Shown piece after piece: positions 1 to 64,000 of a DNA stretch of 64,000 nucleotides. The notes beneath the pieces were generated by a model. That model made no database searches, had not been told where the DNA came from, and saw only the letters and a list, made by a program, of their open reading frames with translations. Position 1 is the first letter of the stretch, and each line of letters begins with the position of its first letter. The DNA comes from an uncultured Granulosicoccaceae bacterium (GTDB lineage Bacteria; Pseudomonadota; Gammaproteobacteria; Granulosicoccales; Granulosicoccaceae), in assembly GCA_937951345.1 (NCBI GenBank), contig CALFCF010000015.1:1-64000 (forward strand), read 5' to 3'. The translations under genes were made by a program, and so were the position numbers.

Positions 1-398
1 GCACCTTTGATGGCGGCCATGTATTTCTGCGACGAATCGGCTTCGGCGTTCTCGAAGGTATTGCGGGTCTCATTTGTGAACTTGCAGAAGTTAACCTTGT
101 GGCTGTGACTCGCACCAGCGAGCATTCGAATATTGGCACCCGCACAGAAAACATTCGACTTGCCAGATTGCATCACAACAACCCGCACTTCCGGGTGTTC
201 AAAACGCATGCGCTGAACAACATCCGCCAGCTCGATATCAACGCCAAGATCATAGGAGTTGAGTTTAAGCGCGTAATCGCCCATTAGCCCGGCGCTCTCA
301 TCAACATCCATGTACAGGCAGGCGACATCATCGCGATAGTCAACACGCCAATGACGGTACTGATCAGGTGAGGTTTGAAAATCGATGCGTTTGCTCAT
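1..398 (-). CDS. boxC: Benzoyl-CoA-dihydrodiol lyase BoxC, N-terminal part (runs off the left edge)
   Basis: BoxC opens the ring of 2,3-epoxybenzoyl-CoA (benzoyl-CoA dihydrodiol) in the aerobic box pathway for benzoate. It is a crotonase-family enzyme. About 132 N-terminal residues are visible, starting at the ATG at 396-398. The stretch reading KLNSYDLGVDIEL, then RFEHPEVR, FCAGANI and VNFCKFTNETRN is characteristic of BoxC rather than of general enoyl-CoA hydratases. The gene starts 13 bp after the upstream aldehyde dehydrogenase stop, so it is in the same operon. The benzoate-CoA ligase in this operon supports the assignment. The rest of the gene, and probably boxA and boxB, lie outside the window. 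Confidence 0.9.
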   Translation of the reverse strand, partial: MSKRIDFQTSPDQYRHWRVDYRDDVACLYMDVDESAGLMGDYALKLNSYDLGVDIELADVVQRMRFEHPEVRVVVMQSGKSNVFCAGANIRMLAGASHSHKVNFCKFTNETRNTFENAEADSSQKYMAAIKG

Positions 399-411
399 AT
401 CTCAGGTGATC

Positions 412-1893
412 TCACCGCATAACAAACGGGTTAGCCGGAAACTCGTCGGATGTGTTTATCCAAACCGCTTTCGTCTCCAGGTACTCATCAATGGCTTCCA
501 TACCGTTCTCCCGACCAAGACCTGAACGCTTCATGCCGCCAAACGGCATCATGTAGCTAACCGCCCTGTAAGTGTTAACCCAAACTGTTCCCGCACGCAG
601 TGCTTGCGACATGCGTATTGCACGGCCGATATTCTGCGTCCAGACACCCGCAGCAAGCCCGTACACAACATCATTGCCGGTTTGTATGGCTTCTTCTTCG
701 TCATCGAAACCGAGTATGGACAGCACTGGCCCGAACACCTCTTCCTGCGCAATGCGCATATCATTACTGACGTCACTGAAGATGGTCGGCTCAACAAACT
801 GATCACCCTTTAAATCACCTCCGCTTGCCGGCGAACCGCCATACAACAGATTCGCACCCTCATTTTTGGCAATATCGATGTAGTCGAGAATTTTCTGATA
901 CTGCGGTGGTGTGGCAACCGGTCCAATATGGGTGTCATACGACATCGGGTCCCCAAGACGTGCGGTGCGAGCCAGTTTCAGTAACTTCTCGGTGAACTCA
1001 TCCTTGACACGGTTGTGCACCATAAGACGGGAGCCTGCGATACAGGTCTGGCCAGTTGCCGCAAAAATACCGGATACTGCACCAGAGGCAGCAGCATCGA
1101 GGTTGGCATCGTCAAACACAATGTTCGGTGATTTGCCGCCAAGCTCCATCGATACACGTTTCATTTGTGCAGCGGCAACAGCATACAGTTTTGCACCGGT
1201 GGTATCAGAGCCGGTAAACGATATTTTGGCAACGTCAGGGTGCGAGACTAATGCAGCACCTGCGTCCTGTCCGAACCCGGTCACCACATTAAACACACCG
1301 GGTGGGAATCCTGCTTCTTTTATTATCTCTGCAAATTCAAGCGCTGATGCAGATGTGTATTCAGACGGTTTTATAACAATCGAACAACCTGCGGCGATAG
1401 CCGGTGCTGCTTTCCAGGCAACAAACATCAACGGAGAATTCCAGGCAGCCAGCGCACCGACAACACCCACCGGCTCGCGGGTCTTGAAAGCAAAGTGATC
1501 CGGCTTATCAATCGGTACAACCGAACCTTCAACCTTATCAGCAAGACCAGCATAGTAACGCCAGAACTCCGGCATGTAATTTAACTGACCAGCCATTTCA
1601 GCAATGAGCTTACCGTTATCGCGTACTTCAAGCTCTGCCAATCTTTGCGTATGGTTCTCAAGCAGTTCACCGACTTTGTACAACAGCTTGCCTCTTGCAG
1701 TGGCATTCATCTTCGAAAACGGTCCGTTGTACATGGCTTCTCGCGCAGCCTGCACAGCACGGTCAACATCTGCGGCATCACCTTTCGGAATTTCAGCCCA
1801 CACCTCACCGGTGTACGGGTTCCGCGTTTCAAACCATTCACCCGCGAGTGGATCGACGTATTCACCATTAATAAAGTGCTGATACTTTTTCAT
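412..1893 (-). CDS. NAD(P)-dependent aldehyde dehydrogenase (box operon)
   Basis: A 493-residue classical aldehyde dehydrogenase. The catalytic Cys is in GQTCIAG at about residue 284 and the general-base Glu is in MELGGKSPN at about residue 250. WNSP near residue 151 is the usual oxyanion-hole Asn region. It oxidises an aldehyde to the acid with NAD(P). Between boxC and benzoate-CoA ligase, it could oxidise benzaldehyde (feeding benzoate) or the semialdehyde released by BoxC. It is a standard ALDH by sequence and does not look to me like typical BoxD, so the substrate is left open. It starts about 95 bp after the DUF309 gene, with a 22-bp tandem duplication in between. Confidence 0.85.
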   Translation of the reverse strand: MKKYQHFINGEYVDPLAGEWFETRNPYTGEVWAEIPKGDAADVDRAVQAAREAMYNGPFSKMNATARGKLLYKVGELLENHTQRLAELEVRDNGKLIAEMAGQLNYMPEFWRYYAGLADKVEGSVVPIDKPDHFAFKTREPVGVVGALAAWNSPLMFVAWKAAPAIAAGCSIVIKPSEYTSASALEFAEIIKEAGFPPGVFNVVTGFGQDAGAALVSHPDVAKISFTGSDTTGAKLYAVAAAQMKRVSMELGGKSPNIVFDDANLDAAASGAVSGIFAATGQTCIAGSRLMVHNRVKDEFTEKLLKLARTARLGDPMSYDTHIGPVATPPQYQKILDYIDIAKNEGANLLYGGSPASGGDLKGDQFVEPTIFSDVSNDMRIAQEEVFGPVLSILGFDDEEEAIQTGNDVVYGLAAGVWTQNIGRAIRMSQALRAGTVWVNTYRAVSYMMPFGGMKRSGLGRENGMEAIDEYLETKAVWINTSDEFPANPFVMR

Positions 1894-1941
1894 TCGACAC
1901 CCGTACCTTTTGTATACATATAATAAGAGCTATGGTTCATA

Positions 1942-1990
1942 CGCTATTAATCCGTTGTTGATCCGCTATTAATCCGTTGTTGATCCGCTA
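1942..1990. repeat. Tandem duplication, 22-bp unit, 2.2 copies
   Basis: A 22-bp unit occurs exactly at 1942-1963 and 1964-1985, followed by a 5-bp partial copy. The array covers the stop codon of the DUF309 gene (TAG on the minus strand at 1988-1990) and part of the spacer before the aldehyde dehydrogenase. The perfect identity suggests a recent slippage or duplication. Confidence 0.9.
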
Positions 1991-2392
1991 CTGTTCCGGG
2001 GAAATTTTAAACAGCCCTTGCGGCATACGCTGCTCGGCTTCTGCGTACAAACGTTGTGCTTCCTTGTCCAGCCGATCGGCCGCGGATGCCCTGCCCATCT
2101 TGCGCTTTAACCCGGCGTTGGCCTGTTGAATCAACGCCTGTACATAAAGTTTCTCTGCTGAATTCGGCGGGCAAGCCATCCAGACAGATTCAAGCACCTC
2201 ATGTGCTTCCCAGTAAAATTCGTTTTCAAAAAAAGCCAAACCGTATTGCCACGCAGCGGTATTTGGTAACTGGTGTAAAGCCACCCCTTCAACACTTTGA
2301 CAGATCTGTTCAAACTCTGCCTCATCGTGACGCGCGTTGACACCCGGAACATGCGCATACGCTGGCAACTTTATTGAATCCTCAGTGTTCAT
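1988..2392 (-). CDS. DUF309 family protein
   Basis: A 134-residue protein of the DUF309 family (PF03745). The helical core reads FFENEFYWEAHEVLESVW, with the conserved acidic/His set (FWEAHE-like), then ALIQQANAGLK. The family is small and cytoplasmic, with no settled biochemical role. Its start overlaps the 3' end of the upstream alpha/beta hydrolase by 11 bp in another frame, which implies translational coupling within the benzoate operon. Nothing in the sequence shows a catalytic mechanism. Confidence 0.85.
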   Translation of the reverse strand: MNTEDSIKLPAYAHVPGVNARHDEAEFEQICQSVEGVALHQLPNTAAWQYGLAFFENEFYWEAHEVLESVWMACPPNSAEKLYVQALIQQANAGLKRKMGRASAADRLDKEAQRLYAEAEQRMPQGLFKISPEQ

Positions 2393-3266
2393 TTTCTATA
2401 CGGATCAAGCGATCAACGAATTCCGTTATGTGACGACAACTGAGTTCCGAGTGTTCAATGTGCGGGGAATGTTTGCAATTGTCGATCATCCGTATGTCGA
2501 GCGGCGAGTACAGTCGTTGCTCGAGCACATCAAGCTGAGCATGACTGCCGTACTGATCCTGATCACCTTGAATCGCCAGTACCGGCACGCGGATATAATC
2601 AATAACATCAGACACATCCCAGTCAGCCTCAAAGGCCGGATCAAGCCATGCGTTGTTCCACCCCCTGAAAGCCACCTCTGCGTCCTTATGGTATTTAGCC
2701 AATCGGGGTTTCAGATCAGCCGTGTCGAACTGTACCTTCGCCTGTCGAATCGCCTCTTGTGCAAACGGTTCGGTAAAAAAATGCGGGGCTATCAATACAA
2801 CACCCCGGACGCGGTGATCAATCACTGATCCGGCGTAGATCGCAGAAATAGTCGCACCATCAGAATGCCCGACAAGTACACAGCGTTTAATGCCGGCTGC
2901 ATCAAGCACCTGTGAAAGCACATCGGTTGCTTCGCGCGTCATGTAGTCGAGTGGCCTTGGCAACGCACACGCATCAGACTGGCCGTAACCGAAACGGGAA
3001 TACGCAAACACACTACAACCGGTGTTTTGCGCAAGCAGTGACGGGAAATCACGCCACAATGCAACACAGCCGAGACCTTCATGTAACAGCACCAGCGCGA
3101 GTGAATCGTCCGGTGCAGCACCCCAGGCAGCGCACTCGAGTACGCCACCATCAACCTGGATGCTACCGATCGTATGTGCTCTCGTATGTGCTCTCGTATG
3201 CGCGTTCGTAGCAGAAGTGTCTGTAGTCACTTCGTTCGGCCAGTTGAATTGTGCAGCAGCGGTCAT
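2382..3266 (-). CDS. Alpha/beta hydrolase (box operon)
   Basis: A 294-residue alpha/beta hydrolase. HEGLG near residue 62 fits the oxyanion region. The nucleophile elbow is GHSDGA with Ser at about 135, and the C-terminal His is in NCKHSPH at about residue 268. The substrate is unknown. Between benzoate-CoA ligase and DUF309 in a benzoyl-CoA operon, it may hydrolyse a CoA thioester or ester intermediate, which is inference. The N-terminus contains a short repeated AHTR segment (residues 22-32) coded by a 12-bp tandem repeat. The true start could lie after it, because hydrolase homology begins near residue 33. Confidence 0.85.
   Translation of the reverse strand: MTAAAQFNWPNEVTTDTSATNAHTRAHTRAHTIGSIQVDGGVLECAAWGAAPDDSLALVLLHEGLGCVALWRDFPSLLAQNTGCSVFAYSRFGYGQSDACALPRPLDYMTREATDVLSQVLDAAGIKRCVLVGHSDGATISAIYAGSVIDHRVRGVVLIAPHFFTEPFAQEAIRQAKVQFDTADLKPRLAKYHKDAEVAFRGWNNAWLDPAFEADWDVSDVIDYIRVPVLAIQGDQDQYGSHAQLDVLEQRLYSPLDIRMIDNCKHSPHIEHSELSCRHITEFVDRLIRIENEH
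3171..3206. repeat. 12-bp tandem repeat inside the hydrolase N-terminus
   Basis: Unit CGTATGTGCTCT at 3171-3182 and 3183-3194, with a degenerate third copy at 3195-3206. On the minus strand it codes the AHTR repeat of the alpha/beta hydrolase and keeps the frame (12 bp). Confidence 0.85.
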
Positions 3267-3351
3267 TCTACTCCGTAACTAGGGTATTCCATTGCTCCGT
3301 TACTCCATTACTGCAGAGGCTAAATTCTGCATTTCAAAGTCTGCATCTGAA

Positions 3352-4893
3352 TTAAGCCGGATCACGCAGTTTAAAGCGCTGGATTTTTCCGGTTGCCGTT
3401 TTCGGCAAGCTATCGACGACTTCAATCCAGCGCGGGTATTTCCATTTACCGATTTTCTCTTTGACAAAATCTTTTACAGACGATTCAAGATCATCAACGT
3501 TTGTGTCAGGTTTGACGATAACGAACGCCTTGGGCTTCTCCAGCCCTTCTTCATCGCGCGCTGCGACGACAGCTGCCTCAACAATATCCGGGTGCGTTAC
3601 CAGCGCCTGCTCTATCTCAAACGGGCTGACCCATATACCGGATACCTTAAACATGTCATCTGTGCGGCCACAGTAGATGAAACGCCCGCCCTCCGAGATC
3701 TCGTACTTGTCACCAGTGCGTGTCCATTCACCCTCAAAGGTCGTGCGTGACTTATGGCGCTGGTTCCAGTACCCCTCAGCAGCCGATTCACCCCGCACTA
3801 TCAGCTCACCAATACTGCCGGTCGATACATCGTCCCCGTTCTCATCAACACAACGCAGCTCATAACCCGGAACTGCCGTACCCGAGGTACCGTATTGAAT
3901 GTTATCCGGGCTATTGGACAGGAATATATGCAACAACTCGGTTGTGCCAACACCATCGATAATGTCGACACCGGTTAAGCGTTTCCACGACTCACCGACC
4001 GCAGCAGGCAGTGCCTCACCCGCGGAAACACAGAGTCGCAAATTGTGGGTAGCGCTCGAACGATTCTCTAATTCACTGACGGTCGCTGCATACAGGGTCG
4101 GTACACCGTAAAACAGTGTTGGCTTGTCGTGCTCGAGAATCTCAAGCACCGCGTCCGGCGTCGGACGGGCGTTATAAAGAAGTGTTGTCGCACCGACCGA
4201 CAATGGAAATGTCACGGCATTACCAAGGCCATAGGCAAAGAAAATTTTCGCTGCAGAATAAACGAGATCGTCTTCAACTATCCCCAACACCTGCCGGCCA
4301 TAGGTCTCTGCGGTTGCCTTAAGCGCCCCGTGTACATGACGAACACCTTTGGGCTGACCGGTGGATCCGGATGAATAGAGCCAGAAGGCACATTCGTCAG
4401 CCGAAACTTCAATTGCCGGGAGTTCATCTGCATCAGCCATGAAGGATTCGTACGACAATGTGCCATCCGGTGCATCATCACCAATAAACACAATCGTGCG
4501 CAAGTAGGGGTTGTCTTTCAATGCCGGCTCACACACTGACCAGAGTTCTGCTGACACCATCAGAACGGTTGCGCGGCTGTCGCGCAGTATCACATCGTAT
4601 ATATCGGTAGATAAAAGTGTGTTCAATAGAACAGGAATGACGCCGCCTTTTAGCGCACCCCAGAATATTTCCGGGTATTCAATCTGATCAAGCACCAGAC
4701 AGGCAACACGTTCTTCGCGTTGAACACCGGCTCGTTTAAAGGCACCAGCAACTTGCGATGAACGAAGCGCTAAGTCCACATAAGTTTGCAAGCGACGTGA
4801 ACCGGACGATTCACGGAAGGCATCTTTTTCACCACGCCCCTCAGTTAGATGCCGGTCTACAAACCAGCATGCCGCATTGCTGTTATCTGTCAT
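3352..4893 (-). CDS. Benzoate--CoA ligase
   Basis: A 513-residue ANL-superfamily adenylate-forming ligase that converts benzoate, ATP and CoA to benzoyl-CoA, the entry step of the box pathway. The phosphate-binding loop YSSGSTGQPKG is at about residues 173-183 and is followed by VRHVH, as in BadA/BclA-type benzoate-CoA ligases. GVGTTE-type and TGDKY motifs follow, and the C-terminal catalytic Lys is in TATGKIQRFK. The neighbouring boxC and the dedicated TRAP transporter support benzoate or a close analogue as substrate. It starts 54 bp after dctM, in the same operon. Confidence 0.9.
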   Translation of the reverse strand: MTDNSNAACWFVDRHLTEGRGEKDAFRESSGSRRLQTYVDLALRSSQVAGAFKRAGVQREERVACLVLDQIEYPEIFWGALKGGVIPVLLNTLLSTDIYDVILRDSRATVLMVSAELWSVCEPALKDNPYLRTIVFIGDDAPDGTLSYESFMADADELPAIEVSADECAFWLYSSGSTGQPKGVRHVHGALKATAETYGRQVLGIVEDDLVYSAAKIFFAYGLGNAVTFPLSVGATTLLYNARPTPDAVLEILEHDKPTLFYGVPTLYAATVSELENRSSATHNLRLCVSAGEALPAAVGESWKRLTGVDIIDGVGTTELLHIFLSNSPDNIQYGTSGTAVPGYELRCVDENGDDVSTGSIGELIVRGESAAEGYWNQRHKSRTTFEGEWTRTGDKYEISEGGRFIYCGRTDDMFKVSGIWVSPFEIEQALVTHPDIVEAAVVAARDEEGLEKPKAFVIVKPDTNVDDLESSVKDFVKEKIGKWKYPRWIEVVDSLPKTATGKIQRFKLRDPA

Positions 4894-4946
4894 AACAAGC
4901 GCCCTCTAGGAAAGACGTAAACGTAAAAGACCGTTTTAAAAATCTC

Positions 4947-6269
4947 TTAATTAAAAAACCGGAGAAAAAATAACGTAATACCCGGAAACAGCACCAGAAG
5001 AATAACGCGAACAATATCTGAACCGACGAAATAGACGACAGCCTTATAGGTATCAACAACCCGAGTGTCGCTATCCATGGTATTGATGATTAAAAGGTTC
5101 ATACCTACTGGAGGTGTTATCAGCCCTACTTCGACGACGATAAGCACGAGAATACCGAACCAGATGGCCACGTGTTCCTCAGGCATACCAAAATCCAATC
5201 CGATGACGACCGGGAAAAAAATCGGAATCGTCAGCAGTATCATCGATAGGCTATCCATCAGGCAGCCAAACACCAGATAAAACACCAGCATAATGACCAG
5301 GATCATCCATGGATTAAGCCCCTGGCTGACCACAAACGATGATAGTTCCTGAGGCACCTGAGTCAGTGCAAGAAATCCGTTATAAAAAGCAGCACCGAGC
5401 ACAATAAAAAATATCATTGCCGTGGATTTGGCGGTGACACGGTAGCTTTCAAATAATGTCGTGCGATTAAGACCCCCATTAAGCCACGCGATTAATCCTG
5501 TGCCTGCCGCGCCTACTGCAGCACCCTCAGTCGGTGTAAACCAACCGAGGTAGATACCACCGACAACCAGAAGAAAAACAAACAGCACCGGCCAGACTTT
5601 CAATAAGGCTCGAAAACGTTCTTTGACAGGAATGGGTGGGCGTGTACCGGCTGCATCGGGGTGCAGCCGAACGTATATCGAGATTGCAATGACATAACCG
5701 AGCGCGGCAAGCAAACCGGGGATGAAGGCTGCAAGAAACAACTTAGCTATGTTTTGTTCTGTCAGAATCGCATAAATAACCAGAACCACAGACGGCGGAA
5801 TCAAAATACCAAGAGTGCCACCAGCCGCTACTGTTGCGGTTGAAAACCCGCCCGCATAGCCATAATGCCGCAGCTCTGGTAAAGCTACGCGCCCCATTGT
5901 TGCAGCGGTAGCAAGCGACGATCCGCAAATAGCACCAAAGCCTGCACAGGCACCGACAGTTGCCATTGCCACCCCACCTTTGCGATGCCCGAGAAAACCT
6001 TCTGCCGCTTTAAACAAAGCGCTCGACATTCCACCGAGCGTCGCGAAGTGCCCCATCAGCAAAAACATGGGTACGATTGACAGTGAATAACTGGAGAACG
6101 TTGTGAAGGTTTCACTTTTTAACCGGGCCAGCGGGATATTGAAATTGCCCGTCACAAAGTACAAACCGAACAGCCCGACAAGAAACATCGCGAGACCAAT
6201 GGGTACGCGAATGAAGATCAATATCATCAGTGCTGGAAACGACAGGAAACCGATTTCAAGATTGCTCAA
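4947..6269 (-). CDS. TRAP transporter large permease (DctM type)
   Basis: A 440-residue, very hydrophobic protein with about 12 membrane segments, matching the DctM family. It forms the sodium-driven translocation channel of a tripartite ATP-independent periplasmic transporter. Family-typical stretches include the early FLLMGHFA and the GGxLGILIPPS region near residue 155. Its ATG overlaps the end of dctQ by 4 bp (6266-6269), the usual QM coupling. Context suggests import of benzoate or a related aromatic acid. Confidence 0.92.
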   Translation of the reverse strand: MSNLEIGFLSFPALMILIFIRVPIGLAMFLVGLFGLYFVTGNFNIPLARLKSETFTTFSSYSLSIVPMFLLMGHFATLGGMSSALFKAAEGFLGHRKGGVAMATVGACAGFGAICGSSLATAATMGRVALPELRHYGYAGGFSTATVAAGGTLGILIPPSVVLVIYAILTEQNIAKLFLAAFIPGLLAALGYVIAISIYVRLHPDAAGTRPPIPVKERFRALLKVWPVLFVFLLVVGGIYLGWFTPTEGAAVGAAGTGLIAWLNGGLNRTTLFESYRVTAKSTAMIFFIVLGAAFYNGFLALTQVPQELSSFVVSQGLNPWMILVIMLVFYLVFGCLMDSLSMILLTIPIFFPVVIGLDFGMPEEHVAIWFGILVLIVVEVGLITPPVGMNLLIINTMDSDTRVVDTYKAVVYFVGSDIVRVILLVLFPGITLFFLRFFN

Positions 6270-6847
6270 GAATCCATCTCCGTATCAACCGGTAGCACAG
6301 GGCGCATCATAAAAAGCTCGAGCACACGAACGATGGCCATATAAACGCCCATAGCCGCCGCGATGACTGCTGCAAATAAACTGGCTGCATAAGACCACCA
6401 GATCGGAAACTGCAACAGGAATGTCGTTTCACCGTAACGCCGCTTGGATTCCATGCCCTCGTATAACTTCAATGCGATGATCACCAGAACAGCAGCGAAT
6501 ACACATTCGATCACCGCTGCCAGAAACCGTCGGCCGCCCTCGGGTATACGGGCTGTAAAAATATCAACCGTCGCATGTCCGGATGTAATTTGGCACAAAG
6601 GCAGGAAAGCAAAAATTGCGAAGGCAATCCCTGCTTCAACGATTTCGAAATCACCGTTGACCGGACCGACCCCGAGCGCAAGCATTTTGGCAGCAAACTC
6701 AGGTGCGATCGATCCGATCGGTCCGTGCAAAAGCGAATTCAAACCACGCCCCAGCACAGATATACAGACCAGCACAATCAATGCTGTCAAAACCAGGCCG
6801 CCAGCAAACGCCATTGAGCGTGCTATTGTCAGCATGAATCTGTGCAT
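6266..6847 (-). CDS. TRAP transporter small permease (DctQ type)
   Basis: A 193-residue inner-membrane protein with four predicted hydrophobic segments, the size and shape of DctQ subunits. It pairs with the large permease to form the membrane part of the TRAP transporter. It overlaps dctM by 4 bp and is preceded by a 114-bp spacer that carries a GC-rich hairpin. The MHRFMLT start is at 6847; an internal Met at residue 5 is also possible. Confidence 0.9.
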   Translation of the reverse strand: MHRFMLTIARSMAFAGGLVLTALIVLVCISVLGRGLNSLLHGPIGSIAPEFAAKMLALGVGPVNGDFEIVEAGIAFAIFAFLPLCQITSGHATVDIFTARIPEGGRRFLAAVIECVFAAVLVIIALKLYEGMESKRRYGETTFLLQFPIWWSYAASLFAAVIAAAMGVYMAIVRVLELFMMRPVLPVDTEMDS

Positions 6848-6880
6848 CGGATTAAGACAAAGTTTGTGATTGGAAATAAG

Positions 6881-6903
6881 GACGCCCGGATAGACCGGGC
6901 GTC
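6881..6903 (-). promoter_or_regulatory. Intercistronic hairpin between dctP and dctQ
   Basis: A perfect 9-bp GC-rich inverted repeat (6881-6889 with 6895-6903) with a 5-nt loop, between the binding-protein gene and the permease genes. No U-run follows on the minus strand, so it is not a clear intrinsic terminator. Such hairpins often protect the 3' end of the binding-protein mRNA and let it be made in excess over the permease. Confidence 0.7.
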
Positions 6904-6961
6904 AGCAAGCTATGCGCCTGCCAGGCATAAAGGCTTAAACAGATAGATTAACTATACAAAC

Positions 6962-7999
6962 CTACTTGGCCATCAGTTCTTTTGCCCGCTCAATCATAGC
7001 GCTACCATCAAGACCTCGATCTTTCATCTCAGACACCCAGGTGTCTGTGACCGGTGCAGCAGCAGCAGCCCAGGCTTGTGACTGAGACTCATCAAGGGTC
7101 ACGATATTGTTGCCTTTTTCCACGGCCAGATCTCGTGAAGGACCGTCAGCGCCCTGTTGGACTTCTGCCGCGAAAGTGGAAAAAGACATACCTGAATTTT
7201 CGTCAACCACTTTTTTCAGGTCATCGGGCAACGCGTTGTACTTGTCTTTGTTCATCACCAGAACAAACGTGACTGTGTACATCATCGGTCCGGTGAACTC
7301 AGTGTGATTTTCAACCAGCTCAGGCACCTTCAGTGCGCGTGTTACTTCCCAGGGAATAGTTGTGCCGTCAATAACCCCTTTAGAGAGCGCTTCCGGCACT
7401 GCGGGTACCGGCATGCCGACAGGAGTCGCACCAAGCTGTTTCAACAGCGCGTTGACTTGTCGCGACGCTCCTCTGATTTTCATGCCGTTAAAGTCGGCCG
7501 GTGTATTGACTTCTTTGTTAGAGTGGATAACACCCGGTCCATGTACCCAACCACCCAGCACTTTCACCTGAGCGAATTCTCTTGCCGCGATGTCCTCATC
7601 GAGCATGGTCCAGAATGCCGCAGAGGCAGGCACTGCATCGTTGACCAGAAACGGAAGTTCAAAAACTTCGGTTGAAGGGAAACGTCCGGGTGTATACCCG
7701 ACAACATTCCATGTCATATCTATAACGCCATCAATGACCTGATCAATAAGCTGCGGAGGTTTACCGCCGAGTTGCATTGACGGGAAGCGATTAATTTTTA
7801 TTTTGCCACCCGATGCTTCTTCAATTTTATCTGCCCACGGATCGATTATTTTTGCAGGGATAGTGGCTTGAGCTGGCAAAAAGCTCTGCAGATTGAATTC
7901 AAAGTCAGCAGCGTGTGCCGATGTGAAAGTAAATAAACCGGAGAGCGTTGCAACAGCAGCGAAGCGTGATAGCCGGGTTAGTTGTAACAGTTTTTTCAT
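6962..7999 (-). CDS. TRAP transporter periplasmic substrate-binding protein (DctP type)
   Basis: About 345 residues with an N-terminal Sec signal peptide (KK, hydrophobic core, cleavage after SAHA) and a DctP fold. The stretch GMKIRGASRQ near residue 165 carries the conserved Arg that ligates substrate carboxylates in this family. It should bind an organic acid in the periplasm and deliver it to the adjacent DctQM. I choose the ATG at 7997-7999, because a GGAGG ribosome site at 8005-8009 sits 5 nt before it. A TTG four codons upstream would overlap that site. It is the first gene of the benzoate operon. Confidence 0.92.
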   Translation of the reverse strand: MKKLLQLTRLSRFAAVATLSGLFTFTSAHAADFEFNLQSFLPAQATIPAKIIDPWADKIEEASGGKIKINRFPSMQLGGKPPQLIDQVIDGVIDMTWNVVGYTPGRFPSTEVFELPFLVNDAVPASAAFWTMLDEDIAAREFAQVKVLGGWVHGPGVIHSNKEVNTPADFNGMKIRGASRQVNALLKQLGATPVGMPVPAVPEALSKGVIDGTTIPWEVTRALKVPELVENHTEFTGPMMYTVTFVLVMNKDKYNALPDDLKKVVDENSGMSFSTFAAEVQQGADGPSRDLAVEKGNNIVTLDESQSQAWAAAAAPVTDTWVSEMKDRGLDGSAMIERAKELMAK

Positions 8000-8004
8000 T
8001 GTGT

Positions 8005-8009
8005 CCTCC
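8005..8009 (-). promoter_or_regulatory. Ribosome binding site of dctP-like gene
   Basis: GGAGG on the minus strand, 5 nt upstream of the ATG at 7999. It decides between that start and an upstream in-frame TTG. Confidence 0.8.
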
Positions 8010-8152
8010 AAGTAATGACAGACGCATTGTTATTGACCGCTTAGGGACCGGCAAAGCAACGCGCGCTATCAATATCTTACCGCAAGATGAGCCAATAATT
8101 TAACAGCCTAATAATACATTTATTCGAAACACCACTGATAACGCCTCTTAGT

Positions 8153-8184
8153 CAGAAAACAAGGCAGAAAACAAGGCAGAAAAC
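8153..8184. repeat. 12-bp tandem repeat, 2.7 copies
   Basis: Unit CAGAAAACAAGG repeated at 8153-8164 and 8165-8176 with a partial third copy, in the 212-bp spacer between rpe and the TRAP operon. Confidence 0.85.
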
Positions 8185-8211
8185 GGGATGGTTGTTGGGT
8201 GGACAGCGTTT

Positions 8212-8892
8212 TCAACCCACTGTTTCAAGCGCTGAACGCATTTGCGCGATCACCGTTGAATAATCCGGTTGGTTGAAAATCGCACTACCGGCTACAAATG
8301 TATCCGCACCGGCTGCCGCAACCGAGGCAATATTGTCGACCTTGATGCCGCCATCCACTTCGAGCCGAATCGCACGCCCGCTTGCATCAATGCGGTTTCG
8401 TACCTGTTTGATTTTTTCAAGGACCGGTTCAATAAAGGTCTGGCCACCAAAACCGGGGTTAACGCTCATCAACAGAATGACGTCAACCTTGTCGATCACC
8501 CAGTCGAGCACATCCAGTGGTGTGGCAGGGTTAAATACCAGTCCGCACTGGCAACCCTGATCGCGAATCAGTTGCAGTGTTCTGTCGACGTGGGTTTCGG
8601 CATCCGGGTGAAATGTAATGATATCCGCTCCGGCGGCTGCGAATGCAAGCGCGAGACGGTCAACCGGTTGCACCATCAAATGGACATCCAGTGGTATAGG
8701 TGAGCCATCAGCATGCTTGCAATAAGGCTTGATGGATTCAGCTATGGCCGGACCGATGGTCAGGTTCGGTACATAGTGGTTATCCATAACATCAAAATGT
8801 ATCCAATCGGCACCTGCGTTGATTACATCAGTTACCTCTTCGCCCAACCGGGCAAAGTCAGCAGACAATATAGAGGGGGCTATCAGATGCAT
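8212..8892 (-). CDS. rpe: Ribulose-phosphate 3-epimerase
   Basis: A 226-residue TIM barrel that interconverts ribulose-5-phosphate and xylulose-5-phosphate in the pentose phosphate pathway. Diagnostic motifs are [10 protein letters not shown] at the N-terminus, [12 protein letters not shown] (metal-binding His and catalytic Asp), [16 protein letters not shown], and LEVDGGI with the second catalytic Asp. The length is normal for the family. It stands alone between the secreted-protein gene and the TRAP operon. The next gene downstream is about 210 bp away, so it is probably its own unit. Confidence 0.96.
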
Positions 8893-9310
8893 GACCGTTC
8901 AAACTGTTGGTAACCCTAAACACAAGGGTAAATACACTAAGGGATGCGGACAGGACAGGCCACCAATAAACAGCTGACGTTCCCGGCAGTAGCATAGTGT
9001 ACTGCTGAAACGGTCAAATCACGAGCTATAGCAAAGTGACTGCATAGACTGTTGCATTTACTCTATTAATACACTGATTTGCTTGGGAAAGGCGCGTTTG
9101 CGGCCAGGCAGCCGCTTGAGTTGATCAGATTTCAGGTAAAGAATGGCATTCTGTTGAGGGATTCCGTCGCCGTCACAAACGCGGTGCAACAGTCTATGCA
9201 CCCACTTTGGAGTTATAGCGTTGGCCGCCCGAGAACAGGAGATCCACAGCAGCTATCGGGTGCAATAGCCAACCCCGGGATTTATCCGCCCGGGGTCAAC
9301 ACACCTGTCG
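8893..9310. other. 418-bp intergenic region
   Basis: No convincing gene. It holds the upstream region of rpe and the 3' flank of the secreted-protein gene, including the hairpin at 9272-9296. An open plus-strand frame of 100 codons (9079-9381) has no recognisable composition or ribosome site and runs into the coding region of the minus gene, so I do not call it. Confidence 0.6.
9272..9296 (-). terminator. Possible terminator hairpin of the secreted-protein gene
   Basis: An 8-bp perfect GC-rich stem (9272-9279 with 9289-9296) and 9-nt loop, about 15 bp beyond the stop of the minus-strand gene at 9311. No U-tract follows, so it may be a 3'-end stabiliser rather than a true intrinsic terminator. 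Confidence 0.5.
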
Positions 9311-10921
9311 TCAGGGTGACACCCTTAGCAGGACTTGCAGGCTGGTGCTCAATGAAGGGTCATCGTGATCAATCGCTATAAAGGTAAGTTCGCGGTCACC
9401 AACATCATCCGCACCGGGCGTCCAGCGAAACACACGGTTGCCATCACCCAGATCCTCAAAGGTAGCGTCGGCCGGTGCATTCATCACCTGTAATGCCGGT
9501 GCAATACCCTCCGGGTCAACAGGCAAAATGATTTTCTCAAAGGGTTGATTCACAAACAGCTGCTGCTCACTCACCGCATCGATTGAAGGGGCTCTGTTCT
9601 GACTCGCATCTTCGACAACAACAAGCCTGACATAACGAACAGTAGATTCATCCGAGGCATCGCGACCGGTAGCCCGCAGGCGCATGTCATGTACACCGAC
9701 TTGCTCGCGATCGGGCGTCCAATTCAGAGTGTAGGAACCGTTAGCATTCTGCGTCAGGGTTGCCGCGTCAGGTAAACCTATCGCGTCGAGCGATGGTAAA
9801 ACACCGTCTGTGCCTAAAACTGATATCTGCAAATTGATCGTACGACCGACCACAATGATACCCGCGCCCTCTACATGAATCCGGACGCGATCAGTAGATT
9901 GCGTCGTGCTATCGACCAGCACTGATACACTGTTTACAACCGGGTCATTAGCCACTGCCTCGACAACTTCAACAACCGATGATGAACGGACCTCAACAGT
10001 CAACTCAATATCGGACTTAAGATCCGGGCTGTCAGCGTCTGCAGTCGTCAGCATAAGAGTATGCATGCCCACAGCCTCAGGCGAAGGGGCCCAACGAAGC
10101 GAACGGCTGCCATCACCGTTATCGTCCAGTGTCACACCATTCGGAGCAGAACTCAGATAGATTGCCGGCACCGTGCCATCCGAATCAGTTGCGTTTACCT
10201 GAGCACTCAGTTGATCGCCAACTTGAATAACTAGATTACGTGCCATTGCCTCGAATACCGGCGGTACATCAGCCGCTGCAGACTGAGCAGCCAGCGCTGT
10301 TTCAGTTTGCGGCTCTGCAATATCTGTCTGGCTAGCCGTGTTCGGCTGCACCGGTTCCTCGGTAGTTCCGATCGGCTCTGGTGCAGGTTGCGGTGCAGGT
10401 TGTGGTGCAGGTTGCGGTGCTGGTTGTGGTGCTGGTTGTGGTGCAGGTGCAGAAAAGAAACGCGACAGGTTCCAGGTCGGGCCGATTACCGAACAACCAC
10501 TAGCGCCCTGGTCAACACGTCCCGGGCAAATCTGTTCATCGCCTGCGTTGTTCGGTGGTCCGTGACCACACTGGACATCGTTGTATATCGGATTGTTGTT
10601 CTTACCTGGACCCGGACCGATTACCCGACAAACCTGACGCACTGTACGGGTACCAGCCGGAGTTTGTACCAACAGATCACCAGCACCGTGATCAAACGTC
10701 GAATCACAGTAACACTGTCCATTGTGCGAATAACTGTCAGCCCAGCTACGTCGAGGTGTTATGCGGGTAAGAATAAGGGTTGAACTTTCACCGTTGAATT
10801 GTTGTGTTGCCCGGAACGGTGTCTCCTGAGCAGACACAGATGACAACAAGGCCGAGAAAAAGACAATCAGCAACAGCTTATTGGTTTGTATTACGTTTTT
10901 CACTGGGTGATCACCAAACAT
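9311..10921 (-). CDS. Secreted protein with Cys-rich N-domain, PAPQ linker and Ig/cadherin-like repeats
   Basis: A 536-residue exported protein of unknown role. A signal peptide ends after SSVSA at about residue 30. Residues 33-160 form a Cys-rich domain (CYCDST, VCRVIG, QCGHG, ICPGR, GCSVIG) I do not recognise. A linker of five PAPQ units follows (about 163-182). The rest carries at least three repeats ending in patterns such as SLRWAPSPEAVGMHTL, TLNWTPDREQVGVHDM and VFRWTPGADDVGDREL, the hallmark of putative-Ig (He_PIG-like) adhesion domains. It is likely periplasmic or surface-exposed. The start is uncertain: ATG at 10921 or a GTG at codon 7. The gene is monocistronic. Confidence 0.75.
   Translation of the reverse strand: MFGDHPVKNVIQTNKLLLIVFFSALLSSVSAQETPFRATQQFNGESSTLILTRITPRRSWADSYSHNGQCYCDSTFDHGAGDLLVQTPAGTRTVRQVCRVIGPGPGKNNNPIYNDVQCGHGPPNNAGDEQICPGRVDQGASGCSVIGPTWNLSRFFSAPAPQPAPQPAPQPAPQPAPQPAPEPIGTTEEPVQPNTASQTDIAEPQTETALAAQSAAADVPPVFEAMARNLVIQVGDQLSAQVNATDSDGTVPAIYLSSAPNGVTLDDNGDGSRSLRWAPSPEAVGMHTLMLTTADADSPDLKSDIELTVEVRSSSVVEVVEAVANDPVVNSVSVLVDSTTQSTDRVRIHVEGAGIIVVGRTINLQISVLGTDGVLPSLDAIGLPDAATLTQNANGSYTLNWTPDREQVGVHDMRLRATGRDASDESTVRYVRLVVVEDASQNRAPSIDAVSEQQLFVNQPFEKIILPVDPEGIAPALQVMNAPADATFEDLGDGNRVFRWTPGADDVGDRELTFIAIDHDDPSLSTSLQVLLRVSP
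10378..10449. repeat. 12-bp repeats coding the PAPQ linker
   Basis: Five to six near-identical 12-bp units (variants of GGTGCAGGTTGC on the plus strand) code a Pro-Ala-Pro-Gln linker in the secreted protein. Copies differ at synonymous positions, so the array is older than the perfect intergenic duplications. Confidence 0.85.
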
Positions 10922-11457
10922 TCTTTTCTAACAATTATTTTTTCTAGCAATACAACTAAGCAGGCACAGCTCGAATATAAAAAAAGCAAAAGCTGTTTCA
11001 CCTATACAACAAACTGCACTACGCATTCATAGCAATTTAACCAGACTTAACTGGGTTGATCCGGAGGATTGTATGCTTCAATCCGAATGATCAACATCGT
11101 TACTGTAAGCGCTGTGCGACCCGCTCCAGGAAAAACGACACAACTAACGTAATAGCGAGAGAGTAGTCGGGTGCTAGTGAAGTTCTAACGAGTGGTAATT
11201 ATCACAGCCAACACGTGGTGGGGGATAGCGAGAATTGTGACATTGCAGGAAATAAATCAGAATATGTGAACTACGACAAATTCTGGTTCCGAGGTGTGCC
11301 GTATATGTTACTACAGCCAAAACCTCAATCGATAAAAGGCTAAAACTGGTAAGTCAGCCAAACGATGCAAGCCGGTGCAAATCGGTGCAACGGACTCACT
11401 TTATTGACTGTAATTTGTTTGTATTGGTTACTGAAGTCGCAGCCAACAGTCAATCGC
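10922..11457. other. 536-bp intergenic region
   Basis: No gene that I can support. It contains the upstream region of the secreted-protein gene, AT-rich near 10925-11000, and the 3' flank of the ThDP enzyme. A minus-strand open frame at 11340-11618 mostly shadows the 3' end of the ThDP gene. No riboswitch or tRNA pattern was recognised. Confidence 0.6.
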
Positions 11458-13068
11458 TTACACCGTGGATTGATGCAATTCAAGCAAGATTGGCGTTTGC
11501 AAACTGAATGCATCCTGCAAGGCCTGCCCCAGATCACTGATGCCTTTGACGTGTTTGTAGTCGGCACCCATTGCCAGTGACAGCTTTTCAAAATCCGGGT
11601 TTTGTTGCACAACGGCATTTGGTGTAATGCCTGCGTTAGTCATGTCATCCGCGATTTGCTGCAACGCATCGTTGTTCCATAAAAGCACGACAAGCGGCAG
11701 ACGATGTTCAACAGCTACGGCAAGTTCTGCACACGTGTACTGAAAGCCAGCATCACCAACAATAACGAGCCCGGGTGTATCTGCTCTTGACAACACTGCA
11801 CCGACTGCTGCCGGCAATGCATAACCCAGTGTCCCATAACCATTCGGGTGAAACCAACTGTTAGCTTGTTGCAAAGGCAGATAATTACAAGCGGTGTAAG
11901 CAAGTTGCGTCATGTCAGATGTCACCACTGCAGATTGCGGCAAATGTTTGGTCACCTCAGTCAGTACACGCCAGTGCTTTCGTTCAAACGGTTGTAGTTC
12001 ATCGAGATGTTGCTTTCGCACCTGCGTTGTCCGTTTATACGCTTGTACAACCTCCGCACGTTCCGGTTCACGTTCGGACAGAGCCGAGCACAACGCTGGT
12101 AACAGAATGCGCGCATCGGCGACTAAGGTTTTTAACTGACTGCTTGTCGATACATGTTTAAACGGTACAGCGGGATCAATATTTATCCAGAGTTGTTTTT
12201 CAGGTAAACGTACTGCCTGCCAACAATCCGTTTCGGATAACTCACAGCCAACAGACAATAGTAAATCAGAGTCAGCGATCAACTCCTGACAAGCAGTCGA
12301 AGCCAGTTGAGCACCGGCACACAACGGATGAGACCCCGGAATGACACCACGACCGGCAACCGATGTGACGACCGGCGCGGATAACCGCTCCGCCAGCAAC
12401 GTCAGATGTTCGGCCGCAAACCGACAACCACCACCGGCGACAATCACCGGGTTTTGTGCAGCAGCGAACGACTCGATCACTTCGGTTACACAATCGGATA
12501 GATCAGTATCTATCGAACTGACAGGTTGTAATTGCCAGGGGTTCTCAATATCTGCTGTGAGCACAGACAAAGGCACATGAATATGCACCGGACGCGGTCG
12601 CTCGGATTGGAAAACATTAAATGCTCTGTGTATCAGCTGTTCAACATCAGACTGATCTTCAGCAACACAACTGAAGGCAGAAAAGGGTGCGGTGACCCGC
12701 GACTGATCCGGTATCTCGTGAAGACGGCCCTGATAGGACGGTAGGTTATCCTCAGATCGAACTTCGAGGTCATTAATGGGCGATATAACAAGCAATGGTA
12801 CGGAGTCTGACCACGCCTGTGCCATGGCTGTTGACAGGTTCGTCACGCCAGGGCCTGTAATAACAAAACAGACGCCGGGCTCGCCGGTAAGTCGGGCATA
12901 CCCATCCGCCATGAAGCCTGCACCTTGCTCGTGCCGGGGTAATACGTGCGCTATCGGGCTGTGCTCGAGTGCCCTGTATAGCTCAATACTGTGTGTACCG
13001 GGTATACCGAACACATGACGAACACCGTAGTCGTTCAACAGTGAAACTATCGCTTCGCCAGTTTTCAT
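11458..13068 (-). CDS. ThDP-dependent decarboxylase, AruI/acetolactate synthase-like
   Basis: A 536-residue thiamine-diphosphate enzyme with the usual PYR, central and PP domains. The ThDP-activating Glu is in PRHEQGAGFMADGYAR (about residue 47), and the ThDP/Mg motif GDAGFQYT through WNND lies at about 438-465. The N-terminus (FGIPGTHSIELYRAL) matches 5-guanidino-2-oxopentanoate decarboxylase (AruI) better than acetolactate synthase. If so, it decarboxylates the 2-oxo acid from arginine transamination. It lies upstream of and divergent from nothing obvious in arginine catabolism, so the substrate is inferred. The DapA-like gene ahead of it (78 bp) may be co-transcribed. Confidence 0.78.
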   Translation of the reverse strand: MKTGEAIVSLLNDYGVRHVFGIPGTHSIELYRALEHSPIAHVLPRHEQGAGFMADGYARLTGEPGVCFVITGPGVTNLSTAMAQAWSDSVPLLVISPINDLEVRSEDNLPSYQGRLHEIPDQSRVTAPFSAFSCVAEDQSDVEQLIHRAFNVFQSERPRPVHIHVPLSVLTADIENPWQLQPVSSIDTDLSDCVTEVIESFAAAQNPVIVAGGGCRFAAEHLTLLAERLSAPVVTSVAGRGVIPGSHPLCAGAQLASTACQELIADSDLLLSVGCELSETDCWQAVRLPEKQLWINIDPAVPFKHVSTSSQLKTLVADARILLPALCSALSEREPERAEVVQAYKRTTQVRKQHLDELQPFERKHWRVLTEVTKHLPQSAVVTSDMTQLAYTACNYLPLQQANSWFHPNGYGTLGYALPAAVGAVLSRADTPGLVIVGDAGFQYTCAELAVAVEHRLPLVVLLWNNDALQQIADDMTNAGITPNAVVQQNPDFEKLSLAMGADYKHVKGISDLGQALQDAFSLQTPILLELHQSTV

Positions 13069-13146
13069 AACAAACGCGTCATAGCAGAATCGTTAAACCC
13101 AAGCATCTGCCCGGGTTTTGAATAGTGTTGATCGTATCCTCGCGCT

Positions 13147-14061
13147 TCAAAGTGGAAGCTCTGCGAGTAACTTCTTGCCGATTGATGCATCTGCCTTTTT
13201 GTCAGCATTGCCGAGTGGCGGCCTCATGTTTAACCAACGCGCATCACCGGCTTGCGCTGCTCGCAAACTTTTCAATGTCGGGATAAGACCCGCCTGTGCA
13301 ATGGTATTTCGAATTTGATCGAGCGCGTCAAGTTCGGGTGCGATGGATGCTTCATCCTGCGCGCAAAGTGCGTCATACACACGACGAATCTGCTTCACAT
13401 TGACATTACATGTTGCAGAAATGCAGCCGGCAGCACCCAATGGAATCGCTTTAACCAAACTGCTTTCTGATGCCGGGAAAACGGAAATTCCGGGAGCTGC
13501 CGCCATCACGGCCTCTGTATTTTCCCAACTGCCGGAGCTGTCTTTATAGGCAACAACCGATTCCGGAAACGCCTCGTTGAGCCGGGCGGTTAGCGCCGGG
13601 CTGAATCCGACCTGCGTATTCTGAGGTATGTGATAGAGGCAAATTTTCGGATTCGATGGCGCAGTCGCTTCAACCAGCGCAGCAAAATAATTGAACAAAC
13701 CATCGTCACCCGGGGAAGGATAGAAAAACGGTGGCAGCGTCATAACGGCTGCACAACCAAGATCCAGCGCATGACGGGTCACCAACAGCGTATCGTCCAG
13801 TGAACACATGCCCGTTCCGGGCATTAACTGATTGGGGGCTGCAACACCGTCAGCGACAATTTTTTCCAGTAGATCGCATCGCTCAGCAACCGATACGCTC
13901 AATGCCTCACCGGTCGTTCCAAATGGCGACAGGTAATGACTGCCACTGGCCAGCATCTCCCGGCAATGAGAAAAATATAAATCCTGAGCAATCGATCCAT
14001 CATCCGAGAAGGGTGTCAATACCGGCGTCACTACGCCGTTGAATCCGCCTTTTTGCATCAT
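13147..14061 (-). CDS. Dihydrodipicolinate synthase/N-acetylneuraminate lyase family aldolase
   Basis: A 304-residue class I aldolase of the DapA/NanA family. SPFGTTGEALS at about 45-55 binds the keto-acid carboxylate. Tyr is in CLYHIPQNT (about 143), and the Schiff-base Lys is in VVAYKDSSGSW (about 173). Family members add or remove pyruvate (or split other 2-oxo acids). Genome context does not suggest lysine synthesis, so this is more likely a catabolic paralogue. The neighbouring ThDP enzyme also acts on 2-oxo acids. Confidence 0.85.
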   Translation of the reverse strand: MMQKGGFNGVVTPVLTPFSDDGSIAQDLYFSHCREMLASGSHYLSPFGTTGEALSVSVAERCDLLEKIVADGVAAPNQLMPGTGMCSLDDTLLVTRHALDLGCAAVMTLPPFFYPSPGDDGLFNYFAALVEATAPSNPKICLYHIPQNTQVGFSPALTARLNEAFPESVVAYKDSSGSWENTEAVMAAAPGISVFPASESSLVKAIPLGAAGCISATCNVNVKQIRRVYDALCAQDEASIAPELDALDQIRNTIAQAGLIPTLKSLRAAQAGDARWLNMRPPLGNADKKADASIGKKLLAELPL

Positions 14062-14282
14062 TTCTGATCACTTTGTCTGTAATTGTCCGGCATTCAGGGG
14101 GAAGCGCTAAAAATTGCGCATCTAAACACCACCGATATGTCATTCTACCCTCCCGGCACAACCTTTCGCACCCCATAGATGTGCCTGCTGTAGAGGCGAG
14201 ACAACTATCCGGCGACCGCGCTATCATGGGCGCAGCGGCAAAGCAGAAAAGTCGATGCAGGGGAATTTCAAAAGGTAAAGGT

Positions 14283-14900
14283 ATGGCTTCACTTGACGTT
14301 CAACCCGACGATCTACTGTTGGTTATCGATGTGCAGAACGACTTTTGCGCCGGTGGTGCGCTGGAGGTCCCTGACGGCGATGCTGTGGTGCTCGAAATTA
14401 ATTCACTCATGCAGCGTTTTACTCACATTGCCCTCACCCAGGATTGGCACCCGCCGGGACACAAGAGCTTTGCATCCAGCCATGACGATGCAGAACCCTT
14501 TTCTGTTATCGACATGCCATATGGCGAGCAAACCCTCTGGCCTGATCACTGTGTACAGGGCAGTCCGGGTGCCGAGTTTCACGAAGCATTGCAAACAGAC
14601 AGTGCTGATATGATTATTCGCAAGGGATACAGAAAATCTATCGATTCGTATTCAGCATTTTATGAAAATGACAAAACTACACCTACCGGGTTGAAAGGTT
14701 ATCTGCAGGAGCGTGAGATAAGGCGAATATTCTGCTGCGGTCTGGCCACCGATTTTTGTGTACGCTTTTCAGCCGAGGACGCTAGCAGAAACGGGTTTGA
14801 CACCTACGTTATCGAGCAGGCTTGCCGGGCAATTGATAACCAAAGTTCTTTGCAGGCTGCAAGAGACGCTATGCAGCAGGCGGGCGTCAATTTCTGTTAG
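14283..14900 (+). CDS. pncA: Nicotinamidase
   Basis: A 205-residue isochorismatase-fold hydrolase that deamidates nicotinamide to nicotinate for NAD salvage. The catalytic triad is visible: Asp16 (VIDVQNDFCAGGAL), Lys114 (IIRKGYRKSIDSYSAF) and Cys159 (GLATDFCV). The metal site is DWHPPGH at about 54-60. The length fits PncA. The frame is open far upstream, but homology begins at the ATG at 14283, preceded by AAAGGTAAAGGT. An in-frame ATG at 14226 is less likely. Confidence 0.93.
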   Translation: MASLDVQPDDLLLVIDVQNDFCAGGALEVPDGDAVVLEINSLMQRFTHIALTQDWHPPGHKSFASSHDDAEPFSVIDMPYGEQTLWPDHCVQGSPGAEFHEALQTDSADMIIRKGYRKSIDSYSAFYENDKTTPTGLKGYLQEREIRRIFCCGLATDFCVRFSAEDASRNGFDTYVIEQACRAIDNQSSLQAARDAMQQAGVNFC

Positions 14901-14925
14901 CTGCTTGTTTACAGGGAAACTTGAT

Positions 14926-15351
14926 ATGACACAGAAACACCACCAAAAGATGGAAACCACCGATCAGCAACATCCGGGTCAGGAAGATCCGGTAAATGTG
15001 TACGAAGAGCCGCTGCAACCCTGCAGCTCTGATCCGTTAACGGGTTTTTACCGTGATGGCTGCTGTAACACCGGTGCGGGTGATTACGGGTCGCACACAG
15101 TATGCGTCTCAGTGACCCAAGCGTTTCTCGATTTTTCAAAGTCAAAAGGCAACGACCTGACAACCGCTGTACCGGCGTTCAACTTCCCCGGCCTGAAAGA
15201 CGGTGATAAATGGTGCCTTTGCGCGGCTCGCTGGCTGGAGGCCGAGCAAGCAGGATGCGCACCGCGTGTGTACCTCACATCAACACATCTGAAAGCGCTT
15301 GAAGTCATACCACTGAACGTCTTACAAACCTACGCCACCGATTTGAACTAA
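14926..15351 (+). CDS. DUF2237 family protein
   Basis: A 141-residue protein of the DUF2237 family (PF09996). It is recognised by GFYRDGCCNTG, DYGSHTVCVSVTQAFLDFS and DKWCLCAARWLEA, which contribute conserved Cys residues. Function is unknown. I place the start at the ATG at 14926, 25 bp after pncA, because an upstream open frame overlaps the pncA coding region. Probable co-transcription with pncA. Confidence 0.88.
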   Translation: MTQKHHQKMETTDQQHPGQEDPVNVYEEPLQPCSSDPLTGFYRDGCCNTGAGDYGSHTVCVSVTQAFLDFSKSKGNDLTTAVPAFNFPGLKDGDKWCLCAARWLEAEQAGCAPRVYLTSTHLKALEVIPLNVLQTYATDLN

Positions 15352-15435
15352 TCTGCTGCTAAACTTCTACACAAATACTAAAGGCGTCTATTTGACTGTA
15401 GCAACAGGCTTACTCACAAGACAGGCAGACATATC

Positions 15436-16374
15436 TTGACCGACCAGCAACAACTACGCGCCGCTTTCAGCACCTTTTTGACCGGTGTTACGGTTGTGAC
15501 AACGAGCGCGTCTGATGGCACACCTGTGGGATTTACCGCAAATTCATTTACGTCAGTCTCGCTCGACCCTCCCCTGTTATTGGTTTGCCTCTCCAATACG
15601 CTCAATTGCCTCGAAGCATTCGAGCAGGCACAGCATTTCGCGGTCAATATTTTGTCATCCAGCCAACAAGATGTATCCAATACATTTGCTGCTTACGATG
15701 GTGACCGGTTTGAAAAGGCATCTCATCGCACAGGCAATAACGGCTGTCCGTTATTAAACGATTGCTGCGCCTGGTTTGAATGCAAGATCCATCAACGAGT
15801 CGATGCAGGTGATCACACCATCTACATCGGTAAAATACTCGATTATCAGTATGAAGAATCTGACCCTCTCGGTTATTCCCGACAAGGTTATTTCAGTTTG
15901 CAGCACGAACAAATGGCAAGACAACTCCATGCATCCAGTCCGGATGTTGTCACAGGCTACCTGATAGAAGTAGACGACTGTCTGGTCGTTCGAAAACAAG
16001 GTGACCAGTGCACGTTACCGGAGGCTTTAGCCGGTAACGCGCTTGAACAGCTTCACCTTGAACTGCAAGATGGAAAAATTAACCATTCAACCGGTATGCT
16101 GTATTCGATGTTCCAGTTTGGTGATCGTGGCAGTCACGCTGTGTACTACCGCTGCCGTGCAAAGACAGCACCTATTGACCTGACTAACAATTTACACTGC
16201 CTGCCCATTGCGGAATTACCGATAGAGAATTTCGAGACAAAACCCGTTCGCTCCATGTTGGCGCGCTTTCAACGAGAACATGCCACGGGGTCTTATGGTA
16301 TTTATCACGGCACAGAGACGGCTGGAAACGTCACCCCGGTCAGCGACGAAAACACCCAGGCTTACCGCTCCTGA
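15436..16374 (+). CDS. Flavin reductase-like domain protein with C-terminal extension
   Basis: A 312-residue protein. Residues 1 to about 155 form a flavin reductase-like FMN-binding domain (RAAFSTFLTGVTVVTTSASDGTPVGFTANSFTSVSLDPPLLLVC). This type supplies reduced flavin to a monooxygenase or acts as an NAD(P)H:flavin oxidoreductase. The second half (about 165-310) is an additional domain I do not recognise with certainty. An in-frame stop shortly upstream and the lack of ATG or GTG imply a TTG start at 15436, or an even rarer codon. It is followed 63 bp later by the Ldh2-type dehydrogenase. Confidence 0.8.
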   Translation: MTDQQQLRAAFSTFLTGVTVVTTSASDGTPVGFTANSFTSVSLDPPLLLVCLSNTLNCLEAFEQAQHFAVNILSSSQQDVSNTFAAYDGDRFEKASHRTGNNGCPLLNDCCAWFECKIHQRVDAGDHTIYIGKILDYQYEESDPLGYSRQGYFSLQHEQMARQLHASSPDVVTGYLIEVDDCLVVRKQGDQCTLPEALAGNALEQLHLELQDGKINHSTGMLYSMFQFGDRGSHAVYYRCRAKTAPIDLTNNLHCLPIAELPIENFETKPVRSMLARFQREHATGSYGIYHGTETAGNVTPVSDENTQAYRS

Positions 16375-16437
16375 ATTTGTCACCAAGCAGGTACGGGATA
16401 AAACAATAAAACCAACTAGAGGTATTCAATTCGCCCC

Positions 16438-17508
16438 ATGCGATACTCTTCAGACTCCTTGTTACAACTATCACTGGCGCTCCTTAAATCGTTCGGTTGC
16501 GATGAGCAGGAAGCCACTATCGTTGCCGACCATTTGGTTAACGCCAATTTGTCAGGCCACGATTCGCATGGCATCGGTATGCTGCCGATGTATGGCAAAC
16601 AAATACAAGGTGGCAGCCTGGTACCGAATCAAACACCCGATCTGTTTCCGCCTACAGGCGCTGTCACCTGTGTAGATGCGCGCCGAGGTTTCGGACATCA
16701 CATGGCGCTGCTATCACTTGATCACGCCATGAAAACCATCCCTGAACACAAGGTGGCCATACTCGGTATGCGTAACGCCGGCCACGTCTCCAGGGTTGGC
16801 ACCTATTCCGAGTACTGTGCCAGTAAAGGTTACGTGTCTATCCATATGGTCAACGTCGTCGGTCACGACTCGATCGTTGCGCCACACGGATCACGCGAGA
16901 GCGCCATCTCGACCAACCCGATCAGCATGGCAATGGCGGTCAATAACACGGCCTCCCCACTACTGGATATGGCGACCAGTAAAGTTGCATTCGGCAAGGC
17001 GCGCGTCGCGCATAACAAAGGTGTCGATATGCCGGATGGCTGCCTGATAGACAGCGAGGGTGTGCCAACAAATAATCCGTCACCGATGGTTGAAAACCGC
17101 GATGGTGCACTGACCGCTTTTGGTGAACACAAAGGCTCCGGTCTTGGCCTGTTCGTCGAATTGTTCGCTGGCGCATTGGTCAGTCGAGATACCGCTGCCG
17201 ATGCGGAAAAAACACCGCATGGTGCTATCAACGCATTGTTTTCAGTCATTCTCGATCCGGCTGCATTCGACGATGTCAGTGCTTTTGAGTCGCGGGCGAA
17301 TCTGTTTTGTGACTACGTCAAAAACCTGAAACCGGCGAAAGGTACTGATGAAGTGCTTCTGCCCGGTGAACCTGAAATCAGGGCGCGGGCTGATCGCAAC
17401 GCCAATGGTATCGATGTTGATCCTCACACGATCGATGAACTGCTCGACATAGGCTCTGAATTTGAACTAGACAGAAATACCCTGCAAACACTGCTCGAGA
17501 CTGTTTAA
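16438..17508 (+). CDS. Malate/L-lactate/ureidoglycolate dehydrogenase family (Ldh2) oxidoreductase
   Basis: A 356-residue NAD(P)-dependent 2-hydroxyacid dehydrogenase of the Ldh2 (YlbC/ComC/AllD) family, unrelated to Rossmann LDHs. Family motifs are ANLSGHDSHGIGMLP (about 36-50), RNAGHVSRVGTYSEYC (about 119-133), APHGSRESAISTNPIS and DMATSKVAFGKA. It would reversibly oxidise malate, lactate, sulfolactate or ureidoglycolate. The neighbouring genes do not decide between these. Confidence 0.88.
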   Translation: MRYSSDSLLQLSLALLKSFGCDEQEATIVADHLVNANLSGHDSHGIGMLPMYGKQIQGGSLVPNQTPDLFPPTGAVTCVDARRGFGHHMALLSLDHAMKTIPEHKVAILGMRNAGHVSRVGTYSEYCASKGYVSIHMVNVVGHDSIVAPHGSRESAISTNPISMAMAVNNTASPLLDMATSKVAFGKARVAHNKGVDMPDGCLIDSEGVPTNNPSPMVENRDGALTAFGEHKGSGLGLFVELFAGALVSRDTAADAEKTPHGAINALFSVILDPAAFDDVSAFESRANLFCDYVKNLKPAKGTDEVLLPGEPEIRARADRNANGIDVDPHTIDELLDIGSEFELDRNTLQTLLETV

Positions 17509-17600
17509 ACTACATTCGGGTATATTCCCGATGCCTGCCAGGCTTTAAACAAGTGCTTAGTTCACAGTTAAAAATTCAAGGTAAAAAAATACTGAAGCCG

Positions 17601-18488
17601 ATGCACAGTCTGCAAACCATTGACTACACAGACGCCGACGCGCCAAAGCTGTTCACGGCATCGCTACGCGAAACGGGATTCGGTGTGCTCAAAAACCATC
17701 CACTTCAACAACAACAGGTGCAGCACATTTATGATGCCTGGCAGCGGTTTTTCGATAGCGATAAAAAAAACGAATTTTTGTACTGCCCGGAAAAATTCGA
17801 CGGTTTTTTCCCGACGACAGAAGCCGAATCAGCCAAGGGGCACTCGACCCGTGACCTGAAGGAGTATTACCACTACTATCCCTGGGGACGCTGTCCGGGT
17901 GCACTTCGACAAACGATAGACGACTATTACGCCCAAACCATTTCGCTTGCCACCGAACTGTTGCGCTGGGTACAAGAGAATACACCGGAAAGTGTAACTG
18001 CAAATTTTTCGGAACCTCTATCAACCATGATTGAAGGTTGCTCACATTCACTTCTGCGAATACTTCATTATCCACCCATCACCCGGCCTGATGAGACGAA
18101 AGCATTGCGCGCACAAGCGCACGAAGATATTAATCTACTGACAATTCTGCCGGCGGCCAATGAACCCGGATTACAAGTTCTGACGCGTAAAGAAGACTGG
18201 CTTGATGTGCCTTGTGAATTTGGAAATCTGATTATCAACACCGGTGATATGCTTCAGGAAGCTTCCGGTGGTTATTTCCCGTCAACAACCCATCGAGTAG
18301 TCAACCCGGAAGGCAATAGACGAACGCGATCAAGAATTTCATTACCCCTGTTTTTGCATCCGCGCGCAGAGGTTGTTTTGTCGGAACGTTACACGGCCGG
18401 AGAATATTTGACTGAAAGATTACGTGAATTACAACAGACTGATCAAACCGCTGAAACTGATGCTCGAGCATCGGCCGATGTCTCGTAG
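17601..18488 (+). CDS. Isopenicillin N synthase-like 2OG-Fe(II) dioxygenase
   Basis: A 295-residue non-haem iron oxygenase. The N-terminal DIOX domain reads LRETGFGVLKNHPL. The iron triad is His and Asp of AHEDINLLTILP plus the His of STTHRVVNP, and RSRISLP supplies the 2-oxoglutarate-binding Arg. It hydroxylates or desaturates an unknown small molecule. I start it at the ATG at 17601, because homology begins there; an upstream GTG at 17553 adds 16 residues. It is 92 bp after the Ldh2-type gene and in the same direction. Confidence 0.85.
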   Translation: MHSLQTIDYTDADAPKLFTASLRETGFGVLKNHPLQQQQVQHIYDAWQRFFDSDKKNEFLYCPEKFDGFFPTTEAESAKGHSTRDLKEYYHYYPWGRCPGALRQTIDDYYAQTISLATELLRWVQENTPESVTANFSEPLSTMIEGCSHSLLRILHYPPITRPDETKALRAQAHEDINLLTILPAANEPGLQVLTRKEDWLDVPCEFGNLIINTGDMLQEASGGYFPSTTHRVVNPEGNRRTRSRISLPLFLHPRAEVVLSERYTAGEYLTERLRELQQTDQTAETDARASADVS

Positions 18489-18548
18489 CTTAATAAATCC
18501 GGCAGAACCGTTCGATTCAAACATCCGACTTTTAAGGTAGAAATAGCC

Positions 18549-19526
18549 ATGGCTTATGCAATAACAATGGACGCATGCGGAGGCTCCGATGTGTTCAAAT
18601 CCACCGATATCGAAATGCCTGCACCGGGCCCGGGTGAAGTACTGCTTCACCACGAGGCCGTTGGTTTGAATTTTATCGATGTGTATTTCCGTTCCGGGCT
18701 TTATCCGATCGAAAATTTTCCGGCTGTGGTTGGCATGGAAGCATCCGGCACCGTCTCAGCGGTTGGCGAAGGAGTCAACGATTTCTCACCCGGGGACCGG
18801 GTAGCCTATGCCGCGCCGCCAATAGGTGCATACAGCAGTGATCGCGTTATTCGTGCCGACGCCTTGGTTAACCTGCCGGATAAAATATCTCACGAACAGG
18901 CAGCAGCAATGATGTTGCAGGGTCTGACAGTCCAGTACCTGATCAGACAAACCTATCCGGTTAAGTCCGGAGATACCGTTCTGTTTCATGCTGCCGCTGG
19001 CGGCGTCGGTTTGATCGCCTGTCAATGGTTAAAGCACTTGGGTGCAACCGTTATCGGAACAGTCGGCAGCGAAGAAAAAGCGACACTAGCTAAAACGAAT
19101 GGTTGTGACCATACCATTTTGTACCAGACTGAGGATGTCGCAGCGCGTGTTCGTGAGATTACGGATGGTAAAGGTGTACCGGTAGTGTATGACTCAGTCG
19201 GTGCGTCAACGCTTGATGCATCGCTTGACAGTCTGGCACCGCGTGGATTGCTGGTAAGTTTCGGCAACGCATCCGGACCGGTAACCGATTTTAACTTCGG
19301 CACCCTTGCAGCAAAGGGATCGCTCTACGTCACACGGCCGACTCTAATGACATACATTGCTGATCCTGCGGCAATGCGTGCCATGGCAACAGAATTGTTT
19401 GATGTTGTCGGAAATGGCCACGTAAACATTACGGTAAATCAAACGTTCGCACTCAAAGAAGCCGCAAAAGCGCACGATGCACTTGAGTCCCGCGCGACAA
19501 CGGGCTCTACGGTTTTAATTCCTTGA
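18549..19526 (+). CDS. NADPH:quinone oxidoreductase (zeta-crystallin type)
   Basis: A 325-residue medium-chain dehydrogenase/reductase lacking zinc ligands. VGLNFIDVYFRSGLYP (about 38-53) and PAVVGMEASGTV are typical of the quinone oxidoreductase (QorA) branch. The nucleotide-binding motif is HAAAGGVG (about 143-150). It reduces quinones or enones with NADPH in the cytoplasm. The start has AAGGTAG about 7 nt upstream. It ends before a bipartite hairpin shared with the convergent thioredoxin-like gene. Confidence 0.93.
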   Translation: MAYAITMDACGGSDVFKSTDIEMPAPGPGEVLLHHEAVGLNFIDVYFRSGLYPIENFPAVVGMEASGTVSAVGEGVNDFSPGDRVAYAAPPIGAYSSDRVIRADALVNLPDKISHEQAAAMMLQGLTVQYLIRQTYPVKSGDTVLFHAAAGGVGLIACQWLKHLGATVIGTVGSEEKATLAKTNGCDHTILYQTEDVAARVREITDGKGVPVVYDSVGASTLDASLDSLAPRGLLVSFGNASGPVTDFNFGTLAAKGSLYVTRPTLMTYIADPAAMRAMATELFDVVGNGHVNITVNQTFALKEAAKAHDALESRATTGSTVLIP

Positions 19527-19576
19527 TGCGCACTTGAAGCTAAACAATACAAATAATCAACACTGCTATAACAAAG

Positions 19577-19614
19577 CGGCCATCACCTTACGCGCAGGCG
19601 TAGGATGATGGCCG
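19577..19614. terminator. Bidirectional hairpin between convergent genes
   Basis: A two-part perfect stem: 9 bp (19577-19585 with 19606-19614), then a small internal loop, then 5 bp (19589-19593 with 19598-19602) and a 4-nt loop. It lies between the convergent quinone oxidoreductase and thioredoxin-like genes and could end transcription from either side. No T-run follows. Confidence 0.65.
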
Positions 19615-19650
19615 AGAGTCTGTCAGATCTCTGGCTGACGGCTTCTTTGG

Positions 19651-20064
19651 CTATTCAGGTGCAATAGCCGCTTCGAAAAGTTGACTGATTTTTGATTTCG
19701 ATGTGCCGGCGATTATTCGTTCTAACTCATTTCCGCCGCGAAACATGACAAGCGTTGAACGTCGCGGAATCTTCAGCTCAGATACAACCGCAGAAGAACG
19801 GTAGGTATCCCAGTCCACGTTGATCAGTCTGACTTTCTTGTATGCTGCATTGCCGGATACTAACGCACGCACGGTGCGTTTTTGGGTTCGACAAGTGCTT
19901 CACCATTTAGCGTGAAAACTGAGCAGAAACGGCTCACCGCTGGCAAGCAGAGACTCATAGAGCTCAGGGGTATAGTTTTCGTAAGCGGGCTTTTCGCTCG
20001 AAAAAACCGGCGCGGTCGCGACAAGCGATACTCCGGCAATCGACAGGAATTGACGACGGTTCAT
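19651..20064 (-). CDS. Candidate selenocysteine-containing exported thioredoxin-like protein (in-frame UGA at codon 55)
   Basis: Read through one TGA (19902-19900), this frame gives a 137-residue protein. It has a signal peptide (MNRRQFLSIAGVSLVATAP), possibly Tat because of the RR, then a thioredoxin fold. The active site reads FHAKW-U-STC: W54, UGA55, S56, T57, C58, so the stop is exactly at the first Cys of CxxC. Downstream, VRLINVDWDTY, KIPRRSTLVMFRGG (cis-Pro region) and RIIAGTS are intact thioredoxin features. No other stop or frameshift interrupts it. A hairpin 26 nt after the UGA fits a bacterial SECIS. Alternatives are a fresh nonsense mutation or a sequencing error. No sel genes lie in the window, so this needs genome-level support. 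Confidence 0.7.
19862..19880 (-). promoter_or_regulatory. Candidate bacterial SECIS hairpin
   Basis: On the minus-strand RNA, bases 20-26 after the UGA (19880-19874) pair with bases 32-38 (19868-19862). This gives a 7-bp stem with loop CGUGC at bases 27-31. The loop begins 26 nt from the UGA and has G as its second base. As I recall the published bacterial SECIS consensus (loop 16-37 nt from UGA, 4-16 bp stem, 3-14 nt loop, G in the first two loop bases), it fits on all four counts. An alternative pairing shifted by 4 nt with a 3-nt loop exists. Confidence 0.55.
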
Positions 20065-20222
20065 AAGGTGTTGGCTCAACAGAAAATAATGGATTATTTG
20101 TAATATCGTTTAGTTCTAAAAAATCGATTAGTTCTAAATTACTTTATAGCTCTGGCGTTCGTTAAAGCGCTAAGTAAATCTATAGTAGTCGATAGTTACC
20201 AAATTTTACTGTAAATATCTAA

Positions 20223-20236
20223 GGAACCTCTGATTT
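20223..20236 (+). mobile_element. Solo terminal sequence of the IS5-type MITE
   Basis: GGAACCTCTGATTT is identical to the outer 14 bp of the right inverted repeat of the MITE at 50031-50170. It is preceded by CTAA, a YTAR-type target. I cannot find a partner end within the next several hundred bases, so this is a remnant of a decayed or truncated copy. Confidence 0.6.
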
Positions 20237-20320
20237 CAAAAAGCAGCTTTCGAGCAAAGATAGCGCCTTTATACGGTACCAGTGCGTACAACAGCAATTT
20301 GTAGCTCTACAAACCTACGA

Positions 20321-20350
20321 ATCTGAGCCTAAACCGGATTTGGCTCAGAT
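20321..20350 (-). terminator. Probable terminator of the RhtA-like exporter gene
   Basis: A 9-bp perfect stem, ATCTGAGCC (20321-20329) with GGCTCAGAT (20342-20350), 12-nt loop, 16 bp beyond the stop of the minus gene at 20367. No clear U-tract. Confidence 0.55.
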
Positions 20351-20366
20351 CAGAAAAGTACCTGTT

Positions 20367-21182
20367 TCACTCTTTCTGCTGCAGTGAAATGCCAATTGAA
20401 GCTGCCACCACACAAACAACAGCGACAATCCCGTTAACGCCGAGGCGCTCACCAAGCAATGCAGCACCGACCAGGGCGGCCGCAGCGGGCTCGAGGCTCA
20501 CCAACACACCGTAATTACGAGCGGGTAACTTTTTCAGTGCCTCATATTCCAACGTAAACGGAAGTGTTGTTGATAAAACCGCAACACCTAACGCCAGCAT
20601 TATCACCGCAGGACTTGAAAATAGCGCAGGCAGCACAGGTATCGCAAACGGCAATAGAGCAAACGCCGCGACGAGCATGCCAAGTGTCAGGCCTGTATTA
20701 CCCGTAATCCGTGTACTGACTTGCTTCGACAACAGAATAAACAGCGCCCAACCTGCACCTGCGAGCAAAGCAAACACGACACCGAGTGTATCGAGATCCG
20801 CACCGGACAGTGGAGAAAGTAGAAATATACCGATTGCTGCCAGCGCCACCCAGATCAGTTGGCGTGAATTTTTGGAGGTAAATGCGGCAACGCTTAACGG
20901 GCCGATAAATTCAAATGCGACAGCCGCACCCAACGGTATACGCGCGATAGCCATGTAGAAAAACAGATTCATCACAGCCATGCACAATCCGTAAGGCACA
21001 ACCAGCTTCCATTGACTCATCAGCGAATCGCTTAGACAGGAAAAACTGATTCTATTTATAGCCAGCAGCAGCAGCGCTGAGATCAATACACGGATGGCAA
21101 CTGTGCCATCCGGACCGAGTGTGGCGAACAAGTGGGTTGCAATTGCAGCGCCCAACTGTATGACCAGAATAGCCAGCAACAC
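20367..21182 (-). CDS. EamA-family exporter, RhtA-like
   Basis: A 271-residue inner-membrane protein with about nine to ten hydrophobic segments in two EamA halves. PLGAAVAFEFIGPLSVAAF, STTLPFTLEYEALKKLPARNYGVLVSLEPA and the C-terminal LLGERL pattern closely match RhtA, the threonine/homoserine exporter. The apparent start is a GTG at 21182, with no clear ribosome site. The frame stays open upstream, so the true N-terminus may be about 15 residues longer, as in E. coli RhtA. It sits next to amino-acid and polyamine genes. Confidence 0.83.
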   Translation of the reverse strand: MLLAILVIQLGAAIATHLFATLGPDGTVAIRVLISALLLLAINRISFSCLSDSLMSQWKLVVPYGLCMAVMNLFFYMAIARIPLGAAVAFEFIGPLSVAAFTSKNSRQLIWVALAAIGIFLLSPLSGADLDTLGVVFALLAGAGWALFILLSKQVSTRITGNTGLTLGMLVAAFALLPFAIPVLPALFSSPAVIMLALGVAVLSTTLPFTLEYEALKKLPARNYGVLVSLEPAAAALVGAALLGERLGVNGIVAVVCVVAASIGISLQQKE

Positions 21183-21268
21183 AAGGCCCGAAGGCGGGAT
21201 GACGTGAATTAACTTGATGAGTGAATTTACCGAAACGTTTCGCTCAAAGGAAAAGAATTGATAGTCAG

Positions 21269-22303
21269 TTAAGATACTGCAGAGAAACCATTTAACACAT
21301 TGACAGTGTTCACACCGATTTCTTCGACCGCATACCCACCTTCCATCACAAACAGCGTCGGTAATTTCAGTCGGCCCAGCAATTCACCATAGTCGGTGAA
21401 GTCGTCGCTGGTTAACTTGAAAAAACTGATAGGGTCTTTCTCGAATGTGTCGACTCCGAGTGACACAACCAATGCATCCGGACTGAACTTCTCTGTCGCG
21501 CGACAGGCATTTCGCAACGCTTCTGACCAGACACTGTACGGCGTGCCCGGCGGCATCGGAAAATTCAGATTGTAACCCTCACCCTTGCCTTCCCCTATTT
21601 CGTCCGCATAGCCTAGGAAATGCGGAAATGCATGCACAGGATCGCCGTGCAACGAGATAAACAATACGTCATCGCGCTGGTAGAAGATATCCTGCGTGCC
21701 GTTGCCATGGTGGAAATCGACATCCAGTATGACAACTCGCTCCGCGCCATTGTGTAGAAAACCCTCGGCTGCCAGTGCCGCGTTGTTCAAAAAGCAGTAA
21801 CCGCCATACAGATCTGCAGCGGCATGGTGGCCGGGGGGCCGACACAACGCGAACACTTCCCGATTGCCGGAACTGACCTCAGCCTGCGCAGTCACTGCGC
21901 AGTTGGCACTGCTGAGTGCTGCCTGCCAGGTACCGGCTGTAATTGCAGTTTCAATAGCCATTGCGTAGTACCCCAGCTTGCCATCAATATATTCTGGTAC
22001 CCGTTGCTGCATACGTCTGGCTGGAAAAACAGTGGGTAACGCCTCCCCGTCGAAACCCTCTTTCTGCCACTCGGACCAGGCGCTCTGTAGAAACTGAAGG
22101 TAGTCGCGCGTGTGCACGCGCTGCAATAAGTCAGTTGCCAATGGTTGCGCCGGTTTGAATTCCGTATGTCCCTGCGCCTTGAGCTGATCATGAATATAAG
22201 TCCAGCGCTCCGGGCACTCGTACGGCCGAACAAAGGTGCCACCAGCCAGCTCACCTTTAGGAAAATGCAATTGATGATCGTCTGAAGCGATGGTTGTAAA
22301 CAT
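21269..22303 (-). CDS. Histone deacetylase superfamily, acetylpolyamine amidohydrolase-like
   Basis: A 344-residue zinc hydrolase of the arginase/deacetylase fold. CRPPGHHAA (about 153-161) holds the paired catalytic His, DVDFHHGNGTQDIF (about 198-211) the zinc Asp/His, SLGVDTFEKDP the third zinc Asp, and FVMEGGYAV the Gly-Gly-Tyr motif. The N-terminal RPYECPERW and overall length match bacterial acetylpolyamine amidohydrolases. These remove acetyl groups from acetylputrescine or acetylspermidine. The PotF-like and PuuA-like genes nearby support a polyamine role. Confidence 0.87.
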   Translation of the reverse strand: MFTTIASDDHQLHFPKGELAGGTFVRPYECPERWTYIHDQLKAQGHTEFKPAQPLATDLLQRVHTRDYLQFLQSAWSEWQKEGFDGEALPTVFPARRMQQRVPEYIDGKLGYYAMAIETAITAGTWQAALSSANCAVTAQAEVSSGNREVFALCRPPGHHAAADLYGGYCFLNNAALAAEGFLHNGAERVVILDVDFHHGNGTQDIFYQRDDVLFISLHGDPVHAFPHFLGYADEIGEGKGEGYNLNFPMPPGTPYSVWSEALRNACRATEKFSPDALVVSLGVDTFEKDPISFFKLTSDDFTDYGELLGRLKLPTLFVMEGGYAVEEIGVNTVNVLNGFSAVS

Positions 22304-22305
22304 GT

Positions 22306-22935
22306 TTATTCCGTAAAGAGGCGAACAGCCAGCAGCACAAACACCGTTGCCGATACGCGCGACAAATTTCTTGTCAATCTTTTTGAGCGTTGAAGCAAGC
22401 GCGCCAGCGTTGCACCTGACATACCTACGCAGGCGTTTATGCTGGTGCCGGTCAAATTGAACAACAAGCCCAGCGCCAGAAACTGCACTACCGGATGAGC
22501 GGCATGTGGATCGACGAACTGGGGAATAAAGGCCAGAATGAAAACCGCAACTTTGGGATTTAAAAGATTAACCAGCGTCCCGTTACGCCAGACAGCAAAA
22601 TCATCAAGCGCGATTGACTCTGCCGGCGCACCAACAAACGCCGGTGTGTGCCAGGTACGCCAGGCCAGCCAAAGCAAATAGGCCGCTCCTGCCCATCTCA
22701 GCGCGTTAAACGCCAACGGGTAGATGGCCAGCAATGCCGATAGGCCAGACACAGCAAGCAAACAATGCAGGATCGATCCGGAGGCGATACCCAGACTTGC
22801 TATCACACCCTGCCGCGGGCCACCGTGCATACCCTGGTTCAGGCAATAGAGAAAATCACTGCCCGGTGTGATGTTCAACATCAATGCAGCAAACAAAAAC
22901 ACCGGCCAGGTTTCAGGAAGTATCGCCGTATTCAC
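22306..22935 (-). CDS. LysE/RhtB family amino-acid exporter
   Basis: A 209-residue membrane protein with about six hydrophobic segments. The LysE signature NITPGSDFLYCLNQGMHGGPRQGVIASLG is at about 21-49, and FLVNLLNPKVAVFILAF-like residues are near 125. It exports amino acids or related compounds. Only 2 bp separate its stop from the start of the deacetylase gene, so the two are one transcript. Confidence 0.88.
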   Translation of the reverse strand: MNTAILPETWPVFLFAALMLNITPGSDFLYCLNQGMHGGPRQGVIASLGIASGSILHCLLAVSGLSALLAIYPLAFNALRWAGAAYLLWLAWRTWHTPAFVGAPAESIALDDFAVWRNGTLVNLLNPKVAVFILAFIPQFVDPHAAHPVVQFLALGLLFNLTGTSINACVGMSGATLARLLQRSKRLTRNLSRVSATVFVLLAVRLFTE

Positions 22936-23023
22936 AGTGGCGAATATCTCACGTATGTTTCACACAGTTTCGCCAAGTGTGTCTCTACGATCGGTCGCAA
23001 TCTTTTGTTCCTACTCTTTATCC

Positions 23024-23062
23024 CGATTGCGTATCTCGATTGCGTATCCTGATTGCGTATCC
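23024..23062. repeat. 13-bp tandem repeat, three copies
   Basis: CGATTGCGTATCT and two near-identical copies (23024-23036, 23037-23049, 23050-23062), in the spacer upstream of the LysE gene and downstream of the polyamine-binding protein gene. Confidence 0.85.
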
Positions 23063-23219
23063 AGGCGACTACCGGTTGCCTGCTCTAAACTTGCATTGGC
23101 GCAACCAGCAAGTTATGCCCTCTGCCTGCAGCAATTTTCAAAAAAACTTATTGCCATCAAATAAACAGAGGGCGGCACACTTAGATCGTCAGGTGCGCTG
23201 TCACAGGGATGCTACACGA

Positions 23220-24263
23220 TTACTTTTTCAGATTCGTCCAGATTTGATCGTATAGGCGCTGAGTTGCCTCATCACAAACCGCAACGAACGTACCTGCGGG
23301 TGCATCAGCAGGCGGATTCGCCTCGGGCGATGCTTTCAGATCGGCATCGAGCAGATCCGATACACCCTTGACGCCTGCAGTGTAACGGGCAAAGTTAGTC
23401 ACCGCTGCAATGTTCTCGGGCTCAAGCAGGAAGTTCATGAACTTGATGGCATTGTCCCGATTGGGCGCTTTTTCCAACAGAACCACATTATCCATCCAGA
23501 CGACATAGCCTTGTGACGGATAGGCATACTCGACGTTTGCACCTTCTTCACGGGCTTTGGCACCAAAGCCATTCCAGATCATGCCAACTGCAGCGTCACC
23601 CGAGACCAGTACGTCTTTAGCACCATCACTATTAAATGATGCCCAATGAGGTTTTGCTTCCTGCAGTAATGCATTAAGTTGTTTCAACTGGTCACGATCA
23701 CTGGTGCATTGCGGAATACCCAAATGCAATGATGCGAGTGCCAGAACTTCGCCCTGGCTATCCAGTACATTAATGCGGCCGGAGAGTTCTTCCGGTGGTG
23801 AGAACACAATATCCGTAGTGCGGATATTATCTGTGTAAACATCACGGTTAACCATAAAACTGGTCGAACCCCACTGGTAAGGGATGGAGTGTTTTCGACC
23901 GGGATCAAAGTCCACATCAACCCACTGCGATTCAATATTGTCAAAGTTCGACAACTCACCCGGTTCGATGGTGTCGAGCATGCCTTCGTTACGCATAATC
24001 TCAACCATATAGTCGCCGGGCACTGCAACGTCATACGTTCCCATAGAACCGGCTTTTAAATTTGCCAGCATGGCTTCGTTGGAATCGTAGGTGTCCATGG
24101 TCACCTTGACGTCATGCTCTTCAGAAAATTTATCCAGCAGCTCCTGCGGAATATATTCAAACCAGTGGTAAATACTCAGCGACCCGGCGGACTGAACACC
24201 TGTCGACACCGACAAGGCCATCACGCCACTAACCAGCGCACTTGTGACAAATTTTCTTTTCAT
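23220..24263 (-). CDS. Polyamine ABC transporter periplasmic binding protein (PotD/PotF-like)
   Basis: A 347-residue exported protein. The signal peptide ends near GVQSAG (residue 26). The mature N-terminus LSIYHWFEYIPQELLDKFSEEHDVKV, the DVAVPGDYMVEIM segment and the IPYQWGST motif are typical of PotF/SpuD-type putrescine or spermidine binding proteins. C-terminal Cys residues may form a disulfide. No ATPase or permease genes adjoin it, so it must work with a transporter coded elsewhere or be an orphan. A RBS-like GAGGAG lies 8 nt before the start. Confidence 0.87.
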   Translation of the reverse strand: MKRKFVTSALVSGVMALSVSTGVQSAGSLSIYHWFEYIPQELLDKFSEEHDVKVTMDTYDSNEAMLANLKAGSMGTYDVAVPGDYMVEIMRNEGMLDTIEPGELSNFDNIESQWVDVDFDPGRKHSIPYQWGSTSFMVNRDVYTDNIRTTDIVFSPPEELSGRINVLDSQGEVLALASLHLGIPQCTSDRDQLKQLNALLQEAKPHWASFNSDGAKDVLVSGDAAVGMIWNGFGAKAREEGANVEYAYPSQGYVVWMDNVVLLEKAPNRDNAIKFMNFLLEPENIAAVTNFARYTAGVKGVSDLLDADLKASPEANPPADAPAGTFVAVCDEATQRLYDQIWTNLKK

Positions 24264-24499
24264 TAGCTAGCTCCTCTGCTTTATGTAAACCTGGGATTTC
24301 GTGACATCGTCCCCAGTCTGTCGGGACACCACAATACTGTAACAAACATCCGGAGGCTAAACGAGAAATTCGCACTGGTGTTCGCCTGCGCGTAAACTAC
24401 ACGGCTGCGGGTCTCCTACACGATTCGGCGGATAAACCTTGTCACAGCCCAAATACGCCAAATGCAGCCCAATTCGAGACAAAAGGCCTCTGTACGTCC

Positions 24500-25507
24500 A
24501 TGAATGAGCAACCCATACCCATTTCCATCGATCAGATTCGAGCTTCCGCTGAGCGGCTCAAAGGTAAAAGCTTTATCACCCCCTTGCTGGAAAGTCCTTT
24601 TCTGAACCAGCTGGCGGGTAAGCGGGTGTTGGTGAAAGCAGAATGTTTGCAACGCACAGGATCATTTAAATTCCGCGGAGCCTGGTCTGCCGTGTCAGCC
24701 CTGTCGACCGATATACTTCAACGTGGGGTAATTGCCTATTCATCCGGCAACCACGCACAGGGTGTCGCACTGGCAGCCAAGCTGGCAGGCTCACAGGCGG
24801 TAATAATAATGCCGGGTGACGCACCGCAACTGAAAATTGCCAACACACGACAGCTTGGCGCCGAGGTTGTGCTCTACGATCGTCCCGGCGGTGAAAATCG
24901 CGAGAAGCTCGGTGAAGAGCTGGCTAACGAACGCGGGCTACATTTAATCCGACCATACGACGACCCGTATGTTGTTTGTGGACAAGGCACCTGTGGTCTG
25001 GAAATCGCTGAGCAGGCACAATCGCTGGGAATAAAACAGGCGACTGTACTCGTCTGCTGTGGTGGTGGTGGATTAACCTCAGGGATTGCCACCGCGTTAG
25101 AAAGTGATGCGCCGGACTTTATCGTCCGTCCTGTTGAACCACAATACTATGATGATGTTGTGCGTTCGCAAATCGCCGGATCCCGACAGTTCGTCACTGG
25201 TTCGCAACCTTCGATATGCGATGCGATCGTGACTCCGGCTCCCGGTGAACTGACATTTCCTGTGATAAAAGAAAAATGCAAAACCGGCCTTGTTGTCAGT
25301 GATCGTGAGGCGTTGATGGCAATGGGGCAAGCACTGATGCGCCTGAAAGTGATAGCCGAGCCAGGTGGTGCTGTTGCTCTTGCGGCCGCACTCTATCACA
25401 GCATAGAAATTGACAGCGATGTTGTCATTGCAACTATCTCAGGTGGCAATGCTGATCCGCAAACGATTGCTCAAGCGCTCGAGATGACAACTGTTTCATC
25501 TGAATAG
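24500..25507 (+). CDS. PLP-dependent threonine/serine dehydratase (or serine racemase-like)
   Basis: A 335-residue fold-type II PLP enzyme. The PLP Lys is in RTGSFKFRGAW (about 55), the substrate loop is SSGNHAQGVALA (about 80-91), and the phosphate-binding loop is CCGGGGLTSG (about 182-191). There is no C-terminal ACT domain, so it is a catabolic-type threonine ammonia-lyase, serine dehydratase or racemase. 2,3-diaminopropionate or hydroxyaspartate lyases look similar. It is divergent from the PotF-like gene. Confidence 0.87.
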   Translation: MNEQPIPISIDQIRASAERLKGKSFITPLLESPFLNQLAGKRVLVKAECLQRTGSFKFRGAWSAVSALSTDILQRGVIAYSSGNHAQGVALAAKLAGSQAVIIMPGDAPQLKIANTRQLGAEVVLYDRPGGENREKLGEELANERGLHLIRPYDDPYVVCGQGTCGLEIAEQAQSLGIKQATVLVCCGGGGLTSGIATALESDAPDFIVRPVEPQYYDDVVRSQIAGSRQFVTGSQPSICDAIVTPAPGELTFPVIKEKCKTGLVVSDREALMAMGQALMRLKVIAEPGGAVALAAALYHSIEIDSDVVIATISGGNADPQTIAQALEMTTVSSE

Positions 25508-25618
25508 TTAACTGGTAATCGTTTACCGGCTGAGCCAAACCGCCACCTCAAAAAACTAACCTGGTAACTCACCAATGAAGGTTCTGCAACACGTTTGCCT
25601 ACTCAGTTACAGTGCGGC

Positions 25619-26662
25619 ATGACAGATCGAACAGACAATTCCTTGAATGCAACACAGAATGTAACGCAAAGAACGGCGTTGTTCGATGAACTGGCAACGT
25701 ACTTTGACCAACGCGTTAGCGCTACACATCTGGACAAGCGGCTACGCATTGAAGAAAGACGAAATCAAAAGTTCAGCAAACCAATACCCTGGTGGAAGCA
25801 GCTCAAATCTGTACGCTTTCTGTTCCGGTTGTTTTTGCATCTGACACTATTGCGTGGTCGCGGACAACGCAATGCGCTGGACCTCAAAGTCGAACATTAT
25901 GAATTTGATCAGCCACGGGCAGCAAAAGCTGCGAAACCGGAAGTTCAGCATCTGCGCATTCTGCATCTAAGTGACTTTCACATTAACGCCCACCCGGATT
26001 ATGCACGTGTCCTTGCAGAGCGACTAAAAGACATAGAGGCAGATCTGACACTTTTCACTGGTGATTTACGCGCCCGTTCATTCGGCAGTAATGCACCGGC
26101 ACTGGCCGCACTGGAGTCGATAGCTGAGATGATTCCGAATTTAGGGGGACACTGCTACGCAGCTTTAGGCAACCATGATTCCATCACGCTGGTGCCACAC
26201 CTGGAACAACTCGGCTTCCAATGTCTTATCAACGAATCGGTCGAATTTGATATAAATAATATACCGATTGTTCTGTCAGGGGTTGATGACCCGAGCGACT
26301 ACCGTTGTGATGATCTGAGTGCCTGTCTGCCGGATCATCTACAAGATGAAAGTGCACGCACTTACCTTGCACCACGTCTGGCAATTCTAATGGCGCATTC
26401 CCCGGAACTAATAGCTAGCGCAGCTGCGCGAGGTTATGACATTTACCTGACTGGGCACTTGCACGGTGGTCAAATCTGCTGGCCCAGCGGCCGGCCGATT
26501 CGCTATAAACTCGATTTACCCTGGGAATACTGCAGTGGCGGCTGGCGCAAAAATAACCTGCAGGGCTACACTTCGCGCGGTAGCGGAACGACTATTGTCG
26601 ACGCTCGTTTTAATTGTCCACCTGAAGTCACGATACTCACGTTCAGTGCAAATAAAAACTGA
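25619..26662 (+). CDS. Metallophosphoesterase (YkuE/LpxH-like)
   Basis: A 347-residue calcineurin-like phosphoesterase with the full metal-binding set: LHLSDFHIN, LFTGDLRAR, ALGNHDS, MAHSPE and TGHLHGGQICWP. The about 110-residue N-terminal part has a basic stretch and one hydrophobic segment (KSVRFLFRLFLHLTLL), which suggests membrane association. The family includes YkuE-type phosphodiesterases and UDP-diacylglucosamine hydrolases, and the substrate here is unknown. I prefer the ATG at 25619 over a TTG at 25595. A second, divergent member lies at 48885. Confidence 0.85.
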   Translation: MTDRTDNSLNATQNVTQRTALFDELATYFDQRVSATHLDKRLRIEERRNQKFSKPIPWWKQLKSVRFLFRLFLHLTLLRGRGQRNALDLKVEHYEFDQPRAAKAAKPEVQHLRILHLSDFHINAHPDYARVLAERLKDIEADLTLFTGDLRARSFGSNAPALAALESIAEMIPNLGGHCYAALGNHDSITLVPHLEQLGFQCLINESVEFDINNIPIVLSGVDDPSDYRCDDLSACLPDHLQDESARTYLAPRLAILMAHSPELIASAAARGYDIYLTGHLHGGQICWPSGRPIRYKLDLPWEYCSGGWRKNNLQGYTSRGSGTTIVDARFNCPPEVTILTFSANKN

Positions 26663-26748
26663 TCTATATAATCTGAGCGATATAATTCTATTAACATGAT
26701 CAGCACTGACCCATCCGAAAGATCACTGAAGTGAACAGATTATGTTTA

Positions 26749-28224
26749 CTACATCATACGCAGATAATGCTGATGATCTTTCGCTGCAACAGTCTGATGA
26801 AACCGCTCCTCTTCATCACGTTTAACATCCAGATAAAGGTCGCAGAAGTGCTTACCCAGCATGTTGTTAAGCACGTCACTTCCAGCAAGCGCATGCAGTG
26901 ATTCGCGCCACCGCGCGGGCAGCTGTATCACATCATCCGGTATCTCTTGCCCGATCGTAGGTGGTCCGGGAGCAAGATCGCTTTCGATGCCGTGAAGCAT
27001 ACTGGCTAGAACGGCAGCGACAGCGAGATACGGGTTTGCATCTGCTCCTGCAACACGATGTTCAATACGGGTATTGGTCCCCCGTTCGTGGGGAATTCTG
27101 AGTGCCACACCCCGGTGATCAAACCCCCAGTCATTGTGGACAGGGGCAAAGTTATCCGGGATAAAACGCCTGAACGAATTTCCGTTCGGTGCCAGTAGAG
27201 CCAGGCTATCCGCCATCAGGTGTTGCAGTCCTCCGAGTGACTGACGCATAACGGTTGGCATATCAGCCGGGTTGTCACCACTAAATGCGAATACGTTTTC
27301 GCCGGTTTCACTGTCGAGCAAACTTGCGTGAACGTGCAATCCGTTACCACTATCACCGACTGTTGGTTTGGCCATGAACGTGGCGAAATAGCCACATTTC
27401 TCAGCCACGTGGCGCACGATGCGTCGCAGCAAGACGGCCTGATCACACGCTTGTTCAATGTTTGCGCTGTGCTTCAGATTTATCTCGAATTGCCCCTCGG
27501 CATATTCGCTGGTGATCCCTGCAAGCTGCAGCTGTTGCGCATGACACACACTCTCAACCTCCTGAAGAAATTCGCTGAAGTCAGCAAGCAGATCCAAGTT
27601 ATAGGTTTGTGGTCCACTGAAATTTTTTAATTCACTGGTGCCAGCAGAGTTATCTCGACGGGTAATACCCACAGGTATTTCACCATCGAGATTCAACAGC
27701 CTGAATTCCAGTTCAACGGCGACAACTGGTTTAAGTTTCAGCTGCAATAACGCACTGCGTACGTGTTCTACAACACAACGCGGATTCAGAAACCACGGGT
27801 GGTTGTCATCGTCAGCAACCAGCGTCAGCACTTGCCATGTTGGTTTTACAGCCCAGGGTACCGGGCCGAGTGTATCCGGTATGCTCAGGAGCAAGCGATC
27901 CGGATCACCATCCGGCACCCCGTACTCAACTGTATCAAGAGCAAATCCTCGCGTGTCAAGAAACAACGTACCCCGCGGCATTACAGCGCGACTGGCTCCA
28001 TCACCGGCGTCCCACAGTTTGCTGGCCTGCCTTGCCGGTATTTGTTTGCCCCGGATAATGCCATTGACATCGACAAGCAATATTTCAAGCGTTTCGATGC
28101 CAGCCGGAATATCCAGCGGTGTTGCGTAGTGTGAATTCATAAAGTGTAATTCGCCGGATGTTGAGTCGATTACCCTCTCGTCGGCCGAGGTATAAATCGG
28201 TTGTGCTGCTTTAGTTTTATGCAA
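26749..28224 (-). CDS. Glutamine synthetase family, gamma-glutamylpolyamine synthetase-like (PuuA type)
   Basis: A 491-residue glutamine synthetase-fold ligase. AVELEFRLL carries the metal Glu pair near residue 160. GLHVHASL (ATP/metal His) is near 310, and the FRRFIPDNFAPVHNDWGFDHRGVALRIP and RIEHRVAGADANPYL blocks follow. Loss of the adenylylation-loop pattern and the DVNGIIRGK N-terminus point to the PuuA/GlnA-like branch, which attaches glutamate to putrescine, other polyamines or ethanolamine. It lies in the polyamine region and is followed upstream by a GGCT-like gene. Confidence 0.85.
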   Translation of the reverse strand: MHKTKAAQPIYTSADERVIDSTSGELHFMNSHYATPLDIPAGIETLEILLVDVNGIIRGKQIPARQASKLWDAGDGASRAVMPRGTLFLDTRGFALDTVEYGVPDGDPDRLLLSIPDTLGPVPWAVKPTWQVLTLVADDDNHPWFLNPRCVVEHVRSALLQLKLKPVVAVELEFRLLNLDGEIPVGITRRDNSAGTSELKNFSGPQTYNLDLLADFSEFLQEVESVCHAQQLQLAGITSEYAEGQFEINLKHSANIEQACDQAVLLRRIVRHVAEKCGYFATFMAKPTVGDSGNGLHVHASLLDSETGENVFAFSGDNPADMPTVMRQSLGGLQHLMADSLALLAPNGNSFRRFIPDNFAPVHNDWGFDHRGVALRIPHERGTNTRIEHRVAGADANPYLAVAAVLASMLHGIESDLAPGPPTIGQEIPDDVIQLPARWRESLHALAGSDVLNNMLGKHFCDLYLDVKRDEEERFHQTVAAKDHQHYLRMM

Positions 28225-28255
28225 CTCTTATCTGGACGTTTTTTGATAAAGTTTG

Positions 28256-28804
28256 CTATTTTTTTGTATCGCTACAGTTTGAAGAATTCATTTTCCAGAT
28301 AGCATCCGCTTCTTCAGCGGTAAGTTTGCCATAGGAAGCCATATACACTTCTGAGGATTGCAAAAAAGGTGATCGATCAGTTTCTACCCAGACATCATAA
28401 TGCCAGTCACTTGACAATACTGTGTAGCTACCCGCATCGCGAAAGTACCAGGCAGTAGTCCTCACCCGGTTAAAATCCGGTTCCGAACTCGATTGAATTC
28501 GCCTTACGGTTACCTGATCAAGGCTGTACTCCGGACCTTCAAAAAATACGATCCGTCGCAGCGCTTCCTGCGTCAAACCTTTCACTAGTTTGCCCGATGC
28601 ATTACAGCCATCTTTTGCGATCAATACCGGACAACTGTCCTCGGCAATTTTACTACAGCGATACCCCTCTGCAACGGCATCAGAAAAAGACAGCTCATCG
28701 GGCGACATAGCGGTTACCAAACGCAGAACCTCTGTGTCGATCAGTGAGCCAAACACGAAAAGCTCATCATTTTCATCCCAGCTATCCATTGGAAATTGTG
28801 TCAC
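28256..28804 (-). CDS. Gamma-glutamylcyclotransferase-like (AIG2/GGCT fold) protein
   Basis: A 182-residue protein with the start LFVFGSLIDTEVLR, equivalent to the YGSL motif of the GGCT/AIG2 fold. Phe replaces Tyr in the first position. LIAKDGCNASGKLVKGLT and RRIVFFEGPEY continue the fold (Glu at about 95 could be the catalytic acid). Such proteins cleave gamma-glutamyl compounds to 5-oxoproline. Beside a PuuA-like ligase, a gamma-glutamylamine substrate is attractive but is inference. Its ATG overlaps the stop of the AtuA-like small gene by 4 bp. Confidence 0.72.
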   Translation of the reverse strand: MTQFPMDSWDENDELFVFGSLIDTEVLRLVTAMSPDELSFSDAVAEGYRCSKIAEDSCPVLIAKDGCNASGKLVKGLTQEALRRIVFFEGPEYSLDQVTVRRIQSSSEPDFNRVRTTAWYFRDAGSYTVLSSDWHYDVWVETDRSPFLQSSEVYMASYGKLTAEEADAIWKMNSSNCSDTKK

Positions 28805-29127
28805 TCAGTACCTGCGGACGTTTCAACAGACATTTCCAACAGACGGTAAGACAGCGACTTGCCGTGACTATCGAGATTCAGTGATTCATTAACTCCGCCT
28901 TCCAGCACATCTTGAATGACAAAATTCAACGCTGGCAACAAGGGCAGCTCATAACGGATAACCTTTGTCGCACCCTTGCAACGAAACCACTCCAATACCC
29001 GCGTTTCCGTTACCTGTTGCAGCAATAGCTGATAATCATCTGCGCGATACGGTATCAGCGAAATGTTAGAACAATTGCCTTTATCACCCGCACGGGCATG
29101 TGCGATATCATAGAGTCGTGTCTGCAT
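28801..29127 (-). CDS. AtuA-like C-terminal domain protein (stand-alone)
   Basis: A 108-residue protein matching the small C-terminal (ferredoxin-fold) domain found after DUF1446 in AtuA-type proteins. It has LYDIAHARAGDKGNCSNISLIPY at the start and LNFVIQDVLEGGVNESLNLDSHGKSLSYRLLEM at the end. In many bacteria this domain is fused to the DUF1446 protein; here it is a separate gene 92 bp downstream of its partner. The two probably form a complex. AtuA acts in acyclic terpene (citronellol/geraniol) use by an undefined step. Confidence 0.82.
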   Translation of the reverse strand: MQTRLYDIAHARAGDKGNCSNISLIPYRADDYQLLLQQVTETRVLEWFRCKGATKVIRYELPLLPALNFVIQDVLEGGVNESLNLDSHGKSLSYRLLEMSVETSAGTE

Positions 29128-29219
29128 GTGTTACTCGAAAAAGATCTTGGCTTGAATAAAAAATGAATACACATAAACGGCAAATACGTTGCTAAGACTA
29201 CGGTATCAGATCCGGAACG

Positions 29220-30623
29220 CTAGTCCACGAACCGAATAAATACTGAACCTTCAACTACGGCACAATCCACCAACACCGAAGCCGTTGCAATTCGTGGTGT
29301 CACGCACTGGCGAACACCACAGCCACCGGCAGGCCCGCAACAATAAAGCGCTAACACTTCATCTGTTGCACGTTCTGCGTCGCGTCGCGAATCGCTATGC
29401 ATTGCAACCCTGACACGGTATTCGCTGTCTGTCGGCAGATTCTCGGTTTTATCGGCTGTCTGGCTGGCAGAATTGGCACCAGTCCCGTGAAAGACTGATT
29501 GCGTACCCTGAATATCAATCCGCCAGACACCCACCTTGTCAGTGTTGATCTCTTCAAGTCGTTGCTGCAATGTATCAACTGCCAAACGGGCACGCTGCAA
29601 CGCATTGGGACCGGCGTAACTGATTTCTCCTTCACCCAGGAAACCGTTATCCAACGACACTGTGGCTTTCAATGTATGCGTTGGTTTACGACCACGCGCA
29701 CCGCGCACTTGTATACGATTTTCAGAGAGTGCTTCAACCGATACAGCCGTGATATCAAGTATCACGTCAGGCGTCAGATAACTGGCCGGATCGTGCATCT
29801 CATAGAGTATTTGCTCAATGACGGTTGCCCGCGTTACCGCTCCACCTGTGTCTGCTGGCTTGGTCACGACGAGACGTTTGTCGGCAAAAACTTCCAGTAA
29901 CGGAAATCCGATTTGAGCCATTCCCTGCACAGGCTTCGCCACAGGATCAGCATAGTAACCGCCACTAATTTGTGCACCACACTCGATTAAATGTCCACCG
30001 AGTGTAGCCGCAGCCAGATCGTTATAGTCGTCATCAGCAAGGCCACAAACATGTGCAACCGGCCCGACCACTAACGAAGCATCGGTGGTTCGTCCCACTA
30101 AAACCACATCTGCTTCTGCTGCGAGGGCTTGCTGAATACCTGCTGATCCCATATAGGCGTTGGCTGCCACCAATTCACGACTGCCAATGCTTGTCCCCTC
30201 TATGCACGGTAAGCCACGGATGGTCTCGGTATTCAACACATGGGTCAGGTCGTCGCCGAGCACAAAAGCCACACGGGCTTCGTCATAACCTGCTTGCCTG
30301 GCTATTTCTTTGACGCACCGTGCCGCCGCCTCCGGATTGGCACTACCAAAATTTGCGACCACACGAATACCGTGTTCAAGACAACGTCCGAGAGCGGGTT
30401 CCAGGTACTTGTGTAACCAGGGCGAGTAACCCGCATCCGGGTTATCTACTTTAAGGCGCTGAGCGATAGCGAGGGTGCGCTCGGCGAGAACTTCATAGAT
30501 CAGAAATCGCGGGCAGTCATATTGAGCCAGCGCCTCAATGACAGGTAGAGCTGCATCTGCACGATCACCGGCAAAACCAGCACCGCTGCCTATCACCAAT
30601 TCAGGTATTTCTATCGTCATCAT
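29220..30623 (-). CDS. AtuA-like / DUF1446 family protein
   Basis: A 467-residue protein of the DUF1446 family (PF07287; AtuA). Typical segments are IGSGAGFAGDRADAALPVIE at the N-terminus, ANFGSANPEAAARCV, YMGSAGIQQALAAEADVVLVGRTTDAS, and LGGHLIECGAQISGGYYADPVAK. AtuA is needed for acyclic terpene catabolism in Pseudomonas, but the family is also found in other acyl-CoA operons. No citronellyl-CoA genes adjoin here, so the substrate is open. It forms an operon with the small AtuA-domain gene and the GGCT-like gene. Confidence 0.84.
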   Translation of the reverse strand: MMTIEIPELVIGSGAGFAGDRADAALPVIEALAQYDCPRFLIYEVLAERTLAIAQRLKVDNPDAGYSPWLHKYLEPALGRCLEHGIRVVANFGSANPEAAARCVKEIARQAGYDEARVAFVLGDDLTHVLNTETIRGLPCIEGTSIGSRELVAANAYMGSAGIQQALAAEADVVLVGRTTDASLVVGPVAHVCGLADDDYNDLAAATLGGHLIECGAQISGGYYADPVAKPVQGMAQIGFPLLEVFADKRLVVTKPADTGGAVTRATVIEQILYEMHDPASYLTPDVILDITAVSVEALSENRIQVRGARGRKPTHTLKATVSLDNGFLGEGEISYAGPNALQRARLAVDTLQQRLEEINTDKVGVWRIDIQGTQSVFHGTGANSASQTADKTENLPTDSEYRVRVAMHSDSRRDAERATDEVLALYCCGPAGGCGVRQCVTPRIATASVLVDCAVVEGSVFIRFVD

Positions 30624-30778
30624 TCAAAGGCAATCACAACCGCAATTGGAATTAACTACGCTTATGGTACTGATTATGCGGTAACACAGAACTGATTCTC
30701 AAAGATTAATCAGATGTGTGAGCCGAATTAGACAGCCATCTGCATGATACCCATGCGTAAAACGACCATTCCTGCGAA

Positions 30779-31711
30779 ATGACGCCTGAGAGTTCCAACA
30801 AATTATCCCTGGGCTTTTCACTGATGTTGGGTGCTTTCCTGTGCTTTGCATTGCTGGATACCAGCGCGAAATGGCTGGTAGTTAGCGGTCTACCGGCTCT
30901 ACAGGTCGTTTTTATGCGCTATCTTGGACATTTCGTTGCTACGGTGGTTGTCTACTGGCCGCGTGAAGGCAGGCGCATGTTTCAGTCGAAAACTCCGCGC
31001 GTTCAGACGTTGCGCGCAGTACTACTGTTGTGCAGTACGACATTAAACTTCTTCGCGCTGGTGTATCTGCCATTGACGACCACCATAGCGATTTTCTTTG
31101 CCGCACCGCTGGTTGTTTGTCTGTTAAGTATCCCGGTACTGGGTGAACGGGTGGGGCTGCCCCGGTTTTCCGCCGTGCTGACAGGTTTTGCCGGTGTACT
31201 GATAATTGTTGAACCCTGGGGTGCTGCTTTTTCACCAAAAATGCTGCTGGCAATGGGTGCGATGTGCTGTGCGTCCTGCTACTTTGTGCTTACCCGGAAA
31301 ATTGCCGGTATCGACAACAATTCAGTTTCGCAAGCGTTTAGTTCCGGTATCGCCACTGTGGTACTTCTACCTGTTGGCATTTATCTCTGGCAAACACCCG
31401 TATCTACATTTGACTGGCTACCGCTTATCGCGGTCGGTATCCTGGGTATGGTTGGCCATACGTTACTAACCATTGCCCATCGTTTCGTCGAAGCGTCTGT
31501 TCTGGCCCCCACGGTTTATTCGCAAATTTTATACGCCACGCTCTTTAGCTGGCTGTTCTTCAATCAGATACCCGATAACAAAACCGTTTTAGGCACACTG
31601 ATAATTGTCGCCAGTGGTTTATTCGTCTGGCATCGCGAACGCACCCGCCCGGCAGTAACAAAGGGTGCTCGAACAAAGACGACTTCTGCAACAACACGTG
31701 CGGGACGTTAG
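30779..31711 (+). CDS. EamA/DMT family transporter
   Basis: A 310-residue inner-membrane protein with about ten hydrophobic segments in two EamA repeats (for example LMLGAFLCFALLDTSAKWL early and a second repeat from about residue 150). The last about 20 residues are a basic, Thr-rich cytoplasmic tail. The family exports small metabolites, and the substrate is unknown. It stands alone, convergent with the CitE-like gene. Confidence 0.87.
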   Translation: MTPESSNKLSLGFSLMLGAFLCFALLDTSAKWLVVSGLPALQVVFMRYLGHFVATVVVYWPREGRRMFQSKTPRVQTLRAVLLLCSTTLNFFALVYLPLTTTIAIFFAAPLVVCLLSIPVLGERVGLPRFSAVLTGFAGVLIIVEPWGAAFSPKMLLAMGAMCCASCYFVLTRKIAGIDNNSVSQAFSSGIATVVLLPVGIYLWQTPVSTFDWLPLIAVGILGMVGHTLLTIAHRFVEASVLAPTVYSQILYATLFSWLFFNQIPDNKTVLGTLIIVASGLFVWHRERTRPAVTKGARTKTTSATTRAGR

Positions 31712-31768
31712 CTGGAAAAAACCCGGTAACAGCGGGAGAGATTACGGATCAAACGAAGGAATAAATCA

Positions 31769-32680
31769 TTAAGCCTGCGCACTTTCGTAAAGTGCTATAC
31801 GTTTCGTTGCCTGCCGGACATGCAGTTCTTCAACCATAACGCCACCATGATTGCACACCGCATGGCCTTGGCTTTTCGCTGCTTCCCAGGCAGCTACCAG
31901 TGCGTGTGCTGCCGCCACTTCCTGATCGGAAGGTGTAAACACCCGGTGGGTAATCGACAATTGATCAGGATGTATCAAGGATTTGCCATCAAAGCCTAAT
32001 TGCAAGCCTTGCCGGGCTTCGCGTTCGAACCCTGTTGCATCCCGGAAGTCTGGATAAACCCCGTCAATCACGATCAAATCGCTAGCCCGTGCAGCAAGAA
32101 CCACACGCGACAAGGCATGGAGTAGCCCGATACGCAGAACATCAACACGACTGCCTTCATCAACAAGGTAGCGTCCGTCAGGAAGACCCAGATCAAGAGC
32201 AAGATCAGCCGTACCTACCATAACGCCAGTCACCGGTTCGCCATACGCACAAAGTTCATCCACGCGTTGGACACCTTTGGCAGTTTCAACCATGATCCAC
32301 ACATCCTGCTGGATACCTGCGTTGTCAAGCGCCTGTTTGCAGGCGTCAATCTCGTTAACGGATTCAACCTTGGGCAAGACGATACCCTGGCAACGAATGT
32401 TATCGGCAGCCAGGCGGCCAAGCGCTGCAATGTCGCGCTGCCAGTGCATCGAACTAATCGAATTAATTCGCACCAGGCAACGGCGGTTAGCGAAGTCCTG
32501 CGACAACGCCGATGCAAGCAACGTGTCAACGTACTGTTTGGCATCGTCCGCGACCGAATCTTCGAGGTCAATAATGACGGTATCTACAACCAGCCCTGTC
32601 GCTTTGGATACAGCACGCTGGTTTGAAGCCGGCATAAATAATACCGAGCGATTTAAATAGTTTGGCGTTGTCTGTTGCAA
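31769..32680 (-). CDS. CitE/HpcH-family CoA ester lyase
   Basis: A 303-residue TIM-barrel lyase. LFMPASNQRAVSKA (CoA-binding N-terminus), DTVIIDLEDSVADDAK, IWIMVETAKGV-type Glu and GTADLALDLGLPDG (metal Asp) are characteristic of citrate lyase beta-subunit-like, malyl-CoA or beta-methylmalyl-CoA lyases. It cleaves a 3-hydroxyacyl-CoA to an acyl-CoA plus a 2-oxo acid. No citrate lyase alpha or gamma genes are present, so it is a stand-alone CoA-ester lyase. The neighbouring ThDP enzyme may handle the 2-oxo acid product. Confidence 0.86.
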   Translation of the reverse strand: MQQTTPNYLNRSVLFMPASNQRAVSKATGLVVDTVIIDLEDSVADDAKQYVDTLLASALSQDFANRRCLVRINSISSMHWQRDIAALGRLAADNIRCQGIVLPKVESVNEIDACKQALDNAGIQQDVWIMVETAKGVQRVDELCAYGEPVTGVMVGTADLALDLGLPDGRYLVDEGSRVDVLRIGLLHALSRVVLAARASDLIVIDGVYPDFRDATGFEREARQGLQLGFDGKSLIHPDQLSITHRVFTPSDQEVAAAHALVAAWEAAKSQGHAVCNHGGVMVEELHVRQATKRIALYESAQA

Positions 32681-32730
32681 TTTTCACTCTTGCCCGCTGT
32701 AAAATTACCGGGCTAGCGTTTTACAGCGTG

Positions 32731-32760
32731 TGCGTATCTGTGCGTATCTGTGCGTAACTG
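32731..32760. repeat. 10-bp tandem repeat, three copies
   Basis: TGCGTATCTG at 32731-32740 and 32741-32750 and one altered copy (TGCGTAACTG) at 32751-32760, in the spacer between the ThDP enzyme and the CitE-like gene. Confidence 0.85.
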
Positions 32761-32788
32761 TGTGGTTATGTAAGACAGGTCAATCGCG

Positions 32789-34507
32789 TCAGGAACGAAT
32801 ACGCGCAACCGCGGCGTTACGGATCTCAGTCAGAGAACGGCCTGGTGTCAACGACTCAATGTTGATTTGTATATCCAACAGTGCGCCTGTATCACTGGAG
32901 CAGGCACGTTCGAATGCCGCTGCGAACTGATCCGTTCGATCGACAACCTCAGTGTGCATGCCATAGGCTTTACCGAGTGCTAAATAGTCCGGGTTTACTA
33001 TGTCAGTGGCTGACGTTCTGTCCGGGTAGTGGCTTTCCTGATGCATGCGTATGGTGCCATAGCTGCCGTTGTTGATAATCAAAACGACAGGCAGCGCGTC
33101 GTACTGCATCGCGCTACCGAGTTCCTGACAATTCATCTGAAAATCACCGTCGCCGGCGAAGCAAACCACGGTACGTTCCGGCATGACTTTTTTGGCCGCG
33201 ATCGCTGCCGGCAATCCGAACCCCATCGTGCCATTTTGCGGTGCCAGCAAACGGGCGTTTGGCCCGTAAGTTAAAAAACGATTGGGCCAGGCGGTAAAGT
33301 TGCCAGCGCCGTTAGTTATGATTACATCGTCTGGTAAAACATCGCGCAAGTGTGCGCAAACCACACCCATATCTACATCACCGGGTTGGGCCGGGCATTT
33401 TAAGGAATCAGTAAACTGCTTGCGCGCACGTTCACACCAGCGACTACGGTCACCCTCCAGTGCGCCGGCATCTGCAAGCTGACGTGCTACCGCACCCGGA
33501 GATGCATGTACGGCCAGTGTCGGGACGTAGACTTTACCGATCTCATCTGTCGACACATGTACATGAATAATCTTCTGCTTCGCTTCAGGCACTGAAAATA
33601 GCGTGTACCCCAATGTCGAGATTTCACCGAATCGAACACCAAGTGCCAACACGACATCTGAATCGCGAATCAACGACTGCAATTCTGCATGCATACCGAC
33701 ACCGGCACTACCGGCATAGACCGGCGAATGGTTATCGACGAGATCATTAAACCGAAATGCCGTAAGAAGCGGAATGCCGGACGACTCGGCAAACTGTTGC
33801 ACAGCCTCACGTGACGCGGAGGGCCAGTCGCGCCCCCCTGTAATGATCAGCGGCTGTCTGCTGCCAGCCAGCATTTCGCGGATTTCGGTCAATGTATCGC
33901 CATCAGCAACCGGCAGGCTGGGAAAGCGCGCGGCGCATGGTGAGGCTTCGGTTGTCTCGGTTAAAACATCTTCCGGTAAGGCGATCACCACAGGACCGGC
34001 GCGCCCGGACACGGCAGTTGTGAACGCACGGGCAATTATCTCCGGGATGCGCGATGCATCTTCAATCTGCACTACCCACTTGGCAATCGAGCCATAGAAG
34101 GCCTGATAATCTATTTCCTGAAATGCCTCTCTGCCGAGCATGCCACGCCCGACCTGCCCGACGAACAAAATCATCGGAGCGGAATTCTGACGTGCTGAGT
34201 GGACACCGACGGATGCGTTTGTCGCACCCGGTCCTCTGGTCGTAAAACACAAACCCGGCTCACCCGTGAGCGCACCGTAAGCGGCTGCCATGTACGATGC
34301 ACCGCCCTCATTACGGGTCACCATCAAATCAAATTGATCCTGCAAATCGTACAGCGCATCAAGCACGGCCAGATAACTTTCACCGGGCACTCCAAAACCG
34401 TACGTTGCACCGTTTGCAACCAGACACTCAGCGAGCAATTGCCCACCGGTTCTGACAACAGGAGGATTAATGTTGCTGTCGTTCGAGGCTAATCCAAGTT
34501 CAGTCAT
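32789..34507 (-). CDS. Thiamine-diphosphate-binding enzyme (acetolactate synthase-like, catabolic type)
   Basis: A 572-residue ThDP enzyme. The activating Glu is in TRNEGGASYMAAAYG (about 66). The FAD/nucleotide-like central domain runs from about 200 to 340. The ThDP-Mg motif is GDGDFQMN through NNGSYG (about 454-481). The pattern is that of IlvB-like thiamine enzymes of unassigned substrate, and no small regulatory subunit (ilvN) is adjacent, which argues against biosynthetic acetolactate synthase. It could be an oxalyl-CoA, benzoylformate or sulfoacetaldehyde-type paralogue. The CitE-like gene follows downstream. Confidence 0.82.
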   Translation of the reverse strand: MTELGLASNDSNINPPVVRTGGQLLAECLVANGATYGFGVPGESYLAVLDALYDLQDQFDLMVTRNEGGASYMAAAYGALTGEPGLCFTTRGPGATNASVGVHSARQNSAPMILFVGQVGRGMLGREAFQEIDYQAFYGSIAKWVVQIEDASRIPEIIARAFTTAVSGRAGPVVIALPEDVLTETTEASPCAARFPSLPVADGDTLTEIREMLAGSRQPLIITGGRDWPSASREAVQQFAESSGIPLLTAFRFNDLVDNHSPVYAGSAGVGMHAELQSLIRDSDVVLALGVRFGEISTLGYTLFSVPEAKQKIIHVHVSTDEIGKVYVPTLAVHASPGAVARQLADAGALEGDRSRWCERARKQFTDSLKCPAQPGDVDMGVVCAHLRDVLPDDVIITNGAGNFTAWPNRFLTYGPNARLLAPQNGTMGFGLPAAIAAKKVMPERTVVCFAGDGDFQMNCQELGSAMQYDALPVVLIINNGSYGTIRMHQESHYPDRTSATDIVNPDYLALGKAYGMHTEVVDRTDQFAAAFERACSSDTGALLDIQINIESLTPGRSLTEIRNAAVARIRS

Positions 34508-34566
34508 AAATAAAACCTAACAATCTGTTGAACCGGTAGTTGTGAAACTCGATTAATTACTGACGA

Positions 34567-35919
<1,353 letters not shown>

Positions 35920-36104
35920 TTAAATCAGGCGTAATTAATCGAAATTGTCAGTCCGACTATCAATCGCGATATAGTACCAGACTCACCGTGTCTGCCGGGG
36001 TAAGCGCCAGGGTTTTCCTTGCTAAAGAGCTCGAAATCACTAAACCGGAAGGCAAAGAATCTCCAACAATATCGGATCAAATTGAGCACCGGGAAATCCA
36101 ACTA

Positions 36105-36986
36105 ATGGCATCAGTTAACTGGTCAGATGCATACGACAATGGCAAAGCTGTTGGCGGATCGGAGCCGTTCGTAGAAGCATGGGCGAAAAGTGCAGCGCAT
36201 TTTTGGGATTCAATTGCACCGGAGCGACTTATCGCGGATCAGCCTTACAATGAAACGACAGGGCATACAGAACGACAGCGATACGATTTGTTCATGCCAT
36301 CAGTTAAGCCTGTCGGGTTAATGATATTTGTGCATGGTGGCTACTGGATGCGACTGGATCCGAGCTTTTTTTCTCATTTGGCAAACGGTCCGAATGACCG
36401 GGGTTGGGCGGTGGCCATACCAGGCTACGACCTTTGTCCCGATGTGTCGATCGCCGAGATTGCGACGCAGATAGCGCAAGCTGTGACAACGATAGCGAAC
36501 CGGCCAGAGTTCACTGATAAACCGCTAGTCCTGACCGGTCACTCGGCCGGCGGCCATCTGGTCACCCGTATAGTGTCGAGCACCGACCCGGAAACAAACG
36601 GTAAAACAAACGCTTCGAACAACCTGAGACTGTTACCTGTAGAAATTAATGAACGCATCAGACACGTTGTGTCGATCAGTGGCATACATGATCTGCGACC
36701 ACTGATGAATACTGCGATGAACGACACACTCGGAATTACTCCCGTTTTAGCACGAACTGAAAGCCCGGCACTTTTGACACCCGCAAGTATTAAGGCAGTG
36801 ACCTGTTGGGTAGGGGATGACGAACTGCCGGAATTTAAACGCCAGAGTGCGCTACTGTCCGGTATTTGGCACGCACTGGGGCCAACAACCCGTGTGATCG
36901 CCGAGCCTTCTAAAAATCACTTCACCGTTATTGACAACCTGCAGAATAAATCGTCACCGATTGTTGATTGCATTTTATCTGACTGA
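36105..36986 (+). CDS. Alpha/beta hydrolase, kynurenine formamidase-like
   Basis: A 293-residue hydrolase. The oxyanion-hole motif FVHGGYWMRLD is at about 72-82, and the nucleophile is GHSAGGHLVTR (Ser about 147). Asp lies in VGDDELPEF and His in KNHFTVID near the C-terminus. HGGYW plus GHSAGGH is the pattern of arylformamidase-like esterases. These act on N-formylkynurenine, although bacterial KynB is a different family, so the substrate is open. The reading frame is open upstream, but homology starts at the ATG at 36105. Confidence 0.83.
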   Translation: MASVNWSDAYDNGKAVGGSEPFVEAWAKSAAHFWDSIAPERLIADQPYNETTGHTERQRYDLFMPSVKPVGLMIFVHGGYWMRLDPSFFSHLANGPNDRGWAVAIPGYDLCPDVSIAEIATQIAQAVTTIANRPEFTDKPLVLTGHSAGGHLVTRIVSSTDPETNGKTNASNNLRLLPVEINERIRHVVSISGIHDLRPLMNTAMNDTLGITPVLARTESPALLTPASIKAVTCWVGDDELPEFKRQSALLSGIWHALGPTTRVIAEPSKNHFTVIDNLQNKSSPIVDCILSD

Positions 36987-37127
36987 AAAAACGCTATCGC
37001 TTGTAACCGGAAGTGTTGTACGAGTGTGTAAGTGTGAACAGTTGTTATATGCTGGGACAGTCTGTTTAACAAAGCTGTCCGGGGCCCTATGATGGCTTTG
37101 CATAAATTAAGGACACAGGACGGAATC

Positions 37128-37337
37128 ATGCTTATTTTGACAAGGCGCGTGGGTGAAACAATAAACATCGGTGACGAAGTAACAGTCACTGTTCTTGGGG
37201 TTAAAGGCAATCAGGTACGCATAGGTATCAATGCCCCTAAAGAAGTCAGCGTACACCGCGAAGAAATTTATCGCAAAATCCAGAATGCGCCGTCTTGGCA
37301 GCCTGGTTCCGAAAACGACCTTCGCAAAGCACAGTAG
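37128..37337 (+). CDS. csrA: Carbon storage regulator CsrA
   Basis: A 69-residue RNA-binding dimer. [24 protein letters not shown] is the family-defining N-terminus, followed by [24 protein letters not shown]. The conserved N-terminal Leu-Thr-Arg-Arg and the Val-His-Arg-Glu-Glu motif contact RNA. It binds GGA motifs in mRNA leaders to control translation. The start is the ATG at 37128 (GGACGGAATC just upstream), not the earlier in-frame ATG at 37089. It supports a gammaproteobacterial origin. Confidence 0.96.
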
Positions 37338-37651
37338 CAAATTTTAGATGTAACTGATCTAACTCCCTTTGCTTTGCGGCTCCTCTGCGGAACAGCTTGA
37401 TCAGGCTGAAACACCTTATCGTAAACACCGATCAGCTATCCTGAAGCGATAGTGTCTGTCTATGCTGCCAGCTCATCTCACTAATCTCACTAGCCAGATG
37501 TCTCACAGGTTGGCTCGGAACAGTGTTTTGCAGCCGATAATGTAGTAATTTTACGCACACCTAGTTTTCCAGTGCGGTGCGGTTCTGCGTGGAAAAAAGC
37601 AGCTATTAGTCAGAAAGTTGCCAACACAAGACGATCTGCTATAGTGGATTG
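37338..37651. other. 314-bp spacer after csrA
   Basis: No gene. csrA is often followed by tRNA genes in relatives, but I see no T-loop pattern here. A few weak short inverted repeats are present (for example CTATC/GATAG near 37436-37455). Confidence 0.6.
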
Positions 37652-38875
37652 ATGGTCAAGCGTCGACATATCGAATCGGCAGGCGCGGCAGTACTTACGG
37701 TGCTGTTGATCACACTGGTGCATCAAAAGCTGGTACGCGACGATGATCCGGCAACCGGTGAACGGACAAATGCTACGGCATTTAATGATAATGATCTGAC
37801 TCCCGGCCATTCAACAACCACCAGTCAAGCAACCGATCAACCGTCAACCAACCCGCGCGATGAACTGCAAGCGCGCCGTGATTTCGATAAAGCGCAACGC
37901 ATCACGGCACGTACTTTATCTCAACATCTGCCGTTTAAATTATCTACCGATCACGACAATCTGTTAGCCACTGGTGAAACGGATCAAGTGACGAATGAAT
38001 TGCTGGAAACTGCTGCTTTAGCTGTTCGCGATGGTCGTGATGATTTGCTGGGGCGCAGCATTGCGCAACTGGCCAGCCTTGCACTGATTGAAGGTCAGTT
38101 CGAAGCAGCCGAAGTCTACCTCGATGAAGCAACTGACATTTTCGAACTCGCCGAGGATGACCTGGGTACAGCCGGTGTTGAACTCTTACGCGGACAGCTG
38201 AATATCGAACGGCGCTGGCGTGCACGTGAAGCCGCTTATGCGCAAGAAGACATGCAACTAGCCGGCTGGAAGATCGCTAAAGGGCGTGTACCGGAAGCTA
38301 TACCAGCATTGCAATCAGCTGTCGAAACCAACCTGGAACTTGGGCGGTTAGCCGCAGCGGCGGCCGGCTATGAACTGCTCTACAGGGGCTACCTGAGAGA
38401 GAATCGCAGATCCGAAGCAATAGGATCAGCGATCGAAGCTGTCAGATTACACGCGTCATCCGATCGCATGAATCGTGCGACGCGTTTACTCGATGATATC
38501 GAAGCACTCGGGCTTGATGCAGGCACCCGATACCAGATTAATGATGAACTCAGAATGCGCCAGGAAGAATACCAAACCAGTGTCAGACAGCTGGGACAGG
38601 CGCGCGATTATGATCAGCTTTATCACCACTATGTTAATGAAGGTGATCCATTCAGGGCTTGGCAGTTCCGGATAAAATCGCACGACTCACTTACGCAGGT
38701 GTCCAAGGGAGCCATGCACCGCCGCCAGACTGGTGTCATCGCATTGCTTTACAACTCCAATGACAATATACGACAAGCCAATCGCTCACTCGATCAAGCC
38801 AGCCAGCTGTTCACGCAAAATGCAGCCGAAGAACTGAAAGCTTTTTCTGATGCACTACGCGCTGAAATCTATTGA
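37652..38875 (+). CDS. Membrane-anchored TPR-like protein of unknown function
   Basis: A 407-residue protein with one N-terminal membrane segment (about residues 10-24: SAGAAVLTVLLITLV), then a disordered Thr/Asn/Asp-rich linker (about 30-72). The remainder is mostly helical and Ala/Leu-rich. Repeats such as EGQFEAAEVYLDEA, KGRVPEAIPALQSAVETNLELG and ENRRSEAIGSAIEAVRLH resemble tetratricopeptide repeats. It probably faces the periplasm and scaffolds proteins. The start is the ATG at 37652. I recognise no named family. Confidence 0.75.
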   Translation: MVKRRHIESAGAAVLTVLLITLVHQKLVRDDDPATGERTNATAFNDNDLTPGHSTTTSQATDQPSTNPRDELQARRDFDKAQRITARTLSQHLPFKLSTDHDNLLATGETDQVTNELLETAALAVRDGRDDLLGRSIAQLASLALIEGQFEAAEVYLDEATDIFELAEDDLGTAGVELLRGQLNIERRWRAREAAYAQEDMQLAGWKIAKGRVPEAIPALQSAVETNLELGRLAAAAAGYELLYRGYLRENRRSEAIGSAIEAVRLHASSDRMNRATRLLDDIEALGLDAGTRYQINDELRMRQEEYQTSVRQLGQARDYDQLYHHYVNEGDPFRAWQFRIKSHDSLTQVSKGAMHRRQTGVIALLYNSNDNIRQANRSLDQASQLFTQNAAEELKAFSDALRAEIY

Positions 38876-38978
38876 ACCGCTTTTTCTTCAATTACCCCTC
38901 GTAGGAAAACAAGGTCTGCCCACCTACCTGCTGTTTTAAACAAAACGGGGTAAACGCATCAACGGCTTTTTTGCCACG

Positions 38979-40151
38979 TCATGCTGCAGGCATTGCAGCC
39001 TCGACAAGATCCGCCCAATAGCTACAACCATAAGGGATAGCGTCGTCGTTAAAATCGTATTCAGGGTGATGCACACTTGCGGTGTCACCATTACCAATGA
39101 ATATAAACGACCCCGGACGCGCCTCAAGCATGTAAGAGAAATCTTCGGCCCCCATCAATGGACGGGTATCACCTTCAACCTTGTCATCACCAACCAGACG
39201 TTCTGCAACACCCACCGAGAAATGGGTTTCTTCCTGCGTACAAACAGTTACCGGGTAGCCACGGGTAAATGACAAGGTACCCGTCGCACCGAACGCTTCA
39301 CAGGTATGTTTAACCAATGCACCGATACGGGTTTCTGCCAGATCCTGCATCTCAGTGGTCAAGGCTCTGACTGTGCCTTTCAGTTTGGCCCTTTGCGGCA
39401 ACACATTAAATGTGTCACCTTCCGTTTTCAGCGTTGTGACTGACACAACCAGTGACTCGCCGGGATGTCGGTTGCGCGAAACAATGGATTGCAATGCGAT
39501 AACAACATGTGATGCAACAACCGTTGTATCAATAGCAATATGCGGCATTGCGGCGTGCCCGCCCTTACCCTCGATGTCGATAACAAATTCTGCAGTCGAT
39601 GCCATTAATGGACCGACGCGGGTGGCAAACTGACCGACTGGCAACCCCGGCATGTTATGCATGCCATACACTTCCTGTATGTTGAAGCGCTCCATCATGC
39701 CATCATCAACCATGACTTTTCCGCCACCACCACCCTCTTCTGCGGGTTGAAAAATAACCGCGACAGATCCATTAAAATTACGCGATTCACAAAGATACTT
39801 GGCAGCTCCGAGCAACATTGCCGTGTGTCCGTCGTGACCACAGGCATGCATTTTTCCGGATACCGTCGATGCATAAGGTAATCCGGTTGCTTCAACAATC
39901 GGCAACGCGTCCATATCCGCACGCAAACCGACAACCTTGCCTGACGTTTGCGATTTGCCGTTGATCACCGCTACAACACCCGTTCGACCGATGCCTTCCA
40001 CAAGCTCATCGACACCAAATTCACGCAGTTTGTCGGCAACAAACGCAGCGGTTCGCTGTACATCAAACTGCAATTCAGGGTGCGCATGTATATCACGGCG
40101 CCAGCCGGCGATTTCATCGTGTAAATCAGCTAGTCGGTTTCGTACAGGCAT
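38979..40151 (-). CDS. M20-family amidohydrolase (hippurate/N-acyl-amino-acid hydrolase-like)
   Basis: A 390-residue metallo-amidohydrolase of peptidase family M20D. WRRDIHAHPELQFD at the N-terminus, GLRADMDALPI, HACGHDGHTAMLLGAA (zinc-binding His/Asp), QPAEEGGGGG (catalytic Glu pair) and YGMHN follow in order. It hydrolyses N-acyl amino acids such as hippurate (benzoylglycine), IAA-amino acids or N-acetyl amino acids. Hippurate would connect to the benzoate operon in this window, but this is only a possibility. It diverges from the decarboxylase gene. Confidence 0.87.
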   Translation of the reverse strand: MPVRNRLADLHDEIAGWRRDIHAHPELQFDVQRTAAFVADKLREFGVDELVEGIGRTGVVAVINGKSQTSGKVVGLRADMDALPIVEATGLPYASTVSGKMHACGHDGHTAMLLGAAKYLCESRNFNGSVAVIFQPAEEGGGGGKVMVDDGMMERFNIQEVYGMHNMPGLPVGQFATRVGPLMASTAEFVIDIEGKGGHAAMPHIAIDTTVVASHVVIALQSIVSRNRHPGESLVVSVTTLKTEGDTFNVLPQRAKLKGTVRALTTEMQDLAETRIGALVKHTCEAFGATGTLSFTRGYPVTVCTQEETHFSVGVAERLVGDDKVEGDTRPLMGAEDFSYMLEARPGSFIFIGNGDTASVHHPEYDFNDDAIPYGCSYWADLVEAAMPAA

Positions 40152-40218
40152 AAGCTTTCTTCCAAAAAGTTAAAACATCCGTCGATCATACCTGTGACCG
40201 GTGTCAACGGGAATAAGC

Positions 40219-40258
40219 AATAGGCTGGGTATGGGTTCAATAGGCTGGGTATGGGTTC
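40219..40258. repeat. Perfect 20-bp tandem duplication
   Basis: A 20-bp unit (AATAGGCTGGGTATGGGTTC) occurs twice in succession, at 40219-40238 and 40239-40258, just upstream of the decarboxylase start. As 20 is not a multiple of three, it shows that this segment is leader and not coding. Confidence 0.9.
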
Positions 40259-40272
40259 GTTACTACGCTAAC

Positions 40273-41724
40273 ATGTATCCCATGCAATCTGACGAGTTTG
40301 AATATTGGCTTACACGTGCGGCGCAATGGAGCGCGCACTACCGGCAAACTATTGATTCGCGGCCGGTACGTTCTCAGGTATCACCCGGGGACATCCGCCG
40401 CCAGATCGACAAGGAACCGCCGCAAAAGGGTGAGTCGATGGAGACGATTTTCGCTGATTTTGACGCGATAATCCCACCCGGCATGACACACTGGCAGCAC
40501 CCGCGTTTCTTTGCCTACTTCCCAAGTAATTCAGCGCCAGCCGCGGTGGTTGCAGAAGTGCTGACGACTGCATTGAGCGCGCAATGCATGCTGTGGCAAA
40601 CATCACCTGCAGCAACTGAGTTGGAAGTCTGCATGATCGACTGGCTTAGGCAGGCGACCGGTTTGCCGGATAGTTTTAGCGGTGTGCTGCAGGACACCGC
40701 GTCAAGCAGCACACTGTGCGCCATCCTGACCATGCGCGAGATAGCATCGGGGTTCAATACCAACCGCACCGGTCTGTTCGGTCATAACGTGTTGCGTGTC
40801 TACGCATCAGAGGGCACGCACAGTTCGATTGACAAGGCCATGTGGATCGCCGGCCTGGGACAGGAAAATCTGGTGAAGGTCCCGACCGATGAACACTATG
40901 CCATGGACGTTAATGCGTTGGCGCAAGCGATAAACGACGACAGGCAGCAGGGATTCACACCTGCCGGCATCGTCGTTTGCGTCGGTGGAACCTCAATCGG
41001 TGCCACGGATCGCGTGCGGGAGATCTGCGAATTGGCGAGGCGTGAGGGTTTGTATACCCATGTTGATGCAGCATGGGCGGGTTCTGCGATGATCTGCCCC
41101 GAATATCGCCACCTTTGGGAAGGCGTGGAACTGGCCGACAGCATCGTCTGGAACCCGCACAAATGGTTAGGTGTTCCGATGGAATGCTCTGCGCACTTTG
41201 TTCGCGACCCGTCATTGCTGATAGACACTCTGTCGATTCAGCCCGCGTACCTTAAAACGAACCAGGAAGATATCGTCAATTTCAGCGAATGGTCAGTACA
41301 GCTGGGGCGTCGTTTTCGTGCACTGAAACTGTGGTTTTTGATCCGCGCTTACGGTATCGACGGTCTTCAGCAACGCATACGAAATCACATCAAATGGTCG
41401 CAACAATTAGCCGAACAACTGCAACAGGAAAACGATTTCGAACTTACCACGGCTCCGATCCTGTCGTTATTTTCCTTCCGGTATACGCCACAAGTAATTG
41501 CATCAATCGATAAACCGAACGAGCGCGCCGAACGATTAAATCAAATCAACAGGCAGTTACTGGAAGAAATAAACGATGACGGTGATATTTACCTTACACC
41601 ATCAGAACATAACGGTAATTACGTTATTCGTTTCGTCGCCGGACAGTTTGATATGCAACAGCAGGAAATTGAGAGGGCGTTTACAACAATCACGCGTGTT
41701 GCCCGAAGTATGAACATAGAATGA
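40273..41724 (+). CDS. Group II PLP-dependent decarboxylase (aromatic-L-amino-acid decarboxylase-like)
   Basis: A 483-residue PLP enzyme closely resembling aromatic-L-amino-acid decarboxylase. MTHWQHPRFFAYFP and the PLP Lys in WNPHKWLGVPMEC (about 295) are typical. IQPAYLKTNQ and VQLGRRFRALKLWFLIRAYGIDGL are DDC-type substrate and dimer regions. It would form tryptamine, tyramine, phenylethylamine or a similar amine. The ATG at 40273 (or 40282) is preferred over a GTG at 40201, because the latter would translate the duplicated 20-mer. The catabolic fate of the amine is not coded nearby. Confidence 0.85.
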   Translation: MYPMQSDEFEYWLTRAAQWSAHYRQTIDSRPVRSQVSPGDIRRQIDKEPPQKGESMETIFADFDAIIPPGMTHWQHPRFFAYFPSNSAPAAVVAEVLTTALSAQCMLWQTSPAATELEVCMIDWLRQATGLPDSFSGVLQDTASSSTLCAILTMREIASGFNTNRTGLFGHNVLRVYASEGTHSSIDKAMWIAGLGQENLVKVPTDEHYAMDVNALAQAINDDRQQGFTPAGIVVCVGGTSIGATDRVREICELARREGLYTHVDAAWAGSAMICPEYRHLWEGVELADSIVWNPHKWLGVPMECSAHFVRDPSLLIDTLSIQPAYLKTNQEDIVNFSEWSVQLGRRFRALKLWFLIRAYGIDGLQQRIRNHIKWSQQLAEQLQQENDFELTTAPILSLFSFRYTPQVIASIDKPNERAERLNQINRQLLEEINDDGDIYLTPSEHNGNYVIRFVAGQFDMQQQEIERAFTTITRVARSMNIE

Positions 41725-41888
41725 TGTGCATTTAAGACGATTTGATGGACTTGGAGGCAGAGGCCACACCAAAAAACACCAAACGAATCAAATACTGAAT
41801 GATTCGAATGCTAAAAGTGTTAATACGATTACCGGAAATGACTAACAGCCGTTAGGTCATGATGAGATTACAAGCTAAAAGACTGGCA

Positions 41889-42998
41889 TTATACAAGCGG
41901 AAACTTACTTAGTTCACCCGATGTCTGCCGCCCGTCAGGTAACGTAATACTGACCTTGTCACCTGGATTAACACTAATGTCGAGCAATCCAATGCCAATA
42001 TTTTTCTTGAGTCTTGGCGACCAGGCATGTGCTGTCACAACACCACAGTGCTTGCCTTCAACGAATACATCGCTGCTGGTGTCATACGCACCGAATGTAT
42101 CGGTGTAATCAAAAAGCACCCCCAATTGATGGCGCTTGATACCGGCAGCGTGCAGCTCGCGCAATGCTTGAATACCGACGACATCATCCGGCGCATCCAG
42201 ATCAATGTAGCGTCCCATACGCACTTCGAACGGATTGGTATTGTCATCAGTATCCCCACCCCAGGAGAGCAGTCCACTCTCAATCCGTTCTGACGGATTA
42301 GGATTACCCGGCCCGATATTAAACGGTTGACCGGCGGCTTTGACCAGATCCCAGAGTTCTGTGCCCTTGCTGCTATCCATTAAATAGAATTCAAAACCAC
42401 CCTGCAATGACCACCCTGAGCGCGCAACCATCAAAGGGATTCCCTGCAAGGTCATTTCTCGCACCTGAAAATGGCGGATCTTGAGCGCCTCATCGCCGAG
42501 TAACGCACCGACAACATCATCCGCCCGGGGGCCCTGAATTGCCAATGGAGACACATCCGGCTCAAAAATGGTGACGTCAAGTTTGCGTTCGCCGGCAATA
42601 GACCGCGCCCAGAAAAGCACATCGCTGTCAGCAATCGACAACCAGAAGCGGTCTTCAGCGAGCTTTAACAGAATGGGGTCGTTGAGAATGACACCACGAT
42701 GATCGCAAATCGCGACATACCACCCCTGGCCGGTGGGTAGATTGTCGAGTTTTCGTGGTGTCAGAATTTGCGCGAGTTTGGCAGCATCCGGACCGACGAG
42801 CTCTACCTGGCGTTCAACCGAGACGTCCCACATGGCGACATGATTGAGCAAGCGGTCGTACTCTGCTTCCGGGTCACCATAACCGGTCGGCATCAGCATG
42901 TGGTTATAAGCGGTAAAAGAGACAACCCCGTCCTTTACCGTAGCATCGTAGAAAGGGCTGCGTCTGATGCGAGGTGATGGTGAAATTGTGAATGCCAT
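41889..42998 (-). CDS. dmdA: Dimethylsulfoniopropionate demethylase (DmdA), GcvT family
   Basis: A 369-residue folate-dependent methyltransferase of the GcvT/aminomethyltransferase family. It transfers a methyl group from DMSP to tetrahydrofolate, giving methylmercaptopropionate. Resemblance to marine DmdA runs the whole length: SFTAYNHMLMPTGY, MWDVSVERQVELVGPDAA, WLSIADSDVLFWA, LAIQGPRADDVVGALLG, ARSGWSLQGGFEFYL and GPGNPNPSERIESGLLS. The length matches. DmdBCD are not adjacent. Clade and substrate need tree placement, because dimethylglycine- and sarcosine-type GcvT homologues are related. The gene is monocistronic. Confidence 0.85.
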   Translation of the reverse strand: MAFTISPSPRIRRSPFYDATVKDGVVSFTAYNHMLMPTGYGDPEAEYDRLLNHVAMWDVSVERQVELVGPDAAKLAQILTPRKLDNLPTGQGWYVAICDHRGVILNDPILLKLAEDRFWLSIADSDVLFWARSIAGERKLDVTIFEPDVSPLAIQGPRADDVVGALLGDEALKIRHFQVREMTLQGIPLMVARSGWSLQGGFEFYLMDSSKGTELWDLVKAAGQPFNIGPGNPNPSERIESGLLSWGGDTDDNTNPFEVRMGRYIDLDAPDDVVGIQALRELHAAGIKRHQLGVLFDYTDTFGAYDTSSDVFVEGKHCGVVTAHAWSPRLKKNIGIGLLDISVNPGDKVSITLPDGRQTSGELSKFPLV

Positions 42999-43181
42999 AA
43001 CAGTAAAGATAATAAGGAGTAAGAGCGGTACTCAATCAATATTTGATACCAATTGAATCGTGATAAAACTCCCTGAGTTAACAGCATTTACAACTTAGCT
43101 TATGGCTATTTCCCTTCGCAATCCCGTGCATGTTCAAATTGGCGCTACCCTATCATCGAAACCTGCTGGTAATGTGTCACC

Positions 43182-44486
43182 ATGAGTCCCGTTATAGTCA
43201 ATGAACGTCAAGTCCACTGTGGTGAGATTCTGCATCTGTTGGATAATCCGGATTCCGACCACGACGCAATCCAGTACCTACCCGACGGCGCACTGCTGGT
43301 CACCGAAGGTCATATAGAGGCAATAGGCGAGCGTGCGGTAGTGCTCTCGCAGCTACCGGACGATATTCCTGTGTTCGAGCACAGAAACGCGCTTATTACG
43401 CCCGGCTTCATCGACTGCCACGTGCATTATCCACAATACAATGTCATCGCATCTTACGGTGAGCAGCTTCTCGACTGGTTGAACCGTTACACATTTCCCG
43501 AAGAAGCAAAATTCTCAGACGCCGGTTATGCAAGCGCTATAGCCTCCCGGTTTCTGGATACTCTGATTGATAACGGCACAACTACCGCACTGGTATTCGG
43601 TAGCGTTCATCCACAGTCTGTGACGGCATTCTTTGAAGAAGCGTTACGACGTGAGATGCGCATGATTTGCGGCAAGGTAATGATGGATCGGAATGCCCCG
43701 GCCAATCTTCTAGATACACCCGAAGATTCAGTGGCGCAATCGGAAAACCTTATCAAGCAATGGCACAAACGCGATCGCCTGGGTTATGCGGTAACCCCGC
43801 GCTTCGCATTGACAAGTTCAGAACAACAGTTGAAGGGTGCTGCAGGCCTTTTGCGAAAATATGACGATGTGTTGCTACATACACATCTGGCTGAGAACGC
43901 ACAGGAATGCGCAAACGTAGCAGAACTTTTTCCGGAGCATAGAAGCTATCTTGATGTATATCATCAATACGGACTAACCGGTAGTCGAAGTGTTTTCGCA
44001 CATTCAATTTATCTCGACAAGGAAGACTGGAAGTGCATGCAACAGAGCGGTTCTGCGGTCGCACATTGCCCAACGTCAAATTTGTTTATTGGTTCCGGTT
44101 TATTCAGTCTTCAGGACGCGATCAAGCGCAACATAAACACAGGATTGGGTACAGATATAGGAGGTGGTGATAGCTATTCGTTGTTTCGTGTTATCAATGA
44201 GGCATACAAAGTTCAGCAATTGCAAAACTTTACGCTGGAGCCAATGACGGCTTTTTATCTTTCCACGCTGGGCGCTGCCCGGACACTTCGCCTGGATAAA
44301 CACATCGGTAACTTTGAGCCGGGCAAAGAAGCGGACTTCAACGTACTGGACTACACGGCGACACCGGTTCTCAAACATAGAATCGCAGAAACAAACAGTG
44401 TTAATGAAAAACTGTTTGTTCTGCAAATGTTAGGGGATGACCGCGCCGTGCGACAAACCTGGATTAACGGAAAGCCGGCAAACTGA
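43182..44486 (+). CDS. guaD: Guanine deaminase
   Basis: A 434-residue amidohydrolase that converts guanine to xanthine. The metal site is GFIDCHVHYPQYNVIASYGEQLLDWLNRYTFPEE (HxH and the guanine-deaminase-specific PQ...L..WL..YTFP region). HTHLAEN, FAHSIYLD, AHCPTSNLFIGSG (guanine-binding) and LGTDIGGG with the catalytic Asp follow. Full length for the family. It stands alone without other purine catabolism genes nearby. Confidence 0.94.
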   Translation: MSPVIVNERQVHCGEILHLLDNPDSDHDAIQYLPDGALLVTEGHIEAIGERAVVLSQLPDDIPVFEHRNALITPGFIDCHVHYPQYNVIASYGEQLLDWLNRYTFPEEAKFSDAGYASAIASRFLDTLIDNGTTTALVFGSVHPQSVTAFFEEALRREMRMICGKVMMDRNAPANLLDTPEDSVAQSENLIKQWHKRDRLGYAVTPRFALTSSEQQLKGAAGLLRKYDDVLLHTHLAENAQECANVAELFPEHRSYLDVYHQYGLTGSRSVFAHSIYLDKEDWKCMQQSGSAVAHCPTSNLFIGSGLFSLQDAIKRNINTGLGTDIGGGDSYSLFRVINEAYKVQQLQNFTLEPMTAFYLSTLGAARTLRLDKHIGNFEPGKEADFNVLDYTATPVLKHRIAETNSVNEKLFVLQMLGDDRAVRQTWINGKPAN

Positions 44487-44657
44487 ATTTTAAGAGTTAC
44501 TAATTAGTCGCTTTGATAAACGCTTTAAAACTCTGCACGCTTCAATTTAAAACGTTTTATTAGCGCACACTTAACTTCCTTTCGATTTTCCAAAGCGTCG
44601 GTAACCTGACGGCATGTGCGGACGCAGTTTATTCACGACGTGTGCCAATTTTTATAT

Positions 44658-44681
44658 TTTTTACTGAATATTCAGTAAAAA
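44658..44681. promoter_or_regulatory. Perfect 24-bp palindrome (operator-like)
   Basis: The core ACTGAATATTCAGT is flanked by TTTTT and AAAAA, giving a 24-bp perfect palindrome centred between 44669 and 44670. The symmetry and AT-rich core resemble TetR-family operators. It could also act as a bidirectional terminator, because T-runs follow the stem on both strands. It is 172 bp after guaD. Confidence 0.6.
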
Positions 44682-45212
44682 TTAACTTGCAACGATAAGT
44701 TCTGATGAGGATACTGAATGTGCGGTTGGACACCGCACCCCATAACTCAGGAGGTAACTCTAAGAAAACATTGAAAACAAACCGGATACTGAATTCGCTG
44801 AATTTTCCGCGATCATGTTCTTACAAAAACGCTTGCAAAGTCGCTCACCAATACAACGCAACTTTATAAGTAACCGGCAGAAAAGGCTGGTATTGATCAA
44901 AGTCAGCAACTGCATTACTTACAGTCGAAAGGACTGGTGCAGACCTCAACAGAATTGAGTATCGAACCAACCGGACTTCAACGACGTTGAGGCGATTGTA
45001 GACTGGTTGTGCAAACGGTTCGAATCCGTATCCATCACGAGAGTGATGCATTCGGTAGACAGCGGCACTTGTAGATGTTTCGGGACAACAGGCTACAGGT
45101 GGTCTACAAGATACATAAAAGGCCGAGTACACGCGACCGACAGATGCGAATACGCAAGGCAGATAAGCATGCCACTCTCTGGAAGACTACGGGCGTTAGC
45201 ACTGGCCTTCAG

Positions 45213-45249
45213 CAAATCTCTCCTGCAAGCCGCTTGCAGGGGGGATTTG
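45213..45249 (+). other. Long stem-loop, 17-bp stem, best on plus-strand RNA
   Basis: Bases 45213-45229 pair with 45233-45249 over 17 bp with a 3-nt loop (CCG). Two pairs are G-U on the plus strand, which would be A-C mismatches on the minus strand, so the structure favours plus-strand RNA. It is not followed by a U-tract. It could be part of an untranslated RNA, a REP-like repeat or a remnant. Confidence 0.55.
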
Positions 45250-45526
45250 TGCCGTCTTAATCCCTTACTCATATCAGTTTTCATTGCTGCACTAATTCCA
45301 GCTCTTTGTTGTTCCAGCCCTTATCACCTGCTTCTTTCTTTAACACCTTCACGAAATTCGCCCTGCGCCCGCTGGCAGCTTTTTAACGCTACACTACCTG
45401 ACACGATAGCGGGTTCGCTAAGTAGCTCTCGTTTCTGAAAACGTTGCGCTCGTGTTGTAATAATCAAGTACCAGTCATCCAGGCGTGTGCACAACCGTAT
45501 AGTGTGTGGGTAACGGTGAAATTCAT

Positions 45527-46465
45527 ATGAACAGACGACAGTTCAACAAGCTCCTGCTCGGCACGACTCTCCTGCCCGGAGTTCCGCAGGCCAACGCGTT
45601 AACCGACAATGCGGGTGCGGGTGCCGCTCCCGCTGGACAAATAAAATCTTCGTTCTTAAAACAGATTCCAGTCAGCGGCGAAAGCATCCCGGCAGTCGGC
45701 ATGGGTACATGGATTACATTTGACGTCCCTCCTCACACCAAACCATTAAACCAGCGTACCGAAGTATTAAAGAAATTCTTTGCGACAGGCGGTTCAATGC
45801 TTGATTCATCACCCATGTACGGATATGCCGAGCAGATTCTGGGGCATTGCCTGACGCGCCTTGATCATCCAGGTAGTGCTTTCTCTGCCAGCAAGATCTG
45901 GACACCGGTTGAAAGCCAGGGTCCATTGCAAATGCAGACAACCGAAAATCTCTGGACCGTTAAACAGATGGATCTGATGTATGTGCACAATCTGGTTAAC
46001 TGGAAAGCTCACTTACCGCGACTACGTGAGTGGAAAGCAAGCGGACGCATACGCTACACAGGTATCAGCACATCGCACGGCAGACGCCATGCCAAGCTCG
46101 AAGAGCTGATCAAACGCGAGGACTTTGACTTTGTTCAACTCACCTACAACATGATCGACCGTGAGACCGAAAAATACTTGATTCCTATGGCCGCTGATCA
46201 CGGTATTGCAGTCGTGGCGAATCGACCGTTCAAGCGCGGCAATCTGATTGATCAGTTCAGTAAACGGCCATTGCCATCACTTGCGAAAGAACTTGGTTGC
46301 AGCACCTGGGCGCAATACCTGTTGCTGTTTGTCGTATCGCACCCTCAAATAACCGTGGCCATACCAGCCACATCACGCCCGGATCACATGGACGAGAACA
46401 TGGCAGTTATGCAAATGGAGATACCTGATACGGCTACCCGTAACGCGATGTTAAAAACGATCTAA
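45527..46465 (+). CDS. Tat-exported aldo/keto reductase
   Basis: A 312-residue protein with a twin-arginine signal (MNRRQFNKLLLGTTLLPG, likely cleavage near residue 25-30) and an aldo/keto reductase barrel. VGMGTWITFD is at the first strand. The catalytic set is Asp/Tyr in LDSSPMYGYAE, Lys in SASKIW and His in MYVHNLVNWK. QLTYNMIDRE and ANRPFKRG follow. Family members reduce carbonyls with NADPH; an exported, cofactor-loaded form is common among periplasmic AKR relatives. I start at the ATG at 45527, because the RR motif lies just behind it. Confidence 0.85.
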   Translation: MNRRQFNKLLLGTTLLPGVPQANALTDNAGAGAAPAGQIKSSFLKQIPVSGESIPAVGMGTWITFDVPPHTKPLNQRTEVLKKFFATGGSMLDSSPMYGYAEQILGHCLTRLDHPGSAFSASKIWTPVESQGPLQMQTTENLWTVKQMDLMYVHNLVNWKAHLPRLREWKASGRIRYTGISTSHGRRHAKLEELIKREDFDFVQLTYNMIDRETEKYLIPMAADHGIAVVANRPFKRGNLIDQFSKRPLPSLAKELGCSTWAQYLLLFVVSHPQITVAIPATSRPDHMDENMAVMQMEIPDTATRNAMLKTI

Positions 46466-46586
46466 AACCGATCCACTCACCCGACAATGACACCCCGATG
46501 ATCCAGCTCCGGCGATCCGTTCACCCGGTACCCAGGACACACTCAGATATAAACAATAGCGCTTTCAGCGACACTCAACAGATAAG

Positions 46587-47975
46587 TCACCACGCGGCAT
46601 CGTGTGTTCGTAACTCACCCGCTGTGTGGTGCCAGTGGGTCTGACAATTTTCGAAAGCAACAGGGAACGGCAGACGCTGTAGATCTCCCCAGACTGTTTT
46701 CTCAAGGTTTAGCTCAGCATCATTAAATGCATTCAGGTTCAAATTGCCTGTGAAATGATTTAACGGATGCTCGGTTAGTAGTCGCGCAGTGCGGGCAAGA
46801 CTCAAACGTGCGCTGCACACGACGTTTTCCACCTGACGCTGATATAAACCTGTCAGTACACATCCCGCCATCAAGTATCCGGTAGCATGATCAAGTGCCT
46901 GAACCGGTAATGGCGTGGGTATTTCGGCAGCCACGACTTGCATACCGTAGTCGGCTATGCCGCAACTCATTTGCACCAGGCTGTCAAACCCGCGTCGACA
47001 GATCCATGGCCCGTGCCAACCGTAGGCGTTTAGCGCAACATCAATGAGTCCCGGGTTTATACTCTTTCGTACATTTTCACCTAACCCCAGATTCTCAAGT
47101 GCATCAGCTCTGAAGCCATGAACAAACACATCGGCCTGCTGCAGCAGCTGTTTAAACGTTGCGAGATCGCCTTTGTTAGTCAAATCCAATCCGGCACGGC
47201 GTTTACCCAGTGTCATATCCAGATTTATGACACCTTCCTGCCAATGTGGTGGATCTATACGCAAAACATCAGCACCGAAACCGGCCAGAAAACGCGTTGC
47301 CGCCGGACCAGCAAGCACACGTGTACAGTCTAGTACCCTGATGCCCTGAAGTGGCCTGGACCGACTATGCGCTAACCGTTCAGCAGTGGAATTGTTAGCG
47401 GCATCCGATGCATGCGTTGTCCAGTGAATCAACGGTTCATCAGCAACACTCAGACCCTGTTCATGCGTGGCCCAGTCGGCCATTGAGCGCATGGCGGCTG
47501 CGCATCCTCCCTCCCCGACAATCGACTTTTCCAGCTCGTCGACTGACCACTGTGCAACTGCCTTCTCTACAGCGACACGGTCTTCCTTACAGCCGAGAAT
47601 TGACAAAGCCGCCTGTCGATGATGACTATAGTTCGTGTGCAACCGGATCCAGCCGTCGGCGCACGCATAGTCGCCTGCGACCGGATCCCACAACGGTGGC
47701 GCGTCCCAACCCACCGGTCGCGCGCTATTAGCAAACCACAAACCGGCCAGCATCGGATTGATGGACAAACCACCCGGATCAACCCCACGCGCATGCGCAT
47801 ATCGTTGCAGCGAACAGGCAGCTGCATGCATGCTCGACACCGCTAGCATTGACACAGGGAATACCGATGAAAGCGTATCTGATTCGTTAACGTTCAGATA
47901 CGGGTAGATGCTGGCATCCGAGAAGTTCTCGTCGGGCAGCAATAGATTGCTCAGTATTTCGCTACGCAACGACAA
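46587..47975 (-). CDS. CaiB/BaiF (family III) CoA-transferase with rearranged domain order
   Basis: A 462-residue protein. The CoA-binding Rossmann part, RVLDCTRVLAGPAATRFLAGFGADVLRIDPP, typical of the N-terminus of family III CoA-transferases, starts only near residue 215. The preceding part contains YACADGWIRLHTNYSHHRQAALSILGC, which resembles the middle/small domain of ordinary members. QADVFVHGFRADALENLGLG and FDSLVQMSCGIAD follow as usual. The order therefore looks permuted or half-duplicated. It should move CoA between carboxylic acids, substrate unknown. It is monocistronic. Confidence 0.8.
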   Translation of the reverse strand: MSLRSEILSNLLLPDENFSDASIYPYLNVNESDTLSSVFPVSMLAVSSMHAAACSLQRYAHARGVDPGGLSINPMLAGLWFANSARPVGWDAPPLWDPVAGDYACADGWIRLHTNYSHHRQAALSILGCKEDRVAVEKAVAQWSVDELEKSIVGEGGCAAAMRSMADWATHEQGLSVADEPLIHWTTHASDAANNSTAERLAHSRSRPLQGIRVLDCTRVLAGPAATRFLAGFGADVLRIDPPHWQEGVINLDMTLGKRRAGLDLTNKGDLATFKQLLQQADVFVHGFRADALENLGLGENVRKSINPGLIDVALNAYGWHGPWICRRGFDSLVQMSCGIADYGMQVVAAEIPTPLPVQALDHATGYLMAGCVLTGLYQRQVENVVCSARLSLARTARLLTEHPLNHFTGNLNLNAFNDAELNLEKTVWGDLQRLPFPVAFENCQTHWHHTAGELRTHDAAW

Positions 47976-48237
47976 TCTCCTTTCTACTTAACTTTTGTCT
48001 TAATTGGAGCCACTAAAAAACGATTTGCAGTAAAGAGTCTTTTCAGTCTTTTAGTACCAATTGTATACGACTGAGGCGTACCGCTCGTTCGCCCGATGGA
48101 TGAAGCAGTACTCAATATTAAGCGTCGCACACATGCCCGGAATTCCCGATCGCTCTGTAGTAGACTAATTGCATAGGCCACATAGGCGATTTTCGAATGG
48201 ATCGGAATTACGGGCAACTAAAGCCAGATCGAATGCC

Positions 48238-48825
48238 ATGTCAGTAGACGAAGACACTCTCGCTGTTTACCGTAATCGTGTAGATGATTACAAAAAACTG
48301 GTTCAAGGTGTTAAAAATCCGGATCTCGACTATTTTTTGAAATGCCTGCCAAACGGCGCTCGCGTGCTGGACGCAGGCGCAGGACCAGGGTTGGACGCAT
48401 CCATTCTAAAAGAGTATGGCTTTGATGTAATAGCGCTTGAACCGGTTGCCGAGTTCGCTGACTTGATCGAACAGCGTGGTATAAAAACCATCAGAGATAG
48501 CTTTGATTCGATAACTCATAAAACCGAGTTTGACGGCATTTGGGCGCACTTCTCGCTTTTGCACATTTCGCGTGACCATCTACCGAAGATCCTGAGTAAC
48601 TTTCGCACAGCAATGAAACCGGGCGGTACGTTTGTCATTGGTATGAAACTGGGGAAAGGCTCGAAACGCGATAAGCTTGGACGTCTTTATACCTACTATT
48701 CAACCGATGAGCTAATCAAGCTTTTAACGACTGCCGGATTCAGCGTTTTTCGGAAACGGCAGTATCGAATAGTCGGCCTCGCAGGAGATAAGGAATCCTG
48801 CATTGCAATTATGGCTAATTCCTGA
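48238..48825 (+). CDS. Class I SAM-dependent methyltransferase
   Basis: A 195-residue Rossmann methyltransferase. Motif I is ARVLDAGAGPGLDASILKEYG (about 42-62) and motif II ends in VIALEPV. FDGIWAHFSLLHISRDHLPKIL and MKPGGTFVIGMK are motifs IV and V. The N-terminus YRNRVDDYKKLVQ is typical of small YcgJ/UbiE-like methyltransferases. The substrate is unknown. I choose the ATG at 48238, because upstream in-frame codons are not conserved in type. Confidence 0.87.
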   Translation: MSVDEDTLAVYRNRVDDYKKLVQGVKNPDLDYFLKCLPNGARVLDAGAGPGLDASILKEYGFDVIALEPVAEFADLIEQRGIKTIRDSFDSITHKTEFDGIWAHFSLLHISRDHLPKILSNFRTAMKPGGTFVIGMKLGKGSKRDKLGRLYTYYSTDELIKLLTTAGFSVFRKRQYRIVGLAGDKESCIAIMANS

Positions 48826-48884
48826 TCGACGCCCATCGCGCCTGTAAAAGAAATACCGCCTTTTTATTTTTAAAAAGTCCGCTA

Positions 48885-50030
48885 ATGCGACGTATAGCAA
48901 TTGCCGCTTTTTTCCTGGCTGTGGTTTGGCTGGTTTGTTTGTTGCCAGTGGCTGCAACTTTACACTGGCTTTTTGACTTGAATTGGCCATATTTGTTACT
49001 TCCAGCCAGCTTCTTTCTGACTGTCGTATATGCCTTTGGTTCTTTGCAGGTATTACGTAACGGTCCTGACTGGCTTGCGTTTTTGTCAATGCAATTTCTT
49101 GGCATTTGTTCGGTTGGCTGGCTTACGATTATTGCCGGCCTTCTGGTCGAGATTGCGATCCCTGGTTTAAATCCGCTACCCATGGTGACTGTAGCCTGGT
49201 TAACGCTCATTGCAGTCGGTCTTTACAACGCACTGCGTCTTACTGTTAGCTCACATACAGTTTCTGACTATCGAATTAAAAACCCAATACGCGTTGTTCA
49301 CATCACTGACGTTCATATCGGTTCGCGCCGTGCAGGCTTTCTGGAGCGAGTAGTCAATACAATCTTGCATCTGGAACCAGACATCGTTGTGATTACGGGG
49401 GATTTAATTGACCTTTCCCGTGTGGAAGCAATAAATTTGCAAGCGTTAGCCAAGCTACCTTGTCAGGTTCTGATGTGTACCGGCAACCACGAACGCTATA
49501 TTGATATGAAGAAGGCATTGGCAGCCACTGAATCACAAGGTGTTACGGTGCTGCGTGACGAAAGCGTAGAGTTTGCCGATATCAGGTTTATCGGCATCGA
49601 TGACAGAGAAGATACCGGCGCTCTGGATTCTGTTCTGCAATCAGTACTTGCAAAACAAGCTCGTCGCATAAACACGAAAGAACAGACAAATACACCGGTT
49701 GCTAATGCGCTGGATAATAAAGATTTAAAAGAACCTTACACGATTGTTCTCTACCATAAACCCGATGGCTGGCAGTACATTAAGCAAAAACAGTTGCCAC
49801 TCATGCTGGCTGGACATACTCACAATGGACAGGTCTGGCCTTTTCAACTATTGGTCAAGCGACGCTATCCCGAGATTTTTGGCTGGTATGTCGACGATAA
49901 AAGCGCAATTTATGTATCCAGTGGCACCGGCACCTGGGGGCCGGTTATGCGCCTTGGCTCGCGCAATGAAATTAACGTTTTTGACCTGAAACCCGGTAGC
50001 GCAGAAAACGAGATTTCTGCATCAGCCTAG
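48885..50030 (+). CDS. Membrane-anchored metallophosphoesterase (YkuE-like)
   Basis: A 381-residue protein with an N-terminal membrane region of three to four hydrophobic segments (residues about 5-125). A calcineurin-like phosphoesterase domain follows: HITDVHIGSR, VITGDLIDL, CTGNHER, YHKPDG and LAGHTHNGQVWPF. It resembles YkuE/YaeI-type phosphodiesterases, acting on the outer face of the membrane or on lipid substrates; this is inferred. Its stop codon (TAG at 50028-50030) lies in the CTAG target of the MITE that follows. It is 60 bp after the methyltransferase. Confidence 0.87.
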   Translation: MRRIAIAAFFLAVVWLVCLLPVAATLHWLFDLNWPYLLLPASFFLTVVYAFGSLQVLRNGPDWLAFLSMQFLGICSVGWLTIIAGLLVEIAIPGLNPLPMVTVAWLTLIAVGLYNALRLTVSSHTVSDYRIKNPIRVVHITDVHIGSRRAGFLERVVNTILHLEPDIVVITGDLIDLSRVEAINLQALAKLPCQVLMCTGNHERYIDMKKALAATESQGVTVLRDESVEFADIRFIGIDDREDTGALDSVLQSVLAKQARRINTKEQTNTPVANALDNKDLKEPYTIVLYHKPDGWQYIKQKQLPLMLAGHTHNGQVWPFQLLVKRRYPEIFGWYVDDKSAIYVSSGTGTWGPVMRLGSRNEINVFDLKPGSAENEISASA

Positions 50031-50170
50031 GGGACCTCTGATTTATTAGGCGAGGCAGGCAGGGCAAGGCGAAATTTGGCGAAAAAGCGGAGTGTATATG
50101 CGAATACATGAGCATTTTGAGCCGAATTTCAACGCAGCACTGGCAACGCAGGCAATAAATCAGAGGTTCC
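50031..50170. mobile_element. IS5-type MITE, about 140 bp
   Basis: A non-coding element with terminal inverted repeats GGGACCTCTGATTTATT / GGAACCTCTGATTTATT (one mismatch), flanked on both sides by CTAG (50027-50030 and 50171-50174). CTAG fits the 4-bp YTAR duplication of IS5-subgroup transposases. Internal arms also pair imperfectly, so a long hairpin can form. No transposase is coded in it. It sits exactly between the stops of two convergent genes. A solo end of the same family is at 20223. Confidence 0.88.
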
Positions 50171-52079
50171 CTAGGTGTTTAATTTCAAGATCAGAGATTT
50201 GCTCAACAGGTAATAACCCGAATACACGAAGGTAAAACTCCAGCTCAGCTTCCAACGCCCGCTTGATATTTTCAGCTTTACGAAAACCATGCTGCTCACC
50301 ATCAAATTCCAGATAGGCAACCGGTATTTTACGACTATCAAGTGCTTCAACAATCATTCGTGACTGATTCGGTGGAACGATTTTGTCCTCCGATCCCTGC
50401 AATACAAGCATTGGAGCTGTAAAACCATCCAGATGATGGATAGGTGAGCGTTCCCGGTAAGTATCAATTTTTTCCGGATAGGGTCCGACCAGATTGTCCA
50501 GATAACGGCTCTCGAACTTATGAGTGTCAGCTGCCAGAGCCTCAAGATCAGCAACGCCATACATACTGCAACCTGCAGCAAACACGTCATGAAACGCTAA
50601 CGCGCATAAAACAGTGTAACCACCTGCGCTACCACCGCGGATCAACAACCGGTCACGATCAACATCGCCACGTTCGGCAAGAAACAATGCTGCATTGACA
50701 CAATCCGCAACATCACTGACCCCCCAGTTCCCGTACAGCTTGTTGCGATATTCACGTCCAAATCCGGAGCTACCGCGATAGTTGACATCAACCACCGCAA
50801 AACCGCGGCTTGTCCAAAATTGTCGGGAAAGATTCAGATGTGAACGGGCAGCTGATGTCGGCCCACCATGCGCAAGAACAATCAGCGGTGGTTTTTCATC
50901 ATCCACAGGCCGGTATTCAGGATTTGACGGCTTAAAAAACAATGCGTAAGCGTGATCTCCGTCATCAGTCGGGTATCTTATAATTTCCGGCGCCTGAAGC
51001 AATTCGGCGTCGACTTCCAACGAGCGCGGTGCCAGTATCTCCTGCCCGTTGTAGACAACAGCGCTCTCGCGCGACCAGCCACAGCCGACGTAGGCCGTGC
51101 TGCCTTCACGGTGACGCAACGAATGAAAGGCAGAGTACTGATTACTTATTGAATCCTGCATACCATCAACAAACTCAACCCCCTCGGAGAATCGCGCAGA
51201 CAGGATAGAACCGTCACTTGCAAAAGCATAACGGGCCAATCCAAATACCCAGGGTGGATAGCCGATTTCCCCGTCAACCTGCAATACAGGATCTTCCGAG
51301 AACTCGCTGTAAACATGCCAGTAGTCATTTTTATCAGACAGGTAGTGCAAGGTACCGTCGGGTGCATACAGTGGTTGTACAACCGCTTCATCGTTACCAC
51401 CGGCTATCGTGATTAAATCATTCAACTGACAGCTGTCGTGACTACTTGAGAATGTTGCCTGACACAGCTCCGTCGTATCCCACGGCATATTCGGGTGATG
51501 CCACTGAATCCATGCCAGTTTGTTACCATCAGAGGATAAACAGGGCGAGGCATAAAAGTCCGTACCGCTAACAAGCGTGATGAGTTGGCAGGAGCCATCA
51601 GTAGCAATAGCAGCCAGAAAATTTTCCGGCTCCGTACTTTCAGCCGTATGCCGCTCACAAACAGCAACTAACCATAAACCGTCGTTCGAGACACGAAAAT
51701 CCGCAAAGCGTAGTCCCCGCGCCGTGTCAGGTTCTGGCGACAACAAAACAGGCTGGCTGTCCGGTATTGTCGTATCGAGTTTTCGAATACGTTGATCACT
51801 GTAGTCAACGTAATAAGCGATGCCATTTTGTACCCACCAGCTTCCGCCACCGTACTCATGTACAGCTGTTCTGACATTTGTATCCGGTGGTGTCACTTCC
51901 GCGACTGTGCCATCGGACCACTTCATTAATGCGCTGCGCCCACCTTCTGACGGCCGCGATTCGACCCACCAGCAGGCGTTCTGCTCTGGAATAACTTCAG
52001 AAACTCCGCGCGCACCCTGTAATAACAAAGAGGTCGTAACGGCGGAATCCCAGGTACCACAATGTTCTGGTTTGCTCAT
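50160..52079 (-). CDS. Prolyl oligopeptidase family (S9) peptidase
   Basis: About 639 residues: a beta-propeller-like N-terminal part and a C-terminal alpha/beta hydrolase catalytic domain. VLAHGGPTSAARSHLN, GFAVVDVNYRGSSGFGREYRNKLYGNWG and the nucleophile motif GGSAGGYTVLCAL are typical of S9C acylaminoacyl-peptidases. The Asp is in QGSEDKIVPP and the His in EQHGFR. I prefer the ATG at 52079, because the upstream extension lacks family features. Its last three codons and stop (50171-50160) are inside the MITE end, so the C-terminal tail was set by the insertion. Confidence 0.88.
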   Translation of the reverse strand: MSKPEHCGTWDSAVTTSLLLQGARGVSEVIPEQNACWWVESRPSEGGRSALMKWSDGTVAEVTPPDTNVRTAVHEYGGGSWWVQNGIAYYVDYSDQRIRKLDTTIPDSQPVLLSPEPDTARGLRFADFRVSNDGLWLVAVCERHTAESTEPENFLAAIATDGSCQLITLVSGTDFYASPCLSSDGNKLAWIQWHHPNMPWDTTELCQATFSSSHDSCQLNDLITIAGGNDEAVVQPLYAPDGTLHYLSDKNDYWHVYSEFSEDPVLQVDGEIGYPPWVFGLARYAFASDGSILSARFSEGVEFVDGMQDSISNQYSAFHSLRHREGSTAYVGCGWSRESAVVYNGQEILAPRSLEVDAELLQAPEIIRYPTDDGDHAYALFFKPSNPEYRPVDDEKPPLIVLAHGGPTSAARSHLNLSRQFWTSRGFAVVDVNYRGSSGFGREYRNKLYGNWGVSDVADCVNAALFLAERGDVDRDRLLIRGGSAGGYTVLCALAFHDVFAAGCSMYGVADLEALAADTHKFESRYLDNLVGPYPEKIDTYRERSPIHHLDGFTAPMLVLQGSEDKIVPPNQSRMIVEALDSRKIPVAYLEFDGEQHGFRKAENIKRALEAELEFYLRVFGLLPVEQISDLEIKHLGNL

Positions 52080-52168
52080 AACACGGAATCTCAACGATGC
52101 GGCGAACACCATACGACCGCGCGAATCACACTGCAAGAGCGCAAGCAATATTGTCAAAACTTGCTTTA

Positions 52169-52194
52169 TTTCTATATTTCGCTAAATATAGAAA
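52169..52194. promoter_or_regulatory. Inverted repeat at the arsR-type start (putative operator)
   Basis: Perfect 11-bp arms, TTTCTATATTT (52169-52179) and AAATATAGAAA (52184-52194), separated by 4 bp and ending 1 bp before the ATG at 52196. Its position and AT-rich symmetry suggest autoregulation by the ArsR-family protein. It may also control the divergent S9 peptidase gene, which starts 90 bp away. Confidence 0.75.
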
Positions 52195-52195
52195 T

Positions 52196-52534
52196 ATGCA
52201 GAAAACGCGATCAACTAAACCCGCTGCGCCAGCAATTGCAACTACTGAAGCGGCGAATGCATTTGCTGCATTGGGATCAGAACAACGGCTGGAGCTGGTT
52301 AAGATTTTGTCGCGTGCTGGACCACAAGGAATGGCCACCGGAGAACTTGGTGGGCTGGCGGGAGTGTACGGATCAACGCTTTCGCATCACCTGAAAGTAT
52401 TGACAGATGCTGGACTGGTTGGACAAATGCGCCAGGGCAGATTTATCGTCTGTACTGCGCTGGCATACTCACTGGTACACGGACTTGCGCAGTATTTAAC
52501 TGAGAATTGCTGCGTTAGTACGCCGAGCAGTTAA
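52196..52534 (+). CDS. ArsR-family transcriptional repressor
   Basis: A 112-residue winged-helix regulator. FAALGSEQRLELVKIL and GELGGLAGVYGSTLSHHLKVLTDAGLV are the DNA-binding core, and GRFIVCTALAY forms the wing region. The C-terminal LTENCC resembles the arsenite-binding Cys pair of Acidithiobacillus-type ArsR, but I see no third Cys a few residues later. No ars resistance genes adjoin. The ATG is 1 bp after a perfect inverted repeat, so the mRNA leader must be very short or the operator must overlap it. Confidence 0.86.
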   Translation: MQKTRSTKPAAPAIATTEAANAFAALGSEQRLELVKILSRAGPQGMATGELGGLAGVYGSTLSHHLKVLTDAGLVGQMRQGRFIVCTALAYSLVHGLAQYLTENCCVSTPSS

Positions 52535-52561
52535 AAAGGTTATGGGTAACCGGGTGATTGA

Positions 52562-53233
52562 TCACGGGCTATCAGCAACCGGTTCGTAGCGAACCGTTGT
52601 TGTGCAACCCGCATTTGCAAACTGCGCAATACCGAAGGTGAATTTGCCGCGTCGCGGTTCACGCGATAAATCTCCTTGTAAAATCAAAGTGACACGCCCA
52701 TCCGCAAGTGAATCAGACGACGTCGGTGAAGACATTCGTAAACCTGTTGGGATCTCAAGTCGAAACCGGCCGCTAACACTCAGGTACGACCAATGGACTG
52801 CATCGTTAATTTTGGCCTCGACACGACCGTCGGTAACGCTGATCGGGATTGCCTGTCCGAACGATTGGCAATTGATCCGCCAGTTCTGTACAAGCTGCGG
52901 TGACGGTGTATCAAGCATTTGCGCCAGCCATACACCATCGAAGCGACCGCTCGTATCACGAAATTCAGCCGGCACCTGGCGGCGAACTTCATTGCCACAA
53001 CCGGTAACAGCCAACAACAGGAGCGCAACAATTGCCGGACGCAGATACCGGTTTTCAGTTCTACTCGAGAAAATCGAAGTACACCAATTTCGAATGTGTA
53101 TTGGATCGCAACCACGGACGTAAATGCAGGCGTGGCTGCAAGCGCATCTACCAGCGTATTTGCTAACGTATTTGCTAACGCATCTGCTGAAGAAACTGAG
53201 TCTCATCCCTGAATTTACGCAAAGAATATGCAA
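52562..53233 (-). CDS. Putative lipoprotein, unknown function (start uncertain)
   Basis: The C-terminal about 160 residues form a plausible exported lipoprotein. A hydrophobic stretch PAIVALLLLAVTGC ends in a lipobox Cys (about residue 84 of the longest frame). It is followed by a beta-rich domain with FDGVWLAQMLDT, INCQSFGQAIPISVTDGRVEAKI and GRVTLILQGDL. No ATG, GTG or TTG lies close upstream of the signal segment. The nearest ATG starts (53233, 53206) give an odd 60-80-residue Cys-rich leader that includes a 12-bp tandem repeat. Either a rare start codon is used or the 5' end has been rearranged. Confidence 0.6.
   Translation of the reverse strand: MHILCVNSGMRLSFFSRCVSKYVSKYAGRCACSHACIYVRGCDPIHIRNWCTSIFSSRTENRYLRPAIVALLLLAVTGCGNEVRRQVPAEFRDTSGRFDGVWLAQMLDTPSPQLVQNWRINCQSFGQAIPISVTDGRVEAKINDAVHWSYLSVSGRFRLEIPTGLRMSSPTSSDSLADGRVTLILQGDLSREPRRGKFTFGIAQFANAGCTTTVRYEPVADSP
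53155..53190. repeat. 12-bp tandem repeat, three copies
   Basis: CGTATTTGCTAA at 53155-53166 and 53167-53178 plus a diverged third copy at 53179-53190, within the questionable 5' part of the lipoprotein frame. Confidence 0.85.
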
Positions 53234-53581
53234 AGAAAACTACCGGATAATATTCAGACAATCGTACTCACCGTTTACAGCTGATAAGACATCAAATGCG
53301 GCAAGCAATTCAAGCAGGAAAGAATACCCTAGTCCGCCTACGTTTTCTTTGACGATTTGGTCAGGCTTGAGCGCCTGCAGGTGACCTGGGGCACAAAACT
53401 GCGCACTAATGCACGGTGCCCACATCGTTTAAGCAGGTATTACGGTAGATTTTTCCCAAGTTAAACAACTAGATCCACTGACACAAGACAGTCTACTGCC
53501 AACAGGTTGTCACATAATGCAAGCCTTTTAAAAACGCGTCTTAACACCACGATTTCAGTGCCGGGCGTATACTGAGTACCC
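53234..53581. other. 348-bp intergenic region
   Basis: No gene seen. A short hairpin (CAGGC/GCCTG at about 53363-53379) and an AT-rich stretch precede the peroxiredoxin gene. TATACT lies about 10 bp before the peroxiredoxin ATG, which would imply a nearly leaderless transcript if it is a -10 box. Confidence 0.5.
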
Positions 53582-54169
53582 ATGAATCAAACGTCTCTTC
53601 ACAACGTCAACTGGTCAGACCTCCCTACCCCGCCGGACGATGGACTCTGCGATCACTTAACCGGTACGTGCATGCCTGACGTATCGTTACCTTCCACATC
53701 AGGTGAGACTGTCAACCTGGGCTCGTTGCAAGGCATCTCAGTGTTGTTTTTTTATCCCATGACAGCACAACCGGGTACCGCGTTACCAGCTGACTGGGAC
53801 AGCATTCCGGGTGCTCGCGGTTGTACGCCCGAAGCGTGTGAATTCAGCACCCTGTCATCTGACTTGCGGACGACTGGCATCAGACAACTGTTCGGCATAT
53901 CGACACAATCGACACAGTATCAGCAAGAAGCTGTTAATCGACTACAGCTCGATTACGCCCTGCTTTCGGACGAATCACTTGTACTATGCAATGCATTAAA
54001 GCTACCGACCTTCGAAGTTGAATCCGAACAGGCTGAGGGAAATCGCCTGATTAAGCGACTAACCTTGTTAATTGCAAACAATCAAATCACCAAAGTCTTT
54101 TATCCAATTTTCCCGCCCGATAAACATCCACAACAGGTACTCAGCTATTTAACGGATAATCCACCTTAG
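53582..54169 (+). CDS. Peroxiredoxin (BCP/PrxQ-like)
   Basis: A 195-residue thiol peroxidase of the AhpC/TSA superfamily. The peroxidatic Cys is in RGCTPEACEFSTL (about residue 80), and the second Cys 5 residues later is in the PrxQ resolving position. LPSTSGETVNLGSLQG and VLFFYPMT are the strands leading to it. It reduces hydroperoxides using a thioredoxin-type donor. It is followed 13 bp later by the SRPBCC/GyrI gene. The thioredoxin-like gene at 19.7 kb is exported, so it is not an obvious partner. Confidence 0.88.
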   Translation: MNQTSLHNVNWSDLPTPPDDGLCDHLTGTCMPDVSLPSTSGETVNLGSLQGISVLFFYPMTAQPGTALPADWDSIPGARGCTPEACEFSTLSSDLRTTGIRQLFGISTQSTQYQQEAVNRLQLDYALLSDESLVLCNALKLPTFEVESEQAEGNRLIKRLTLLIANNQITKVFYPIFPPDKHPQQVLSYLTDNPP

Positions 54170-54182
54170 TTTCAGTCGAGGA

Positions 54183-55151
54183 ATGATTGTGCCTACATTC
54201 TCTGTCATCAAATCTATCGAAATTGAAGCACCACTGGAATCAGTCAAAAATGTTTTGACCGATTTTCGGCAGTGGCCTGTGTGGTCTCCCTGGCTTTGCA
54301 CGGAGCCTGACAGTTCAGTTGATTATGTGGGTGAACCCAACACGATGGGTCATGGATACAATTGGCAAGGGGAACTTGTTGGCAGTGGCGAAATGCGCCT
54401 TGCAGAGTCCAGCGATCATCAGTTGACAATGGATCTGGTATTTCTGAAACCCTGGAAGTCCACTGCTGATATCAGATTTGATTTACAGGAAGTTGATATC
54501 AACCGGACTCATGTTTCCTGGCAAATGGACAGTAAACTACCCTTCTTCATGTTTTTTATGAAGAAAACCTTTGTCGCAATGATAGGTGCCGACTACCGTC
54601 GAGGCCTGCTTATGCTTAAAGACTATATTGAGACCGGTAGCGTCCCTTCAACCTGTGAAGTCAAAGGGATTACAGACAGAGAATCTATCGATTATGCCGG
54701 TGTCACCGGTCATGCACCAATCGCGGAAATCGGCCAGGCGTTTGAAAAACACGTGCCCGTGATTAAGGCATTCGCTGAAACGAATGATCAAACGCAAAAC
54801 ATGACAGATTCCTGGATGGCTGTATACAACCGTATGGATATCAAAAACCAAAAATGCAATTACACATTTGGTGTCGCTACAGTAGCAACCCCGTTAGCGG
54901 AAGCTGATCCGTCCATAGCAGCACATGACACGATTACCATAGGTAGCATTAAGCCGGGTCAATCACTCAAGGTTATGCATACCGGTAGTTACCGCCATTT
55001 AGGAAACGCATGGGCAACGGCGATGGCCCACATTCGTACGAAGAAAAATAAGATGGATAAAAACACGCCACCCTTCGAGCGATATTTAAATCACCCGGAT
55101 ACGACTCCCGAAGCAGAATTACTCACCGAAATACAGATACCTTTAAAGTAA
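54183..55151 (+). CDS. SRPBCC domain plus GyrI-like (effector-binding) domain protein
   Basis: A 322-residue two-domain protein. Residues 1-150 form an SRPBCC (START/Bet v1-like) lipid or hydrophobic-ligand fold: VIKSIEIEAPLESVKNVLTDFRQWPVWSPW, then VSWQMDSKLPF. Residues about 185-322 are a GyrI-like small-molecule binding domain (PGQSLKVMHTGSYRHLGNAWATAMAHI and FERYLNHPDTTPEAELLTEIQIPL). The pair is common in stand-alone form in marine bacteria; the function is unknown. GAGGA precedes the start. It is probably co-transcribed with the peroxiredoxin gene. Confidence 0.85.
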   Translation: MIVPTFSVIKSIEIEAPLESVKNVLTDFRQWPVWSPWLCTEPDSSVDYVGEPNTMGHGYNWQGELVGSGEMRLAESSDHQLTMDLVFLKPWKSTADIRFDLQEVDINRTHVSWQMDSKLPFFMFFMKKTFVAMIGADYRRGLLMLKDYIETGSVPSTCEVKGITDRESIDYAGVTGHAPIAEIGQAFEKHVPVIKAFAETNDQTQNMTDSWMAVYNRMDIKNQKCNYTFGVATVATPLAEADPSIAAHDTITIGSIKPGQSLKVMHTGSYRHLGNAWATAMAHIRTKKNKMDKNTPPFERYLNHPDTTPEAELLTEIQIPLK

Positions 55152-55165
55152 TCCCAGTATAGAAA

Positions 55166-56062
55166 CTAACTGCCGGTGGCCACAGGAAATTCTTCTCTGG
55201 AACCCCACTCGGTCCAGGACCCGTCAAACAATGCTGCGTCCGGGTATCCGGCAATCGATAACCCCAGACTGATAACACATGCCGTAATGCCGGAACCGCA
55301 ACTGGTGACCACAGGTGTGTTATTGGTCACTCCGGCTTCTTTGAATTTTTCCTGTAACGCATCTACCGATTGATAAAGATGGTTATCAGTCAACAAATCA
55401 GTAAAGGGGACATTGACTGAACCCGGTATATGACCGGAACGTAAACCAGCACGCGGTTCTGCGCTCTCTCCTTTAAAGCGCCCTGCACCACGAGCATCAA
55501 GAACCTTCACAGATGAATCAGATTCAACAACACCGGCTACCTGTTCTGCAGACACCAGTAACTCCGGTCGAACCGATGCTGTAAAGTTTCCGCGACCCGG
55601 CGTTGCGTCACCATTGAATACGTCGCCCCCTTCGCGTAACCATGCGGGCAGTCCGCCATCCAGCACCGCCACCCGGTCATGCCCAAAATAGCGAAACAAC
55701 CACCACACACGAGCAGCAGAAAATAAACCCAGCCGATCATAAGCGATCACCTGATGCTGATTGGTCATACCGAGTTCAGATACGGCACGTTCAAACATTT
55801 CAGCAGACGGTACCGTATTCGGCCACTCAGATGCGTTGTCAGCAATAGTGGTCACATCAAAGAACAGCGACCCTGCTATGTGTTCATCATGCCATTGAAC
55901 AGACGGATCTTTGGTTTTATCCGTTAGATGATAAGTGGCATCAAACAAAATCAAGCCGCTGTCAGTAACCCGCTTATGTGCCTCTTGAGCTGACTGGCCA
56001 CCGGCCACACCCGCGTCATCAAGCTCCCGGGCAAGCCAGGCGGCTGAAACAATTTTATCCAC
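55166..56062 (-). CDS. sseA: 3-mercaptopyruvate sulfurtransferase (tandem rhodanese)
   Basis: About 298 residues with two rhodanese domains. The N-terminal inactive domain has LFDATYHL and AYDRLGLFSAARVWWLFRYFGH. The C-terminal catalytic domain has the active-site loop CGSGITACV (about Cys 252), the mercaptopyruvate-type CGSG[VI]TA loop rather than the CRKGVT of thiosulfate transferases. It moves sulfur from 3-mercaptopyruvate to thiols or cyanide. I favour the GTG at 56062, because GGAG lies 6 nt upstream; a TTG four codons earlier overlaps that site. Confidence 0.9.
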   Translation of the reverse strand: MDKIVSAAWLARELDDAGVAGGQSAQEAHKRVTDSGLILFDATYHLTDKTKDPSVQWHDEHIAGSLFFDVTTIADNASEWPNTVPSAEMFERAVSELGMTNQHQVIAYDRLGLFSAARVWWLFRYFGHDRVAVLDGGLPAWLREGGDVFNGDATPGRGNFTASVRPELLVSAEQVAGVVESDSSVKVLDARGAGRFKGESAEPRAGLRSGHIPGSVNVPFTDLLTDNHLYQSVDALQEKFKEAGVTNNTPVVTSCGSGITACVISLGLSIAGYPDAALFDGSWTEWGSREEFPVATGS

Positions 56063-56128
56063 AACGATCTCCAACTATACTGACTGATTAAATAACGTAT
56101 TGATCAATTACAAACTCGTCTGATGCGC

Positions 56129-56902
56129 TCAAGGCGTCAACCAGCGGTTAACAAAACGCGGATAGGATGACGATAACTGAGGCAGGACATAATCATTCAG
56201 TACCTGATCTACCGAATCAAGCGCATCAACCACACTTGTAGTTTTAACCTCGCTAACAGCGTCATACTCAAAACCGGTTTGCGTGGCAATTGACTCAATA
56301 GATTCACCGGGATGAGTACTCAACAGCTCAAATTGGCCACACGCATCAACCTGGGGACCGTCCTTATTAACGCTTCCCGTAGGTTCGACCGGACGATAAT
56401 TGAATTCGCAACGATCGGTAATAAGCGCTACCGGCCCACCACGACGCCACACACCATCAGTCAAAGGACCAGCCGCACTAATAAAATCTACAGAATCAAC
56501 AAGCGTTCGCGTCGAATGTGCCCAACAAAAAAGAATAACATTAGGCACATGGTGATAAAGATAGGCTGACCCGAACGAGCCTGCATAGCGCTCCTGCATA
56601 AGCGGATACTCACCACGCCCCACCAGATTAATATTGGCGCACCCGTCAATCTGCACACCACTGAAAAAGAAATAGTCAATGCGACCCTGGGCAGCACAGT
56701 CAAACAACTCTTTACCGCCATCGGTAAACATGGACTGCTTTTCAGAACCGAGCAGCGAGACTTGTGTTCCAGGTGTTCGGTGCTTTGCCAGTAACGCAGC
56801 AGCGGCTGGTATCGGTGATGATGCACCGACGGCAATATGCCTGGCATCACGCAAACGCTCAGCCAGACGGGCGATCAACAAAAGTTTTAGCTGTTTGTCC
56901 AT
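56129..56902 (-). CDS. CoA-transferase beta subunit-like protein (glutaconate CoA-transferase B / IpdB-like)
   Basis: A 257-residue family I CoA-transferase subunit: ARHIAVGASSPIPAAAALLAK at the N-terminus, SLLGSEKQ, then FFFSGVQIDGCANINLVG. It pairs with the product of the gene that overlaps its start (16 bp). Sizes of 257 and 294 residues match both glutaconate CoA-transferase and IpdAB, a ring-opening hydrolase of steroid degradation that lost CoA-transferase activity. I cannot place the catalytic Glu confidently, so the choice is open. Confidence 0.78.
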   Translation of the reverse strand: MDKQLKLLLIARLAERLRDARHIAVGASSPIPAAAALLAKHRTPGTQVSLLGSEKQSMFTDGGKELFDCAAQGRIDYFFFSGVQIDGCANINLVGRGEYPLMQERYAGSFGSAYLYHHVPNVILFCWAHSTRTLVDSVDFISAAGPLTDGVWRRGGPVALITDRCEFNYRPVEPTGSVNKDGPQVDACGQFELLSTHPGESIESIATQTGFEYDAVSEVKTTSVVDALDSVDQVLNDYVLPQLSSSYPRFVNRWLTP

Positions 56903-57771
56903 GCACCTGAATTTATCACGTTCGATACATAGTCACTGAATTGCCCGACATCACGGGCTGCCTGCACATAGGCCTTTAAACTAGATGTGTCTTCCGCATA
57001 GCTGGAGAACAACCCCACCGGAAATGCTCCGTGTTTTATGGTTCGTACTTCACTTACATATAGCGATGGTATGGTACCGGCTGCTGTAACTGGATCGTCC
57101 AGCAAATTTCCATCAACAATTTCCTCAACAGTGACGATGCAACGTGACGAGGCATGTGCCATCAGCATTAGTTCGCGCCTCACACCTATCCAGACATTAC
57201 CGCTTGAGTCAGCCTTAGGTGCATGAAACAGTGCGACCTCCGGTTTAATTTCAGGAACCAGCAGAATAGGATCAGGCGAATCAGACAACGGATTATCGAT
57301 GATCTGCCAATCGTCACGATGTTTGACCAGATCCGAGCCGATGACACCCCGAAGCGGCATAAACGGGATGTTTTTTTCTGCCGCCTGCAGTCCAGCATGT
57401 ATCACCGGACAGGTGGAGTCGCGCATCGAGATATCGCCGGCGGACACAGCACGAACAAAACAGGGAGCCTGCCCGAATTCACCCAGTGTCACCGCTGCCG
57501 CATTAACTGACTCAACGCAGCCGGCTCCAATCAATAAATCTCCCTGTAAACCTAGCTGAGGCACGCCTACCAGATGTAAACCCTTTGCGTGCCGCCTTAT
57601 CAGCGCAATAACCACAGACATTGCGCAACCGGAGTAGTCAGGTGCCAACGCCAACAACGCACCGTCTTCCACCATACCTGCCAATTCATCAGCAACCGTA
57701 TTGTTTGCAAAAACGTTAGCAACAGCTATCGAATCAACGGGTGTATCACCGGGTGATGTGGATGTGGTCAT
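56887..57771 (-). CDS. CoA-transferase alpha subunit-like protein (glutaconate CoA-transferase A / IpdA-like)
   Basis: A 294-residue family I CoA-transferase alpha subunit: LVEDGALLAL-like start with MVEDGALLALAPDYSGCAMSVVIALIRR, GVPQLGLQGDLLIGAGCVES, MPLRGVIGSDLVKH and FHAPKADSSGNVWIGV. With the downstream, overlapping beta gene it should form a heterotetramer acting on a dicarboxylic or ring-derived CoA ester. The nearby meta-cleavage-type genes on the other strand agree with a role in aromatic or alicyclic degradation, but they are not in the same operon. Confidence 0.8.
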   Translation of the reverse strand: MTTSTSPGDTPVDSIAVANVFANNTVADELAGMVEDGALLALAPDYSGCAMSVVIALIRRHAKGLHLVGVPQLGLQGDLLIGAGCVESVNAAAVTLGEFGQAPCFVRAVSAGDISMRDSTCPVIHAGLQAAEKNIPFMPLRGVIGSDLVKHRDDWQIIDNPLSDSPDPILLVPEIKPEVALFHAPKADSSGNVWIGVRRELMLMAHASSRCIVTVEEIVDGNLLDDPVTAAGTIPSLYVSEVRTIKHGAFPVGLFSSYAEDTSSLKAYVQAARDVGQFSDYVSNVINSGAWTNS

Positions 57772-58166
57772 AGGCTAAAGGTGGATACTTGTATAAATTA
57801 AGTATAAATTCATTGTGTAAGTAGTCAAAGCCGGTCGGATTTCCTACACCTACCCCTTGAAAACCCTGGTTGATGGACTGCGACTGCTTTCTGAAAAAGA
57901 TGAAAATCGCGCGAACAGAGCCTGAAACCCGCCTGGAGCAGCAAACTGTCAGAAAAGTTACCGCAGATTTCTATACCGGCACTCGCTCGTTTATCTGTGT
58001 TGACAGCTACATCTCAGTTTTACGGTAAACTTAATCACCAAGACATTTTCCTTTTGCCTGCGCGCCATACTGACTGTTTCGCTTATATCCGCCTATCAGC
58101 GCAAACAACTGTATAGCACAGACAACTGTATCTTTAACAAAGCTTCCTTCGGCACAGGAAGCGCTG
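57772..58166. other. 395-bp divergent promoter region
   Basis: It lies between the divergent CoA-transferase and VOC-dioxygenase genes and must hold both promoters. Two copies of GTATAAATT (57790-57812) lie near the CoA-transferase start. TTGACA at 57999 has no good -10 box at standard spacing. No gene was found. Confidence 0.55.
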
Positions 58167-58967
58167 ATGAACCCCTGTTTCGCAATGGCAACCAGTGATG
58201 CCCCAATTTCAATCAAGTCGGTCAGTCTGCTTGTGCGCAATCAGCAGCAGGTTGCAAGCTTCTATCGCGATATCATCGGGCTGGACCTCATCAGCAATGA
58301 CGGCGAAGTAGTCACGTTGGGGCAAGGCGATAAACCATTACTCCACTTGTATCAGGATGCCGCTGCCCGCTCGCTTCCCCATGACGCCGGACTGTTTCAT
58401 ACTGCTTTCTTATTACCGCAACGTTCAGATCTCGGCAGTTGGCTCAAGCATGCATCTCAGGCAGGAATAAAGCTCGACGGGGCATCTGATCACCTTGTCA
58501 GTGAAGCCCTATATTTACAAGACCCAGAGGGCAATGGAATAGAAGTATACGTTGATAGAGATCGCTCCGAGTGGACTTATACCGAACAGGGGATTGTTAT
58601 CGATACAACCCCACTGGACATCGACGACATACTGTCTAAAGCGCAATCACCATGGCAAGGTCTACCGAACGACTCTGTTATCGGTCATGTCCATTTACAG
58701 GTCGGTGACATTGAAGCAGCTGATGCTTTCTATCGCGACGAACTGGGTTTGCAGCGAATGGCACAAATACCACAAGCAAGCTTCTACTCATCCGGAGGTT
58801 ACCACCACCACCTCGCATGCAATACCTGGCATAGCGACAACGCTGGTACCCGAACAAAAGGTAGCGCAGGACTGTCGAACATCGAATTTGCCGTTGAATC
58901 TCTACCGGGAGCAAAAAAGAAAGCTATCGATCCCTGGGGTACGCATTTGTCATTCTCGACAGGGTAA
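58167..58967 (+). CDS. VOC-family two-domain protein, catechol 2,3-dioxygenase CatE-like
   Basis: A 266-residue protein of two VOC modules. Domain one has VSLLVRNQQQVASFYRDIIGLDLI and DPEGNGIEVYVDR. Domain two has IGHVHLQVGDIEAADAFYRDELGLQ and GGYHHHLACNTW, which contribute the metal His residues. The pattern follows the CatE/YfiE type of extradiol dioxygenases. The C-terminus looks about 15-20 residues short: the helix between the last two strands is missing after NIEFAVESLPG. The Glu ligand should be in IEFAVE or near the C-terminus. A second ATG at 58185 is also possible. Confidence 0.78.
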   Translation: MNPCFAMATSDAPISIKSVSLLVRNQQQVASFYRDIIGLDLISNDGEVVTLGQGDKPLLHLYQDAAARSLPHDAGLFHTAFLLPQRSDLGSWLKHASQAGIKLDGASDHLVSEALYLQDPEGNGIEVYVDRDRSEWTYTEQGIVIDTTPLDIDDILSKAQSPWQGLPNDSVIGHVHLQVGDIEAADAFYRDELGLQRMAQIPQASFYSSGGYHHHLACNTWHSDNAGTRTKGSAGLSNIEFAVESLPGAKKKAIDPWGTHLSFSTG

Positions 58968-59074
58968 CTTGTTGCAATCAGTCACCCCTTGTTTTAGCCT
59001 TCATGCCATACAGCTCGTCACGTATGGCGACGCACTAACTTCATTCAAATCAAGCCAATCAACTGGAGCTGAAC

Positions 59075-59860
59075 ATGCAGGACACCACGTCAATTGCTAG
59101 TCGACTCTGGCAAGCACGGCAACACGGAGAAGTGCTTGACGATATGCCGACACCGGCAAGCCTGGAAGAAGCTTATAACATTCAGGCTGCTATCAACGAT
59201 ATTTGTCAGCAGGAAATCATTGGCTACAAAATCGGCGCAACAAGCCGGGAAATTCAACAACTCATTCACCTGGACGCGCCTTTCTACGGTCCACTCTATA
59301 AAATCTATGCGCACGCGAACGGCGCAGCCATAAGAGTGTATGAAAACCACACACCGCGTGTAGAACCTGAGTTCGTCGTAGTGCTTAAACATGAACTTCG
59401 CTCTGACAGCCATGTTGATATTTCGCGAGAACAGGTAGAACAAGCCATTGACTATGTGGCAGTGGCGTTCGAAATAATCGGCACAAGAATCCAACAGGAG
59501 TCGATAGCAGAATCAAGCCGTGGACTTCATACGATAGCGGACTTTGGCAGCAACCTTGATTTTGTCGTTGGACACCCGCGTAAAGACTGGAAAGGCATTG
59601 ATCTTTCCAAATCTCCTGTTGATCTTTCGATAAATAATGAGCCTATCGCAACAGGCCACAGCGGTTTGTCGATCGCTGGTCATCCATTCGACATTGTTTT
59701 ATGGCTGGCCAATCAGCCCGGGTTAAAAGCAACCGGATTACCTGCTGGTACACAAATAAGTTGCGGCACTTGCACACCGGCATTTGCCGTAGAACCCGGT
59801 GATACACTCAACGCAAATTTTCACGATTTCGGTGAGCTGACCTGTACTATCACTAATTAA
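59075..59860 (+). CDS. 2-keto-4-pentenoate hydratase family protein
   Basis: A 261-residue fumarylacetoacetate-hydrolase-fold protein of the MhpD/hydratase-decarboxylase branch. EAYNIQAAINDI, IGYKIGATSREIQQLI, PFYGPLY, RVEPEFVVVLKHEL (metal-binding Glu residues) and VAVAFEIIGTRI are typical. It hydrates 2-hydroxy-penta-2,4-dienoates made by meta-cleavage, or acts as a decarboxylase. Directly downstream of a CatE-like dioxygenase, it supports a small meta-cleavage module, though ring-hydrolase and aldolase genes are missing. Start at the ATG at 59075. Confidence 0.87.
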   Translation: MQDTTSIASRLWQARQHGEVLDDMPTPASLEEAYNIQAAINDICQQEIIGYKIGATSREIQQLIHLDAPFYGPLYKIYAHANGAAIRVYENHTPRVEPEFVVVLKHELRSDSHVDISREQVEQAIDYVAVAFEIIGTRIQQESIAESSRGLHTIADFGSNLDFVVGHPRKDWKGIDLSKSPVDLSINNEPIATGHSGLSIAGHPFDIVLWLANQPGLKATGLPAGTQISCGTCTPAFAVEPGDTLNANFHDFGELTCTITN

Positions 59861-59897
59861 TCGTTCTAATAATTGTACTTCCACAGACAGACTTCAA

Positions 59898-60629
59898 ATG
59901 ATCAACCCGACCCCCGCACCGCAAACACCTTACAAAGCACTGCTGTTTGACATTTTCGGCACCGTCGTTGATTGGCGGCAATCATTGGCGCACGAACTTT
60001 CAGTCTACTTCGGTGAACGTGATATTAATCGGGACTGGGAACAATTCGCACTGGACTGGCGGTCACTTTATCAACCGGCAATGGAACGCGTCCGTTCGGG
60101 TGATCGAGGCTACGTGATACTCGACGTACTCCACGAAGAAAATCTGCGAGAACTTCTACCGAAGTATGAATTGGAACACCTTAGTGACGACGAAATACAT
60201 CATTTAACCAGAGCATGGCACAGGCTTGTTCCGTGGGTTGATACCTTACCTGGTTTGTACCGAATGAAGCGCAAATACATCCTTGGCACCCTGTCTAATG
60301 GCAATATCGCCTTAATGGTAAACATGGCACGTCACAGCGCCCTGCCCTGGGATGCAATTCTCGGCTCTGAACCTACGCAAGGTTACAAACCACAACCTGA
60401 AGTCTATCTAAAATCAGTTGAAATGCTGGGGTTAACACCCCCAGAGTGCGTCATGGTCGCTGCCCATAACAATGATCTTGCAGCAGCAGAAGCATTGGGA
60501 TTCGCCACTGCATTTGTAAAACGAGCTAACGAATACGGCCCTAACCAGACAACAGATCAGCAAGCTGATAGCGCATGGACATTTGTGTGTGATTCCATGA
60601 TCGAATTAGCGGATGAGCTGGGCGTGTAA
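59898..60629 (+). CDS. HAD-superfamily haloacid dehalogenase type II-like hydrolase
   Basis: A 243-residue HAD hydrolase. The nucleophile Asp is in LLFDIFGTVVDW (about 16). GTLSNGN is motif II, GYKPQPEVYLKS carries the Lys, and MVAAHNNDLAAAEALGFATAFV is the motif III seen in type II 2-haloacid dehalogenases. It may cleave L-2-haloacids or a phosphate ester. Its place after the hydratase gene suggests a shared transcript. Confidence 0.87.
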   Translation: MINPTPAPQTPYKALLFDIFGTVVDWRQSLAHELSVYFGERDINRDWEQFALDWRSLYQPAMERVRSGDRGYVILDVLHEENLRELLPKYELEHLSDDEIHHLTRAWHRLVPWVDTLPGLYRMKRKYILGTLSNGNIALMVNMARHSALPWDAILGSEPTQGYKPQPEVYLKSVEMLGLTPPECVMVAAHNNDLAAAEALGFATAFVKRANEYGPNQTTDQQADSAWTFVCDSMIELADELGV

Positions 60630-61190
60630 CTCAAGCTCTTTCCAGTATTTACTGACAGTGTGGCTAAGAGCGATTTCTTTATACTGCGGGCTACCTGTTT
60701 GCGCTTTTGGCCCGAGTTATGGAAAGTATCAAAGTAGCAAATAAGCTACGGGTTGAGCTCAATCGAGCGACCTGCTTAGGTAGCCAGACTCTGGTGGCGA
60801 ACCCTTCATGAATAGAGCAGGCTAGTTCCGTATCGTTTACTAATCTCCTGTTGTTTTGAGTAATCGCGTTATAAAAATCCACCTCAACACAAGAACATCC
60901 GTAAACAGGCAGAACTACAGATCAAGTTTGCACAAGGTGTAGGTGATGCGTGATTCCTAAAATTTATTGATACTCTGATGTCTGCTATTTTTTAGTCTCT
61001 TTTAGCATGCTCTCAACCAAGAAAAATTTCTGCAGGCACTTATCACCTACCTTTCCTTATTCTGTCTTCCTGTGGTCCTAGTAATTTGTAAGAAGACGAC
61101 CAAACGGAAGCACTTGGCAGTTTTACAGAAAGAGCCTCATACATTAAGCACTATTATTCAGCTATTCGAATCGTGGTCGATGATGGGCTT
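60630..61190. other. 561-bp region without a supportable gene
   Basis: The plus- and minus-strand open frames here (60691-60882 minus, 61072-61281 plus) show no protein-like features. A GAGCTCAATCGAGC-type small inverted repeat is near 60753-60767. No tRNA pattern is visible. Confidence 0.5.
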
Positions 61191-62357
61191 ATGGATGGAA
61201 TTTTCGAGACGAAAAACCTCAGATTTATCGGTATGCTGCTGTTCGGCTTCTACTTTCTATATGAAGCCGTATCCACGCTGACCTCGCTGAATTCCACCTA
61301 TGAAATAAGCCAGCCTTTTGAAGGTGGCGTGACAGCCATGGCGACGGTAACAAAGGTTGACCAACGAAACCATGACCGCATTACTGTTGAGTTTGTTGAT
61401 GAATCAGGCCGGCAGCAAACCGCACGCGCACTGGCCTACAGTGTGGAATTTGTCCAAGTCGGGAACAAATTTTATGTTTCCTACTACCCCGACGCAAATA
61501 TTACCCACGTTAGAGTGCCTTCACTGGGTATGTCTGAGGAGACCTACCGTAGCCTGCGGCGAATGTTTTTTGTCTGGATAGCGGGTGCTCTGTGCGTTTT
61601 TCCAATGGCATTTTATGCGCGTTTTACCAATAAAACGCCCAGACCCACCAAGGTATTCTCAAACAAGACTCGCGAATATCGGGTCGGTACATCTTACTTA
61701 CGCCTGTTTGTACTCGGTTCGCTATATTCGATGGGTTTGTTTTTCGTCTTGTTCGCAGGCTCTGTACTTATCCATGTAGCCCAAATGATTGGCAATCACC
61801 ACGGTCTGCCTATTTCAAATAGTCTCGCCGAAAAACTTTTGTTTTTATGGGGCGCATTTATGGTCGTCGCAATTGCACCAGGATTTATCCGCGTGCTTCT
61901 GAACGATCCTCTGGTAGTTTCAGATCGCGGGATCTCTATATATGGTGACAAACCCATCCCCTGGTCAGAGTTGTCGCAAATCCAGTTTGCAGAAAACAGC
62001 GACGGCAAGATGTCTGGTCGATTGATACTGGCGTTACAAAAAGATGCTTCTACACCGGGCATGAGCGTGTGGCAAATACCGCTGATCAAGCTTCGCCCTG
62101 TGGTGTATCTGAATCTTTATACCACGCGCTACGACAAACTTGACACTATCGAAGCAATCAACCACTTCGGCCTGCGAGCGATTGACCCGGATGCTGCTTC
62201 TACGCTTGCAATCAGCCTTACAGAATCAGGCCTTATCGAGCAGTCCCTGCATCAATCGATGGATCCGGATGAGCTGGCTGAGCAGCCCTCGACAACTGAA
62301 GAAAAACCAAAAGAAGGCTACTACATGTCCAATGGCTTTCACATGCACCAGAGATAA
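61191..62357 (+). CDS. DUF3592-type membrane protein
   Basis: About 388 residues. A first membrane segment (FIGMLLFGFYFLYEAV) precedes an extracytoplasmic beta domain (ATVTKVDQRNHDRITVEFVDESGRQQTARAL...VGNKFYVSYYPDANITHVR), which is the DUF3592 pattern. Membrane segments near residues 125-145, 175-200 and 215-240 follow. The soluble C-terminal half contains a PH-like strand set (GISIYGDKPIPWSELSQIQF). Function is unknown. I use the ATG at 61191; a GTG at 61173 is an alternative. Confidence 0.72.
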   Translation: MDGIFETKNLRFIGMLLFGFYFLYEAVSTLTSLNSTYEISQPFEGGVTAMATVTKVDQRNHDRITVEFVDESGRQQTARALAYSVEFVQVGNKFYVSYYPDANITHVRVPSLGMSEETYRSLRRMFFVWIAGALCVFPMAFYARFTNKTPRPTKVFSNKTREYRVGTSYLRLFVLGSLYSMGLFFVLFAGSVLIHVAQMIGNHHGLPISNSLAEKLLFLWGAFMVVAIAPGFIRVLLNDPLVVSDRGISIYGDKPIPWSELSQIQFAENSDGKMSGRLILALQKDASTPGMSVWQIPLIKLRPVVYLNLYTTRYDKLDTIEAINHFGLRAIDPDAASTLAISLTESGLIEQSLHQSMDPDELAEQPSTTEEKPKEGYYMSNGFHMHQR

Positions 62358-62726
62358 AGTCACTAGAACTACTTCCCTGACGGAAACAAACACAAGCGAA
62401 CAAAAAAACACAATCAAAATTCAATACCAACAGCTCACGTTCGTTGGTAGCTGGCGATCTAAATCGCTGTCAGATAAAAAATAGCCATGACCGTCGTGCG
62501 ACGTGTAATGGCTCACCTAAACTTCAGAAGCCGAAACAATATTACTTCCTTTAAAAAAGTAATATTTAACATCCTGTTTATAGGCCTCTGTTTCCTGTTG
62601 CTCCAGATTATCCAGTTTTTTTCATAAAAAGAAAAACGGATGCTTTCGCAACGAAAGCATCCGTCTTATTCCAAACAGTTAGGCTCTTCGTATAGCCTAC
62701 TGATCACGTCATATATTCAAAGCCAA
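62358..62726. other. 369-bp convergent intergenic region
   Basis: No gene. It holds a nested hairpin (62483-62513; AGCCAT/ATGGCT outside, CGTCG/CGACG inside) that may end the DUF3592 transcript, and the strong terminator at 62636-62664 for the opposing spondin/CHRD gene. Confidence 0.65.
62636..62664 (-). terminator. Intrinsic terminator of the spondin/CHRD gene
   Basis: A perfect 13-bp stem (62636-62648 with 62652-62664) with a 3-nt loop. On the minus strand it is followed by TTTTTCTTTTT. It is about 60 bp past the stop of the minus gene at 62727. The clearest rho-independent terminator in the window. Confidence 0.9.
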
Positions 62727-63959
62727 CTATCGACCACGTACACGTAGTTGAGTACGCAATTCACCTGAAGGTACAGCAGTACTGTGAATGTTCACGTACA
62801 CGTTACCTGCACGAATCTCATCAGCGAGGACACTCAGCGGTTGCCCTGCCAGAGGTCCAACAAGACCTTCATCGTTAAGGCGTGAAATGATCGCACGAGT
62901 CAGGCGTCGCTGGATATTGCGGTCGTTAACATCAATACCATCGAGCAGGTTAACGATAACCGGACCGTTCTCACCTTCAGCACCCAGGTGCAAATGAGCC
63001 ATTTGTACGTCGCGCAATCCTCTGCTCAAAGCAACAATTGTTACGCGGTTAGGTGAAACTGATGTTAAAACACGACCAGTTGCCTGGGTGTCAACAGGGG
63101 GTACTTCAGCAGATCCGGACAAGTTACCTTGCGCCAGGAACGGACGAAAATTAACAGCAGGCTGAATATCAGGTACACGCTCAGCCTGGAAACTGATTTT
63201 AACGAGTGGGTAGCCTTCAATTGCAAAATCACCCATTGCAAAACGCTCGTCAGCAAGAATGTTTCCACCGTCTTCAGGTTGACGAAACATTACCAGACCA
63301 GATGCATCACCGAAGTCGAGTATGACGCCGTTCTCGTCGACGCCTGTATCCGGTGTTTGCTGACCAAAGAATGCTGTGTTGGCGGGGACTTCGTCGTTTA
63401 CTTCTGTACCGGCGTCCAGAACATCCTGGTTAGTAACAATAAAGTCTTGTGCGATGAAGTTGCCGTTGTCATCGAAAATCGGATGAGCAAGCGGATTACC
63501 ATTGGCATACCAGAAATCATTGCTCGGCAATACCATGGAGCCGTAGCTGAAATATCGACTAGCTGGATTGGTTGAATCTACAACAAACGTTGCAGAAGCA
63601 ACTTCGCCCGGTCCGATAGGACCGTTGGGGCCGGCAATGGTACCGTCCACGCTACCGATACCCTGCGAAATGAAATCACCGAAAGTACGTGATATCGGTT
63701 CGTTGTTACCGTCTTCAGCCAGTGCTTCTACTGACCGGTTAGGGTCATTTTGTACCGGAAGAAAATTAGCGGGTGTGCCACCATTGTAGATGTCGAATTG
63801 CCCGTTGTGAAAACCCACCCAGTGAGGGGTTTGACTGGTTCCCTGGGAAGGCGCCAGGTTTTCAATAGTGACAGTTACCCGTGTTTGCTCTGCTAACGCG
63901 TTACCTGCCGTCATACCTAGTGCAAGTGCTATCGCTGTGTAAGCCAGATTATGTTTCAT
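62727..63959 (-). CDS. Secreted spondin-N plus CHRD domain protein
   Basis: A 410-residue exported protein. The signal peptide is cleaved after GNALA (about 23). Residues 25-240 form a spondin N-terminal-like domain (TRVTVTIENLAPSQGTSQTP, HWVGFHNGQFDIY, LPSNDFWYANGNP, FGDASGLV). Residues about 275-408 form a CHRD domain (NLSGSAEVPPVDTQATGR, MAHLHLGAEGENGPVIVNLLDG, GNVYVNIHSTAVPSGELRTQL). Both are extracellular folds of unclear bacterial role, perhaps ligand or metal binding. AAGGAG precedes the ATG. The gene is monocistronic with a strong terminator. Confidence 0.88.
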   Translation of the reverse strand: MKHNLAYTAIALALGMTAGNALAEQTRVTVTIENLAPSQGTSQTPHWVGFHNGQFDIYNGGTPANFLPVQNDPNRSVEALAEDGNNEPISRTFGDFISQGIGSVDGTIAGPNGPIGPGEVASATFVVDSTNPASRYFSYGSMVLPSNDFWYANGNPLAHPIFDDNGNFIAQDFIVTNQDVLDAGTEVNDEVPANTAFFGQQTPDTGVDENGVILDFGDASGLVMFRQPEDGGNILADERFAMGDFAIEGYPLVKISFQAERVPDIQPAVNFRPFLAQGNLSGSAEVPPVDTQATGRVLTSVSPNRVTIVALSRGLRDVQMAHLHLGAEGENGPVIVNLLDGIDVNDRNIQRRLTRAIISRLNDEGLVGPLAGQPLSVLADEIRAGNVYVNIHSTAVPSGELRTQLRVRGR

Positions 63960-64000
63960 GGTTATGCTCCTTTTCGTAAGGTTTATCGAATAAAAAAATT

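Follow-up and report, generated by a model that had tools for sequence, protein, structure and literature searches.

The Locus and Its Reading Frame

The gene described here lies on the minus strand of a 64,000-nucleotide window (the whole stretch of DNA that was analysed) from an uncultured member of the Granulosicoccaceae (Table 1). If TGA is translated as U, the frame 20064-19651 (-) reads MNRRQFLSIAGVSLVATAPVFSS...FHAKW-U-STC...APE* and comprises 138 codons including the terminal TAG; the 137-residue product, in which the TGA counts as a residue, is MNRRQFLSIAGVSLVATAPVFSSEKPAYENYTPELYESLLASGEPFLLSFHAKW-U-STCRTQKRTVRALVSG...FEAAIAPE. The TGA at 19902-19900 is the only internal in-frame stop and forms codon 55, i.e., the first active-site Cys position of thioredoxins, within the motif W54-U55-S-T-C58. 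With the standard code, the sole ORF called in this interval is a 73-aa GTG fragment, and the complete protein is missed, as the initial annotation had anticipated. TGA terminates 20 of the 46 long ORFs in the window and is the commonest stop there, which argues that UGA is not globally reassigned. The possible terminator listed in Table 1 is missing from the sites of the hairpin scan, in which the loop limit was 8.

Table 1. Features assigned to the locus (coordinates refer to the window).
Feature	Position	Strand	Details and basis
Predicted exported thioredoxin-like selenoprotein, CDS	19651..20064	minus	137 aa, TAG stop; translation, Pfam, AlphaFold2, homologues
Putative N-terminal export leader, twin arginine (MNRRQFLSIAGVSLVATAPVFS), Tat-like	19999..20064	minus	conserved RR; TAT_signal weak
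UGA, predicted selenocysteine 55, residue 1 of UxxC	19900..19902	minus	TGA in 23/23 of the Sec group; TGT/TGC in 9/9 of the Cys group
Codon of the putative resolving Cys58 of UxxC	19891..19893	minus	translation; invariant in the homologue alignment
bSECIS-like hairpin, AACGCAC-CGUGC-GUGCGUU	19862..19880	minus	7 bp; conservation, covariance model R1
Possible transcription terminator, imperfect GC-rich inverted repeat	19577..19614	minus	3' of the gene; by eye

Thioredoxin Fold and Putative Export Leader

Reading through the TGA had been proposed to join a leader and the N-terminal half of a thioredoxin to the C-terminal half, and the translation bears this out: the joined protein matches the Pfam family Thioredoxin (PF00085; E 8.7e-10, 39 bits, gathering cut-off 23.5) over residues 32-129, so that the two parts flanking the TGA form a single domain. 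AlphaFold2, supplied with the family alignment, predicts a confident thioredoxin fold (mean pLDDT 87.8, about 97 over residues 31-130), and the closest PDB structures to this model are all thioredoxins. The protein scores 36.4 bits against the classical thioredoxin equivalog TIGR01068, which is below the curated cut-off of 96.8. Ser103 stands at the usual cis-Pro position before T-L (R-R-S-T-L, window 19750-19764), and in the relatives listed this position is S, A or G, so that the cis-Pro of classical thioredoxins is lacking. Replacement of cis-Pro in thioredoxins is tied to altered active-site chemistry and to metal binding.

The leader carries the sequence N-R-R-Q-F-L-S, to be compared with the Tat consensus S/T-R-R-x-F-L-K. 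Its match to the Pfam model TAT_signal is weak (E 0.047, below the cut-off); R3 and R4 are nearly invariant among 32 homologues, and the low pLDDT of residues 14-25 in the AlphaFold2 model fits a cleaved leader. The presence of the twin arginine throughout the family suggests Tat export of a folded protein.

Conservation of the In-Frame TGA

The genome to which the window belongs (G000; 4.49 Mb, 95.5% complete) contains a second thioredoxin copy on contig C16, which is 50% identical to the window protein and is interrupted by TGA at the equivalent position (ASW-U-PVC). Altogether, 17 of the 36 Granulosicoccaceae genomes searched, G000 included, have the TGA form in one or two copies each, and these homologues are 43-55% identical to the window protein. 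Ten other genomes of the 36 have an uninterrupted form, one of them as a partial gene in which codon 55 falls outside the sequence. The initial annotation had suggested inspecting codon 55 in homologues for Cys or TGA, and exactly these two states were found: the aligned codon is TGA in 23 genes from the 17 genomes and TGT or TGC in nine genes from sister genomes, which also places the TGA at the first Cys of a W-C-S-T-C motif, as had been claimed. Frameshifted relatives, which would have pointed to a pseudogene, were absent from the homologues examined. For gene pairs with dS <2, the median dN/dS among the TGA genes is about 0.19 before the TGA and 0.23 after it, which indicates that both halves are under purifying selection; together with the single internal TGA, this agrees with the earlier description of both sides as open and protein-like.

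These observations bear on two rival explanations. The TGA might be a chance point nonsense mutation that leaves a dead or truncated thioredoxin, a reading to which the isolated position of the window gene, without the adjacent CcdA gene seen in its relatives, and the broken gene reported by a simple gene caller would lend themselves. However, a random hit on exactly this codon, judged improbable from the start, would have to account for TGA at the same position in 23 related genes, the second gene of G000 among them, and for purifying selection on both halves; we regard a pseudogene as very improbable. Alternatively, the letters at 19900-19902 could be a sequencing or assembly error for TGC or TGT, given that sister genomes have Cys codons at codon 55. 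The same TGA recurs in many separately assembled genomes, and with the codon conserved in 23 genes, a read error is implausible and the least probable of all the alternatives weighed here.

A SECIS-Like Hairpin Downstream of the UGA

A hairpin occupies positions 20-38 past the UGA, within the coding sequence, with its five-base loop 26 nt from the UGA. Constraints formulated for bacterial SECIS elements (bSECIS) comprise an apical loop of 3-9 nt, an upper stem of 4-16 bp, a G in the first two loop positions, and a distance of 16-37 nt between loop and UGA (PMC13188914). The window hairpin lies within these limits (7 bp stem, loop CGUGC, 26 nt spacing). Its folding energy alone is close to that of shuffled sequences (z -0.68 for the window gene and -1.65 for the paralogue) and not significant, and the case for the hairpin is therefore built on conservation rather than on energy.

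The hairpin, as AGCGCAC-CGUGA-GUGCRCU or a close variant, is present in all 23 TGA genes, with CGUGC or CGUGA as the apical loop, and is missing from all nine Granulosicoccaceae Cys genes. The codons inside it are frozen (entropy 0): Thr64 is ACC and Val65 is GTG in 23/23 genes, and Ser66 is AGT in 19/19, whereas two to five codons are in use at conserved Thr, Val, and Ser sites in other parts of these genes (entropy 0.9-1.8). Only one stem pair has changed on both sides, four sequences having A-U in place of G-C there, and the scores of slid controls are far lower; three stem pairs are invariant, and the third pair is a C-A mismatch in most relatives (15 of 21 rows). When the whole genome was searched with the covariance model R1, it matched the two thioredoxin genes only (E 2.7e-9 and 1.5e-8; next match 0.6). 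The retention of the hairpin in TGA forms only is a further argument against a pseudogene, and its location downstream of the window TGA also speaks against a read error.

Selenocysteine Machinery in the Same Genome

A search of the genome for selA, selB, selD, and tRNA-Sec had been recommended, and all four are present in G000: SelA scores 563 bits, SelB 363 bits (cut-off 242), and SelD 233 bits (cut-off 125), and the tRNA-Sec, with the anticodon UCA, scores 65.9 bits and is also found by ARAGORN. The genes for tRNA-Sec, SelA, and SelB are clustered on contig C23. A second tRNA-Sec-like match in G000 was identified as tRNA-Ser.

Within the sel cluster lies a PrdB/GrdB-like gene with an in-frame TGA of its own (...LLPV-U-PNC...; L020:8075-9247 on C23). 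PrdB/GrdB is a known selenoprotein family. With this machinery and the additional UGA gene, G000 has a complete Sec apparatus and a further, unrelated selenoprotein gene. Model R1 does not match the PrdB-like gene in G000, since the stem differs, but the UGA of this gene is likewise followed by a CGUGA apical loop. The same loop on a different stem in an unrelated gene suggests that the CGUGA loop is what SelB of this lineage recognises. A gene for SelO (YdiU family) adjoins the sel cluster (L020:5528-7075, minus strand).

The codon could in principle also be read as an amino acid other than Sec, if a suppressor tRNA or a near-cognate one decoded it or if this organism has reassigned UGA; SECIS-free read-through does occur in some genes. 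A complete Sec machinery, the predominance of TGA among the stops of the window, and the exchange at codon 55 with Cys alone, the pattern anticipated for Sec, leave this explanation with hardly any weight. Taken together, the exchange of UGA and Cys, the conserved hairpin, the complete machinery, and the purifying selection on both halves argue that the window gene encodes a true selenoprotein, a Sec-containing thioredoxin with the active site W-U-S-T-C, for which we estimate a probability of about 0.93.

Distribution and Exchange of Sec and Cys Forms

Among the Granulosicoccaceae, the form of the thioredoxin goes along with the machinery: SelB exceeds the cut-off in 15 of the 17 genomes with the Sec form vs. 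none of the 10 that have an uninterrupted form (Fisher p 8e-6, a value that ignores relatedness). The draft genome G019 has a TGA gene and a tRNA-Sec of 78 bits, with SelA and SelB not found; the draft G001 has a TGA gene and a SelB fragment only, with no match to SelA. G014 has the Cys thioredoxin, no SelA match, and no SelB over the cut-off. A strong tRNA-Sec (66 bits; contig C67:2626-2717) stands beside this Cys content of G014 and could be either a remnant or the sign of an assembly gap.

A sample of 369 genomes from the class yielded no additional Sec form, and the predicted Sec form is thus restricted, among the genomes searched here, to Granulosicoccaceae. An organism-named scan showed Cys homologues to be common in Roseobacteraceae and Paracoccaceae; the pattern used for it held W-Cys, and therefore only Cys forms could be returned.

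About three changes between the Sec and Cys labels are needed on the protein tree. The window gene branches close to the base of the Cys group, with weak support for this placement (80/95, open fork). In G016, which has no SelA match and no SelB over the cut-off, the Cys gene falls within the Sec genes of the tree; this genome therefore looks like a reversal from Sec to Cys that accompanied loss of the machinery. In G017, two TGA copies lie in tandem (contig C44:16326-17334, L027/L055), and the selenoprotein gene seems to have been duplicated locally there.

Association with CcdA and a Proposed Role in the Envelope

CcdA, a member of the CcdA/DsbD family, is a membrane carrier that moves electrons outwards from cytoplasmic thioredoxin. 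A CcdA gene adjoins the C16 copy of G000, one Sec copy each in G001 and G002, and, among the Granulosicoccaceae Cys forms, that of G016 and the majority of the rest. The same arrangement is found in the Cys thioredoxins of Rhodobacterales (Roseobacteraceae, Paracoccaceae), which adjoin ccdA in 78 of 80 named loci, are 38-53% identical to the window protein, and share the residues around its active site; they differ in having Cys where the window protein would have Sec. The check for the hairpin covered the Granulosicoccaceae Cys forms, from which it is absent. Many Sec copies have no CcdA neighbour, and the window gene, too, stands alone. As a stand-alone paralogue, its product would therefore depend on the CcdA encoded on C16, an electron donor that we infer, since no CcdA gene is adjacent.

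The conserved RR leader and the CcdA gene next to most homologues are the grounds for proposing that the protein is a CcdA-fed thiol reductase of the envelope or periplasm, which we consider probable, with less assurance than the assignment as a selenoprotein. In this pathway, SelB and tRNA-Sec(UCA), directed by the hairpin, would insert Sec at the UGA at 19902-19900, and the protein would be folded and then exported by Tat. In the periplasm, Sec55 would attack the disulfides of partner proteins, Cys58 would resolve the mixed selenenylsulfide, and the oxidised Sec-Cys pair would be re-reduced by CcdA with electrons from cytoplasmic thioredoxin.

A true selenoprotein could also serve in another way, e.g., as a partner of a peroxidase, as a metal- or selenium-binding carrier, or as a cytoplasmic protein. 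Such a role would accord with the Ser in place of cis-Pro, the weak Tat score, and the many Sec copies that lack a CcdA neighbour, that of the window among them, but not with the conservation of the RR leader, nor with the CcdA partner of most homologues, which three genomes of the genus also have beside Sec copies. We therefore consider a function of this kind rather unlikely, though far from negligible, and favour the CcdA-fed reductase.

Relation to Known Selenoproteins

Thioredoxin (Trx) UxxC proteins are listed as an experimentally verified selenoprotein class (PMC13188914), in agreement with the initial annotation, which had called UxxC proteins of the thioredoxin fold an established class, and several Trx-like selenoprotein families came from the marine GOS survey (PMC2398784). 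With the Trx UxxC selenoproteins (PF00085), the window family has in common the thioredoxin fold, the predicted Sec as first residue of the active site, Cys homologues with CxxC, and the SECIS-like hairpin past the UGA. It differs by the twin-arginine leader, Ser for cis-Pro, the link to CcdA, the restriction of the Sec form to Granulosicoccaceae in this search, and a score far under the TIGR01068 cut-off. It thus seems to be a new subfamily of the established class rather than a new type of system, and it is apparently unreported: no papers linking Granulosicoccus with selenocysteine or Granulosicoccaceae with selenoprotein were found in a search that covered the subscription literature thinly.

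More broadly, and as a tentative proposal whose parts jointly fall a little short of even odds, the Granulosicoccaceae may have a lineage-specific selenoprotein system in which genes as unrelated as the exported thioredoxins and the PrdB/GrdB-like reductase share the apical loop C-G-U-G-A/C, in which a CcdA-fed Sec thioredoxin without cis-Pro carries selenium chemistry to the envelope, and of which G016, without SelA, SelB, and hairpin, represents a natural reversal from Sec to Cys. Every Sec form of the gene is split by standard-code gene callers, and an exported redox protein and a requirement for selenium would thereby be hidden in this family of bacteria. The occurrence of Sec and Cys forms in one protein family, with and without hairpin and sel genes, amounts to a clean natural experiment, and because both forms coexist there, what an envelope thioredoxin gains from Sec, and at what cost, becomes testable.

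The NCBIfam selenoprotein models SaoT, GOS_C, and HUIPC do not match the window protein (E up to 1). The nearest solved fold is Trxlp of Edwardsiella (PDB 5zf2, 5zpv; Foldseek E 4e-9, 31% identity), which also lacks the cis-Pro (Q-S-T-L) and has Cys in the solved sequence; the likeness is one of fold, and functional equivalence is not claimed. TsoB (NF045694), a selenoprotein resembling a rhodanese/DsbD fusion and the only one of the named NCBIfam families with a match, differs in being a single large fusion with UxxxxU. The window thioredoxin matches it weakly (E 1.5e-4, 20 bits); for the CcdA encoded next to the C16 copy, the match is to the DsbD-like membrane part of TsoB (E 9e-10, 37 bits). 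Both scores lie far below the cut-off of 805 bits.
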